Shown here: in pieces, positions 1 through 49,023 of the stretch | Layout of the letters: every line of letters begins with the position of its first letter | Position numbering within the stretch: position 1 is the first letter of the stretch | From: Planctomycetota bacterium | GTDB taxonomy: Bacteria; Planctomycetota; Phycisphaerae; Sedimentisphaerales; Anaerobacaceae | Length of the DNA stretch: 49,023 nt | Direction: 5' to 3' | NCBI GenBank assembly: GCA_022563885.1 | Contig: JADFMM010000012.1 | Span: 1-49,023 of the forward strand | Made by a program: the position numbers and the translations under genes | Notes under the pieces: generated by a model | The model's input: the letters and a program-made list of their open reading frames with translations, nothing else | What the model was told of the DNA's origin: nothing | The model's database searches: none

Positions 1-1
1 G

Positions 2-718
2 AATGGCGTGGTGATTCTGGCGGAGTTCTTTTCGGATTTGCCGACTCTGGAGCGGCGCACACCCGATTGGGGGCTGAACCTGCTGCTGGCCAATCCCTGG
101 GAGTATGGCTACGCCGCACAACTCCGCGAGTATATCTCATTCCTGCACGAGGCCAGTGGCCGACTGCGTTACTTCGTCCCGGTCACCAGTCACGACACGG
201 GCTCTCCCGCCCAACTTTTTGGAACGGCCGATGCAACCATCGCGCGCTACTTCGTTTGCGCGCTGTTCACCTCGGGGCAGACCGGCATCGTACAGGGCGT
301 CGAACACGCCGTCCTGCAAAAGGTTGAGTTTGTCGGCAAACACCTGCAGCGCCCCCTAAACGGCGAAAACCACTACGTGTCCTTCATCTCACAGGTGAAC
401 GCGCTGCTGGGCCGCTACAAGACATTCACCAACAGTGGCAACATTCGCTTTATCGACGGCAACCATGATGCCATCCTTGCGGCGCTGCGTTTCGGCGGCT
501 TCTGTGACGAGACGGATTTTTTGCTCGTCGCCAACCTCGACACCCAGCACGAGCAGTCGATCGACCTGGACCTCAGCGTGGGAGAGTTAAACCTCCCCTG
601 CCGACTGGCGAATCTCCTGACCGACGAAGACATCACCCTGACCGATCCTCACCTGCACCTCACCCTGGCCCCGTCCACCGTCCGCGCCTTCAAACTTCAG
701 TCCGATCTTCACCCCTGA
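2..718 (+). CDS. GH13 alpha-amylase-family enzyme, C-terminal part (5' truncated)
   Basis: The reading frame is open from the window edge, so only about the last 239 residues are seen. The motif TSHDTGSPAQLFG fits conserved region IV of family GH13, with the transition-state Asp in the HD pair. It is followed by the end of the barrel and then a beta-rich C-terminal domain from about residue 160 (FLLVANLDTQ onward), as is usual for amylase-type enzymes. Enzymes of this family act on alpha-glucans such as glycogen or maltodextrins. The catalytic nucleophile and acid lie upstream of the window, so the subfamily (amylase, maltosyltransferase or debranching enzyme) cannot be decided. The gene runs convergently into dapA with a 17-base gap and no clear terminator. 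Confidence 0.75.
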   Translation, partial: NGVVILAEFFSDLPTLERRTPDWGLNLLLANPWEYGYAAQLREYISFLHEASGRLRYFVPVTSHDTGSPAQLFGTADATIARYFVCALFTSGQTGIVQGVEHAVLQKVEFVGKHLQRPLNGENHYVSFISQVNALLGRYKTFTNSGNIRFIDGNHDAILAALRFGGFCDETDFLLVANLDTQHEQSIDLDLSVGELNLPCRLANLLTDEDITLTDPHLHLTLAPSTVRAFKLQSDLHP

Positions 719-735
719 CGGTCGACAAAGGACAC

Positions 736-1611
736 TCAAGCCAGCAGGCCATAGTCAACCAAGGCCTGGCGCAGGAGAGCCGCCTTGTCCATGTCCAGCG
801 CTGTCAGGGGAAGACGCAACTCATCGGACGCCATGTCGAGCATGGCCATGGCCGCCTTGATGGGGATGGGGTTGACCGACAGACTGAGAAGGCCCTTGCT
901 GAGGGCGAAGAGCTTCTTGTGCCACTTCAGGGCCTGCACGAAGTCGCCTTCCAAAATCAAATCGGTCATGGCCTTGACATCGGCGGGCACAATGTTGGCG
1001 ACCACGCTAATCACGCCCTTCGCCCCCACCGACGCCAGGGGTAAGGTCAGCGAATCGTCTCCGGAGAGGATCGTGAGGTCACAACTTGCGGCAATCTCGC
1101 TGGCCAAGTCGAGCCTGCCGGTCGCCTCCTTGATGGCGGCGACATTGTCCAACTCGGCGAGTCTGGCCACCGTGTCACTGGTCATCCCCTCGCCCCCACA
1201 GCGACTCGGGATGTTGTAGAGCACCATGGGCAAATCGACCTCTTCGGCAATGGCCTTGAAATGTTCGTAGAAGCCCTGCTGGGTGGGCTTGTTGTAATAG
1301 GGACCGACTTGGAGCGTCGCGTCGGCGCCGACCGTCTTGGCATAACTGGCCAGTTCGATGGCCTCTGCCGTCGAGTTGGACCCTGCTCCCGCGATGACCG
1401 GAACCTGGCCGGAGACCATCTTCACCACACGCTCGTTGACCTTCTTGTGTTCAACGTGACTCAGCGTGGGACATTCGCCCGTGGTGCCCACGGGGACGAG
1501 TGCATCAATGCCGTTTTCCAAGTGGAATGAGACGAGTTCATCCAGCGTTTGGTAATCTATCTCACCTCCTTGAAACGGCGTGATCAGCGCGACCATTGCC
1601 CCGGTAAACAT
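736..1611 (-). CDS. dapA: 4-hydroxy-tetrahydrodipicolinate synthase
   Basis: This enzyme condenses pyruvate with aspartate semialdehyde, the first committed step of the lysine and diaminopimelate pathway. The 291-residue protein has the family's usual length. It shows the Schiff-base lysine K161 in AAIKEATG, the tyrosine Y132 in VLYNIPSR with R137 nearby, and the GTTGECPTL loop at 42-50, where most relatives have Ser in place of Cys47. The start at 1611 was chosen because GGGAGGT lies four bases upstream and the longer frame adds only unrelated residues. pdxJ lies 51 bases upstream on the same strand and is probably co-transcribed. NAL-family lyases are the alternative, but the full set of DapA residues favours DapA. 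Confidence 0.93.
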   Translation of the reverse strand: MFTGAMVALITPFQGGEIDYQTLDELVSFHLENGIDALVPVGTTGECPTLSHVEHKKVNERVVKMVSGQVPVIAGAGSNSTAEAIELASYAKTVGADATLQVGPYYNKPTQQGFYEHFKAIAEEVDLPMVLYNIPSRCGGEGMTSDTVARLAELDNVAAIKEATGRLDLASEIAASCDLTILSGDDSLTLPLASVGAKGVISVVANIVPADVKAMTDLILEGDFVQALKWHKKLFALSKGLLSLSVNPIPIKAAMAMLDMASDELRLPLTALDMDKAALLRQALVDYGLLA

Positions 1612-1662
1612 AGTGACCTCCCATTGTGGTGGCCTAAGCCTCAGGAACCACCCTTCGACCAA

Positions 1663-2403
1663 TCAACCCTTAGGGACCGGCTGGTGCGACGATGCCATCA
1701 ATGCCAGCATCCGGGCGGTCGCCTCACGCATTCCGACGAGAACTGCCCTCGACACAATGCTATGACCGATGTTCAGCTCGCAGACGCCGCGCATCGCCGC
1801 CACCGGGCCAATATTGCGGTAGGTCAATCCATGACCTGCGTGCACGACCAACCCGTTTTCCTCTGCACAGTCTCTGCCCCGCTCAAGGGCCGCAAGTCGC
1901 CGCTGCACGGTGCGAGGCGTGTTGGCGTTGGCGTACATGCCCGTATGCAGCTCAACGGCGTCACATCCGGTCTCGGCGGAGGCAACGATCTGCTCGGGCT
2001 CCGGCACGATGAAGGTACTCACGAGAATCCCCTTTTTGTGCATGCGCCGGACGACCTCCGCCAGCCGTTTACGCTGCTTGACACAGTCGAGGCCTCCTTC
2101 CGTCGTCAACTCTACTCGCTTCTCCGGCACGAGCGTGACCTGGTCGGGCTTGAGGCGTTCCGCAATCCGGGTGATGGATTCCGCCATGGACATCTCCAGA
2201 TTCAGCTTGCAGGCCACCGTCTGTTTGAGGAGTGCGACGTCACGATCACCGATGTGCCGCCGATCCTGCCGCAAGTGCACCGTGATGCCATTGGCGCCGG
2301 CCAACTCGCACTGCACGGCCGCCCACACCGGATCCGGTTCGTCTGTCAAGCGCGCCTGGCGAATCGTGGCAACATGGTCTATATTTACGTTTAATAGGGC
2401 CAT
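1663..2403 (-). CDS. pdxJ: Pyridoxine 5'-phosphate synthase
   Basis: PdxJ closes the pyridine ring from 1-deoxyxylulose 5-phosphate and 3-amino-2-oxopropyl phosphate in the DXP-dependent vitamin B6 pathway. The 246-residue protein has the normal length and the signature N-terminus LLNVNIDHVATIRQAR. HLRQDRRHI (about residues 43-51), VTLVPEKR (about 91-98) and HAGHGLTY (about 193-200) are further conserved blocks of this TIM barrel. It is the first gene of a likely pdxJ-dapA unit. A cyclophilin-like gene is divergent, 110 bases away. Confidence 0.95.
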   Translation of the reverse strand: MALLNVNIDHVATIRQARLTDEPDPVWAAVQCELAGANGITVHLRQDRRHIGDRDVALLKQTVACKLNLEMSMAESITRIAERLKPDQVTLVPEKRVELTTEGGLDCVKQRKRLAEVVRRMHKKGILVSTFIVPEPEQIVASAETGCDAVELHTGMYANANTPRTVQRRLAALERGRDCAEENGLVVHAGHGLTYRNIGPVAAMRGVCELNIGHSIVSRAVLVGMREATARMLALMASSHQPVPKG

Positions 2404-2448
2404 AATCGGTCATGCTGGAGAGCGGGAGGGATTGTATCAGGATACGGA

Positions 2449-2477
2449 TTTACATCAAGGGAATTGCCGTATATCAT
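2449..2477 (+). promoter_or_regulatory. Probable sigma70-type promoter
   Basis: TTTACA at 2449-2454 and TATCAT at 2472-2477 are separated by exactly 17 bases. The predicted start near 2484 would give a 30-base leader for the cyclophilin-like gene at 2514. This was found by eye only. Confidence 0.45.
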
Positions 2478-2513
2478 ACGGTGACACGCACAATCCCGTC
2501 TGGAAGAGACACC

Positions 2514-2891
2514 ATGGCAACAAGAATAACGATCCGATTCGAAGCATTCGAACTCTCTGCGGAGTTGGAGGAGACCCCCACCGGCGGCGCCATTGCAGCG
2601 GCCCTACCGCTAACGGGAATCGCCAATCGCTGGGGTGACGAGATCTACTTTACCATCCCGGTCGATCTTCCCACGGAGCCCCAGAGCCGAGAAATTGTCA
2701 ATGCAGGCGACTTGGGCTATTGGCCGACGGGCAATGCCTTTTGCATCTTTTTTGGACCCACCCCAGTCTCGGAAGGCAATGAAATTCGGGCCGCTTCGCC
2801 CGTGAATGTCTTTGGGAAGGTAGAGGGCGATCTGGGCCCCCTGTTCGCAGTCCAGACCGGTGACATGGTTGAATTGGAACTCACAGACTGA
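2514..2891 (+). CDS. Cyclophilin-like fold protein (TM1367-type family)
   Basis: This is a 125-residue protein. The run from ELSAELEETPTGGAI through ALPLTGIANRWGDEIYFTIP matches small bacterial cyclophilin-like proteins whose structural prototype is Thermotoga TM1367. Those proteins share the cyclophilin barrel but are not established prolyl isomerases, so no catalytic role is claimed. The C-terminal half carries the usual GDLGYWPTGNAFCIFFGPTP block. The start at 2514 has GGAAGAG about six bases upstream; the longer frame from 2412 would run through the promoter region. It is a single-gene unit, convergent with the gene at 2915. Confidence 0.75.
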   Translation: MATRITIRFEAFELSAELEETPTGGAIAAALPLTGIANRWGDEIYFTIPVDLPTEPQSREIVNAGDLGYWPTGNAFCIFFGPTPVSEGNEIRAASPVNVFGKVEGDLGPLFAVQTGDMVELELTD

Positions 2892-2914
2892 CCGGCGACG
2901 TCCGCTCCCAGGCT

Positions 2915-3889
2915 CTAGACGGGAAGGCTAAGGCTGCTGGCATAGCCCGAAGCCAGCGTCATGATAGACTTGACCATAAACATCATCACCCCAAAATAAA
3001 CGACTCTAGGAACCCAGCGAGCGAACTCCTGCAATAACAACTCCGCTCTGTCCGAAGAAATCTCTGCGATCTTGTTCGCGCATTCTTCGAGTTTACCCGT
3101 CTCTTCGCCGACCTTCCAAAGTTCGCGGTATTCCGATGGGATCTTTTTGGAGAACCCGCCACTCGGCATTTCGCCGCGGGCAATGAATTGGGCACCCCCC
3201 GCAAACATCTTTGCAATCACGCCATTGCCCACGATCTGCGGGGCCATGGCGAAGCATTCCGACATGGGGATACCTGCCTTGAACAACATGCCGAAGGCCC
3301 GACTGAAACGGGCGATGCAGAGTTCTCGCACACCCTTCCCTAAAACTGGCACCCACAAGACCAGTCGGTCCAGCAGGCTCCTCAACGCAGGGAGACGCGG
3401 GCCGAGAAACAAGATCACCCCAAGAACAACCGCCGGGACATAGAAAACCATCAGTATGCCCAAGACATTTTTAACATAGCCCCCTATCTCAATCTGTCCC
3501 AAGACGAATTTCCCCGCGGGCAGAATCGCCGCTGCAATATGCAGCACGAAAAGCGGCAACACAAGACCCGACACGACAGTTCGCTTCAGTCTGCGCATGA
3601 ACTCATGCCACTGCGCCAGCATGCCGAAGCACATATCCAAATTGCCCGATTCTTCGGCTGCTCCGATCAGGGTTCGGTCGAAGCACGCAAAGACCCGCGG
3701 GTAGTCAGCCATCGCCCCAGACAGGGTATGGCCTTGGTTTAGAGCGTCCAACATTCCGGTCAGCACCCGACGCATGGGCCCTTTGTGCGATTCGCGGAGA
3801 AACTCGAACACCCGGAGCAAAGAAATCCCCGCCTCCAGCATGGTGGCGAAGCCGGTGTACACTACGATCAATTGACTGGTTCGTCCCAT
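2915..3889 (-). CDS. Type II secretion system F family membrane protein
   Basis: This 324-residue integral membrane protein resembles the GspF/PilC platform proteins of type II secretion and type IV pili. Two T2SSF-like repeats are visible. The first (residues 1-120) has the pattern of an all-helical domain with GHTLSGAMADYPRVF and ESGNLD. The second (about 195-300) has FSRAFGMLFKAGIPMSEC and GEETGKLEE. Membrane segments lie near 105-125, 140-165 and 295-315. Typical GspF has about 400 residues, so the N-terminus is short. No ATPase, pilin or secretin gene is adjacent. The two prepilin-like genes at 34.5 and 37.6 kb could be distant partners, but that is inference. Confidence 0.8.
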   Translation of the reverse strand: MGRTSQLIVVYTGFATMLEAGISLLRVFEFLRESHKGPMRRVLTGMLDALNQGHTLSGAMADYPRVFACFDRTLIGAAEESGNLDMCFGMLAQWHEFMRRLKRTVVSGLVLPLFVLHIAAAILPAGKFVLGQIEIGGYVKNVLGILMVFYVPAVVLGVILFLGPRLPALRSLLDRLVLWVPVLGKGVRELCIARFSRAFGMLFKAGIPMSECFAMAPQIVGNGVIAKMFAGGAQFIARGEMPSGGFSKKIPSEYRELWKVGEETGKLEECANKIAEISSDRAELLLQEFARWVPRVVYFGVMMFMVKSIMTLASGYASSLSLPV

Positions 3890-4014
3890 GAGTCGCTTCT
3901 CACCATTGCTGCGTACGTTGGAAGGTCAAGTATACAGTGAATGGGCGATGCACCGAAGGAAACTTTGCGGATCGTCGTTTACAGGGGCAGCGGTTTGCGA
4001 GTACACTCCCGGCC

Positions 4015-4806
4015 ATGACGTCCGTCCTGATCCACTCACGGAAACTTCGTATTGCGCTGATCCCCGTCATCTTGCTGTCGCTGGGCCTGGTTGCCTATCT
4101 TGTCTGGAGCGAACCCTTTAATCCCCTTCACCGCGCGATCTCGGCGGGAGACCTAGCCAAGGTCGATGCCTTGCTCGCCGATCATCCAGGGCTGGTCCGG
4201 AAAAAAGACAGAGACGGTTGGACCGCCCTCCATGTCGCGGCCAACGGAAATCATGCCTCGATCGTCACGAGCCTGCTGGGCCATGCCCCCCAGATTGATG
4301 CGCAGACCCGTGAGAGAGGGGCCGGGTCCGAAAGGGGTTGGACGGCCTTGCACATGGCTGCCAACAGCGACAATGTCACCATCCTGGAGGCCTTGCTGGC
4401 GAGCGGTGCCAATCCCAATCTCAAGACTGATGCAGGCCAAACCCCTCTCCACATGGCTGCGATGGGTGGACATGCGGCGGTTGCTCGTCTCCTCCTGGCC
4501 AAAGGGGCCCAACCGAATGCCGTCAACCATCGGGGACAGACGCCGCTGACGGTCTCGGTCGTCCTAGGAAACCACCCTGAGTTCGTCTCCCTGTTGATTC
4601 AGCGCGTAGGGGACATCAATCATGCCGATAACAATGGCGCCACCGCCCTCCACTATGCGGTACACGGAGGCCACGATGCCTTGGTTCGGCTGCTGCTCGA
4701 CCACGGCGCATCGAGTTCGATTCCAGACCGTGCCGGGCAGACGGCTGTGGATATCGCCAATACCTACAACAACGCAAAGATCATCGTCCTGATGAAGAGT
4801 CCCTAG
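4015..4806 (+). CDS. Membrane-anchored ankyrin repeat protein
   Basis: This is a 263-residue protein. Residues 8-29 form a hydrophobic N-terminal anchor (IALIPVILLSLGLVAYLV). At least five ankyrin repeats follow, each with the W/Q-T-A/P-L-H core, for example DGWTALHVAANGNH, RGWTALHMAANSDN, AGQTPLHMAAMGGH and NGATALHYAVHGGH. Ankyrin repeats bind protein partners; the partner is not indicated here. The ATG at 4015 was chosen because the anchor begins just after it. The longer frame from 3937 adds a low-quality arginine-rich stretch. The repeat domain is probably outside the cytoplasmic membrane. The next gene starts 89 bases downstream. Confidence 0.85.
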   Translation: MTSVLIHSRKLRIALIPVILLSLGLVAYLVWSEPFNPLHRAISAGDLAKVDALLADHPGLVRKKDRDGWTALHVAANGNHASIVTSLLGHAPQIDAQTRERGAGSERGWTALHMAANSDNVTILEALLASGANPNLKTDAGQTPLHMAAMGGHAAVARLLLAKGAQPNAVNHRGQTPLTVSVVLGNHPEFVSLLIQRVGDINHADNNGATALHYAVHGGHDALVRLLLDHGASSSIPDRAGQTAVDIANTYNNAKIIVLMKSP

Positions 4807-4895
4807 GTCCTTGCCGGGACCTGCCCAAAACGGTAGACTCGACTGTAGCGAGCCCAGGGATGTCCTGCGAAAAAACCAGTTGTCCGTGAGAAGTA

Positions 4896-5522
4896 ATGAT
4901 GCGACTGAGTCTGGCAACACGCATAACGCTACTGCGAATCCTCCTAATCGTTCCTTTCATCTGTTGTCTGCTCAAGACGAACAGTCAGGATTTGGCCCTA
5001 AGCACTCGGGTACTGCTCCGCCACCTGGCGCTTGGGATCTTCGTCGTGATGGCCGTCAGCGACGCGCTGGATGGCTATATGGCTCGTCGCCTCAAGGATA
5101 TCACGCAACTGGGCACGTTCTTGGATCCGGTGGCCGACAAGCTGCTCATGACCTCGGCCTGCCTGCTACTGACCTCTCAGCGGGCACATGTCCCCGGCTA
5201 TCTCATCCCGCCCACCGTCGTCGTGCTGATCATCGGCAAAGACCTGCTGCTCTCCATCGGCTTCGGGATCCTCTATGTCCTTACCTCCGACGCCGTGGTG
5301 AGGCCGAATTTCTTCGGCAAGGCCTCCACCATGCTTCAGCTCCTCATGGTCGGGGCTGTGCTGCTCGGGCCCGAAGCATCCGATCTGCTGCCCCGCTGGG
5401 GTCAGTTTGCGCGAGTCCTCTGGTGGTCGGCCGCCACCAGTGCGGTCCTGGCGGCCCTGGTTTACATCCGCGACGGCAGTCGCTATATTGAAGCACATGA
5501 ACGTGCCACGGGGCGGGCGTAG
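4896..5522 (+). CDS. CDP-alcohol phosphatidyltransferase, PgsA-like
   Basis: This 208-residue integral membrane enzyme belongs to the CDP-alcohol phosphatidyltransferase family, which transfers a phosphatidyl group from CDP-diacylglycerol to an alcohol. The full family motif D-G-x2-A-R-x8-G-x3-D-x3-D is present, starting at DGYMARR and ending at GTFLDPVAD, so the catalytic metal site is intact. About five or six membrane segments are apparent. Length and layout fit phosphatidylglycerophosphate synthase best, but phosphatidylserine or cardiolipin-type enzymes cannot be ruled out. Two ATG codons sit at the start (4896 and 4899). It precedes ribBA by 38 bases in the same direction. Confidence 0.85.
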   Translation: MMRLSLATRITLLRILLIVPFICCLLKTNSQDLALSTRVLLRHLALGIFVVMAVSDALDGYMARRLKDITQLGTFLDPVADKLLMTSACLLLTSQRAHVPGYLIPPTVVVLIIGKDLLLSIGFGILYVLTSDAVVRPNFFGKASTMLQLLMVGAVLLGPEASDLLPRWGQFARVLWWSAATSAVLAALVYIRDGSRYIEAHERATGRA

Positions 5523-5560
5523 ACCGTGTCAGAAGTCTGCCTGAACATAAGATCATCGAA

Positions 5561-6817
5561 ATGGCCAGAGACCAAAGACTAGAACAACTGAATGACATCC
5601 CTGAGGTCGTGGCGGATCTCAAGGCGGGCAAGATGGTCGTCTTGGTCGATGATGAAGACCGAGAGAATGAAGGCGATCTGGTGTGCGCCGCCGAGAAGGC
5701 CACACCCGAGATCATCAATTTTATGGCAAAATTCGGTCGGGGCCTGATTTGCCTGCCGCTGAGGGGCGACACCTGTGACCGTCTTAGCCTGTTCCCACAG
5801 ACGATGGACAACACCGCGCCGCTGCAGACAGCCTTCACCGTCAGCATCGACGCGGCCGAAGGCATCACCACGGGAATCAGCGCCGCGGATAGAGCCCGTA
5901 CGATTCAGGTTAGCATCGCCGATGACGCGCAGCCCTCCGACCTGGCCAGGCCGGGACACATCTTACCCCTGCGGGCCAAGGACGGTGGGGTCATGGTGCG
6001 AGCGGGTCAGACGGAAGGGGCAGTGGATCTGGCCCATTTGGCAGGCCTAAAGCCGGCCGGCGTGATATGCGAAATCATGAATGAAGACGGGTCTATGTCT
6101 CGCCTGCCGGACTTGTTCGAGTTCTGCCGAACACACGATCTCAAGATAACCTCCATCGCCAAATTGGTCGAATACCGGTTTCAGCGCGAAAGTCAAATCA
6201 AGCGGGTCGAACGCGTCAAATTGCCGACCGACTACGGTGAGTTTGAACTCATCGGCTACGAGAGTACAACCTCCTCCGAGCCTCATCTCGCCTTGTGCAA
6301 GGGTGATGTCGGCAAGCTCGACGTTCATGGGGCGCCGATTCTGCAGACGGAGCCGACGCTGATCAGAGTCCACTCGGAGTGCCTGACTGGCGATCTCTTC
6401 CATTCGCAACGGTGCGAGTGCGGGCATCAACTGGCCGGCGCCCTGCGGATGATCGAGGAAGCAGGCACGGGCGCCCTGATCTACCTGAGGCAGGAAGGCC
6501 GCGGCATTGGCTTGGCCAATAAGCTGAGGGCCTACAAATTGCAGGAACAGGGCCTGGACACCGTGGAGGCAAACCTGAAACTGGGCTTTGCTCCGGACAA
6601 GCGGGACTACGGCATCGGTGCCCAGATCTGCCGTGATTTGGGCTTGAAGAAAGTCCGCATTCTCACCAACAACCCCAAAAAGGTCTCGCGTCTGGAAGTC
6701 TATGGAATCGAAGTCGCAGAGCAGATCCCCCTACTGATAGAGCCGGGGCGGCACAATATCGACTACCTCCGCACGAAAAAGAGTCGTTTTGGCCACATGC
6801 TGGATGAGGATCTGTGA
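5561..6817 (+). CDS. ribBA: Bifunctional DHBP synthase / GTP cyclohydrolase II
   Basis: RibBA supplies both precursors of riboflavin: 3,4-dihydroxy-2-butanone 4-phosphate from ribulose 5-phosphate, and the pyrimidine precursor from GTP. The 418-residue protein is full length. The N-terminal RibB domain (about 1-210) has the acidic loop DDEDRENEGDLV and AEGITTGISAADRA. The C-terminal RibA domain (about 215-418) has the zinc cysteines in SECLTGDLFHSQRCECGHQL and the GTP-site motif RQEGRGIGL with KLRAYKLQEQGLDTVEAN. No other rib gene is adjacent. The following lipoprotein gene starts three bases after the stop and is probably co-transcribed. Confidence 0.96.
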   Translation: MARDQRLEQLNDIPEVVADLKAGKMVVLVDDEDRENEGDLVCAAEKATPEIINFMAKFGRGLICLPLRGDTCDRLSLFPQTMDNTAPLQTAFTVSIDAAEGITTGISAADRARTIQVSIADDAQPSDLARPGHILPLRAKDGGVMVRAGQTEGAVDLAHLAGLKPAGVICEIMNEDGSMSRLPDLFEFCRTHDLKITSIAKLVEYRFQRESQIKRVERVKLPTDYGEFELIGYESTTSSEPHLALCKGDVGKLDVHGAPILQTEPTLIRVHSECLTGDLFHSQRCECGHQLAGALRMIEEAGTGALIYLRQEGRGIGLANKLRAYKLQEQGLDTVEANLKLGFAPDKRDYGIGAQICRDLGLKKVRILTNNPKKVSRLEVYGIEVAEQIPLLIEPGRHNIDYLRTKKSRFGHMLDEDL

Positions 6818-6820
6818 CCA

Positions 6821-7324
6821 ATGAGGGTCGTCTCGTCGCTGGCGCAATGGGTTTTTTGCTGTGCGGGCCTGCTCCTGGCCGTTGGCTGCGGGAAGCCGGC
6901 AACATCACGGAGCACGGAGCAAGCGCAAGGCGGGCTCGACCACATCTGCTTCTCACCCGCGAAGATCAGGGTCTCGCCCGTGACCGAGTTGATCATGCCG
7001 ACAAGCGCCGACGGGAGTGCCATCATCAGGGTCTGTGTTGTCCTGCTGGACCCCTTTGAGTCCTACCTCAAGGCCCCTGGTACCTTCCGTTTCGAACTCT
7101 ACGAACGGATTTTGCGCTCGGCCGTGCCCAAGGGCAAGCGGATCATCATGTGGCCCGACATGGATCTCAGGTCCGTTCATACCAACAACGAGTATTGGCA
7201 GGAGGTCTGGCACGCCTATGAGTTTGATCTGGAATTCGATCCGCAGAAGGACAAGAGTTACATCCTCCAAGTCACCTTCATCCTGCCTGAAAGAAAACGA
7301 CTAACCGACGACTATGCACTCTGA
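6821..7324 (+). CDS. Predicted lipoprotein of unknown function
   Basis: This 167-residue protein begins with a short signal peptide ending in the lipobox L-A-V-G-C, with Cys23 as the predicted lipidated residue. The mature part is not recognised. It looks like one beta-rich domain with several aromatic pairs (WPDMDL, YWQEVWHAYEFDLEFDP), which could suit a small extracytoplasmic binding fold, but this is only an impression. The gene follows ribBA by three bases, which suggests co-transcription without implying a riboflavin role. Confidence 0.7.
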   Translation: MRVVSSLAQWVFCCAGLLLAVGCGKPATSRSTEQAQGGLDHICFSPAKIRVSPVTELIMPTSADGSAIIRVCVVLLDPFESYLKAPGTFRFELYERILRSAVPKGKRIIMWPDMDLRSVHTNNEYWQEVWHAYEFDLEFDPQKDKSYILQVTFILPERKRLTDDYAL

Positions 7325-7361
7325 GCTCTCACTTCCCATGCAAATCGCCCAAATAATTCAG

Positions 7362-7391
7362 TTGACAAGTATCATTTATTTTGGGTAGTAT
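7362..7391 (+). promoter_or_regulatory. Strong sigma70-type promoter for the 7.4-8.0 kb RNA
   Basis: A consensus TTGACA at 7362-7367 and TAGTAT at 7386-7391 are separated by 18 bases. Transcription would begin near 7398. No open reading frame with a ribosome binding site follows; structured non-coding sequence does. Confidence 0.65.
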
Positions 7392-7397
7392 AGGCTC

Positions 7398-8047
7398 TTA
7401 AGCGCACAACGCGTTGAACACAAATGGATGCGCCTTCATCAAGAGTGGCACGAGAGAAGTAAGCCTGGGTAATGTAAATGCCCCCGATTCGTCGGGTGCG
7501 GGTTGCACACTCGGTGTGAATCCCTGTGTCGATTGATGAAGTTAGGGTGTTTCTGTCGGTGCACGAATACTCCGGAATCCTTATCCGGACCGAGGAAACG
7601 GCTCAGGGCCGGCTAGGGAATACGTGTACCAGAGGAGACAAGTGAAAGTGGTACAAGATCGACACCATTGATTTCGAGGGTAAAGCTGCCCGCTCGGGTC
7701 AACAGCGTCGTGTCAAGAGAATGGGTCTGTCTGAGGGAAATGAAACTCTGAGATAGGCGCTTCCACGGAGGCTGGTGATGCAAGGGGTCTTGATCGAGGT
7801 ACTCTCGCAGGGTTTCGCTGTCTACGCTCTTTAGTTGCCGAGAGCAAGGTAGGCAGTCTGTAGCTGGCCGGGTTACCTCAAGAATCCATCGAAATCGTGA
7901 GCTGTTGCTCGTGTATCCTCTGGACGCTTTGCGTAGGTTTCTGAAGGCCCGGGGTGGTGATTCACCCCATCAACAAGGAACCCAAACAGCTCGTTCAAAA
8001 AACAAAGAAGGCCCTTGCTGCCCTTACAGCAGGGGCCTTCTTTAATT
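7398..8047 (+). ncRNA. Candidate large structured non-coding RNA (about 650 nt), family unknown
   Basis: The stretch lacks a credible gene on either strand but has a promoter in front and an intrinsic terminator at its end. Many nested complementary segments are visible. GCGCA (7402) pairs with TGCGC (7429). CTTCATCAA (7434-7442) pairs perfectly with TTGATGAAG (7533-7541). Between them lie a CCCGA-TTCG-TCGGG tetraloop hairpin and CACAC-TCG-GTGTG. Further on are TCCGG/CCGGA (about 7571-7590), a GTACCA/TGGTAC stem (7625-7653), GACAC/GTGTC (about 7660-7714), GCTCT/AGAGC (about 7826-7845), and GGGGTG/CACCCC (about 7951-7968). I found no tmRNA tag frame or CCA end, and no paired RNase P signature segments. 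OLE, ROOL, GOLLD and omega-RNA-like classes could not be tested. Confidence 0.6.
8004..8043. terminator. Intrinsic terminator, probably bidirectional
   Basis: The 17-bp stem has one G-U wobble. Its arms are at 8004-8020 (beginning AAAGAAGGCCC) and 8027-8043, around the loop CCCTTA. Runs of A on the left and T on the right let it act in both directions. It would end the structured RNA (+) and the long operon ending in pcrA (-). The pcrA stop codon lies inside the right arm. Confidence 0.85.
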
Positions 8048-10192
8048 CTGGGCTTTCTCAAGCTTGGCGAATTTGAGCATTAGGTTCTTGGTCATCCCAC
8101 TGTTGAAAGACACGGTCACGATGCTATTGTCGCCCATGTCCGTAAACTTCTGTACCCGGCCCAAACCAAACTTGGCGTGGTTAACCAGCTCACCGTCGGT
8201 AAAGGGCGCGTCCTGCTTTGGGGCGGTTCGCCGCCGGGCCGACCGAGTCTGGCCCGACAGGCTCGGCTTGCGGCCCTGGCCGGTCGAGCCCGAAAAACCC
8301 AGTCCCAATTCATAGAGAAACTGAGAGGGGATGGATCGAATCGTCTGCCCATGGACGGTGCGGTAACGGACGTAGCTCAGATTGAGGTTTTCCTCGGCGC
8401 GCGTCACCCCCACGAACAAGAGTCGACGTTCTTCCTCCAAATCATCCTCGCTTTCCACGCTCCGTTCGTGAGGCAAGATACCCTCTTCTAGGCCCAGAAT
8501 GAAGGCATGTGGAAATTCTAGACCCTTGGCGGCGTGCAGCGTCATCAGCGCCACACGGTTGCTCGACCCGTCATAGGTATCGGCGTCGCTGAAGAGCGAG
8601 ATCTCCTGAAGATAGTCGAGTAGCCCGGGCTCCTCAGCCTGTTGATCGTAGCGAGCGGCAGAATTCACCAGTTCTTCGAGATTATCCAGGGCGTCCTGAC
8701 CCTCCTCACCCGCGTGGCGGAAGAGACCTTCGAGCCCCGCCTCCTCAATGACCCGCTGGGCCAACGGGGCCACGGGTCCCTCCACATCCCGCTTAAACTG
8801 TTCCATCATGTGATAAAACGCCAGGATCTTTCCCTTGGGGGCCTTGGCGAGGGCATCCAACTGTTCCACTTGTCCCAGGGCTTGATAGAGCGTGCCGCCT
8901 GTCCGGAGGGACAATGCCTTGACCTTGTCCAACGTCACCTTGCCGAGGCCTCGGGCCGGTGTGTTGATGATACGCAAGAGCGAGACTTCGTCTTCTGGAT
9001 TGACCAAGACCTTGAGATAGGCCAATAGATCCTTGATCTCCTTGCGGTTGTAGAACTCCACGCCCCGGACCACTTGATAGGGTATCTTACCCTGAATCAA
9101 GGCCTCCTCCAAGGCTCGACTCATCGCGTTCACCCGGTAAAACAGGGCCACTTGGTTGTAGGTCGCGCCCTGGCTGACCAGGTGCTGGATCTCTGCGGCG
9201 ACGGCGTGGGCCTCTTCCAATTCGTCTTCGTAGCCATTCAGCTTGACAGGTCGCCCCGCAGGCTTCGTGGGTTTGAGCGTTTTCTCCTTGCGATGTCGAT
9301 TGTGGGCGATCAGACTGTCGGCGACCTTCAGAATGGCCGCCGAACTGCGAAAATTCTCTTCGAGCCTGACGATCTTGGCCTCGGGCCAGTCTTTCTCGAA
9401 CGCCAAAATATTTTGAATGTCGGCGCCCCGCCAGCGGTAGATGGATTGATCCGGATCCCCCGTGGCCATGATATTGCCGTGGGCGGCCGCCAAGCGCTTG
9501 GCAATCCGATACTGTGCATGGTTGGTGTCTTGATACTCATCGATCAAGAGAAAACGGAAGCGCTCCGACAGGGCCTCACAGACGGTGTCGTTCTGTTCCA
9601 GCAGGAACGCCGTCTTCACCAGCAGGTCATCAAAGTCCAAGGCGTTGTGACCCTTCAGGATCTCCTGATAGCGTTGGTACACACGCGCCAGGGTCCGGGA
9701 GAAATAGTCCTGGGCGTCGGCCTCAAAGGCCTGTACCGAGACCAGCTTGTTTTTCAGCGTGGACAGGGCATTCAGCATCTGCGCCGGCGCAAAGTTAGTG
9801 GTGTCCAGCTCGCAGGCCTTGACGGCCTCCTTGACACACTTCTTCTGATCCGCGGTATCGTAGATCGTAAAGCTCTTGCCGATGCCGGCCTCATCGGCAT
9901 ACTGCCGCAAGACGCGGACGCAGAACGAGTGGAAGGTGCTAATCCACGCCCCCCGCACGCCACCGCCGGCCTCGACACGCTGACGCATTTCCTGCGCCGC
10001 CTTGTTGGTAAAGGTGATCGCACAGATCTGATAGGGAAAGACCCCGGACTCCACCAGCGCGGCAATCCGCGCCGTGATGACACGCGTCTTGCCACTGCCC
10101 GGTCCGGCCAAGACCTGCAGGGGTCCCTCCTGGTGAAATACGGCTTGTGACTGAGACGGCGTGAGTCCTTCGAACTGCGTCTTATCAATCAT
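8042..10192 (-). CDS. pcrA: UvrD/PcrA family ATP-dependent DNA helicase
   Basis: This is a 716-residue superfamily 1A 3'-5' helicase that acts in repair and in clearing recombination or transcription intermediates. Visible motifs are the Q-motif region LTPSQSQAV (10-18), Walker A AGPGSGKT (29-36), ITFTNKAA (Ia), Walker B DEYQDT, GDPDQSIYRWRGA (III), NFRSS (IV), TLHAAKGLEFPHAFI (V) and FVGVTRAEENL (VI). The C-terminal segment after about residue 665 (GELVNHAKFGLGRVQKF) matches the Tudor-like domain that binds RNA polymerase in PcrA. It is the last gene of the long operon and overlaps the preceding gene by four bases (ATGA), so it is translationally coupled to a membrane-protein gene, which is unusual for a helicase. 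Confidence 0.95.
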   Translation of the reverse strand: MIDKTQFEGLTPSQSQAVFHQEGPLQVLAGPGSGKTRVITARIAALVESGVFPYQICAITFTNKAAQEMRQRVEAGGGVRGAWISTFHSFCVRVLRQYADEAGIGKSFTIYDTADQKKCVKEAVKACELDTTNFAPAQMLNALSTLKNKLVSVQAFEADAQDYFSRTLARVYQRYQEILKGHNALDFDDLLVKTAFLLEQNDTVCEALSERFRFLLIDEYQDTNHAQYRIAKRLAAAHGNIMATGDPDQSIYRWRGADIQNILAFEKDWPEAKIVRLEENFRSSAAILKVADSLIAHNRHRKEKTLKPTKPAGRPVKLNGYEDELEEAHAVAAEIQHLVSQGATYNQVALFYRVNAMSRALEEALIQGKIPYQVVRGVEFYNRKEIKDLLAYLKVLVNPEDEVSLLRIINTPARGLGKVTLDKVKALSLRTGGTLYQALGQVEQLDALAKAPKGKILAFYHMMEQFKRDVEGPVAPLAQRVIEEAGLEGLFRHAGEEGQDALDNLEELVNSAARYDQQAEEPGLLDYLQEISLFSDADTYDGSSNRVALMTLHAAKGLEFPHAFILGLEEGILPHERSVESEDDLEEERRLLFVGVTRAEENLNLSYVRYRTVHGQTIRSIPSQFLYELGLGFSGSTGQGRKPSLSGQTRSARRRTAPKQDAPFTDGELVNHAKFGLGRVQKFTDMGDNSIVTVSFNSGMTKNLMLKFAKLEKAQN

Positions 10193-11994
10193 TCTGGGCT
10201 GCCCACCCCTTTTTGATCGCCTTGCTTGTCTCTCTCTCGCTTTTCGCCCTGCTTCCTGAAGTACTCGAGCAACTCAGGTCTCTCATTGCCGAGACGAGCC
10301 AAGAAATTCCGATGGAGATAGGATGGATACCCCCGATCGTTCAAAAAGCCCTCGGCCGCGAAGAACTGGCATTGCTTCCAAGACGGCAGGTCCAAGCGTC
10401 TCTCGGGTTCGCCTCCGAATTCTTTCATGTAGTGGTCATAAATCTGACGGGCCATGCTCTCGCGCCCATAGGCCTCGTCGTCCGAGCCGATGGCAAAGAG
10501 GGAACAACTGTTCTGCAACAGGAACAGAATCTGCTCTCGCGCGTCGGGAATGCCGATGCTGTCCATCTCTTCGAAAAAACGTTTACGGCAAAAGGGGACT
10601 AGCCCCATGTCAAACTCAGGCCTGGGATAACGTTCTCGCAGCTCTGTATAGATCCGCTCGGCCTGAAGGGTGTGTCCCGCCTGGTAGAAACTGAAGACGG
10701 CATTGATCAACATATTGCGATGGCCGTTGCCCAGCGACTCGAAGCGTCCGCGATCGTCCTTGTACTTTTCCAGGATGTCCAGAGCAGCCTGATTGTAGCG
10801 ATCGAACATCCGCAAGTCCGGCCTGAGAAAAAGGTCGGTTTGCATCTGCGGCACCTCGGATCGCGACCCATCGGGCAAGATCGGATAGACTTCGCTGGGG
10901 AAGAATCGTGTCTGACCGTAGCGGAAGAGGTTTTGCAGACTATGGGCGATGATACGATCCGTGTTCACTTCCCCGCTTGTCTTCTCTCGGTCCTCTTCGG
11001 TCGCCAGCAGGTCCAAGCCCTTGTAGGCCCAATAGATCGCATGCGCATCGGGATGAAGCCAGTTGAGCGCGATGACCCGATTGGGGTCTTCGAAGTCCAC
11101 CGGTCCCAGGCGTTCATTGAGTTCACGCATGAGATCCACGTCCATTTTCCAGATTTCCTTGAGCTGGTAGGCCCTGGCGAAGGAGTCAAAATGGCGCATG
11201 GCCTCTGTCTCTCGATAACGGTCAAACACGAGGCCAAGTTCGGGTTTGAAACGTTTTGGCTCCCCCAACCGCGCGAAGTACTTCTCGATGACGGACTTGT
11301 CGACCGCAAACTCCGCGTCTGCTGCGTGAAAGGCCTCGAGCAAACCCAGCACATTGGGATCGGCCACCAGGTCATCCCACTTCAGCGAAAGTTTGCTCGC
11401 CTCTTCGTAGAAGGCGCTGGGCATGTTGCCCACCAAGGGTCCAATCTCTTTGGCGAACTGTATCTTGTAATACTGCTGGGCATCATCGCTGATCCCACCT
11501 ATCTTGTGTTGGAAGATTCGCCCCATCTCACGGTAGAGTTCGATGGCCTTGGGATTGTAGTGAATCCCCTTGTCACGGAGCAGTTCATACCCGTTCTTGA
11601 CCCAACGCCAGCGCTGGTCCGGTTGGGAGGCAGGGATGGCCACGGAGATGTTGTAGGCCATATTCCAGGCCTGAAACTCCCAAACCGAGGCAAAGCGAGG
11701 TTGAAGCGCTGTGATCCACTCGGCCAGTTGCTTGGCATCGAAGAACTTACCCTGCTCCTTCAGGTTGTCGGCCCGCATCCACAGGATGTCCACGATCAGG
11801 CCGCGGAACGCCCCCATGGCGACCGTGGCGAAGGCGAGCGACGGAGGCGCGTTCTCCAGGGCCACCTCAGTCATTACCATACCCGCCTCCACGCGTAGCT
11901 GGGTCAGGGGCGCCAAGTGACTGCCCGCCGCCCATATCAGGGCCAGGCAGACGACCGCACACACGCACCATACTAGCAGATCACGAAGTCTCAT
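10189..11994 (-). CDS. Membrane-anchored conserved protein of unknown function in an ABC transporter operon
   Basis: This is a 601-residue protein. Residues 5-27 form a signal anchor (LLVWCVCAVVCLALIWAAG). The remainder is soluble and largely helical, rich in aromatic and charged residues. It contains segments like FDAKQLAEWITALQPRFASVWEFQAWNMAYNI-type TPR packing (about residues 84-112) and LYREMGRIF, which suggests TPR-like helical repeats. No catalytic motif is recognised. It lies directly downstream of an ABC ATPase and permease and overlaps pcrA by four bases, so it may be an extracytoplasmic partner of that exporter; this is inference. The ATG at 11994 was preferred to the upstream TTG at 12015 because the hydrophobic anchor follows it directly. 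Confidence 0.65.
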   Translation of the reverse strand: MRLRDLLVWCVCAVVCLALIWAAGSHLAPLTQLRVEAGMVMTEVALENAPPSLAFATVAMGAFRGLIVDILWMRADNLKEQGKFFDAKQLAEWITALQPRFASVWEFQAWNMAYNISVAIPASQPDQRWRWVKNGYELLRDKGIHYNPKAIELYREMGRIFQHKIGGISDDAQQYYKIQFAKEIGPLVGNMPSAFYEEASKLSLKWDDLVADPNVLGLLEAFHAADAEFAVDKSVIEKYFARLGEPKRFKPELGLVFDRYRETEAMRHFDSFARAYQLKEIWKMDVDLMRELNERLGPVDFEDPNRVIALNWLHPDAHAIYWAYKGLDLLATEEDREKTSGEVNTDRIIAHSLQNLFRYGQTRFFPSEVYPILPDGSRSEVPQMQTDLFLRPDLRMFDRYNQAALDILEKYKDDRGRFESLGNGHRNMLINAVFSFYQAGHTLQAERIYTELRERYPRPEFDMGLVPFCRKRFFEEMDSIGIPDAREQILFLLQNSCSLFAIGSDDEAYGRESMARQIYDHYMKEFGGEPERRLDLPSWKQCQFFAAEGFLNDRGYPSYLHRNFLARLGNERPELLEYFRKQGEKRERDKQGDQKGVGSPE

Positions 11995-12032
11995 AGTGGG
12001 GTCACACCGGGTCAAACTGGGTCATGCTCGAA

Positions 12033-13445
12033 TCACGAGGTGTCTCGAGCCAGTTCCTTGTAGTGGAAGACAGCCAATGCCAGACCCATGAGCAACATCG
12101 CCCAGATCAGCGTCCACGAGGCCCAGTTAACCATGGCCCAGTCGATCAGCCGGCCGTCGACCAGGTAGTTCGCAGGGCTGTACTTGTCAAACTGTGGCAA
12201 GGCCTGAATGACCAACTCGATCGTGCCGCCGTAAATCTGCTGTAGGCCCTTGCCCATGTATGTAAAGGATTCCAGGATGAAGCCGCTGATCGAGACGGTA
12301 CAGAAGAGCACCAGGGCCAACAGTACGGCCACGGGGAAGGAGAGAAAGGTGGCTGCCCAGATGGCGAGGGCCGTCAGGAAGAAGAGCCTAAAGAAGAGGA
12401 CCAACAGACCCCGCAGATAGTTTCCGGTAAAAGTCCCGGCCCGGTAGAGGATGCTGAAACTATGCTCATCGGCGGCCTTGTTTCTCTGCCCGTCAGAGAA
12501 CATCACGACGGTCTGGTTCAATTGGGGCCTATTGTAAAACAGCACGCCGAGATAGCCGTCGTCGGCAATCACCTCGGAGGGTAACGCCAACTCGCGAAAG
12601 GTCCTGATAGGGTGTTTTAGGTCCCTCTCAAAGAGCAGGGTCTCCTCGCCCCGGCGAACCCGACGAAAGTCTCCTGCTGCCCACTTGGCGTAGATCTGTT
12701 CATCCGGGGGCGTGGTCGCGACATCGAGCTTAAAACGGACAAAGATATCTTCGTTGGGGTCTTGCGGCCGAATGTTGTCGAATTCCCAGAGACGCTGCCC
12801 GCCGACGATGACCGAACTCTTTTGGGAGAGAATTATCCCCCGCAGACGCTCCTTGAGCTTGCGGACAGAGGCGCCGGGGAAGAACTGGTCCAACATCTGA
12901 TTATTATGCAACCGGTCGTATTTCGCCTGGATTTCTTCATCGGTCACCACGATGGGGCGCGCCAGGACACGGGCGCGGGCCGTGTAGAACTGATCGTGCA
13001 GCTCCTTTGCCTCGGCCGGGGACACGGGAAGGTGGTGAACGGGGTCTCTATAAAAGCGAGGTGCCGCCATGACGACGCCATAGATGATGCCGCCGAACAG
13101 GACCAACAGCACGGAGTTTAAGGTCAGAATCCCCAGAAACTTCCCCAGCAGGAACTCCCACCGGCGAATGGGTTTGGTCAGCACCGTGTAAACTTGCCGC
13201 TGCGTGATATCACTGGTGGTGGTGTGAATCGCCGCGAAGATCGTCAACAGGGACAGGAGCAGACTCACCAGAGCGATGCCATAACTGACAAAGGTCTGCA
13301 GACGCCCCTTGAGCGTTCCATCTCCCGTGACACCGAAGGCCATCACCGGTAGCAGGATCAGGAGTAAGAGCGAGAAGACCAGCGCGAGTTTCATGCGGAC
13401 GGCCTGTTTTAGGGTATTGGAGGCGATCGCCAGGACCCTATGCAT
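12033..13445 (-). CDS. ABC-2 type transporter permease with large extracytoplasmic domain
   Basis: This 470-residue protein has membrane segments near residues 18-38, 46-70 and 105-127, then a soluble region of about 220 residues. Three or four more segments follow (FFRLFFLTALAIWAATFL, VAVLLALVLFCTVSISGF, and a C-terminal TLIWAMLLMGLALAVF). The motif VYTVLTKPIRRWEFLLGKFLG after the second segment is typical of ABC-2 permeases and recurs in the divergent gene at 21275. The start at 13445 overlaps the ATPase gene by eight bases, so the two are coupled and form one transporter. The substrate is unknown; the large inserted domain suggests recognition of an extracytoplasmic partner. The ORF can be extended upstream, but the extra residues belong to the ATPase frame. 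Confidence 0.82.
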   Translation of the reverse strand: MHRVLAIASNTLKQAVRMKLALVFSLLLLILLPVMAFGVTGDGTLKGRLQTFVSYGIALVSLLLSLLTIFAAIHTTTSDITQRQVYTVLTKPIRRWEFLLGKFLGILTLNSVLLVLFGGIIYGVVMAAPRFYRDPVHHLPVSPAEAKELHDQFYTARARVLARPIVVTDEEIQAKYDRLHNNQMLDQFFPGASVRKLKERLRGIILSQKSSVIVGGQRLWEFDNIRPQDPNEDIFVRFKLDVATTPPDEQIYAKWAAGDFRRVRRGEETLLFERDLKHPIRTFRELALPSEVIADDGYLGVLFYNRPQLNQTVVMFSDGQRNKAADEHSFSILYRAGTFTGNYLRGLLVLFFRLFFLTALAIWAATFLSFPVAVLLALVLFCTVSISGFILESFTYMGKGLQQIYGGTIELVIQALPQFDKYSPANYLVDGRLIDWAMVNWASWTLIWAMLLMGLALAVFHYKELARDTS

Positions 13446-14685
13446 CGCCGGCCTCTCCCTTCTTCGGGTCGGGATCGCTGACCTTGGTGACACCCTCGGA
13501 CGACGGGTTTCGATCAACCAGGCGATCCAACACATCACGTTGGGGCAACTCCCGCGCCGCGCCGTCTTGCTCGGCACTCTCGCTTGTCTCAGAGCTTTCT
13601 TGGAGGTCCGCATCGGGTCGGGTCGAGACGGTCTCTGAAGCGTGGGTCAGTTTATCCAACACGCTATCATCCCTGGGCGTGGCCGGCGCCGGTTCGACCT
13701 TGGGTCCCTCGGGGGCGTCCTCTCCCCGGCCACCTTCCATCCCACCGCGAACCAGCCCGTCCAACAGATCCGATCGGTCCTGCGCGGCCAGGAAACCACC
13801 TATCTCCGTCGTGCTCACGGCACCACTGGTGGGCAGGGCCTGTCGCCGTGCCGCCGCCACCGTGCGCACGAAGAAGGTCTCCAGACGTTCCCTGGGTGAG
13901 GAAATGCTACACTCGACCTTCTCCCGAGCCACGATGGCCTTGATTTCGTCCATGGCGGCCTCGCTGATGGGACCCGTGGTGAACTGTCGTTTGTCGGCCT
14001 GCTCCAGCAATTCCTGCACGCGGCCTTCGGCCTGCACCCTGCCGCCATACAGGATGGAAATGCGGTCACACACATCTTCAACATCGGCCAGCAGATGGCT
14101 GCAGAGCAGAATGGTCTTACCCCGCCGTGCCAGCGTCTTGATCAAATCCTTGATCTGCCTCGTGCCGATGGGATCCAGCCCGGTCGTCGGTTCATCCAAG
14201 ATGAGCAGGTCCGGATCATTGATGAGGGCCTGGGCCAGGCCGATGCGGCGGGCCATGCCCTTGGAGAAGGTCCCCACCTGTCGACTCGCCACGGCCGTGA
14301 GTCCCACCATCTCCAGCAGGGTCTCGATGCGGTCCCTGCGGACCCGCCTGGGCAGGCCGAAGAGTCGACCATAAAAGTCCAATGTCTCACGGGGATTCAG
14401 ATACTTGTACAGATAGGATTCTTCCGGACAGAAGCCGATGCGTTTGTTGATGGCGGGATCCGACCCTTGGCCTCCCAAGAGCAAGGCCTGTCCCTTGGTC
14501 GGATGGAGCAGGCCAAGCAGTATCTTGATCGTGGTCGTCTTGCCGGAACCGTTGGGGCCCAAGAGGCCGAAGACCTCGTTGGTGTTGACCCGCAGATTCA
14601 GATTGTCGACGGCAAGGACCTTGCGCCGCCCCCACCCATCCGAGAAGGTCTTGGTCAGTCCAATGGTTTCAACCGCATAAGCCAT
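13438..14685 (-). CDS. ABC transporter ATP-binding protein with long acidic C-terminal tail
   Basis: This 415-residue ATPase drives the permease encoded immediately downstream. The ABC domain (about 1-235) has Walker A GPNGSGKTT, Q-loop CPEESYL, signature FSKGMARRIGLAQAL, Walker B LLILDEPTTGLDP and the switch His in LLCSHLL. The signature reads FSKGM instead of LSGGQ, a form common among ABC-2 drug and polysaccharide exporters. Residues from about 290 to 415 form an unusual low-complexity tail rich in Glu, Asp, Pro and Ser, probably disordered. The start at 14685 begins MAYAVETIGLTKTF, the normal N-terminus; the longer frame runs into the upstream P-type ATPase gene. Confidence 0.9.
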   Translation of the reverse strand: MAYAVETIGLTKTFSDGWGRRKVLAVDNLNLRVNTNEVFGLLGPNGSGKTTTIKILLGLLHPTKGQALLLGGQGSDPAINKRIGFCPEESYLYKYLNPRETLDFYGRLFGLPRRVRRDRIETLLEMVGLTAVASRQVGTFSKGMARRIGLAQALINDPDLLILDEPTTGLDPIGTRQIKDLIKTLARRGKTILLCSHLLADVEDVCDRISILYGGRVQAEGRVQELLEQADKRQFTTGPISEAAMDEIKAIVAREKVECSISSPRERLETFFVRTVAAARRQALPTSGAVSTTEIGGFLAAQDRSDLLDGLVRGGMEGGRGEDAPEGPKVEPAPATPRDDSVLDKLTHASETVSTRPDADLQESSETSESAEQDGAARELPQRDVLDRLVDRNPSSEGVTKVSDPDPKKGEAGDA

Positions 14686-14719
14686 GTATCGCGTCCTGTT
14701 GCCTGCCTCTGCCCCACGC

Positions 14720-16660
14720 CTAGCCGGCGGCAGGCGCTGCCGCAGGCCCATGCTCAAGATCCTCACCAAAGCGTACCAGACGGGCACTGTTGAACACCAC
14801 CACGATGGAACTGGCAAAGTGGAGCATCGCCGCCATGGCCGGTGGCACAAACTTGGACAGGGACATCCCCAAGATGATGAAGAGAATACCAAAGCCTAGA
14901 TTCTGGTTGATGACGCGTCGTGCCTTCCGAGAGATCAGAACGAGGAAGGGCAGGCGTCTTAAATCGTCGTTCATCAGGGCGATGGAGGCGGAGTTGATGG
15001 CGACGTCACTCCCGGCCGCCCCCATGGCGATCCCCAAGTCGCCGGCAGCCAGGGCAGGCGCGTCGTTGATGCCGTCGCCCACCACGATCACCGTATGTCC
15101 CTGTTCGCGAAGTTGCTCCACCACCGCCAGTTTGTCTTGGGGCAGACAATCCGCCTTGAAATCACTACAGCCCAATTCGGCGGCGACACGGCTCGCCACT
15201 TCAGTGCGGTCCCCCGTGAGCATGATCACACGCTTGACGCCGATAGCCGCCAACTCTTCCATCGCCGCCCGCGCTTCGGGCCGAGTCTTGTCCTGGAGGC
15301 CAATCCAACCCACGCAACGTTTGCCCTTGGCGACGTAGAGCGTGCTGAAGCCCTGGTCTTCATGCAGGCTGGGATCCTCCACACCGGCCAGATCGACGCC
15401 CTCTTCTTTCAGAAACATTTCACGTCCCACCAACACCCGGTCGCCCTTGATCTTGGCGCTCACCCCCTTGCCGGGGACCTCTTTGAAGTCGACGGCCTCG
15501 GCCAATTGCAGCCGCGCCTCTTTGGATACTTCCTGCAGCGCCCGCGCGGCAGGATGCCTACTCATCTGCTCCGCCGCCGCCGCCGTGGAGAGCAACTCCT
15601 CCGCCTCCACGCCCTCAGCCGGTGTCAGCTTCGTCACGAAGAGCCGTCCGGTCGTCACGGTTCCCGTCTTGTCGATGACCAGGGCCGTCATCTTGCCGGC
15701 CACTTCCAAATCTTTCACGTTCTTGACCAGCACGCCCAGGCGCGCCGTCGCAGAGATGGCCGCCACCATGGCCGTCGGTGTGGCCAGAATGATGGCACAG
15801 GGGCAGGAAATCACCAAGATCGTGATCGCCTGGTCCGTGTTTCCGGTGAAGAACCAGACGATCATGGCGATCATCAGCACCGTCGGGACATACCAGCCGA
15901 TGTAGCGATCGATGATCCGCATGATGGGGATCTTGGTCCGCTCCGCCTCGAGGATCAGGGATTGCACCTTTCCCAGGGTAGTGTCTTGCCCGGCCTTGGT
16001 CACGGTGAGTTCCAACATGCCGGTCAAGTTGCTGGTCCCGGCGAAGACCTGCATCCCCGGCACCTTATCGACGGGCAGAGATTCGCCGGTGATAGTGGCC
16101 TCATTCACCGAACTCAGGCCGCTCACCACCTCGCCATCGGCGGGGATGTTGTCGCCCGGTCGCACCCGCACGCGGTCGCCGAGCTTCAGGCGACTGACCT
16201 TTACTGTTCTCTCCTTGCCCTCGGCATCGATCAGATTGGCCTGCACCGGGGTCAACTTGATCAAGGACTCGATAGACGCCCTTGCGCCGAGCGCCGTTCT
16301 CGTCTCGACCAACTCACTGAGCAACATGAAGAAACCGATGAGTCCGGCCGGTACATACTCGCCCGTCGCGAAGGCGGCGATGATGCCAAGAGCCGCCAAC
16401 TCATCCATGTGAGAATGCCCCTCCCACAGGCACTTGAAGGCATGCACCACGACGGGGCCCCCCAGCAAGAGCGCGCCCAGCATCGCAAACAACTCAGTCG
16501 TGGTGCTGGCAGAGCCAAAGAAGAGCTTGCCGACTTGACTGTTAATCAGCAGGACACCGCCGGCCAGGGTCCCCAAGAGGGCCAGACTCACCCGGACCTG
16601 CTTGCCCTGCATCTGCTCACTGCTGAGGTCTTCCTGAAACTGTAAGTGTTCATGTGCCAT
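14720..16660 (-). CDS. P1B-type heavy-metal-transporting ATPase, metal unassigned
   Basis: This 646-residue pump carries every core P-type motif: TGES (191-194), the metal-binding CPC (286-288), the phosphorylated D330 in DKTGT, SRHP (367-370, the P1B HP locus), TGDR and GDGINDAP. It lacks an N-terminal HMA or CxxC domain; the N-terminus is short and has His2, Glu3 and His4-type ligands only (MAHEHLQ). The last two membrane helices do not match one subgroup. Helix 8 reads LHFASSIVVVFNSARL, which mixes the copper-type SS pair with a His at the position usual in zinc/cadmium pumps, and helix 7 has neither the copper YN pair nor the zinc Lys. Copper or zinc efflux are both possible. It lies between SPFH and ABC genes in one operon. 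Confidence 0.9.
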   Translation of the reverse strand: MAHEHLQFQEDLSSEQMQGKQVRVSLALLGTLAGGVLLINSQVGKLFFGSASTTTELFAMLGALLLGGPVVVHAFKCLWEGHSHMDELAALGIIAAFATGEYVPAGLIGFFMLLSELVETRTALGARASIESLIKLTPVQANLIDAEGKERTVKVSRLKLGDRVRVRPGDNIPADGEVVSGLSSVNEATITGESLPVDKVPGMQVFAGTSNLTGMLELTVTKAGQDTTLGKVQSLILEAERTKIPIMRIIDRYIGWYVPTVLMIAMIVWFFTGNTDQAITILVISCPCAIILATPTAMVAAISATARLGVLVKNVKDLEVAGKMTALVIDKTGTVTTGRLFVTKLTPAEGVEAEELLSTAAAAEQMSRHPAARALQEVSKEARLQLAEAVDFKEVPGKGVSAKIKGDRVLVGREMFLKEEGVDLAGVEDPSLHEDQGFSTLYVAKGKRCVGWIGLQDKTRPEARAAMEELAAIGVKRVIMLTGDRTEVASRVAAELGCSDFKADCLPQDKLAVVEQLREQGHTVIVVGDGINDAPALAAGDLGIAMGAAGSDVAINSASIALMNDDLRRLPFLVLISRKARRVINQNLGFGILFIILGMSLSKFVPPAMAAMLHFASSIVVVFNSARLVRFGEDLEHGPAAAPAAG

Positions 16661-16713
16661 AATGAGGTGTCTTTCGAAGCCTAAATCATCCACGCCCCGC
16701 CAAGCTAGTTTAG

Positions 16714-18033
16714 TTAGTTGGGGGCCGTCTCCTCGTTTCGGTTTCTCTTAATTTTTAGGGTCGGATCTCGATTGAGCAGGATACGGATTTGGTTGTCTCG
16801 GCTACCGGCGCCCGGCGCCAACAGGATCTTCTCATCGAAGTTGGCCATGATCTCTCGCATTGCCTCCTGATAGAGAGTGCTGATCACCAGCTCCCGCCGC
16901 TGGCGATATTCTGGTAGCAATTGAAGAAAAACGTCCGCACTGGAACGAGCAGACTCCACGACGGTGGTCTGGTAAGCCCGCGCCTCTGCGATGATGGACT
17001 GGGCCGTGCCTGCCAGTTGCTCCCAATAGGGGTCCAAATGGCCCTCTTCCAACGATCCCTGCCGCAGTCGCTTCACCATCTCTCGGGCCACGGGCCCGGC
17101 GCATTCGTTCAGTAGCGTCTGAGCCAGGGCCTCCGCATCAATCACCTTGGTCTTGGCATCTTGGCTGGCCTCAATGAAGGCCCGAAAGGCGTCATCTACC
17201 TGGCGGGGCCAGTGCATTTCGGTGAGCGTCACGTCCACGACGGAGATGCCGCTCTCAATCGCCCTCAGTTTCTCCTGAACGAGCCGCTGCACGCGATCGG
17301 GAATCGCCCCCTTACTCTCGATGGCCTCATCAATGGTGTAATGCACCAGCGTACGGACCACGGCATCTTCGAAGCAGCTCTGCAGGAGGGGTTTGACGCT
17401 TTCCCGCATCAGGTCCGCATAGACATCGCCCGGCTTGGGATCGGTCACGAAGACATTCTTGAAGAAGCGATAGACGTCATCGACCTTGTAGTGGCATTGC
17501 CAGCGTGAGTGCACGATGTTGTAGTCATCCCCTTGAGCCCCCAGTCCCTCTAGGCCGGCGACCCGCCGCTCGCCCCGCGTCAGGGCATAGCCGTCGTTGA
17601 CAGGGTTGAGCTTCGGCCCCGGGGGCCTCTGCCTGGGTCCCTGTCCCAATACCTCGCCCGGTCTCTGGAAATACCAGAAAGAGTTGATCGGCAGGTTGAC
17701 GCGTCGCTCGACCGGGATCTTGACCAACTCGTCGATGGGAAAGGGAAATACCCACTTCAAGCCGGGCCCCAAGACGACGCCTCCCTCACTGTCGACAATC
17801 TGTACCTTGCCAAACCTCAGGACGATCCCCTGCTCATCCGGGCCGATGGTCTGAAAGCCCGATCCCACCACGGCAATGACCAGCACGATCATGATGATCT
17901 TGAGAATCACGAAGCTGACGCGGAGCGCATCGGCCAGCGACTTGCCGGCGGCGCCCAGGTCCTCTGTCTCAGGTTCGCCTCCACCGCCTTCTTTGGGTTG
18001 AGTGCTAAGCGTGTCTTTTTCTTCTTCGGTCAT
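16714..18033 (-). CDS. SPFH/band 7 protein, HflK-like
   Basis: This 439-residue protein has a charged N-terminus of about 35 residues, a single membrane anchor at about 40-62 (SFVILKIIMIVLVIAVVGSGF), an SPFH domain beginning IGPDEQGIVLRFGKV, and a long helical region with a coiled coil. HflK and HflC form large membrane cages that regulate the FtsH protease and membrane domains in other bacteria. The family assignment is clear, but no ftsH gene is in the window. It is the third of three consecutive SPFH genes; the upstream hflC-like gene ends 58 bases before it. Relative to E. coli HflK, the SPFH domain carries a proline- and glycine-rich insertion near residues 125-150. Confidence 0.85.
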   Translation of the reverse strand: MTEEEKDTLSTQPKEGGGGEPETEDLGAAGKSLADALRVSFVILKIIMIVLVIAVVGSGFQTIGPDEQGIVLRFGKVQIVDSEGGVVLGPGLKWVFPFPIDELVKIPVERRVNLPINSFWYFQRPGEVLGQGPRQRPPGPKLNPVNDGYALTRGERRVAGLEGLGAQGDDYNIVHSRWQCHYKVDDVYRFFKNVFVTDPKPGDVYADLMRESVKPLLQSCFEDAVVRTLVHYTIDEAIESKGAIPDRVQRLVQEKLRAIESGISVVDVTLTEMHWPRQVDDAFRAFIEASQDAKTKVIDAEALAQTLLNECAGPVAREMVKRLRQGSLEEGHLDPYWEQLAGTAQSIIAEARAYQTTVVESARSSADVFLQLLPEYRQRRELVISTLYQEAMREIMANFDEKILLAPGAGSRDNQIRILLNRDPTLKIKRNRNEETAPN

Positions 18034-18091
18034 TGAATCACCAATCCAGACGATTGCACGGGTTCTCTAGTGTCCGAGCCGGCGCTGCCCG

Positions 18092-18982
18092 CTACTCTTT
18101 CAGATCTGGAACCCCTCTGAGCAGATCGAACGGACCCACGTCGGTGGGTATCACGAGAGTCGTCCGCTCCGCGAGCATGGACTTGAGCGATTCCAGCTCT
18201 TGCAGGAAAATGGCAAACTCCGGACTCTCATCCAGCATCGCGAAGTACTTGGCCGCATCGGCATCGCCCTGCCCGGCGATCTCCTTGGCCCGGCTTTCGG
18301 CCGCGGCCAGCAATTCCTTCTGCATGGCCGTCGCCTCCGCCGTGATCCGGGTGGCCTCCGCAACGCCCCTCGAAATGGTATCCGTGGTCTTGGTATTCCG
18401 CGCGGCGCGCATCCGCTCGAACACCTTTTCCGTGGTGTCCTCATTGATCTTGAACTGCTTGATGCCCAAGGTAGCGATCTTGATGCCATACTCGGTCTGC
18501 ATCGCCTTCCGCAGGTCCGCGAGCATTTCCTGCTGGATCTCGTCGATCTTGATCTTATTGGGATCGCCGTTGACGAAATCAGAGAAGCTGTGCTGACCGA
18601 CTATTCGGTTTTGCGTGTCAGTGATGTAACTGAAGAGCTTGTTCTTCGCCTCCTTCACGCTGCCGATGGTGCTGTAGAACTTCAGGGGATCCTCTATGCG
18701 CCAGATCACATAGGTCTTGATGATGATCGGTACCGCACCCCGCGTGGGTGTCTCGATCAGATCGGCTTCATAGAGTCGCAGGCGGGCATCGTACTTCCTG
18801 ACCTTTTCGATGGGAGTGGGCCATTTGAAATAGAGTCCCGGCTCGTTCATGTGCCGATCCGGTTTGCCCAGCCGCATCACAAAGGCCCGCTCCGTCTCTC
18901 TGACCTGGAAGGAGATCAGCATCAACCCCAGTACGCCGAGGATCAGAAAGACGAGCACCAGGACGCCTACGTTCTTCTTCAT
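18092..18982 (-). CDS. hflC: SPFH/band 7 protein, HflC-like
   Basis: This 296-residue protein has a typical HflC layout: an N-terminal anchor (residues 6-24), the SPFH domain starting at VRETERAFVMRLGKPDRH with GLYFKWPTPIEKVRKYDAR, then the helical region with ARNTKTTDTISRGVAEATR and AESRAKEIAGQGDADAAKYFA, which is the conserved HflC coiled coil. It should pair with one of the two HflK-like proteins encoded beside it. Its start codon overlaps the stop of the upstream 683-residue SPFH gene by four bases, so the two are translationally coupled. Confidence 0.9.
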   Translation of the reverse strand: MKKNVGVLVLVFLILGVLGLMLISFQVRETERAFVMRLGKPDRHMNEPGLYFKWPTPIEKVRKYDARLRLYEADLIETPTRGAVPIIIKTYVIWRIEDPLKFYSTIGSVKEAKNKLFSYITDTQNRIVGQHSFSDFVNGDPNKIKIDEIQQEMLADLRKAMQTEYGIKIATLGIKQFKINEDTTEKVFERMRAARNTKTTDTISRGVAEATRITAEATAMQKELLAAAESRAKEIAGQGDADAAKYFAMLDESPEFAIFLQELESLKSMLAERTTLVIPTDVGPFDLLRGVPDLKE

Positions 18983-21030
18983 GGTGAGTTGGTCTCCTCG
19001 ATGGCCCCTAAGTCATACAGATCGGGCATCAGTTTCTCTTGCAGATCGATGATCGTGACACGACTGGCATTCGGATCATCGACGATGACGTATTTGCGAA
19101 CCTCCGGCAGGACCTCCGCCAAGGCCTGCAAACGCAGATAACTGGTATAGATCTCGGGGGCGGCCTGGTAGGCTTGCACCTGGCCGGCGAAACGCTGACC
19201 GGTGGCCCGGGCCAATGTCACCTTCTCGAAGGCAGCGGCCTGGGCCTCCCGCAGGATCCTGAAGATATCGCCCTTGGCCTGCATCATGGCCGCATCCAAT
19301 CGCGCTTCCAACTCCGCCTGCTTTTCGGCTTGTCCCCGAGCCGCCTGGTAGGCCTTGAGAAGCCGATAGAGTGCATGGGCCTCCTCTACCGACCCCGCCA
19401 ACGTGGTCAAACTGAGAATGCGGACCGTCTGCGCCTCCAGTATCAAGGCCTGTTTCTGCTGCACGGCGCCGACGACCGCCTGATAGTCCTTGGCCACATC
19501 GGGAGGCGGATGAATGCCCTGCAATCCGAGAAAGACGATCTCCACCCCCAAGCTTTGCTCGTCGGCCGCTCGCTGCACATTGTCCTTGAGCACCCGCTTG
19601 GCCCTGGCTCGGCCGGCGCCCAAGAGACTTTCCCCCTGCTGCTGCCCGACATCGATGGTGGCACTCGCGGCAAACTTCGCCAACTCCTGGTAACAGATGA
19701 CCTCCAGGGCCGCATCGGGATCGGCGTGGCTGTAGACATAGTCGTGCAGGTCGCGGATCTTGTAGTGCACCGGCATATTGGCCTTGACCAGACTCACGGG
19801 CAGCGCCCCTTCGTGGTCCTCGTCCTCGACGGTCCCGCTGGCCACCAGCACGCTGAACTCTTCTTCATGGTGGGCGGTGCCCCAGAGCAGTTCGCCACGC
19901 TCGGGCTCCAGCGTCTCGGGGTTTATCTTGGGGACATAGCCCACATAGAGTGCCCGGACTCTTTCCGTCGCATAGACGTAGGCCCGATCGATGGGCCAGG
20001 GCCACTTCAGAGAGAGGCCCGGTTTGAGCCGCACCGGCTCACCCTGGACCAGCACCGGCCGACCAAAGTGTTCCAGCACACCCTCTTCGCCGGTCTCTAC
20101 GATGACCAGACAACTGCAGAGGTAGAGCGTCAGCGCACCGAAGAGGATCAGGGGTACCATCGCCTTTTCCAACAGCAGGTAAAACCAGGTCTGTGACACC
20201 TTGAAGCCAAACTGGTAGTCCATGGCGCTGGCCGCACCCTGGAAGAATCCCCCCGGTCCATTCACGATGCCAATGATGCGACTGTCGAAGGCCGCCTTGT
20301 TGTAGCGTCCCTTGATGCGAGGCCGATAGATGTCGAAGACCACATTGAGAACCGTCTCGATACCCAGCACCCCCAAGAGAATCAGAACGACCCAGGCCAT
20401 CACATCGACGATCACACTCTGTTGGAAGAGCGCCCAGGCCAGCCCCACCGCCAGGGCGAAACAGAGCACGGACAAGGCCAACAGGGCACTGCTGCCGGCC
20501 CGCAAGGGTCTCCAAGCGGGCTCGGCCGACATGCCAGTGGCATAACGGGACATCAGGAAGCTGGCAAAGGCCGCGGCCGTCATGAGCACCGCCGTGATGA
20601 GCGGCTCCTTGGGTGTCACCTCGGCGGCGGCCATCACGATGCGGGACACTTGCCATGCCATGATCATCTGGAACGTGCCGATGAGCAGGGAGAAGCCGGG
20701 CAAGCACCACTTCTCGTAGGTCTCCAGACGCCGCTGCGCCACCGCCAATAGCTCCGCCTTCTCTCCGCCCGGATGGAAGAGGGTGGAATCGCCGCCCGCG
20801 TGGCTGAGTTCCGTCATGTCCAGCCGCTCCTGCTCGGCCATTGAGCGCAGGTGAAACTGCAGCGCCAGTACAAACCAAATCATCGCCGCAGACAGGAATT
20901 GCCAGCTAATGGCGGCAACCGCTACCTGGCCATTCGAGCGTCCCAAGAAGAAGGCGATGCCAAAGAGGACTAGGCTGAGTCCCAGGGATATCCAGGAAAC
21001 AACTTCCGCACTCTTGGATGACCTTGTCAT
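18979..21030 (-). CDS. Large HflK-like SPFH protein with multi-spanning N-terminal domain
   Basis: This is a 683-residue protein, about twice the length of normal HflK. Roughly the first 310 residues form a multi-spanning membrane region, with hydrophobic segments near 10-28, 40-58, 108-130, 145-160, 180-225 and 290-310. An SPFH domain follows from about 312 (IVETGEEGVLEHFGRPVLVQ), with VKANMPVHYKIRDLHDYVY, and then a long coiled coil ending in VIVDDPNASRVTIIDLQEKL. This fused membrane-domain architecture is different from E. coli HflK. It is the first gene of the eight-gene operon and is coupled to hflC by a four-base overlap. I infer that the three SPFH proteins form one membrane assembly. 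Confidence 0.8.
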   Translation of the reverse strand: MTRSSKSAEVVSWISLGLSLVLFGIAFFLGRSNGQVAVAAISWQFLSAAMIWFVLALQFHLRSMAEQERLDMTELSHAGGDSTLFHPGGEKAELLAVAQRRLETYEKWCLPGFSLLIGTFQMIMAWQVSRIVMAAAEVTPKEPLITAVLMTAAAFASFLMSRYATGMSAEPAWRPLRAGSSALLALSVLCFALAVGLAWALFQQSVIVDVMAWVVLILLGVLGIETVLNVVFDIYRPRIKGRYNKAAFDSRIIGIVNGPGGFFQGAASAMDYQFGFKVSQTWFYLLLEKAMVPLILFGALTLYLCSCLVIVETGEEGVLEHFGRPVLVQGEPVRLKPGLSLKWPWPIDRAYVYATERVRALYVGYVPKINPETLEPERGELLWGTAHHEEEFSVLVASGTVEDEDHEGALPVSLVKANMPVHYKIRDLHDYVYSHADPDAALEVICYQELAKFAASATIDVGQQQGESLLGAGRARAKRVLKDNVQRAADEQSLGVEIVFLGLQGIHPPPDVAKDYQAVVGAVQQKQALILEAQTVRILSLTTLAGSVEEAHALYRLLKAYQAARGQAEKQAELEARLDAAMMQAKGDIFRILREAQAAAFEKVTLARATGQRFAGQVQAYQAAPEIYTSYLRLQALAEVLPEVRKYVIVDDPNASRVTIIDLQEKLMPDLYDLGAIEETNSP

Positions 21031-21151
21031 TCTAACCCCTCAAAACCCTAGCTATTCACTGCGCTACCCTGTACGCGTCTACATCAGTGCGAACAAGAAC
21101 ATCATGCGTCTAGTATCTAGGGAACAAGTGTCTTATGGACACTGTAGCGTC

Positions 21152-21180
21152 TTTACAAACACGGATTTTCGGACTATAAC
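21152..21180 (+). promoter_or_regulatory. Probable sigma70-type promoter for the divergent permease
   Basis: TTTACA (21152-21157) and TATAAC (21175-21180) are separated by 17 bases. The start near 21187 gives a leader of about 88 bases before the gene at 21275. No equally good promoter was seen for the minus-strand operon in the same 244-base gap. Confidence 0.5.
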
Positions 21181-21274
21181 AACTATTCTCACAATCGAGT
21201 AGGGCAAAATTCTGTGGATGCTGCGGCATCGCGAGAATGGTGCCAAACATGAATCTTAGGCCGGTTATTGCCAC

Positions 21275-22240
21275 ATGTACATACTGCTAACGATTGCAAA
21301 GAACACATTCACCGAGACGCTGAGGCAACCCATTTATGCCATTATTATTGCCTCCGCCATTCTGCTCTTCGTCATCAGCCCATCTCTGACCATGTACACG
21401 ATGAGTGACGACAACAAGCTCCTGCGGGAGATAGGCCTGTCTACGCTATTCTTGACGAGTTTGTTCATAGCGATTTTTAGTGCCTCAGGCGCTGTGGCTC
21501 AAGAGTTGGAGAGCAAGACCGTAACCACCGTGCTGAGCAAACCGGTGCGGCGCCCCATATTCATCCTCGGCAAATTCTTGGGCGTATCCTCTGCTGTGGC
21601 GATTGCCCATTTTATCTGTACGACGGCCCTCTTAATGGCCATCCGGCACGGTGTCCTGGAATCCGCCGGCGACGAACATGACTGGACCGTCATCCTTGCC
21701 GCAACCGTCTCGGTGTTTGCGAGCCTGCTGCTGGCAGCCTTCTTCGACTACTACTTCGGCTGGAAGTTCTCCTCAACGGCGGTCCTGCTGCTGGCCCTGT
21801 TTTCCGCGTTCTCCTTGATCTTCCTGGGTTTCATCGACCGTCACTGGGCATTCCACCCGGCAGAGAACGGCTTCAATGCCATTGACGTCTGGGGCACCGT
21901 GTTGCTCCTCCTCGCCGCCATCATCTTGACGGCCTGGGCCACGCTCTTTTCCTCTCGCTTCAATATCGTGGTGACCCTGTCTGTCTGCGTCGGCATCTTC
22001 CTATTGGGCTTGGTCAGCGACTATGTGTTCGGCCGTTTCGCGGAGACCCATCTCTGGGCCAAGATCGGCTACTACCTCGTCCCCAACCTACAGATCTTCT
22101 GGATCTCCGACGCGATCTATGAGGAGAGCAGCAAGATCACCTTCCGGTATCTGGCCATGGCAGCCAGCTACACCGCCTGCTACACGGGGGCGGTCTTGGC
22201 GGCAGCCATCGCGCTTTTCCAGCGTCGCCAGATCGGATAG
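21275..22240 (+). CDS. ABC-2 type transporter permease
   Basis: This 321-residue membrane protein has about seven hydrophobic segments. The block ELESKTVTTVLSKPVRRPIFILGKFLGV parallels the motif in the permease at 12033-13445, so the two are related. No ATPase gene adjoins it. It diverges from the SPFH-to-PcrA operon and could share that operon's ATPase, making a heterodimeric permease; this is inference. The ATG at 21275 begins the first hydrophobic segment, but no good ribosome binding site is visible. Its 3' end converges on the acetyltransferase gene with a 22-base gap. Confidence 0.8.
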   Translation: MYILLTIAKNTFTETLRQPIYAIIIASAILLFVISPSLTMYTMSDDNKLLREIGLSTLFLTSLFIAIFSASGAVAQELESKTVTTVLSKPVRRPIFILGKFLGVSSAVAIAHFICTTALLMAIRHGVLESAGDEHDWTVILAATVSVFASLLLAAFFDYYFGWKFSSTAVLLLALFSAFSLIFLGFIDRHWAFHPAENGFNAIDVWGTVLLLLAAIILTAWATLFSSRFNIVVTLSVCVGIFLLGLVSDYVFGRFAETHLWAKIGYYLVPNLQIFWISDAIYEESSKITFRYLAMAASYTACYTGAVLAAAIALFQRRQIG

Positions 22241-22262
22241 GGTGAAGGCACGGGGGCGTTCG

Positions 22263-22727
22263 TCATGCCTCGCTCGACACGGTGCGCAGGACGGCAATTT
22301 CGTCGCAGGCATGCTGTTTGGGACATAGGGCGCAGTCCTTCCAAACCTTCATCGGCAGGCTTTCCTTGGTGACTTCGTGGAAGTCCGCCTTGGCAAAAAA
22401 GCCGGCCTCCAGCGTCAAAGCGAACACTCGCTTGATCCCCATCCCTCTCGCCATCGCCAGGGACTCTTGCACCAGGGCCTTGCCCACACCGCGGCCACGG
22501 GCACTGGGCCAAACCGCCAGGGATTTGATCTCAGCCAGATCCTCCCAAACGATCGCCAAGGCGCAGCAGCCCAGGATTGCTTGCTCATCATGGGCGATCA
22601 GGAAGGTCTGAAGATTCTCATAGATATCCGCCATCGAGCGGAAGAGCAGGAGATCTAGCTCGGCACTGTCCCGGATCAGGGCATGAATCTCTTTCGCGTC
22701 AGCCGTTGTTGCACTGCGTACCTTCAT
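22263..22727 (-). CDS. GNAT acetyltransferase, short ArgA (N-acetylglutamate synthase) type
   Basis: This 154-residue single-domain GNAT protein has IRDSAELDLLLFRSMADIYENLQTFLIA, GCCALAIVWEDLAEIKSLAVWPSARGRGVGKALVQ (the acetyl-CoA loop is RGRGVG) and a C-terminal block KVWKDCALCPKQHACDE. This pattern is that of the short N-acetylglutamate synthases, which make the first intermediate of arginine synthesis in bacteria lacking classical ArgA. The three Cys near the end could bind a metal. No arg gene is adjacent, so other amino-acid substrates remain possible. The start at 22727 (MKVRSATTADAK) fits the family; the frame extends six codons further upstream. Confidence 0.78.
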   Translation of the reverse strand: MKVRSATTADAKEIHALIRDSAELDLLLFRSMADIYENLQTFLIAHDEQAILGCCALAIVWEDLAEIKSLAVWPSARGRGVGKALVQESLAMARGMGIKRVFALTLEAGFFAKADFHEVTKESLPMKVWKDCALCPKQHACDEIAVLRTVSSEA

Positions 22728-22794
22728 GGGCCAAGTATGCAACAAGGGCGTCCCTTAATCAACTCCTTCCCAGGGAGGCCGCTCAAAAATGTTG

Positions 22795-22954
22795 GGCTCC
22801 GTCTAAAAACTCCATCTGGCTTCGAGCGGCCCTTTTTACGCCTAGCTGCATCCGGCTGCATCGACGATAGAACCAACATCGCCTGCTTTGCCGTCTTTGC
22901 CGGGCGAAAAAATGGCTCGCTCTCGGGCCGACGGCGGAGTTTTTAGACAGAGCC
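22795..22954. repeat. MITE-like element, family C, copy 1
   Basis: This is a 160-bp non-coding element with 19-base terminal inverted repeats at 22795-22813 (GGCTCCGTCTAAAAACTCC) and 22936-22954 (GGAGTTTTTAGACAGAGCC), matching at 18 of 19 positions. A shorter relative lies at 33265-33350; both carry ATCTGGCTTC near the left end. The 22728-23131 gap has no gene, only this element and a leader hairpin. Confidence 0.7.
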
Positions 22955-23028
22955 TAGAAAAGGCTGGAAAAGCGGTTCTCTCTTGGCTATGGTATGGCGC
23001 AATCCGGCAGGATGTGTAACAATTGGGG

Positions 23029-23105
23029 TTCACGGTTTCGAGTCCACGCGCCAGCGTGGGAACACCTTTGTCTTGGAAGTCATGCCGCTGCCCTTGAACC
23101 GTGAA
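23029..23105 (+). promoter_or_regulatory. Two-level hairpin in the leader of the acyl-chain cluster
   Basis: TTCACGGTT (23029-23037) is perfectly complementary to AACCGTGAA (23097-23105). Inside it, CCACGC (23044-23049) pairs with GCGTGG (23054-23059) around a four-base loop. The structure ends 26 bases before the first start codon and could affect translation or termination. No known riboswitch was recognised. Confidence 0.4.
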
Positions 23106-23131
23106 TGGTGAACCATGAACCTGAATTGGCT

Positions 23132-23599
23132 ATGAAATACTTCCTCGTTGACAAAGTGGACTCCCTTGAATCGGGCAAGAGGATCAAGACCTCCAAGTGC
23201 GTAACCTTGGCGGAAGAGTACCTGAGCGACCATTTCCCCACCTTTCCGGTACTGCCCGGCGTTCTGCAATTGCAGGGTTTGATCGAGTCCGCCGCCTGGT
23301 TGGTGAGAGAGGCAGAAAACTTTGCCCACAGCATGATTCTGTTGAAGCAGACACGCAACGTCAAGTTTAAACGTTTCCTGGCCCCGGGCGAAAAAATTAA
23401 CTACACCATCACCGTTAAAGCCCTGGACGAGGAATTGAGCAGCTTTGTGGGCCACGGCGAGTCCGAAGGCCGTCGGGTCGTGGAAGCCCGATTCGCCCTG
23501 CGACATTTCAATCTGGTAGACCGCAGCGATTCCTTTGCCAGTGCGGATGCCGAGGTGATCGAGAGTCTGAAGTCACGATGGAAAATCCTTTGTTTATAA
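23132..23599 (+). CDS. FabZ-like hotdog protein lacking the catalytic Glu
   Basis: This 155-residue hotdog-fold protein is related to 3-hydroxyacyl-ACP dehydratase FabZ. The catalytic His is present (H34 in SDHFPTFPVLPGV), but the position of the catalytic Glu is Gln48 (VLQLQGLIES). The second dehydratase, encoded at 24081, has H34 and Glu48 in the same numbering. The protein is therefore probably inactive alone and may be the partner subunit of a heteromeric dehydratase, as known for ApeI/ApeP in aryl polyene synthesis. It is the first gene of the cluster. The ATG at 23132 (MKYFLVDKVD) was preferred to 23105, which lies in the leader hairpin. Confidence 0.8.
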   Translation: MKYFLVDKVDSLESGKRIKTSKCVTLAEEYLSDHFPTFPVLPGVLQLQGLIESAAWLVREAENFAHSMILLKQTRNVKFKRFLAPGEKINYTITVKALDEELSSFVGHGESEGRRVVEARFALRHFNLVDRSDSFASADAEVIESLKSRWKILCL

Positions 23600-23684
23600 C
23601 GGAAGCAGAGACACCCAAGGCACAAAAAGGATGGGTCGTCGTCCCCGTACGCGACTTGTTTTTGAAAAGGACCGGAGGCAACCC

Positions 23685-24074
23685 ATGGATGCAACTCGCG
23701 ACAAGATACTAGAGCAAATCACAGAAGTCTTGGTCGATGCCCTGGGCGTTGATGAGGATGAAGTCCTGCCGGAGGCGACCCTTATGGAGGACCTGGGCGC
23801 CGAGAGCATCGACTTTCTCGATATCGTCTTCCGCTTGGAGAAGGCCTTCGACATCAAGATCGAACGTGAGGAGCTGTTTCCCGTGGAGACCCTCATGAAC
23901 GATCCGGCGCTGGTCCAAGACAACGTCCTGACGGACGAGGGTCTGGCGCTACTGAAGGAGAAGATGGGACACAGCGACATCACGGAGTTTGAGAAGGACC
24001 CCAACGTCAACCGACTCGGCGATCTGTTCACCGTCAATGCGGTGGTCAACTTTGTAGAAACAAGACTCCGTTAG
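23685..24074 (+). CDS. Acyl carrier protein, extended
   Basis: This 129-residue acidic protein carries the phosphopantetheine attachment serine, Ser41, in GAESIDFLDIVF. It holds the growing acyl chain as a thioester for the neighbouring ketosynthases and dehydratases. Normal AcpP has about 78 residues. Here the ACP fold is extended after about residue 75, including LLKEKMGHSDITEFEKDP, and ends with a segment like the last ACP helix (FTVNAVVNFVE). The start at 23685 has GGAGG upstream. The next gene begins six bases after the stop. It is probably a dedicated ACP, not the general fatty-acid ACP. Confidence 0.87.
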   Translation: MDATRDKILEQITEVLVDALGVDEDEVLPEATLMEDLGAESIDFLDIVFRLEKAFDIKIEREELFPVETLMNDPALVQDNVLTDEGLALLKEKMGHSDITEFEKDPNVNRLGDLFTVNAVVNFVETRLR

Positions 24075-24080
24075 GTCGTC

Positions 24081-24605
24081 ATGCGTTGGATTTGGATAGA
24101 TCGATTCGTTGATTTTCAGAGTGGCCGTCGGGCATCGGCCATCAAGAACGTGACATTGGCGGAAGAACACCTCCACGATCACTTCCCCGGCTTCCCCATC
24201 ATGCCCGAGTGCCTGATGATCGAGGCCATGGCGCAGACAGCGGGTATCCTGGTGGGAGAAGCGCGGGCGTTTCAGGAAAAAGTGATACTCGCCAAGGTCA
24301 AGAAAGCGGTCTTCTTTCACTATGTCTGTCCCGGTGACTCTCTGCGGATCGACGCCGAGATCGAAACCATTACGCCCGAGGCGGCCAGCACCAGGGGAAC
24401 CCTCTCCCGGGCCTCCGAAACGATCGCGGAGATCGAGCTGCTGTTCAGCCATGTCGATCAGAACCTGGGCGGCAGCGAGTTCCCCCGGCAGAACTTTGTC
24501 TTCGAGGACAATACCTTCAAATCTCTGCTGCGATCCTTCCTGGCAGAGCGTCCCACCGACCAGAACGCCGAGCACCCACGCAGCCCTCTGGAGCCGTCGA
24601 CATGA
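24081..24605 (+). CDS. FabZ-like 3-hydroxyacyl-ACP dehydratase, catalytic
   Basis: This 174-residue hotdog protein has the catalytic pair His34 (HDHFPGFPIMP) and Glu48 (CLMIEAMAQ), as in FabZ. It should dehydrate 3-hydroxyacyl-ACP to the trans-2-enoyl form. The usual PGV after the proline is PEC here. A polar C-terminal tail of about 20 residues follows the fold. Its stop overlaps the start of the next ketosynthase-like gene by four bases (ATGA), so the two are translationally coupled. Confidence 0.87.
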   Translation: MRWIWIDRFVDFQSGRRASAIKNVTLAEEHLHDHFPGFPIMPECLMIEAMAQTAGILVGEARAFQEKVILAKVKKAVFFHYVCPGDSLRIDAEIETITPEAASTRGTLSRASETIAEIELLFSHVDQNLGGSEFPRQNFVFEDNTFKSLLRSFLAERPTDQNAEHPRSPLEPST

Positions 24606-25939
24606 GGTCAGCGCGGGTGGTCGTCACCGGCGCGGGCGCGGTGAGTCCCCTGGGTCTGACCGTCCCGGACCTGTGGGAAGGACTCAAAACGGGTCGCTGT
24701 GGAATCGACACCATCGGCGCCTTCGATCCTGTGGGCTTCAGTTGCCGGCTGGCGGGAGAAGTGCCTCCCTTCAAACTCCGCAATTACCTTCCCAAGAGTT
24801 CCCGCAAGGCCGCCAAGCTCATGTCCCGTGACATCGAACTGGCCGTCGTCGCCGCGGATGAGGCCTTCCGCAGCAGCGGTCTCGTCACCCGGGCCATCGA
24901 CCCCGAGCAGGTGACGCTGAACCCGCGGAGAACAGCCATCATCCTCGGCGCGGGGCTGATTAGCTGTGACCTCGTCGAATTGGCACCCGCCGTGGCGGCC
25001 AGCTGCGTCGAGGGTCGGTTTGACCTGCGGCAATGGGGCCGCCAGGGAATCGAGAATGTCACGCCACTCTGGCTGCTGAAGTATCTGCCCAATATGTTGG
25101 CCTGTCACATTAGCCTCCTGCACGACATTCAGGGTCCCAGCAATACCATCACCTGTGCCGAGACCTCCGGCCACCTCTCCGTGATCGAGGCCGTCCGCAT
25201 CATTCAGCGCGAGGCCAGTGACGTGGCGCTGGCCGGCGGGGCCGAGGCCAAGGTCAATCCTATCGTCATGGCACGCCAGTGCCTGATCAAGCGAGCCACG
25301 GAGGCCAACCAGGACGCGCCTCACAGCGCCTGCCGTCCTTTCGACAGCCAGGCCGCCGGATCGGTGTTTGGAGAAGCCGCCGGCATCATGGTCTTGGAAA
25401 ACCGGGAGAGCGCCGAAAAACGGGGCGCCCCCCTGCTGGCAGAGATTGCGGGATACGGCCAAAGCAACTGCATCAACAGCCCCTACGAACGACTGGAGCC
25501 CGAGGGCACGGGTGTTCGCATCGCCATCGAAAAGGCATTGGCCCATGCCCGGATCACGCCCGCCGACCTGGACCTCGTCATTCCCCACGGGACCGGTATC
25601 CCCCACGACGACCGGGCCGAGGCCCGCGCCATTCAAAATACGCTGGGAACCAGTGTGCCCATTTTTCCCAGCAAGAGCATGCTCAGTAATACCGGGGCGG
25701 CTGCCGGTGCGCTCGACCTGATCGTCGCCCTATCGGCCCTGCGAGAGGGTTTCATCCCGGCGGCCCGCAACTGTGATCAGCGAGCAGAGGGCATTCAACT
25801 CAACATCCAATCTGATGCACAAACGCGGCCCATACGTTACGCCCTCTCCTGCAGTTATTCCTATGGCGGACAGACCGCCGCGGTGATCTTGAAGAATCCC
25901 CATCTCGAGGCAACAGCCAAAGGAGCCGCGCATCATTAA
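24602..25939 (+). CDS. Ketosynthase-fold protein with lost active site (chain-length-factor-like)
   Basis: This 445-residue thiolase-fold protein is related to FabF but lacks two catalytic residues. Ungapped alignment of GPSNTITCAETSG (178-190) with FabF places Glu187 where the nucleophilic Cys belongs; a Cys is present two residues earlier. The second His (KSMTGH in FabF) is Asn363 (KSMLSN). His329 of HGTG and Lys358 remain. This loss pattern resembles chain length factors (KS-beta), which pair with an active ketosynthase and set chain length. The active partner is encoded next at 26107. The last six codons lie within an inverted-repeat element, so the native C-terminus may have been altered. 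Confidence 0.85.
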   Translation: MRSARVVVTGAGAVSPLGLTVPDLWEGLKTGRCGIDTIGAFDPVGFSCRLAGEVPPFKLRNYLPKSSRKAAKLMSRDIELAVVAADEAFRSSGLVTRAIDPEQVTLNPRRTAIILGAGLISCDLVELAPAVAASCVEGRFDLRQWGRQGIENVTPLWLLKYLPNMLACHISLLHDIQGPSNTITCAETSGHLSVIEAVRIIQREASDVALAGGAEAKVNPIVMARQCLIKRATEANQDAPHSACRPFDSQAAGSVFGEAAGIMVLENRESAEKRGAPLLAEIAGYGQSNCINSPYERLEPEGTGVRIAIEKALAHARITPADLDLVIPHGTGIPHDDRAEARAIQNTLGTSVPIFPSKSMLSNTGAAAGALDLIVALSALREGFIPAARNCDQRAEGIQLNIQSDAQTRPIRYALSCSYSYGGQTAAVILKNPHLEATAKGAAHH

Positions 25940-26102
25940 ACGAGTCATTTATCGCTCAGATTTGCGTCAGATTCAGTCGCGCCCGATTGAGCGAAACCAG
26001 AGTTGTAGTTGGCCTACTGCGGAGGATTTTGCGATTGAGAAGCGGCTGAAGATGACGTGAAGATGAGATGAGAAATGGATCATTTAAAGATGCGCGGTTC
26101 CT
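25921..26102. repeat. MITE-like element, family B, copy 1, between paired ketosynthase genes
   Basis: The element has 23-base terminal inverted repeats at 25921-25943 (starting AGGAGCCGCGCATC) and 26080-26102 (complement starting AGGAACCGCGCATC), matching at 20 of 23 positions. Its core (ATTGAGCGAAACC, then GCGATTGAGAAGCG) is shared, in reverse orientation, with the repeats at 37386 and 41835. It spans the 3' end of one ketosynthase-like gene and stops four bases before the start of the next. Confidence 0.72.
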
Positions 26103-26106
26103 ACAG

Positions 26107-27429
26107 ATGAAGAATCAGTCAACGCCAGCGCGAGTCGTCATCACCGGCATGGGCATCGTCTGTCCCATCGGTCTCGACGTCGAGACGGCCTGGCAGGCCA
26201 TGCTCAGCGGCAAAAGCGGGGTCGCCCCCACCACCATCTTCGACAGTTCGACGATGCCAACCCAGTTCGCCGCGGAAGTCAAGGATTACGACGTCGCGAA
26301 ATGTGTTCAGAACCCGCACTTACACAAGAACGCCAACCGAGGCTCTCAGTTTGTCCTCGGCGCCACCGTCCAGGCCTGTCAGCAGGCTGGCATTTCTCTG
26401 GAGACAGACACCCCGAGCGATCAGATCGACAGGACGCGCCTAGGCATCTATCTAGGTGCAGGAGAGGGCGCCGTCAATACCGACGCCTTCTTTGGCGCCC
26501 TGGTCGCGGGATGGGACAAGGAGCAGCGTGCCATGGACTGGGGGCAGTGGGCCAAGGTGGCCTTCGAACAGATGGATCCCCTCCACGAACTGGAACAGGA
26601 ACCCAACATGCCCGCCGCCCATCTGGCCCTGCTCACCGGCGCCCGTGGCCCCACTCTCAGTTGCCTGACGGCCTGTGCCGCCAGCACCCAGGCCGTGGGC
26701 GAGGCCTATGACATCCTGCAAAACGGAGAGGCCGACGTCATGATCGCCGGCGGTGCCCACTCGATGATTCACCCCTTGGGTGTCATGGGGTTTAACCGCC
26801 TGACCGCCCTCTCCACCCGAAACGAGACCCCCGAACTCGCCTCCCGACCCTTCTCCAACAGCCGCGACGGCTTCGTCCTGGGCGAGGGGGCCGCCATATT
26901 GATCCTGGAAACACTTGCATCGGCCAAGCGTCGCGAGGTTCCGATTCTCGCAGAGGTCATTGGCTACGGCAGCAGCGCCGATGCCTTCCGTGTCACCGAC
27001 ATGCACGACGAGGCCCGCGGTGCGATCGCGGCCATCGAACTGGCCCTGAAAGACGCCAACATCGCACCCGAAGCCATCGACTACATCAATGCCCACGGGA
27101 CCAGCACCGCGGAGAATGACTCCATCGAGACCATGGCCATCAAGCGTGTCTTCGGCCCACATGCCCACAACATTCCCATCAGCAGCGTCAAAAGCACCAT
27201 GGGGCACCTCATCGGGGCCGCGGGTGCCGCAGAACTCATCGCCTGTGTCTTGGCCTTGCGGGACAACATCGTCCCACCCACCGCGAATCTTCACGACTCG
27301 GATCCGCACTTGGACCTGGACTACGTGCCCAATGAGCCCCGTCGGGCGGAACTCAACACCGTGTTAAACGAATCGTTTGGATTTGGCGGACAGAATAATG
27401 TTGTCATCATTCAAGGGTACACGGGTTGA
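26107..27429 (+). CDS. Beta-ketoacyl-ACP synthase, FabF type, catalytic
   Basis: This 440-residue condensing enzyme has a complete active site: Cys190 in LTACAAS, His330 in NAHGTST, and Lys362 with His366 in VKSTMGH. It elongates an acyl-ACP with malonyl-ACP. Together with the upstream active-site-less homologue it probably forms a KS/CLF heterodimer. The start at 26107 (MKNQSTPARVVITG) fits the family; a longer frame would begin inside the inverted-repeat element. No strong ribosome binding site is visible, because that region is element sequence. No ketoreductase, enoyl reductase or thioesterase is encoded nearby, so general fatty-acid enzymes would have to supply those steps. Confidence 0.93.
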   Translation: MKNQSTPARVVITGMGIVCPIGLDVETAWQAMLSGKSGVAPTTIFDSSTMPTQFAAEVKDYDVAKCVQNPHLHKNANRGSQFVLGATVQACQQAGISLETDTPSDQIDRTRLGIYLGAGEGAVNTDAFFGALVAGWDKEQRAMDWGQWAKVAFEQMDPLHELEQEPNMPAAHLALLTGARGPTLSCLTACAASTQAVGEAYDILQNGEADVMIAGGAHSMIHPLGVMGFNRLTALSTRNETPELASRPFSNSRDGFVLGEGAAILILETLASAKRREVPILAEVIGYGSSADAFRVTDMHDEARGAIAAIELALKDANIAPEAIDYINAHGTSTAENDSIETMAIKRVFGPHAHNIPISSVKSTMGHLIGAAGAAELIACVLALRDNIVPPTANLHDSDPHLDLDYVPNEPRRAELNTVLNESFGFGGQNNVVIIQGYTG

Positions 27430-27432
27430 GCA

Positions 27433-27687
27433 TTAGTGTCCCGGCCAAGGTACGGGAGCCGCTTCATCCTGTGTGGAGAAGATACCGCTCTCTTCTCCAT
27501 AGGTGAGAATCCACTGTTGGACCAGAGCATCCTTGCCGCTCAGATCCAGCGCCTCGTCACAGGTGGCAACGATGGCATAAGCCAGCCTCGCTTCCGGCTT
27601 TAAATCCGGGTGGGCCTTGAAAATGGAACGAAACGCGGCGACGTGCATTCTGTCTCGAAAGACTTGAGACGTGGCAATCCTTTTCAT
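27433..27687 (-). CDS. Small hypothetical protein
   Basis: This 84-residue soluble protein is not recognised. It has a basic N-terminal part (MKRIATSQVFRDRMHVAAFRSIF) and a helical, acidic C-terminal part with TCDEALDLSGKDALVQQWI. The start at 27687 was chosen because AGGAG lies eight bases upstream; an ATG six bases earlier is also possible. It converges on the ketosynthase gene with a three-base gap. It is plausible as a real gene because of its ribosome binding site, but coding is not certain. Confidence 0.5.
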   Translation of the reverse strand: MKRIATSQVFRDRMHVAAFRSIFKAHPDLKPEARLAYAIVATCDEALDLSGKDALVQQWILTYGEESGIFSTQDEAAPVPWPGH

Positions 27688-27823
27688 CTCCATATCTCCT
27701 AATATGGTCTCCATAGGGTGCGCACTGAAGAGTAGCCGCCAGTGCACTGGCAGCACGATAGCCCACCTTCTCTCCCTTTGCACGAACCAAATCCTGGATT
27801 GCCTGTTTTATTGTTCCTGTCCC

Positions 27824-28651
27824 TCAGTCCTCCAGTTCCCGAATCCAGATGTTTCGGTAACGCAAAGGATTACCATGATCCTGGAGTGAGATGGGAAGCT
27901 TGTCCTCATGGGCTTCGTAGTTGGAAATGGCGTTGGAGCCACGCCAGCCGGTACCACCGGACAGTACAACATGGTCTTGGACCAGGACACCATTCTGCAG
28001 GACCGTGAAGGTGGCCTTACGCGTCACTCTGTCGCCATCGAACAGGGGCCGATGAAAGATGATGTCATAGCTCTGCCACTCACCCGGTTTGGCACAGACA
28101 TTGACAAGGGGGACCGAGCGCCCGTAGAGGGCGGCGCACTGACCGTCGGGATAGGTCGCATTGTCGTAGGAGTCCAGGACCTGAACCTCGTAGGTGTCTT
28201 GCAGGAAGACGCCGCTGTTGCCTCTGCCCTGGCTCCGGCCCTTCACCTGGGAGGGGGTTGCGAATTCAAGATGCAGTTGACAGGATCCAAAACGCTGCTT
28301 GGTCTTGACCGGGCCCGAATCCCGGACAGCCTCCATATAGTCTGCCTTGACGACCCACTTGGCGGGCCCGCCGTGCTGATCCGTCCACTGGGAGAGATCC
28401 GTACCGTCAAATAGCACGATGGCGTCGGAGGGGGCCTTCCCCGCTTGCGCAAAGGGTGTGACGACGGGCGGCGCCGGACGGTTCACGTCGTGTACGGCCC
28501 AACGACCCGAGGAGTCTTCCAGGAAGCGTGTCTCGCCGCCTGTCATAAGAGGCTTCTCTGCCCCCGACCTCCGCACGGCCTGCTCGGAGCCGCAGCCCGT
28601 GGCCCATCCAGTGATACCGGTTAGTATGACTGTCAGTAGAACTCTCTGCAT
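27824..28651 (-). CDS. DUF1080 (3-keto-disaccharide hydrolase family) lipoprotein
   Basis: This 275-residue secreted protein has a signal peptide ending in the lipobox W-A-T-G-C (Cys20) and one DUF1080 domain, a concanavalin-like jelly roll. The pattern AIVLFDGTDLSQWTDQHGGPAKWVVKADYMEA, GNSGVFLQDTYEVQVLDSY and the terminal IWIREL is typical. The family includes 3-keto-glycoside hydrolases and is strongly expanded in planctomycetes. The start at 28651 has AGGAAGA upstream. The CE15 esterase gene ends 31 bases upstream on the same strand, so the two are probably co-transcribed and act on plant or algal carbohydrate. Confidence 0.88.
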   Translation of the reverse strand: MQRVLLTVILTGITGWATGCGSEQAVRRSGAEKPLMTGGETRFLEDSSGRWAVHDVNRPAPPVVTPFAQAGKAPSDAIVLFDGTDLSQWTDQHGGPAKWVVKADYMEAVRDSGPVKTKQRFGSCQLHLEFATPSQVKGRSQGRGNSGVFLQDTYEVQVLDSYDNATYPDGQCAALYGRSVPLVNVCAKPGEWQSYDIIFHRPLFDGDRVTRKATFTVLQNGVLVQDHVVLSGGTGWRGSNAISNYEAHEDKLPISLQDHGNPLRYRNIWIRELED

Positions 28652-28682
28652 GCTTCTTCCTTTCACACGTTTGGCATAGACA

Positions 28683-30017
28683 CTACTCACGATTGATCTC
28701 CAGGTGACGATCTGCGAAATCCATGACACGTCGCCAGTCATACTCGGTCAGATCGTGTCCGCCCGAACGGACATGGTAGCCAATTCGACCCTTCAGGAGG
28801 GGGCGATCCAGGCCGGGCATGGTCTCGGCCTCCAGCCCGGGGACACCCAACAGGTCATAGACCGGATCGGCAGCCAAGCAGGAGAGAAACTCTCCCCGTG
28901 GATCGGCCCAGAGGTCCTCGTCGGCACTGACGACATAGACCGGTCGCGGTGCCATCAAGGCAATCAGCATATGTTGATCCAAGGTCAATGCGCCTTCATC
29001 GTCGTTGAAGGACTTGAACTTTTCACAGAACCAGTGAGGAAAGCGGGTGTTGATCCGCTTGACGGTCTCGCCATAGTGTCGACGACTGAGGGCGGCGCCA
29101 CCGCAGCCCGAACAGTTGGACACCACCATGGCGAAACGCTGGTCACGAGCCCCCGCCCATAGGGCCGTCTTGCCCAGTCGAGAGTGCCCCATCACGGTGA
29201 CCCGTCGTGAGTCGACCTCGGGATTGGCCACCAGGTAGTCCATGGCCCGGCTGAGCCCCCAAGCCCAGGCCCCGATGGAACTCCAGCCATCGCGACCCTG
29301 CCTCCCGTTGAACAGCCCCCGCACACCTTGGCTCACCGCATCACCTCTGTCCGGGCCCATTTCCTCGTAGTACACCGTCGCCAAGCCATAGCCCCTGCCC
29401 AGGATGGCAGCCAAGGGAAAACGGCCGGCCCGGTCACCCCGCTCACTTTTCAGACTCCGCACCAGACCGGGATCGCTGCCCTCGGGCCACTTGGGCCGCT
29501 CAACAGAGGGATCCACCGAAATGGTATGATTGCCCCCAAAATTCAGGATCAAAAAGACCGGCGTCGGCCCTTTGGCTTCTCTCGGCAGGTAGAGGAGAAG
29601 GTCCATGCCGGCCCGCTCGGTGCCGCGGGCAAATTCGAATCGCACCTGTTCGCGCTTGGCCAGCCCATCCAAGGCCGAACCAGCCGCCTCACGCACCGAA
29701 AAGGAACTCGTTGGCGTTCCGCCGATGGGGGATCGCCCAAACATGAAACGCTCGAAGATTGACAGTATTTCGGGGCGACGGCGCATCACCCACTGGCGGG
29801 CGTCTCGCACCGGTGAGCCGTCGGCGTTCACGAGCAAGGGAGGCAAGACATAGTCGGGTACTCTGTTTTCATCATAGAGGGTCGTGGCGTCTCGTTCCTC
29901 GAGTTGCCCAAGCCGATCGGCGGGCGCTTCCCAACTTTGACCCTGGGCCCCAGCCATCCTGGAAACACCAACGCATATCATCAGGAAACAGACATTGATC
30001 ATGCATTTGGGAGTCAT
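28683..30017 (-). CDS. CE15-type glucuronoyl esterase / acetyl xylan esterase-like protein
   Basis: This is a 444-residue alpha/beta hydrolase with an N-terminal signal peptide (residues 1-25). The nucleophile Ser lies in VTVMGHSRLGKTALWAGARD, the CE15 form GHSRxGK. NCSGCGGAALSRR follows, as in bacterial CE15 proteins without the canonical Glu at that spot, and the acid is probably in SADEDLWADPRGEF. The catalytic His is in SGGHDLTEYDW. CE15 enzymes cleave ester bonds between lignin alcohols and glucuronoyl side chains of xylan; algal uronides are another possible target. The start at 30017 gives the best signal peptide. It is divergent from the isomerase gene, across a gap of 211 bases. Confidence 0.87.
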   Translation of the reverse strand: MTPKCMINVCFLMICVGVSRMAGAQGQSWEAPADRLGQLEERDATTLYDENRVPDYVLPPLLVNADGSPVRDARQWVMRRRPEILSIFERFMFGRSPIGGTPTSSFSVREAAGSALDGLAKREQVRFEFARGTERAGMDLLLYLPREAKGPTPVFLILNFGGNHTISVDPSVERPKWPEGSDPGLVRSLKSERGDRAGRFPLAAILGRGYGLATVYYEEMGPDRGDAVSQGVRGLFNGRQGRDGWSSIGAWAWGLSRAMDYLVANPEVDSRRVTVMGHSRLGKTALWAGARDQRFAMVVSNCSGCGGAALSRRHYGETVKRINTRFPHWFCEKFKSFNDDEGALTLDQHMLIALMAPRPVYVVSADEDLWADPRGEFLSCLAADPVYDLLGVPGLEAETMPGLDRPLLKGRIGYHVRSGGHDLTEYDWRRVMDFADRHLEINRE

Positions 30018-30228
30018 CGTCTTCGCCTCGACATAGAACAAAAAATCCTATTCTTGTCATGCCACCGGTTGCACCTTGCCGGTCCCTGATTGTCTTGCAT
30101 GCCCTTGCATTATACCTGGCCCGTCGAGCAAAGGACATCAGTTTTTTGTTGATCGACGTCGCCCCCTCCCGGACAATGGCCTCGGTCGAATCGCGACAAA
30201 GGAGAGAGAGACGGACCGAGGCAACGGT

Positions 30229-30909
30229 ATGAATCAGAGCGGCAAATGGCCGAACGGCATCTGCAACTGGTCCCTGCGAACCGAAATCGCGGACGTCGTC
30301 GAGGCCATGCGTGCCTTGAGCGTGACCAATGTTCATTTGGGCATCGCCCCGAACACCTGTTGGCAGCGCAATCGCGACCTTTTCTTCGAAGCCCTCACCC
30401 TCACGCATGACTTGGGCGTCGATCTGCTGACCTTTCACCTGGGCTTTATCGACGGTCGGGACCAGGCCTACTTCCAAAAACTGATCGACCGGACGCGATG
30501 CCTGGCCGACAAGGCGGCCGAACAAGAAGTCACACTGGCCCTCGAAACCGGCCAGGAAAGCGCAGCAGAACTCGATACCTTCCTGGAGCGACTGGATCAC
30601 CCGCAGGTCGGCATCAACTTCGATCCCGGCAACATGATCCTCTACGACAAGGGCGACCCCATCGAGGCCCTCCGCCTGCTCGGTCCTCGGGTCAAGCATT
30701 GCCACATCATCAAGGACGCCCTCTACACCAAACACCCCGGGACCTGGGGCACCGAGGTCCCCTGGGGCCAGGGCCAAGTGGAGACCGACACCTTCCTCCA
30801 GCCCCTGACCGAGATCGGCTCCCAGGGAGCCTTGGCCATCGAACGAGAAAGCGGGGACAATCAACTCGGCGACATCCGCACGGCCATTGGGCACTTGACT
30901 GGCAACTAA
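30229..30909 (+). CDS. Sugar phosphate isomerase/epimerase-like TIM barrel, internally shortened
   Basis: This 226-residue protein belongs to the xylose-isomerase-like TIM barrel family. Conserved blocks are LGVDLLTFHLGF, VTLALETGQE, HPQVGINFDPGNMILYDKGDP, VKHCHIIKDA and WGQGQVETDTFL, with the metal-ligand Glu, Asp and His residues in place. Relatives have about 265-280 residues. The segment of about 40-50 residues normally found between the second strand (here NVHLGIAPN) and LGVDL is largely missing, which suggests an internal deletion or a compact variant. The start at 30229 has GAGG upstream. It may process sugars released by the neighbouring esterase, but this is inference. Confidence 0.8.
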   Translation: MNQSGKWPNGICNWSLRTEIADVVEAMRALSVTNVHLGIAPNTCWQRNRDLFFEALTLTHDLGVDLLTFHLGFIDGRDQAYFQKLIDRTRCLADKAAEQEVTLALETGQESAAELDTFLERLDHPQVGINFDPGNMILYDKGDPIEALRLLGPRVKHCHIIKDALYTKHPGTWGTEVPWGQGQVETDTFLQPLTEIGSQGALAIERESGDNQLGDIRTAIGHLTGN

Positions 30910-30918
30910 TCGATAATC

Positions 30919-31326
30919 ATGACAGCAATTTTCAAAAAACTGAACCTTAAGGACCAGGCGGAGATTGTGGTACTGAACGCTCCGTCCAGTTTCGAAGCGG
31001 AATTGGCTTACGTGGAGGGCGTAGAGATTCGACGCCGATTGACGGGGATCAAGACGCTAACCTTCGCTCTCGCCTTTGTCACGAAGCAGAAAGAGGTCGA
31101 TACCCTGGCCGAAGGCATCACAGCCAAGGCCGAGGGCGACGCGATCCTCTGGTTCGCCTATCCCAAGGGCACTTCGAAGAACTACACCTGTGATTTCAAC
31201 CGTGACACGGGCTGGGCGGTCCTCTCAAAGAATGGTTTTAGGGGCGTACGCCAGGTGGCCATCGACGACGACTGGTCCGCGCTTCGCTTTCGTCGGACGG
31301 AATTCGTCAAGACTGGATCACGATAA
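30919..31326 (+). CDS. Conserved hypothetical protein, DUF3052-like
   Basis: This 135-residue soluble protein has the pattern IVVLNAPSSFEAEL, FALAFVTKQKEVD, GDAILWFAYPKGTSK and QVAIDDDWSALRFRRTEFVK. It resembles small conserved proteins near the DUF3052 group, with no known function. The start lies nine bases after the isomerase stop, suggesting co-transcription. No catalytic residue can be named. Confidence 0.65.
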   Translation: MTAIFKKLNLKDQAEIVVLNAPSSFEAELAYVEGVEIRRRLTGIKTLTFALAFVTKQKEVDTLAEGITAKAEGDAILWFAYPKGTSKNYTCDFNRDTGWAVLSKNGFRGVRQVAIDDDWSALRFRRTEFVKTGSR

Positions 31327-31446
31327 GCGGAATCATGGTGAGCCGTGTCCCAGGATAGCGCATGGATCGATAGTCAGTCGGTTGCATACCGTATGCAAGA
31401 ATATAACTCAACGCCACCGGCTGCCATTGATCTAGTTGGAGGCAGC

Positions 31447-31761
31447 ATGGTATACAGAGTCAAGGCAGAGATTCGAGAGAGTGAGGCCGCCGCCTTCTAC
31501 CGGGCGCTCACGGACGGAACGATTCAGCAGCAAAAACCGGACGGTGCCGAAATCGTATCGGCCATGAGGGCGGCAAAGATAACTGCGCCGGGACGGGTCG
31601 AATGGTACGGGACCTGCTTCTGCGAGTCGCCATTGAAACACGAACGCGAAACCGTCTATGACAAATACCTAGCTGATATCACTACCGAACCCATGGAGGA
31701 CTACGGCGCGGTGCACGGCGGGTCTTTCTTGTCCTGTCTTGAGGATGCGGCGAGTGGGTAA
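31447..31761 (+). CDS. Small conserved hypothetical protein
   Basis: This is a 104-residue protein. Features are an N-terminal MVYRVKAEIRESEAAAFYRAL, then QQKPDGAEIVSAMRAA and GTCFCESPLKHERETVYDKYLADI, with a CxC pair. I recall similar proteins in many bacteria but no function. The start at 31447 has GGAGG eight bases upstream. The C-terminus (after about residue 90) looks unlike the rest and runs into degraded sequence, so it may be altered. Confidence 0.6.
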   Translation: MVYRVKAEIRESEAAAFYRALTDGTIQQQKPDGAEIVSAMRAAKITAPGRVEWYGTCFCESPLKHERETVYDKYLADITTEPMEDYGAVHGGSFLSCLEDAASG

Positions 31762-31816
31762 GGCCAGTGGCGGTATCGCAACGAGGGCTGCGGGCCCGAG
31801 TTTCCCGAACCCAGGG

Positions 31817-31996
31817 AATACGTTCGAGCGCTTCAGCGGGTTACTCTCAGACCGCAGATCCATCGAAGCTTGGGTCTATCTGTACAACTGGCCCACGGAC
31901 GCCCGCGAGTTGATTCCCTCTGGAGATTTCCTGGTGGACCGAACGGATGTGCGACATGACCAGAGTCGTCGGGGCTGGCTCGTGACTTTAGTTTGA
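31817..31996 (+). pseudogene. Gene remnant, possibly the C-terminal end of a gamma-glutamylcyclotransferase-like protein
   Basis: An open stretch reads AWVYLYNWPTDARELIPSGDFL near 31865-31930. This resembles the end of gamma-glutamylcyclotransferase/AIG2 proteins (Y-N-x-P then IPSGD). No start, ribosome binding site or N-terminal domain is present. It overlaps nothing conserved and is followed by other remnants. Confidence 0.35.
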
Positions 31997-32044
31997 AATA
32001 GGTGTCATTAATTTTCCATTGTGAATGCTAAAAAACGCTAACGC

Positions 32045-32315
32045 CGTGTTCTGATCATTCTTGCCATGGGTCTGGTGTTGTTGGCCGCTGTACTGGCAAA
32101 ACCGTTGAGTCACCTTCTTTACACCGTGTCCCGGGATGCCAATGGGCTAGAGGACCTGCCGCCAGACTACATGGACGACGCGAGCCGGTTGAATCTAACC
32201 AAGATAGGATCCCCCAGAGCTGTTTAAGAATCATTTCTACCTAAAGTACGGAAAGCCGGCCGAACCGACGGAAGCGGCCGGGCCACAATCAGAGAAGAGC
32301 GATGCTAGACGGTGA
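32045..32315 (+). pseudogene. Frameshifted remnant of a small membrane-anchored protein
   Basis: Frame one begins with a hydrophobic segment, MGLVLLAAVLAKPLSHLLY (from 32066), continues LPPDYMDDASRLNLTKI and stops at 32225-32227. Near 32208 a second frame continues with DPPELFKNHFYLKYGKPAEP up to 32315. The join looks like a frameshift in a once longer protein. The DDASRLN block is reminiscent of the N-terminus of some FAD-linked oxidases, but that is a weak recollection. Confidence 0.4.
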
Positions 32316-32328
32316 CTTCCACCGAATC

Positions 32329-32581
32329 ATCCGCTCAGATTTGGGTTGGCTTGGATTGGGTCGTGATCGATTGAGCGAAACCGGAGGCGTAGCTGTTCGG
32401 AGCCTGTCCCGAGCGAAGCCGAGGGATCCGGATTGCTTATGATTCTTTTTGCTGATAGCGCAGCCAGTTTTGCTACTAAGGAAGCCGCTGTTTTCGCGAT
32501 TGAGGAACGGCCAAAGACGACCTGTAGATGAGATGGAGAATCGGTAAGTTATTGATTTGCCCGTCCTTAGGAGCCGCGCAT
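32329..32581. repeat. Family B repeat, copy 2, degraded and interrupted
   Basis: It shares CGCTCAGATTTG, ATTGAGCGAAACC, CGCGATTGAG and GATGAGATG-type blocks with the element at 25921-26102, in the same order and orientation. About 70 unrelated bases are inserted in the middle (roughly 32398-32470). It ends with AGGAGCCGCGCAT (32569-32581), equal to the terminal repeat of copy 1. Confidence 0.6.
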
Positions 32582-32700
32582 GGCGATTCTCCCGTTTCAC
32601 AGGCGCTTGAAGTGTCGGCCAGACCCCGATAAGATGAGCTGGGTCCGGGGCCTTCTACACGCAGGCACCCCAGCGCCTTGGGTGATATTTGCAAGTTCTT

Positions 32701-32773
32701 TATTACCTGGATCTTGTGAATTCTGATCAATGGACTCATAATCCATTGGTCAAAGAGTCGCACCCTTCTGAGC
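32701..32773 (+). pseudogene. Relic of an elongator tRNA-Met (CAU)
   Basis: The sequence fits cloverleaf spacing. The D stem is GATC/GATC with an 11-base loop. The anticodon stem ATGGA/TCCAT is perfect around the loop CTCATAA (anticodon CAT at 32737-32739), and a variable loop TGGTC follows. The T stem keeps only three of five pairs, the T loop reads GTCGCAC, and the acceptor stem is not paired. It is therefore not a working tRNA. Confidence 0.4.
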
Positions 32774-32910
32774 GCACGTTTGATTCGTGTCAAATGACGG
32801 TCGCCCTATCACTGACAGGCGGTGGGATCGTTTTGAGAGTCCTGGAGTCCGAGTACTACAGACCCGTTAAACATCAGCACTTAGAAAACCAAGGTGTATG
32901 ACAGGAAGCC

Positions 32911-33261
32911 ATGACAGACATTCGATGGGAACAACGATTTGAAAATCTCGACCGGGCCTTCAATCCACCGGAACAAGGCGTAGAACTCCATGCCCAGCAT
33001 GATCTGTCAGATCTGGAGAAAGAAGGGATTATCCAGCGATTCGAATACACCTTCGAATTAGCCTGGTAAACACTCAAGGACTATCTGGACTATACGGGTA
33101 TTGTTTTAGAACAAATAACCCCACGAGCCGTCATCAAGGCAGCCTTTAACGCCAAGATCATCGCAGACGGGCAAGCCTGGATCGACCTGTTGTCCCATAA
33201 GCATCCGCCCGCCAAGGAGCACATTGAAACTCACGGACGGGTGCTATTTCAACGACAATAG
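32911..33261 (+). pseudogene. Broken nucleotidyltransferase substrate-binding (HI0074/HepT-like) gene
   Basis: The frame reads TDIRWEQRFENLDRAF, SDLEKEGIIQRFEYTFELAW, then an in-frame TAA (33067-33069), and resumes TLKDYLDYTGIVLEQITPRAVIKAAFNAKIIADGQAWIDLL up to a TAG at 33259-33261. Intact relatives have Lys after the Trp, so one base change made the stop. The last part (SHKHPPAKEHIETH) no longer follows the family pattern, so the end is also damaged. In intact systems this protein pairs with a minimal nucleotidyltransferase, often as a HepT/MNT toxin-antitoxin pair. No partner gene is present here. A family C repeat starts four bases after the stop. Confidence 0.8.
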
Positions 33262-33264
33262 CCG

Positions 33265-33350
33265 AGGTTCTGTCTGCCAGATCGATCTGGCTTCCCCTCG
33301 GGTCCGGGCCTCAGGGTCGAAGACGAGCGGCTTATTTTCAGACAGAGCCT
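33265..33350. repeat. MITE-like element, family C, copy 2 (short)
   Basis: The ends are AGGTTCTGTCTG (33265-33276) and CAGACAGAGCCT (33339-33350), complementary at 11 of 12 positions. It shares ATCTGGCTTC near the left end and TTTT-AGACAGAGCC-like sequence at the right end with the copy at 22795-22954. Confidence 0.6.
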
Positions 33351-33401
33351 AGCGTGGACCACAACCGTGAGTCCCTTGGCAGTTAGGCAGAATGTGCTAA
33401 T

Positions 33402-33845
33402 ATGCTTAGTCACCTCGGAGCCTACGCTTCTGCGTTTGTCATGTTGGCAGCGATTGAACTCCCCTTCGCGCCGATATCATTGGCTCTTTCATACGCCGCA
33501 AGAAAGGCGCAGGGGCTGTACCCGACGGCCACTTTATTGCTGGATGCTGTCAAGATCGTGGCCGCCATGTTTATCGCAGTGTGGCTGATCCACCGAATCG
33601 GCCAAGAGCCCGCTTGGCTCATGTTCCTCATCCCCGGATACCTACGAGTGCACAAGGGGTTGATGCGGATCAGTCGAGCCATGGGCGGCCGAAGTCGTAT
33701 CAAGTCTGCATTCGAGCGCAGTGGAAAACCGGAATCTTACGATCAGGCCCAGGACATCAAACTGGAGTTGGCGCATCTCAAAGGAGACATCGTGGGATGG
33801 ATTGTGGGCGCCTGTCTGGTGCTACGAACGACGAATCTGCTGTAG
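33402..33845 (+). CDS. Hypothetical membrane protein
   Basis: This 147-residue protein has hydrophobic segments near residues 8-32, 44-65 and 70-82, then a basic region (RVHKGLMRISRAMGGRSRIK) and a final hydrophobic stretch near 130-140. No family is recognised. The ATG at 33402 opens the first membrane segment, but no clear ribosome binding site is seen. A methyltransferase-like membrane gene follows after 39 bases. Confidence 0.5.
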   Translation: MLSHLGAYASAFVMLAAIELPFAPISLALSYAARKAQGLYPTATLLLDAVKIVAAMFIAVWLIHRIGQEPAWLMFLIPGYLRVHKGLMRISRAMGGRSRIKSAFERSGKPESYDQAQDIKLELAHLKGDIVGWIVGACLVLRTTNLL

Positions 33846-33884
33846 CGCCAGATCGAGTTTTCTGACCGAGCCTTGTGAGGCACT

Positions 33885-34361
33885 ATGAATACCTATGACC
33901 GTCTCTTTGGAAGCGGACCGCGAGGCATTGGATTCAGTCTCGCGCTATTTGCACTGGCTTGGAGACTGGAATCCAGCCTGGGATGGCCCACAATCGTCGA
34001 TAGCGACGTCGTCCGCTGGACCGTTTTTACGGCGAGCATTATGGCCGCCGCCGCTCTCGCCGCATGGGCCTTCAAGTCTCTACCGACGGCCTCACGCGGC
34101 GTTATTTTGGTTACGAGTGGTCCCTACAAGTACATGCGACATCCCCTCTATGCCGCCCTGCTGTCCAGCTTCAACTGGGGACTGTCCGTCTTACTGAACA
34201 ACTGGATCTATCTTGCGTGGGCCGTCGCGCTCCATGGCGTGTGGCACTGGAACATTCAAAGCGAAGAGAAACAGATGAATCAGGCCTTTCCCGCGGAGTA
34301 TCCGGACTATTGCAGGACCACAGGGCGATTTTTCCCCAGGATACCGTTATCGGTCCCTTAG
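33885..34361 (+). CDS. Isoprenylcysteine/phospholipid methyltransferase-like membrane protein
   Basis: This 158-residue membrane protein has about four hydrophobic segments and the family signature LVTSGPYKYMRHPLYAALL, followed by SEEKQMNQAFPAEYPDYCRTTGRFFP. These are the SAM-binding and catalytic regions of the ICMT/PEMT fold. Members methylate isoprenylcysteines or lipids; the bacterial substrate is generally unknown. The protein is a little shorter than most relatives, which have 180-220 residues. It is followed by a 150-base gap containing a C-run and no gene. Confidence 0.82.
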   Translation: MNTYDRLFGSGPRGIGFSLALFALAWRLESSLGWPTIVDSDVVRWTVFTASIMAAAALAAWAFKSLPTASRGVILVTSGPYKYMRHPLYAALLSSFNWGLSVLLNNWIYLAWAVALHGVWHWNIQSEEKQMNQAFPAEYPDYCRTTGRFFPRIPLSVP

Positions 34362-34511
34362 CTCTATGACCTCTCATCTCGCACAGGTGACTCGTTCTCA
34401 CGCGATCGAATCCAATCTTCTCCGCGCAGCCCCCCCCACATCATGCTCGAAGAGGAGATGAGCGATGGCTGCAGGGAATTTTTATTCAGATGGAGGACAC
34501 CTCGTTTTTCC

Positions 34512-35207
34512 TCATCTCTCGAAATACCACATATCTTCGGTCATCTCGGCCGCGCCCACCCAGTCCACATGCCAATCGAGATAGAGACAGTTTGAGCCAG
34601 CGCGGTGACGGGCCCGAGCAACGCGTCGGCCGTCACCAATTCCTTGCGTATCGGAGTCGGGCAGGTGTGACGGTCGAAACACATCGCAGCGGGTCAAGTC
34701 TCTGTCCGTGGCTCTGGTGATAATCGTCCGCCAGGGTCCGTCTTCGTTGTCGGCCAAATAGATGGTCCGTGCCGGACTGTCGCAGTCCGTCAAAGGTGAC
34801 ATTCGGCTCCCCGCTCCGCCGACATTGCTGCCCCAACCGTTAATCACGTAGCAGAGGGTCTGTCGCCTGTCCGGATAGCTGGGACAACGAAAGGTGTCCA
34901 CAGTCCGGTAGTCGCCTCCCATATCCGTCTGAGACAGAAGTGGCATGAAAAGCTGAAACCAAGGCCGCACCCTCCCTCCCCACTCGGCTGACCTGGGAAT
35001 GTAATTTTCATAGACCGCTGCGTATAGATTGGCAGCGACCCCGATTTGCCTGAGATTGCTTTTGCACACGGCTCCCTTGGCCTGCTTTCGGACCCGTTGC
35101 AGGGCAGGCAGAAGTATGCCCATCAGAACAGCAATGATCGCAATCACGACCAGCAACTCAATCAGTGTGAAGCCCTTGGGCTTAGGCGGTAGGAGAAACC
35201 TAGACAT
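34512..35207 (-). CDS. Prepilin-type N-terminal methylation domain protein
   Basis: This 231-residue protein begins with a short basic leader and the prepilin peptidase site [20 protein letters not shown] (residues about 11-30); cleavage is expected between Gly and Phe, with methylation of Phe. The rest is a secreted domain with several Cys residues, ending [14 protein letters not shown], a variant of the planctomycete H-X9-DG type C-terminus. Such pseudopilin-like proteins are numerous in planctomycetes and mostly uncharacterised. The ATG at 35207 has GAGGTG upstream; a longer frame would need TTG at 35219. Confidence 0.88.
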
Positions 35208-35345
35208 GCAACACCTCAATGAACAACTAGATCACGCAACGGCCTTGCGTTCAATCCGTACCTCCAAGGTCGATTATACCACATTTCTTCAGTACAAGGA
35301 CGCGAACAAAGTATTGGTTGCCGAGGGTAAATCCAAAGCAACCAG

Positions 35346-35385
35346 GCATTGCGGAACTGCTCCCCTCGGTAGAATCCCGCAATGC
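35346..35385. other. Perfect 9-bp inverted repeat upstream of murG
   Basis: GCATTGCGG (35346-35354) pairs with CCGCAATGC (35377-35385) across 22 bases. It lies in the 280-base gap between the pilin-like gene and murG and could be a leader hairpin or operator. No gene was supported in this gap. Confidence 0.35.
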
Positions 35386-35487
35386 TCAGATTCAGAGGAT
35401 CTCGCCAATCTACAGAAACAATGCCCCTTGCTTTTAGAACGCTTTTGAAGCACACTCGCGGCTCGTAACATGACATGGGACGGTCCT

Positions 35488-36603
35488 ATGACAGAAAAAA
35501 CAGTAGTCTTCGCAGGCGGCGGCACGGGGGGACATCTCTATCCGGCGCTGGCGGTGGCCGAGAGACTCAGCGACATAGCACCGGAGATTACGATCCACTT
35601 CTTCTGTAGCGAACGGCCCATCGACGGGCAAATCTTATCCAAGACCTCTTTCGCATTCACCCCCCTGCCCGCCCAAGGGCTGACGCTGCGCCCCCATGAA
35701 CTCATCAAGGCGGTCCAATTCATCAAGACCTTCCGATCAAGCTATAGGCAAGTGCGGGCCTTTCTTGGCGACGCAAAGCAAGCGGTCGTGGTGGGTGTGG
35801 GAGGGTTCGTGGCGGGACCGGTCTGTTATGCGGCGCATCGGGCCCGCACACCCCTGGCCTTGATCAATGTCGATTGCGTGCCCGGCAAGGCCAACAAACT
35901 GGCTCGACGCTGGGCCCATGAGGTCTTCACCCAGTTTGAGGACACGACGGATGCCTTCAGCGGCTACCGGGCCCAGGTCCATGTCGTCGGATGCCCACTC
36001 CGCTCTGCCTTCGACAAGCCGGACCCTCAGCGGGCCAGGGACGATCTAAAACTCGATCCCCAGAAAAAAGTGGTGTTGGTGACAGGGGCATCCAGCGGCT
36101 GCCGCAGCATTAACGAGGCCCTCCATGCCCTATTGCCGAAATTCGATCCTTTCGCCAAGAGCTGGCAGATCGTCCACCTGACAGGCATAGCCCATTTCGA
36201 GGCGGCCAAGGCCGCTTATCAACGGACAGAGATCGCATACAAGGCGATCGACTACTACGAGCACATGCCCGACCTCTTGTGTTGTGCTCAGCTCCTGATC
36301 GGGCGCAGTGGCGCGGTGAGCGTGGCCGAGTATGCCGCGGCGGGAATACCCTCTATCTGCATACCCTATCCCCACCACAGAGACCGCCACCAGTATCTGA
36401 ACGCCGAGAAACTCGTCGAAGTGGGTGCCGCCGTCGTGGTCAACGATCTTCCCGACTTGAACGACCGAACGGCCCGGTTGTGGGGAGAACTCGAACCCCT
36501 GCTTAGCAATGAACAGAGGCGCATGGACATGTCCAATGCCTGTGACAGGTTCGCAAAGAAGGACGCCGCGGCCGAGATTGCGAGGCGTCTGCTGGAGATG
36601 TAG
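35488..36603 (+). CDS. murG: UDP-GlcNAc:lipid I N-acetylglucosaminyltransferase, divergent
   Basis: MurG adds GlcNAc to lipid I to make lipid II at the inner face of the cytoplasmic membrane. The protein has 371 residues from the ATG at 35488 (a start at 35470 is possible). It shows the N-terminal glycine loop AGGGTGGHLYPALAVA, VVGVGGFVAGP, a second loop region GASSGCRSINEAL and the UDP-GlcNAc block IGRSGAVSVAEYAAAGIP with DRHQYLNAEKLVEVGAAV. Some usual residues differ, for example NVDCVPGKANK in place of EQNxxPGxxNR. It stands outside any dcw cluster, which fits planctomycetes. A second, canonical murG elsewhere in the genome cannot be excluded. Confidence 0.85.
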   Translation: MTEKTVVFAGGGTGGHLYPALAVAERLSDIAPEITIHFFCSERPIDGQILSKTSFAFTPLPAQGLTLRPHELIKAVQFIKTFRSSYRQVRAFLGDAKQAVVVGVGGFVAGPVCYAAHRARTPLALINVDCVPGKANKLARRWAHEVFTQFEDTTDAFSGYRAQVHVVGCPLRSAFDKPDPQRARDDLKLDPQKKVVLVTGASSGCRSINEALHALLPKFDPFAKSWQIVHLTGIAHFEAAKAAYQRTEIAYKAIDYYEHMPDLLCCAQLLIGRSGAVSVAEYAAAGIPSICIPYPHHRDRHQYLNAEKLVEVGAAVVVNDLPDLNDRTARLWGELEPLLSNEQRRMDMSNACDRFAKKDAAAEIARRLLEM

Positions 36604-36776
36604 CGACTGAGCGCTCGTTTATTGGTGGTCGTGGTCTGCGTATCGCTTGTCGGTGTCGTAATCGATGTCCCTATTGAGTCTCTGTGATCGGTGTTAAGAA
36701 TTCAAGACGAATAATAGCTATACCTAAATCAAAAAATCAAAAGCCCTTATTTCCCCTACGGGTCGACTTGTTCTGA

Positions 36777-36847
36777 GAACCGTCCGGTGCGGACCCCCAC
36801 GCCGGGCCGGTGTGGGGTCCGGTGGAGAGATCCTCCGGGCTACCCGC
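36777..36847 (+). mobile_element. 3' end of a group II intron (domains V-VI), remnant
   Basis: GAACCGTCCGGTGCGGACCC, then GCCGG...GGTGTGGGG and a terminal stem CCGGTGGA/TCCTCCGG followed by CTACCC, closely follow the domain V-VI layout of bacterial group II introns. No reverse transcriptase sequence precedes it. The 36604-36965 stretch has no other gene, so this is a decayed fragment. Confidence 0.55.
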
Positions 36848-36965
36848 TTGTCTGCTATTGCGGAGACCTCAATCGCCAGTAAGTCTCCTGTTCATCACCC
36901 CACCGTCTTAGTGGAATCAGACCCGTCAATGGCCAGTCCGCCAAAGATTTCTCCTGTGAGGAAAA

Positions 36966-37253
36966 ATGACTTTGGCCTTGATCGCTCAAACAGCCATCCA
37001 TGGGCTACGAAACAGGCTCGGTAAACCCTATTGTAACGGGGATGCCAATCATCTTGCTAAATATCTCTTTTTTGCATTGGAAGGTGATGTTCGAGTCAAA
37101 AAGGATAGGATTGTTGTAACGTACTATAATGCTCCCACCAGGGAGCGACTAAAGGCTTGTTATATGGACTTGCCCAGAAAGCTTGAAAAAGAAAACATCG
37201 ACCCGCGGATTCCTTCGCTGTATAATTACAAGCTAGACTCCCGGTTCTACTGA
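36966..37253 (+). pseudogene. C-terminal fragment of a transposase
   Basis: These 95 codons read HGLRNRLGKPYCNGDANHLAKYLFFALEGDVRVKKD, IVVTYYNAP and DPRIPSLYNYKLDSRF. I recall this ending from the C-terminus of a transposase family common in environmental bacteria. The rest of the transposase is missing, and an in-frame stop lies just upstream of the ATG. Base composition is more AT-rich than the neighbours, which suggests foreign origin. It lies directly after the group II intron remnant. Confidence 0.6.
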
Positions 37254-37385
37254 GCCTCAGACAAATACAAGGTCAAATAAATAAGGGCTACAAAATCGCT
37301 GCAGAGGACGTGGTTTTATTGTCGTAATAATTCCACGAAAGTGTGACCTGCTTTTGAACCAGGGCCATAAAAAGCATCCTAAGCA

Positions 37386-37491
37386 ATCCGCGACGTAGAG
37401 TAGCTACGCCTGTGGTTTCGCTCAATCGGGCGCGACCCAACATGGGGCACACTTGGACCCCAAATTGTCGAACCTATTTCTTGACGATCCC
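37386..37491. repeat. Family A repeat, copy 1 (left-truncated)
   Basis: From ATCCGCGACGTA at 37386 to its end at 37491 it is nearly identical to the right part of the element at 41835-42014, including the right terminal repeat (TTGACGATCCC end). The left terminal repeat is missing. It and the preceding 37254-37385 stretch hold no gene. Confidence 0.75.
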
Positions 37492-37615
37492 TTGACATAT
37501 CCATAAGAAAAAAGAGAAAGATCTTCTAGGTTCTTGCTCTTGGCTGATTTAGAATGGCTTGGAGTTGACTTAGGCACCGGGCATGGGACTGTCCTGTTGA
37601 GGTAAGGAGAATGAC

Positions 37616-38389
37616 ATGAAGTCGACCCAGAGCGAAAACGGTTTTACCCTGATCGAACTCCTGGTGGTGATTGCGATCATAGCCATACTCATGAGCGTAT
37701 TGATGCCGGCCCTGAGTCGGGCCCGCGAGCAGGGCAAGCGGGCCGTATGCCTGAACAACGCCAAGACACTTGTCCTGGGCTGGATGATGTACTGCGACGA
37801 GCACGCGGGCAACATGCCCCAGGCCACGGCTCGGCCCCAGCGGGGATGGGTTCTGAATCCTTCAGGGAGTCGGCCCGTCGAGGCCCCCAGGGAGACACAG
37901 TTGGACGCCATCAAAGGCGGCGAGCTTTTCAAGTATGTCAACAACGTGAAGGTCTATCGCTGTCCAGTGGCCAAACGCCAGGAGATGCGCACCTACAGTT
38001 GCTCTCACGCCATGAACGGGAGTAGCTTTGACGGCGGACCGGTCCTCAAGAATCGCTACAAAATCAAGAATCCGGGCCTACGCATGGTTTTTCTGGACGA
38101 CTACGGAGAGGACTGGGATGCGGCCTGGGCCGTGCCTTGGAGCTCACACTCCTGGTGGAATCCCATTCCCGCCCGTCACGGTGCAGGTACGAGCATGGCC
38201 TTTGCCGACGGTCATTCAGAGTGGTGGGGCTGGAAAGATCCAAGCACTATTGAGCTGATGGCCAAATGGGATTGGGGCGATCGCGGGGACAACCTCCGTG
38301 CCATTGGGCAGGCAGATAATCTTGATCTGGTTCGGATACAAAAGGCCGTATGGGGCAGCCTGGGCTATGAGACAAGTGTGGTGCCATAG
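37616..38389 (+). CDS. Prepilin-type N-terminal domain protein with H-X9-DG motif
   Basis: This 257-residue protein has the prepilin cleavage and methylation site [19 protein letters not shown] at residues 8-26. The body is a predicted secreted domain with two Cys pairs, and the C-terminal motif [18 protein letters not shown] has the exact H-X9-DG spacing typical of planctomycete and lentisphaeral pseudopilin-like proteins. The gene precedes the DUF1549/DUF1553 gene by 13 bases and is probably co-transcribed with it. In these phyla such genes sit next to sulfatase and cytochrome-like genes; their function is unproven. The ATG is preceded by GGTAAGGAG. Confidence 0.92.
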
Positions 38390-38402
38390 AGATGAAGACA
38401 AC

Positions 38403-40328
38403 ATGAAGTTGATCTGCTGGTTGAATCTATGGGTGGTGGCGGTTCCATTGGCGTGGGGGGCTGAGGTTGACTTCGTGCACGATGTGGCTCCGGTCTTGAA
38501 GAAACATTGTGTTGAGTGTCATGGGGGGGATAAATCGGAGGGTGGATTCTCCATGAACACACGGGCGTCGCTGCTCGATGCCGAGGCGGCGGTGCCGGGG
38601 AAATCGGGGAAATCGGAGATGATCCTGCGGTTGCGGTCGGACGATCCGGACGAGCAAATGCCGCCGCCGAAGAAGGACCGGTTGTCGGGGAAGGAGATTG
38701 CCGTCCTCGAGCGGTGGATTGATAGCGGGCTGGAATGGGAGCCCGGCTTTTCCTTTTCCTCTGGTGGATATGAGCCACCGTTAAAACCGCGCCGCCCCGA
38801 GTTACCGCCGGTTGTGGATGGCCGTGAGAACGCCGTTGATCGCATCCTGGACGCCTATTTGAAGGGTGAGAAACTTCGATTTCCGACTCCGGTATCGGAC
38901 CGGGAATTTGCCCGGCGTTTGTATCTCGACGTGATTGGCCTGCCGCCCCCGCCCGAGGAGTTGACGGCTTTTCTGGGTAAGAAGGGTGGCGAGCGGAGAG
39001 GGCGGTTGGTGAAGCAGGTGCTGAGTCGTGATCAGGCCTACGCGGAACACTGGATGACGTTCTGGAACGATCTGCTGAGGAATGCTTATTCGGGAACCGG
39101 GTTCATTGATGGAGGGCGGAAGCAGATCACGGGCTGGCTTTACCAGTCGTTGATGGAGAACAAATCGTTTGATCAATTCACTTCCCAGTTGATTTCACCT
39201 ACGGGGGATTCAGAGGGGTTCATTAGGGGAATCAAGTGGCGAGGTGATGTCAATGCCAGCCAATCGCGCGCGCTTCAATTTGCCCAGGGCGTTTCCCAGG
39301 TGTTTCTGGGGATCAACATGAAGTGTGCGTCATGCCACGACAGTTTTATCGATCGCTGGACATTGAAGGAGGCGTATGGATTGGCGTCGATCGTTTCGAA
39401 GAAGGAACTCGAGTTGACGCGTTGCGACAAGCCGACGGGCGCGAAGGCGGCGGTGGGATGGATCTTTCCGGAACTGGGCAACGTCGATCCGGCGGCGGAT
39501 CAGCCGGAGCGCTTGCGGCAACTGGCAGCTTTGATGACCCACCAGGACAATGGCCGGTTTACGCGCACGATTGTGAACCGATTGTGGCGGCAGTTGATGG
39601 GGCGGGGGATTGTCCATCCGGTTGATGCGATGCATACCCGGCCCTGGAGCGAAGATCTGCTGGATTACCTGGCCTGTTACCTGGTGGATCAGAAGTACGA
39701 CTTGAAGAAGGTGATGGAGTTGATCCTGACGTCGGACGCGTATCGGGGACGAGGAACGAAGTTGACGCAGAGGCCGGACGATTATAGGTTCGAGGGGCCG
39801 CTGATGAGACGGATGACGGCCGAACAGTTTCTTGATGCGATCTGGTCCATCACCGGCACATGGCCCAAGCCGGACTCCCGGGCCTTCAAGAAGGATGGCC
39901 GGCAACAGGGAGGGCAACTGGAGGCGGTGTTGAAAGCGCACGGTGAGAATGCCGAGTGGGGGGATCGTCCGGTGCGGGCCGTGTTCACACCCTTGAACGG
40001 GTTGCAGGCCAGCCTGGGGCGGCCGAACCGAGAGCAGGTGGTGACGGAGCGTCCGGATTTGATGACCACGCTGGAAGCGATCCATTTGGCCAATGGCCCG
40101 ACCCTGGCCGGGACGCTGGCTGCGGCAGGAACGAATTTGCTGGAGCAATGGAAAGGCAAACCGGGTGAGATGATTGATTGGCTGTTCCTTTCGGCGTTGT
40201 CGCGCGAGCCGACACGTCGCGAACGGGAGGCGTTGACGGAGTTGACAGGGGCGGAACCGACCCGGGAGACGGTTGAAGATTTGCTCTGGGCGGTCTTTAT
40301 GCTGCCCGAGTTTCAGTATGTGAACTGA
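38403..40328 (+). CDS. Secreted cytochrome-c-like DUF1549/DUF1553 protein, short form
   Basis: This 641-residue protein begins with a signal peptide (residues 1-19). A planctomycete-type cytochrome c domain follows, with heme motif CVECH and a distal MPPPKK methionine region. DUF1549 comes next (EFARRLYLDVIGLPPPPEEL), with a second CxxCH in MKCASCHDSF, then DUF1553 (TRTIVNRLWRQLMGRGIVHPVD). Two heme-binding motifs suggest electron transfer, presumably to an extracytoplasmic oxidative step in polymer breakdown; the exact role of the family is not established. The DUF1501 gene follows after 27 bases, the usual pairing. The start at 38403 gives the signal peptide; the longer frame overlaps the pilin-like gene. 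Confidence 0.9.
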   Translation: MKLICWLNLWVVAVPLAWGAEVDFVHDVAPVLKKHCVECHGGDKSEGGFSMNTRASLLDAEAAVPGKSGKSEMILRLRSDDPDEQMPPPKKDRLSGKEIAVLERWIDSGLEWEPGFSFSSGGYEPPLKPRRPELPPVVDGRENAVDRILDAYLKGEKLRFPTPVSDREFARRLYLDVIGLPPPPEELTAFLGKKGGERRGRLVKQVLSRDQAYAEHWMTFWNDLLRNAYSGTGFIDGGRKQITGWLYQSLMENKSFDQFTSQLISPTGDSEGFIRGIKWRGDVNASQSRALQFAQGVSQVFLGINMKCASCHDSFIDRWTLKEAYGLASIVSKKELELTRCDKPTGAKAAVGWIFPELGNVDPAADQPERLRQLAALMTHQDNGRFTRTIVNRLWRQLMGRGIVHPVDAMHTRPWSEDLLDYLACYLVDQKYDLKKVMELILTSDAYRGRGTKLTQRPDDYRFEGPLMRRMTAEQFLDAIWSITGTWPKPDSRAFKKDGRQQGGQLEAVLKAHGENAEWGDRPVRAVFTPLNGLQASLGRPNREQVVTERPDLMTTLEAIHLANGPTLAGTLAAAGTNLLEQWKGKPGEMIDWLFLSALSREPTRREREALTELTGAEPTRETVEDLLWAVFMLPEFQYVN

Positions 40329-40355
40329 CCGGATGTTCCGGCTGAGAATGTTGAG

Positions 40356-41804
40356 ATGAAGACGATGAACGATTTGATGATTGGCGGCGGGCAGTCCCGC
40401 CGGGATTTCCTGAAAGCACTGATTGCGGCCAGCGCGGCGGCGATGGCCGGTTCGGAGCCCCGCTTGATGGGTGCGGAGGGGGTGGTGCAGCCCAAGCCGA
40501 CGGCGGACGCCTGCATCCTGCTCTGGATGGGAGGGGGTATGGCGGGGCCGGACACCCTGGATCCGAAACGTTACATTCCTTTCGAGGTCGGCACGGAGGT
40601 GGAGAAGATCATCAGCACCTTCCCGGCGATTGACACGGCGGTGGATGACATCAAGATTGCCGAGGGTCTGGAAAAGATCGCGGCGGTCATGGATCGGGCC
40701 ACTTTGATCCGGTCGCATGTTCAGCCGGACCTGGGGCATATTCTGCACAGCCGCCATCAGTATCATTGGCACACCGGTTACGTGCCGCCAGTGACGGTTG
40801 CGGCGCCGCACATTGGGGCCTGGATGGCTCGATTGTTAGGGCCTCGCAATCCGGTGATACCACCGTTCATCAATGTTGGACAGAAGATCGAGGGCAATGG
40901 TGAATCGGAAGAGCTGAAGGCATTCACGACGGCGGGTTTCCTCGGGAGTGAGTATGGACCGTTCAATTTGCCTTACCCCGAGAAAGCCGCCGAGGCTGTG
41001 CGTCCGCCGCAAGGGATGACGGCGGAGCGGTTTAGTCGCCGTTATGCCGCTCTGAAGACTCTGCTCAAGCATTCTCCGCGGGGAGAATACTTGAGCGATT
41101 ATCACCAGGAATCGATGCTTCGAGCGGCTGATAATGCGCATCGACTTTTGGCCTCGAAGGACAAGGCCGCGTTTGACCTGGCCTTGGAGCCGAAGGAGAA
41201 CCGGGAGCGGTATGACACGGGGCGGTTTGGCAAAGGCTGTCTCCTGGCGCGGCGACTGGTGGAGGCAGGCGCGCGCTTTGTCGAGGTGACGACCGAATAC
41301 ATTCCGTTCGTGCATTGGGATACGCATGAGAGTGGACATACGACAGTCAAGCGCTTGCATGGCGAAATCGATGGGCCCGTCGCGCAGTTGATCCTGGATC
41401 TTGAGGAGCGTGGGCTGTTGGATCGCACCCTGGTGGTGCTGGCCAGTGAATTCAGCCGTGACATGATAATCGAGGGTGTTCCGGGCAGCAATGCCAGGGA
41501 TCAAGCGACGGCGAAAACAGATGTGGTGAAGGAGATGAAACATTACGGGTTGCACCGTCATTTCACGGGTGGGTCGTCCGTGCTGATGTTTGGCGGCGGG
41601 GTGAAGAAGGGTTTCCTCTACGGTGAGACGGCACCGGAACGTCCCTGCATTGCGACGAAAAACCCGGTGAGTGTCAGTGATCTTCACGCGACGATTTTTC
41701 AGGCCATGGGAATCAGTCCCAAGACCAGTCTCGAGGTGGAGCGGCGTCCCTTCTATGTGACCAAGGACGGGCAGGGTAAGCCGGTGCGGGAACTATTTGG
41801 GTGA
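40356..41804 (+). CDS. DUF1501 family secreted protein, Tat substrate
   Basis: This 482-residue protein has a twin-arginine signal (QSRRDFLKALIAASAAAMAG, residues 14-33) and a DUF1501 body with an alkaline-phosphatase-like fold. Recognisable parts are LWMGGGMAGPDTLDPK, GCLLARRLVEAGARFVEV, WDTHESGH, LVVLASEFSRD and LMFGGGVKKGFLYGET. The family is related to sulfatases and phosphatases, but no substrate is known. It is always found with DUF1553 proteins and is probably a partner of the product of 38403-40328. Several metal-binding Asp and His candidates are present. A family A repeat lies just downstream. Confidence 0.9.
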   Translation: MKTMNDLMIGGGQSRRDFLKALIAASAAAMAGSEPRLMGAEGVVQPKPTADACILLWMGGGMAGPDTLDPKRYIPFEVGTEVEKIISTFPAIDTAVDDIKIAEGLEKIAAVMDRATLIRSHVQPDLGHILHSRHQYHWHTGYVPPVTVAAPHIGAWMARLLGPRNPVIPPFINVGQKIEGNGESEELKAFTTAGFLGSEYGPFNLPYPEKAAEAVRPPQGMTAERFSRRYAALKTLLKHSPRGEYLSDYHQESMLRAADNAHRLLASKDKAAFDLALEPKENRERYDTGRFGKGCLLARRLVEAGARFVEVTTEYIPFVHWDTHESGHTTVKRLHGEIDGPVAQLILDLEERGLLDRTLVVLASEFSRDMIIEGVPGSNARDQATAKTDVVKEMKHYGLHRHFTGGSSVLMFGGGVKKGFLYGETAPERPCIATKNPVSVSDLHATIFQAMGISPKTSLEVERRPFYVTKDGQGKPVRELFG

Positions 41805-41834
41805 CCCGTACGACGGGTCATGAGAGTGCGATAA

Positions 41835-42014
41835 GGGAACGGCAAGAAATAACTTGGACTTTTGAATGCCCAATTGCACCCCATCTTTGATCGCTTCTCA
41901 ATCGCGAAATCCGCGACGTAGGACAGCTACGCCTGTGGTTTCGCTCAATCGGGCGCGACCCAATATGGGGCACACTTGGACCCCAAATTGTCCAACTTAT
42001 TTATTGCCGATCCC
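41835..42014. repeat. MITE-like element, family A, complete copy
   Basis: This is a 180-bp element with 25-base terminal inverted repeats at 41835-41859 (starting GGGAACGGCAAGAAATAA) and 41990-42014, matching at 22 of 25 positions. It is flanked by TAA on both sides, a possible 3-bp target duplication. It contains the core GATTGAGCGAAACC-type sequence in reverse. It fills most of the gap before the gene at 42033. Confidence 0.8.
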
Positions 42015-42032
42015 TAACTGAGAGCAAACTCT

Positions 42033-45000
42033 ATGTTTCGACACAGGCACATCATCTATTGCCTTGCAGCATTGCTTTTTCTCCATGGCGCCAACCTGTC
42101 TGCCGAGCCTAGCAAGAAGCCTGCTCCGAGAAAGCCGCAAAGCACGATATCATACAATCGCGACATACGTCCTATTTTTTCGGAGACCTGTTTTCATTGC
42201 CACGGGCCTGACGAAGCGTCTCGCAAGGAGGATCTAAGGTTGGACGTTCCGGAATCCGCATTTGCCGAACGCGACGGAGGATATCACGCGATCGTTCCCG
42301 GCGATCCGGAGGCCAGTGAAGCGTGGGTGCTGATTAACGCAACCGATCCTGAATACATCATGCCACCGAAAAACTCGGACATGGTCCTTAGCGATGGGCA
42401 AAAGGCGAAGATCAAAAGGTGGATCGAAGAAGGCGCTCACTATGAAAAACACTGGGCATTCGTTGCGCCTGTAAAGAAAAGGCCACCCCAGGCTCACGAC
42501 AGAGCATGGTCACGAAACGCGATCGACCGTTTTGTATGGGACCGGCTCAAGAGAGAAGCGCTTGAGACCAACCCGGAAGCTGACCGCCGTACGCTGATAC
42601 GTCGTTTGTCCTTCGATTTGAAAGGCCTACCCCCTTCCCGTGAGGAGATTAGTACTTTCCTCAATGACCAGACCGGGAACGCCTATGAAAGCTTGGTTGA
42701 TCACATCTTAGCTTCTCCGCACTACGGTGAGCGTATGGCGCTCTATTGGCTGGATCAGGCCCGCTACGCAGACACCAACGGCTACTCACGTGACGGTGGT
42801 CGCACGATGTGGCTCTGGCGCGACTGGGTCATACAAGCGTACAATGATGATAAACCTTTCAGTGAGTTCTTGCGCGAACAAATTGCCGGAGACCTCATTC
42901 CCAATGCTACTAAAGATCAGATTGTGGCAACGGGTTTCAGCCGCAATCACATGATCACTGCGGAAGGCGGCACCATTCCGCTTGAAAACCTGACCAACTA
43001 CACTGTCGACCGCGTAAAGACGACGGGTGAGGCGTTTCTTGGTCTCACCCTTGCCTGTGCGCAGTGTCACGACCATAAGTTTGATCCGATATCACAGCGT
43101 GACTATTACCAGATGTTCGCTTACTTCAACACCCTGGGTGATAAAGGGACGGATGGCGCAGGCGGCAACAACGCTAAACCCTCCATAAAGGCAAAAACAT
43201 CGATCAAGCATAAGAATCTGGCGGGGCTTAAAAATCGCATCGAAGACTTGAATAATCAGCTCACCGAACAGCATCAACGAACACAAAATTCTTGGGAAGA
43301 AAACGCCCGCAAGGCCATTGCCGGACTGGGCAACGATTTCATGTTACACGGATTAACGCCTGCGAAGATCAACGCACCTGACACGTTCATAGATGATTTC
43401 ATCAAAGTGCAGGAAGATGGATCCATATATTCATTTCAAGCTCAAGGCAACTTCTACTCGATGGTGTTTAAGCTTCCCGAGAGCATACAAACACCTGTCA
43501 CCGGTATCCGCATCGAGTTTTACCCACACCCCAAAGTAAGAGATGGGTCCTTAGGATATCGCAAGGAAGAGGGAGCGTTTGGCATTACCGCCGTCACGAT
43601 ATCGACAGGGAATGTCCCTGTCGCCAACATCAATACGAGCACGATTATCCCACTCAAGGAGGCTACTGCAAGTTATAGCCATCCCCATCATCCTCCGGCG
43701 GGCGTGCTCAACCCAAATCGATTCGATGCGTGGTCCCCCCTGGGCAAGACCAAAGAGCAGCAGCACCTCACCGTCATGTTCGACGAAACCGTTGACCGCG
43801 AGGAAAGCGCTTACCTCACCGTGATGAATGTTTATAAGCAAATAGGTCCCCCTGGCCATTTCAAGGTTTTTGCCGTTACGGGAATGAATGATGAAAGCAA
43901 TCTCCCGGAAGATATCCAAACCATTTTGAGAGTCTCTGTGGAGAAACGAAGCGATGAAGCAAAAAAGCGGATCGCTGACTATCACCAGGAATATGGCCCG
44001 CGTCTGTCACGTTTGCATGCCGACATCGCCGCTTATGAAAATCGTCTCAAGGAAATGACTAAGGAGTACTCGACTCAAGTCATGGACACGGCGAAAAAAC
44101 CTCGCAAAACCTATATCCTCGAACGTGGCAGTTATGACAGGCCTGGTGAGGAAGTGCAGCCTGGTCCACCTGCTTTTCTGCCACCTCTTCCGGAAAACGC
44201 ACCGAACAACCGCCTCGGTCTGGCAGAGTGGTTCCTCCGCGATGACCATCCACTGACTGCGCGCGTTGCCGTTAATCGTATTTGGCAAATGATCCTTGGC
44301 ACCGGCTTTGTATCAACATCAGCGGACTTTGGTTCGCAGGGCGAATGGCCCAGCCACCCCGAGCTACTCGACTGGCTCGCGGTCGACTTTAGAGAGCATG
44401 GCTGGCAAGTGAAACGGCTCATTAAGCAGATCGTCATGTCATCTACCTACCGCCAGGACTCTTCAGCCTCAGAACATAAGATGACAGTGGACCCCGATAA
44501 TCGTTTCTTATCACGCGGACCTCGCAGTCGCCTGCAGGCGGAATTCATTCGTGATGCCGTGCTTAAGCAAAGTGGATTGCTCAATAATTGGATAGGGGGC
44601 TCCAGTGTGAAACCTTACCAACCTGAGCATATCTGGCGGGAGCTGAGTCACTACGGTTCGGTGACCGATACCACACAGGTATTTGTGCAGGATCATGCTT
44701 CTATGTTATACCGAAGGAGCATGTACACACTTTGGAAACGAACGAACCCGCCACCGGGAATGATGACGTTCGACGCTCCTAGCCGCGAAATATGCACCAT
44801 GAGCCGTGAGTCTACCAATACACCGCTCCAGGCGTTGGCTTTGCTCAATGACATTCAGTATGTCGAAGCGAGTCGGCAACTCGCAGAACGTTTGCTCACG
44901 ACGATACCTGAAGGCACGGATCAAGAACGTGTCAGTGCTGCTTTCGAAATGATGACCTCACGGCGCCCGCATGCCGATGAACTGACGGTTCTGATCACGG

Positions 45001-45170
45001 CGCTCAATGAACAGCTTGAACACTATAGGCAGAATTCAACGGCCGCAATCGATCTGCTGGACAATGGCGAATACCCTCGCAACACCAAGCTGGACCCTAC
45101 GGAACATGCCGCTTACACGATTATCGTGAATCTGATCATTAACTTAAGTGAGTCGATTACTAAGTCGTGA
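42033..45170 (+). CDS. Secreted cytochrome-c-like DUF1549/DUF1553 protein, long form
   Basis: This 1045-residue protein has a signal peptide (about 1-24) and a PSCyt1 cytochrome domain with heme motif CFHCH (about residue 52-56, ETCFHCHGPDEASRKEDLRLD) and MPPKNS. DUF1549 follows (LIRRLSFDLKGLPPSREEI), with a second heme motif CAQCHDHKFDPIS. The middle region of about 300 residues is not assigned; it contains coiled-coil-like stretches and a beta-rich part. DUF1553 starts near 705 (LTARVAVNRIWQMILGTGFV) and contains PSREICTMSRESTNTPLQALALLND. It pairs with the DUF1501 gene 170 bases downstream. Codon use is more AT-rich than in the pair at 38403-41804, which suggests a separate origin. Confidence 0.92.
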   Translation: MFRHRHIIYCLAALLFLHGANLSAEPSKKPAPRKPQSTISYNRDIRPIFSETCFHCHGPDEASRKEDLRLDVPESAFAERDGGYHAIVPGDPEASEAWVLINATDPEYIMPPKNSDMVLSDGQKAKIKRWIEEGAHYEKHWAFVAPVKKRPPQAHDRAWSRNAIDRFVWDRLKREALETNPEADRRTLIRRLSFDLKGLPPSREEISTFLNDQTGNAYESLVDHILASPHYGERMALYWLDQARYADTNGYSRDGGRTMWLWRDWVIQAYNDDKPFSEFLREQIAGDLIPNATKDQIVATGFSRNHMITAEGGTIPLENLTNYTVDRVKTTGEAFLGLTLACAQCHDHKFDPISQRDYYQMFAYFNTLGDKGTDGAGGNNAKPSIKAKTSIKHKNLAGLKNRIEDLNNQLTEQHQRTQNSWEENARKAIAGLGNDFMLHGLTPAKINAPDTFIDDFIKVQEDGSIYSFQAQGNFYSMVFKLPESIQTPVTGIRIEFYPHPKVRDGSLGYRKEEGAFGITAVTISTGNVPVANINTSTIIPLKEATASYSHPHHPPAGVLNPNRFDAWSPLGKTKEQQHLTVMFDETVDREESAYLTVMNVYKQIGPPGHFKVFAVTGMNDESNLPEDIQTILRVSVEKRSDEAKKRIADYHQEYGPRLSRLHADIAAYENRLKEMTKEYSTQVMDTAKKPRKTYILERGSYDRPGEEVQPGPPAFLPPLPENAPNNRLGLAEWFLRDDHPLTARVAVNRIWQMILGTGFVSTSADFGSQGEWPSHPELLDWLAVDFREHGWQVKRLIKQIVMSSTYRQDSSASEHKMTVDPDNRFLSRGPRSRLQAEFIRDAVLKQSGLLNNWIGGSSVKPYQPEHIWRELSHYGSVTDTTQVFVQDHASMLYRRSMYTLWKRTNPPPGMMTFDAPSREICTMSRESTNTPLQALALLNDIQYVEASRQLAERLLTTIPEGTDQERVSAAFEMMTSRRPHADELTVLITALNEQLEHYRQNSTAAIDLLDNGEYPRNTKLDPTEHAAYTIIVNLIINLSESITKS

Positions 45171-45203
45171 GATGAATGAAATATTTTACCCAGGAGATAG
45201 AAT

Positions 45204-45222
45204 GGGTGGGATGGGCCTCTGG
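45204..45222 (+). repeat. Short G-rich repeat after the DUF1553 gene, first of two
   Basis: GGGTGGGATGGGCCTCTGG recurs at 46810-46828 with one change. Here it is followed by GGCCATCC, so a hairpin GGATGG/CCATCC can form about 35 bases after the stop codon. The rest of the gap 45171-45340 holds only a short open stretch (YADLKSMIEDAHPYPLQ) without a start. Confidence 0.4.
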
Positions 45223-45340
45223 GCCATCCGTTACGTCTTGGGGTACGCAGATCTCAAAAGCATGATCGAGGACGCGCATCCCTACCCTCTTCAGGCTAAT
45301 TTGGAAGCATAATATCTAAAACTTTCGCACCTTAAACACT

Positions 45341-46807
45341 ATGGATCCTCTTATAGACTTTCACAGAAAGATGACGCGCCGAACGCTGTTCGGGACGCTG
45401 GGGCGCGGTCTTGGAAATGCTGCGCTAGGTTCACTCTTACTGCCAAACATGCTTAAAGGATCGGGTGGCAGCGATGCGGGCTTACATGGCCTAGGTGCCC
45501 TGCCCCACTTTGCGCCTAAGGCAAAGCGGGTGATCTATCTTTTTCAGTCCGGTGGCCCGTCGCACGTAGACCTGTTTGATTACAAGCCCGAGATGCGGGA
45601 TATGCATGGAAAAGAACTGCCCGATTCAGTCCGCGGCAGCCAGCGTGTCACAGGCATGACTTCCGGGCAGAAGAGTTATCCTTTTACTGCGCCCATTTCT
45701 GGCTTCAAGCGTTGCGGTAAACACGGGACATGGATCAGCGAACTGCTTCCACACACGCAAGGGATCGCAGATGAGATCACGATTTTGCGCGGCGTGAATA
45801 CTGAAGCAATCAACCATGACCCGGCTGTGACTTTTATCCTTACTGGCTCACAGCAGATGGGGCATGCCAGTATCGGTTCGTGGTTGAGCTATGGCCTAGG
45901 GAGTGCCAATGAAAACCTTCCTGCTTTCATGGTGCTCCTGTCACAGGGCTCCGGCAAAAACCCGGGACAGCCCTTGTATTCACGATTATGGGGCAATGGT
46001 TTTCTCCCTTCGAGTCATCAGGGAGTCAAACTGGGATCTGGCTCTGATCCTGTTTACTATTTAAAGAACCCACCGGGAGTAGATCCTAAGGCGCGTCGTC
46101 AGATTTTAGACCATCTAGGAAAACTAAATCAGATGCACGCGGACGATGTAGGGGACCCCGAAATTCATGCACGTATCGATTCATATGAGATGGCTTACCG
46201 CATGCAGACATCAGTGCCAAGCCTGATGGACATGCGTGATGAGCCTAGCTCTATCTTTGAACTCTACGGCCCCGAGTCGAAACGACCGGGTAGCTTCGCA
46301 GCCAATTGCCTGCTCGCACGTCGCATGGCCGAACGGGGTGTACGTTTTGTGCAGCTTTTTCATCGCGGATGGGATCAGCATGTAAGTATCACGTCAGCGT
46401 TGCCCGCTCAATGCTATGACATCGATCAGGCCTCGGCGGCATTGGTGAAGGACTTGAAACAACGTGGCTTGCTGGACGAAACCTTGGTCATCTGGGGCGG
46501 TGAGTTTGGCCGCACGTCATACAGTCAAGGAAAGATTGGCAGCAACCGCGCCGGTCGCGACCACCATGGTCGTTGTTTTAGCATTTGGATGGCTGGGGGC
46601 GGCATCAAAGGCGGCTATGATTGGGGGAGGACCGATGCATGGGCCTACAACATTGAAGACCAGGGTACGCATATACGTGACATCAACGCGACCATCCTTC
46701 ATTGCATGGGCATCAACCATGAAAAGTTCACGATCAAATACCGCGGTCTCAATCACCGCCTGACAGGCGTTGAACAGGCACGGATCGTTAGGGAGATTCT
46801 GGTGTGA
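45341..46807 (+). CDS. DUF1501 family secreted protein, Tat substrate
   Basis: This 488-residue protein has a twin-arginine region KMTRRTLFGTLGRGLGNAALGSLLL near the start. The DUF1501 domain shows VIYLFQSGGPSHVDLFDYKP, INHDPAVTFILTGSQQMGHASIGSWLSYGLG, NCLLARRMAERGVRFVQLFHRGWDQH, LVIWGGEFGRT and GRDHHGRCFSIWMAGGGIKGG. It is the partner of the product of 42033-45170. It is of a different subgroup from the DUF1501 protein at 40356, sharing only the general motifs. Function is unknown; in these phyla such pairs accompany sulfatases and glycan-degrading enzymes. The start at 45341 was chosen because no upstream in-frame start exists after the preceding stop. Confidence 0.9.
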   Translation: MDPLIDFHRKMTRRTLFGTLGRGLGNAALGSLLLPNMLKGSGGSDAGLHGLGALPHFAPKAKRVIYLFQSGGPSHVDLFDYKPEMRDMHGKELPDSVRGSQRVTGMTSGQKSYPFTAPISGFKRCGKHGTWISELLPHTQGIADEITILRGVNTEAINHDPAVTFILTGSQQMGHASIGSWLSYGLGSANENLPAFMVLLSQGSGKNPGQPLYSRLWGNGFLPSSHQGVKLGSGSDPVYYLKNPPGVDPKARRQILDHLGKLNQMHADDVGDPEIHARIDSYEMAYRMQTSVPSLMDMRDEPSSIFELYGPESKRPGSFAANCLLARRMAERGVRFVQLFHRGWDQHVSITSALPAQCYDIDQASAALVKDLKQRGLLDETLVIWGGEFGRTSYSQGKIGSNRAGRDHHGRCFSIWMAGGGIKGGYDWGRTDAWAYNIEDQGTHIRDINATILHCMGINHEKFTIKYRGLNHRLTGVEQARIVREILV

Positions 46808-46809
46808 GA

Positions 46810-46828
46810 GGGTGGGACGGGCCTCTGG
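46810..46828 (+). repeat. Short G-rich repeat, second copy
   Basis: GGGTGGGACGGGCCTCTGG begins three bases after the DUF1501 stop codon and matches the copy at 45204-45222 at 18 of 19 positions. Confidence 0.4.
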
Positions 46829-46866
46829 TCGTCTACAAGCATCCCGCCAACCGCCGCGAAATCTTT

Positions 46867-46903
46867 GGGATCGGCAAGAAATAACTTATTTCTTGCCGAT
46901 CCC
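46867..46903. repeat. Perfect palindrome made of two family A terminal repeats
   Basis: Two perfect 18-base arms (GGGATCGGCAAGAAATAA and its complement) meet at a single central C. The arms equal the terminal repeat of the element at 41835-42014, so this looks like a copy whose interior was deleted. It ends 19 bases before the sulfatase start codon and is followed by TTT. Confidence 0.75.
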
Positions 46904-46922
46904 TTTAGATGAGGAAAACAAC

Positions 46923-48320
46923 ATGACACAGGAGAGTTTCACCCGGCGTCGTCTTCTCACCACCCTCTTCATTGGCCTTTTCCTGTTCCCGTTAAATCTC
47001 TTGGCCGCGGAGGCGAAACGCAGGCCCAATATCGTCTATATTCTTGCAGACGATCTTGGCTATGGCGATCTGAGTTGTTATGGTCAGCGGAAGTTTAGGA
47101 CGCCCCACATCGATCGCCTGGCAGCCGAGGGCATGAAATTTACGCAACACTATTCCGGCAGTACGGTCTGTGCGCCGTCACGCTGCGCCTTGATGACGGG
47201 ACTCCACACCGGACATGCCCAAGTCAGGGGCAACAGGGAGGTCAAACCCGAAGGCCAGGCGCCCATGAGGCCGGGCACGGTGACGATTCCCACGCTGCTG
47301 AGGCGAGCGGGGTACGTATCGGGGATGTTTGGCAAGTGGGGTCTCGGAGCCCCTGGCTCCGACAGCGATCCGACGGTCTTCTTTGATGAAGTCTATGGCT
47401 ACAACTGTCAGCGCCAGGCCCATACCTTTTATCCGAAACACCTCTGGCACAATCGTACCAAAGTGGCCTTGGACGGCCAGACCTACTCCCACGATCTCAT
47501 CCTGAAGGCGGCAAAGGATTTCATCAGGGCCAATCGGCACAGTCCTTTCTTCTGCTACATGCCGGTCACCATTCCCCACGCCGCCATGCACGCTCCCAAG
47601 GATCTGCACGACAAATATCGCAAGCGTTTCCCTCGGTTCGAGGAAAGGATCGGCAAGTATGCCGGAACGGATGTTCAGAATCCCGTGGCGGCCTTCCCCG
47701 CGATGGTCGAGCATCTCGACGGCGGAGTCGGCGAAATCCTGTCTCTTCTCAAGGAACTGGGTATCGATGACAACACCCTGGTGATGTTCAGCAGCGACAA
47801 CGGCCCGCACCGTGAAGGCGGCCATCTCCCAGAATTCTGGGACAGCAATGGGCCGCTCAGAGGGATCAAACGGGATCTCTATGAAGGTGGGATCAGAGTA
47901 CCTTTCCTGGCCCGCTGGCCCGGGAAAATTGAAGCGGGGCAAACATCGGATCACATCTCGGCCTTTTGGGACATGCTGCCTACCTTCTGCGAGATTGCCG
48001 GAGTACCGTCGCCGGACGATGTGGATGGGATTTCCATCCTGCCCACCCTCTTGGGCAAGAGACAGAGAAAACACGACTATCTCTATTGGGAGTTCACGGA
48101 GGGAGGCGGTAAACAGGCGATTCGTAAGGGCAATTTCAAGGCCGTGAGGCTGAACGTCAGCAAGAACCCCGACGCAGAAATCGAACTCTACGATCTGGCC
48201 AACGATCTGGGCGAAACGAAGAACATTGCCTCTCAGTATCCCGATGCCGTTCGAGCAATGGAGCGGCTCTTCAAGAAAGCCAGGACCGACTCGAGCATTT
48301 TCCCACTCTACAAGCAGTAA
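46923..48320 (+). CDS. Sulfatase, Cys-type, secreted
   Basis: This 465-residue sulfatase hydrolyses sulfate esters, probably from sulfated polysaccharides. The N-terminus has a signal peptide (residues 1-29) with [25 protein letters not shown] supplies the metal Asp residues (D43, D44). The maturation motif C83-A-P-S-R, followed by ALMTG, is the site where Cys is converted to formylglycine. FGKWGLG and SSDNGPH give the remaining active-site residues. No maturase gene is in the window. The ATG at 46923 has GAGGAAA upstream. Its last 13 bases overlap the 3' end of the convergent phosphofructokinase gene, so their transcripts are complementary there. Confidence 0.94.
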
Positions 48321-49023
48321 GAGCCGACGGGTTCGTCCGACGGGTCGGTCACCTGAGGCTGCAGCGTAGCGTCAGGATTCTTCATGAGCCGCGGTTGACC
48401 CGTCGCCGCCACGACATCACGCCAGAGTTCCTTTTCCGGGGCAATCTGATGTCTCTTCGACACGGCCAGTTGTATGGGGACATGGACGAACTGGTCGTGC
48501 ATGAGGCTGATCAGTAGGCCCGTCTTGCCGGCCATGGCGGCGTGGACGGCATGCGTGCCTAGCCGGGCGCAGTAAATGGAATCATTGGCATTGGCGGGGG
48601 CACTGCGGATGATGTAGCTGGGGTCGATGTAGCGGGCAGAGAACTCGATCTGTTTCTTCCGGAAATAATCCCTGATTCGATCTGTCAGATAGGTGCCGAT
48701 GTCGCCCGGTTTCTTGTTCCCCGACTCGTCGTCGCGGGTGGACGCTTCTAGATGATCCTGACCGGCGCCCTCCGCCACCAATATCACGGCATGGTGACGC
48801 TGAGCAATCCGCTCTTCAAGGTGGCCCAGCAGTCCGTTGGGACCGTGCAGATCGAAGGGAACCTCGGGGATGAGGACAAAGTTGACATCGTTGACCGCGA
48901 GTGCCGTGTGGGCGGCGATGAACCCGGACTCACGTCCCATCACTTTCACGACGCCAATGCCGTTGAAGGCGTTCTGCGCCTCCACGTGGGCGGCGACCAC
49001 CGAGTCGACCGCTTTAGAGACCG
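48308..49023 (-). CDS. ATP-dependent 6-phosphofructokinase, C-terminal part
   Basis: This is the C-terminal 238 residues of a phosphofructokinase; the 5' end lies beyond the window. The block [18 protein letters not shown] is the substrate-binding MGR region. [58 protein letters not shown] and FVHVPIQLA match the group III enzymes found in planctomycetes and plants, which phosphorylate fructose 6-phosphate in glycolysis. A pyrophosphate-dependent form cannot be excluded, because the deciding residues are upstream of the part seen. Confidence 0.88.

What the first reader, a model, noticed from the sequence alone, without database searches (positions are those of the whole stretch)
7362..8047. 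Orphan large structured RNA with its own promoter and terminator
About 650 nt without a credible gene are framed by TTGACA-N18-TAGTAT and a 17-bp intrinsic terminator. The interior contains at least ten complementary segments, including a long-range perfect 9-bp helix (7434-7442 with 7533-7541) that encloses local hairpins. I found no tmRNA, RNase P, SRP or known riboswitch signature. Long structured bacterial RNAs are few (OLE, ROOL, GOLLD, group II introns, omega RNAs), so a new class or a divergent member is possible.
Basis: seen in the sequence. Interest (0 to 1): 0.8.

Follow-up and report, generated by a model that had tools for sequence, protein, structure and literature searches.

The report
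Orphan large structured RNA gene
Between two ordinary housekeeping genes of an uncultured Planctomycetota bacterium lies a ~575-nucleotide stretch that makes no protein but appears to encode a large folded RNA; it is shared, structure and all, with one sister species and matches no catalogued RNA family, so it looks like a real but very narrowly distributed new RNA of unknown job.

Summary
7362-8047 contains TTGACA-N18-TAGTAT, no credible gene, a 17-pair hairpin terminator (8004-8043) and the exact 9-bp helix named. A homologue exists in one sister Planctomycetota species (91% identical, same place between a ribBA-lipoprotein pair and convergent pcrA). Conservation starts sharply at 7424, where independent folds of both species also place a helix closing the 5' and 3' ends; the RNA body is therefore about 7424-7997. 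It changes more slowly (8.4%) than fourfold-degenerate sites of neighbouring genes (14.7%) and its upstream spacer (31%), with no codon periodicity. The sense strand folds better than shuffles in both species (z -3.3 each), the antisense does not (-0.9); the sister's substitutions preserve 129 of 195 helix pairs against about 50 for random mutants (0 of 778 as good). Rfam gives no match; RNase P RNA and tmRNA lie elsewhere in the genome. No third homologue was found in the order, sampled class and phylum, phages, plasmids or viral contigs. Best reading: a stand-alone structured non-coding RNA gene, of the GOLLD/ROOL/OLE kind in type but not by homology. Transcription and function are unproven; covariation cannot be tested with two sequences.

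The parts
7362..7391 (+). sigma-70-like promoter TTGACA-N18-TAGTAT; predicted start of transcription near 7398
   Evidence: partly conserved in the sister species (TTGATA-N19-TAATAT)
7392..7423 (+). unconserved 5' leader
   Evidence: 39% divergent between the two species
7424..7997 (+). conserved structured RNA body
   Evidence: sense-strand fold z -3.3 in both species, antisense -0.9; 8.4% divergence against 14.7% at fourfold sites
7425..7430 (+). 5' arm of the terminal closing helix (UGGAUG)
   Evidence: paired with 7992-7997 in the minimum-energy folds of both species
7434..7541 (+). 5' domain: helix 7434-7442/7533-7541, helix 7446-7452/7525-7531, inner hairpins including a UUCG loop at 7488-7491
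   Evidence: pair probabilities 0.96/0.94 and 0.88/0.90
7578..7619 (+). hairpin 7578-7594/7602-7619
   Evidence: p 0.60/0.89 in the two species
7670..7896 (+). central domain closed by GAUUUCGA (7670-7677) with UCGAAAUC (7889-7896), containing arm 7688-7788 and arm 7796-7879
   Evidence: closing helix p 0.99/1.00; arm 7725-7737/7746-7758 p 1.00/1.00; no substitution in 7765-7804
7936..7982 (+). 3' domain hairpin 7936-7942/7976-7982 with inner stem 7951-7956/7963-7968
   Evidence: inner stem p 1.00/1.00, outer 0.66/0.98
7992..7997 (+). 3' arm of the terminal closing helix (CGUUCA)
8004..8043 (.). bidirectional intrinsic terminator, shared with convergent pcrA

Best explanation
A stand-alone, non-coding structured RNA gene. 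Inferred steps: transcription starts near 7398 from its own promoter and ends at the bidirectional terminator at 8004-8043. Supported by computation: the transcript body (about 7424-7997) folds into a closed multi-domain structure (terminal helix, 5' domain, hairpin, large central domain, 3' hairpin), and that fold has been kept by selection since two species diverged. Inferred: it acts in trans as a folded RNA, most likely as a protein-binding scaffold or self-assembling RNA, rather than as a riboswitch, antisense RNA or messenger, since no gene follows it on its strand, it overlaps no gene and it shows no coding signal. Its partner and its task are not identified. The confidence given is for the stand-alone structured RNA; the scaffold or assembly role is a guess by analogy (about 0.3).
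For: One homologue, 91% identical over the body and syntenic. Slower change than fourfold sites (48/573 against 56/382, Fisher p 0.003) and than the adjacent spacer (30/98, p 2e-8). Sharp 5' conservation boundary at 7424 that coincides with the terminal helix. Strand-specific folding signal; stretches of neighbouring genes of similar length score z about -1 to +2. Two-sequence consensus energy z -5.4. Structure kept far better than in random mutants of the same spectrum (129 common pairs against 48 +/- 22, 0 of 400) or in mutants that keep the clustering of changes (51 +/- 22, 0 of 378). No codon periodicity. No Rfam match.
Against: No pair among 191 changes on both sides, so there is no covariation proof. 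No expression data. Only two sequences known; of the pairs of the single-sequence fold, 17 are broken by the sister's substitutions (null 21.5 +/- 3, not significant alone). The promoter is ordinary and only partly conserved, and no terminator separates the upstream lipoprotein gene from the RNA, so it could also be made by read-through.
Confidence: 0.75

Rival explanations
1. A long structured 3' UTR of the pgsA-ribBA-lipoprotein operon, co-transcribed and perhaps processed, acting on the stability or translation of that mRNA.
For: No terminator-like site between the lipoprotein stop (7324) and 8004; same strand, 37 nt from stop to the promoter-like site.
Against: The ribBA-lipoprotein pair is kept in most of the family without this RNA; a promoter-like site precedes the RNA; the conserved body starts 100 nt after the stop, with an unconserved spacer between.
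Confidence: 0.13
2. A messenger for one or more very short peptides, e.g. GGAGG (7767-7771) followed by ATG at 7778 and 18 codons.
For: A good Shine-Dalgarno spacing, inside the stretch with no substitutions 7765-7804.
Against: In the sister species the frame stops after 10 codons; substitutions are even over the three frames; much of that stretch belongs to a long paired arm.
Confidence: 0.04
3. A decaying remnant of a mobile or known RNA (group II intron, pseudogene) that happens to fold.
For: Very narrow distribution; sits where gene order differs from all relatives examined.
Against: No Rfam match at E up to 10 for the body; slower than neutral change, one single-base indel in 574 nt, and preserved structure; no flanking direct repeats.
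Confidence: 0.06

Closest known systems
GOLLD and ROOL RNAs (Rfam RF01998, RF03087; accessions from memory)
   Same: Large (hundreds of nt), multi-domain, non-coding, apparently transcribed alone; unknown function
   Different: No covariance-model match; GOLLD and ROOL lie in phages and prophages, often near tRNA islands (PMC12286853), whereas this lies between chromosomal housekeeping genes with no tRNA in the window
OLE RNA (Rfam RF01071; accession from memory)
   Same: About 600 nt, chromosomal, single copy, extensive secondary structure
   Different: No covariance-model match; Planctomycetota only so far; no recognisable partner-protein gene beside it (neighbours: ribBA, a lipoprotein with no Pfam family, pcrA)
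Group II intron RNA
   Same: Similar length to ORF-less introns
   Different: No match to any group II family of Rfam, no intron protein, own promoter and terminator, no interrupted host gene
RNase P RNA and tmRNA
   Same: Long stable bacterial RNAs
   Different: Both are encoded elsewhere in this genome

Membership tests
GOLLD / ROOL / OLE | match to the family's covariance model | tested here: not met
   No Rfam match at gathering score; at E up to 10 none for the window body and only two unrelated weak hits for the sister
GOLLD / ROOL | phage or prophage context, often near tRNA islands (PMC12286853) | tested here: not met
   No tRNA in the 49-kb window; no homologue in phages or viral contigs; neighbours are housekeeping genes
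GOLLD / ROOL / OLE | homo-oligomeric assembly | not testable with these tools
   Needs cryo-EM or native mass measurement
Group II intron | domain V and intron core | tested here: not met
   No match to any Rfam group II family
RNase P RNA | match to RF00010 | tested here: not met
   No match here; the genome's copy is on another contig, 226 bits
tmRNA | tRNA-like end and match to RF00023 | tested here: not met
   ARAGORN none; the genome's copy is on another contig, 168 bits
structured non-coding RNA (general kind) | conserved fold with compensatory changes | tested here: inconclusive
   Fold conserved beyond chance but no two-sided change in two sequences
structured non-coding RNA (general kind) | existence of the transcript | not testable with these tools
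   No expression data on hand

The most novel reading that the evidence does not exclude
The founding pair of a new class of large ornate bacterial RNA, chromosomal and unrelated to GOLLD, ROOL or OLE, that works as a folded machine or assembly (RNA-only oligomer, protein scaffold or ribozyme).
Probability: 0.35. Interest if true: 0.75.

Novelty: new member of a known kind. Interest (0 to 1): 0.5.

Why it matters
Large structured bacterial RNAs without a known role are few, and discovery by covariation needs many homologues, so families confined to a handful of species are invisible to the usual pipelines. If this one is expressed, it shows that such orphan RNAs exist in poorly sampled phyla and can be recognised from a single genome plus one relative.

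Tried and rejected
Known RNA families by Rfam, strict and lax, both species; the weak hits all sit on or reach into the terminator hairpin. Homologue searches by BLAST in 89 family, 161 order, 397 class and 392 phylum genomes, by covariance models of two domains in 161 order (R2) and 392 phylum (R1) genomes, by 18-30-base patterns in viral contigs and one 18-mer in genome contigs, and in phages and plasmids: only the sister species. Short 23-34 nt matches in class genomes and the 18-mer hits in genome contigs were checked with both models; apart from the sister species itself none was convincing; the best, L068, scored 19 bits at a site already selected by BLAST. Positional homologues beside the lipoprotein gene or pcrA in relatives: none. 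Coding hypothesis: no periodicity. Flanking direct repeats of an insertion: none.

Full report
Observation. The interval was read directly. TTGACA and TAGTAT lie 18 bases apart at 7362-7391; the terminator is a 17-pair stem, 8004-8020 with 8027-8043, bidirectional, its far end overlapping the pcrA stop codon. No ORF in the interval exceeds 62 aa. The 9-bp helix 7434-7442/7533-7541 exists and is predicted with p 0.96.

Taxon and homologue. BLAST among relatives found one homologue, 91% identical, in a sister species of the same genus, in the same place: ribBA, lipoprotein, RNA, convergent pcrA. There is one copy in the window's own genome.

Selection. Over 7424-7997 the two species differ at 48 of 573 aligned bases, with one single-base gap. 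Fourfold-degenerate third positions of pgsA, ribBA and the lipoprotein gene differ at 56 of 382 (Fisher p 0.003); the spacer, promoter and leader 7325-7423 differ at 30 of 98 (p 2e-8). The stretch 7765-7804 has no change. Substitutions are even over the three frames, so the constraint is not that of a protein.

Structure. The body folds better than its dinucleotide shuffles on the sense strand in the window (z -3.33, 0 of 100) and in the sister (z -3.28, 0 of 100), not on the antisense strand (z -0.88, 20 of 100); stretches of ribBA, pcrA and the lipoprotein gene give z between about -1 and +2. The strand preference points to RNA rather than to a DNA element. The two-sequence consensus has z -5.4 against column shuffles. 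Independent minimum-energy folds of the two species share a terminal helix (7425-7430 with 7992-7997) exactly at the conservation boundary. Taking the window's fold as reference, the sister keeps 129 of 195 pairs; mutants with the same substitution spectrum at random positions keep 48 +/- 22 (0 of 400 as many), and mutants that keep the clustering of changes keep 51 +/- 22 (0 of 378). There is no pair with changes on both sides, so classical covariation evidence is lacking.

Identity. Rfam 15 gives nothing at gathering scores over the window and nothing at E up to 10 for the body without its terminator. RNase P RNA and tmRNA are on other contigs.

Distribution. No further homologue was found by BLAST in family, order, class and phylum samples, by covariance models, or by search of phages, plasmids, viral contigs and genome contigs. 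The ribBA-lipoprotein pair is kept in most family genomes, but without this RNA downstream, and pcrA is followed directly by open frames in the relatives examined. The RNA thus sits at a place where gene order is particular to these two species; whether it arrived by transfer or arose there cannot be told. Metagenome assemblies could not be searched.

Mechanism. Supported by computation: a conserved, non-coding, strand-specific fold with defined ends. Inferred: transcription from its own promoter, and action in trans as a folded RNA, probably with a protein partner or by self-assembly, by analogy with GOLLD, ROOL and OLE, which form homo-oligomers (PMC12286853). The analogy is of kind, not of descent: model match and (for GOLLD and ROOL) genomic context were tested and not met. 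The main rival is a structured 3' UTR of the ribBA operon, since no terminator was found between the lipoprotein gene and the RNA.

Noticed in passing
window 6821-7324: Lipoprotein-like gene with no Pfam family, found in 76 of 89 genomes of the family and lying directly downstream of ribBA in nearly all loci examined; function unknown.
   Followed up: partly
window 8004-8044: Bidirectional terminator whose stem overlaps the stop codon of pcrA; on the + strand its T-run is weak (TTCTTTAATT) in the window and stronger in the sister species.
   Followed up: partly
window 7767-7834: GGAGG-N6-ATG with an 18-codon frame inside the least changed part of the RNA; the frame stops after 10 codons in the sister species.
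   Followed up: partly
window 7571-7589: Two invariant self-complementary UCCGGA hexamers, a possible contact for RNA dimers or simply a hairpin.
   Followed up: no
window 31800-33350: About 1.5 kb with only short ORFs on both strands; folding is not better than shuffles.
   Followed up: partly
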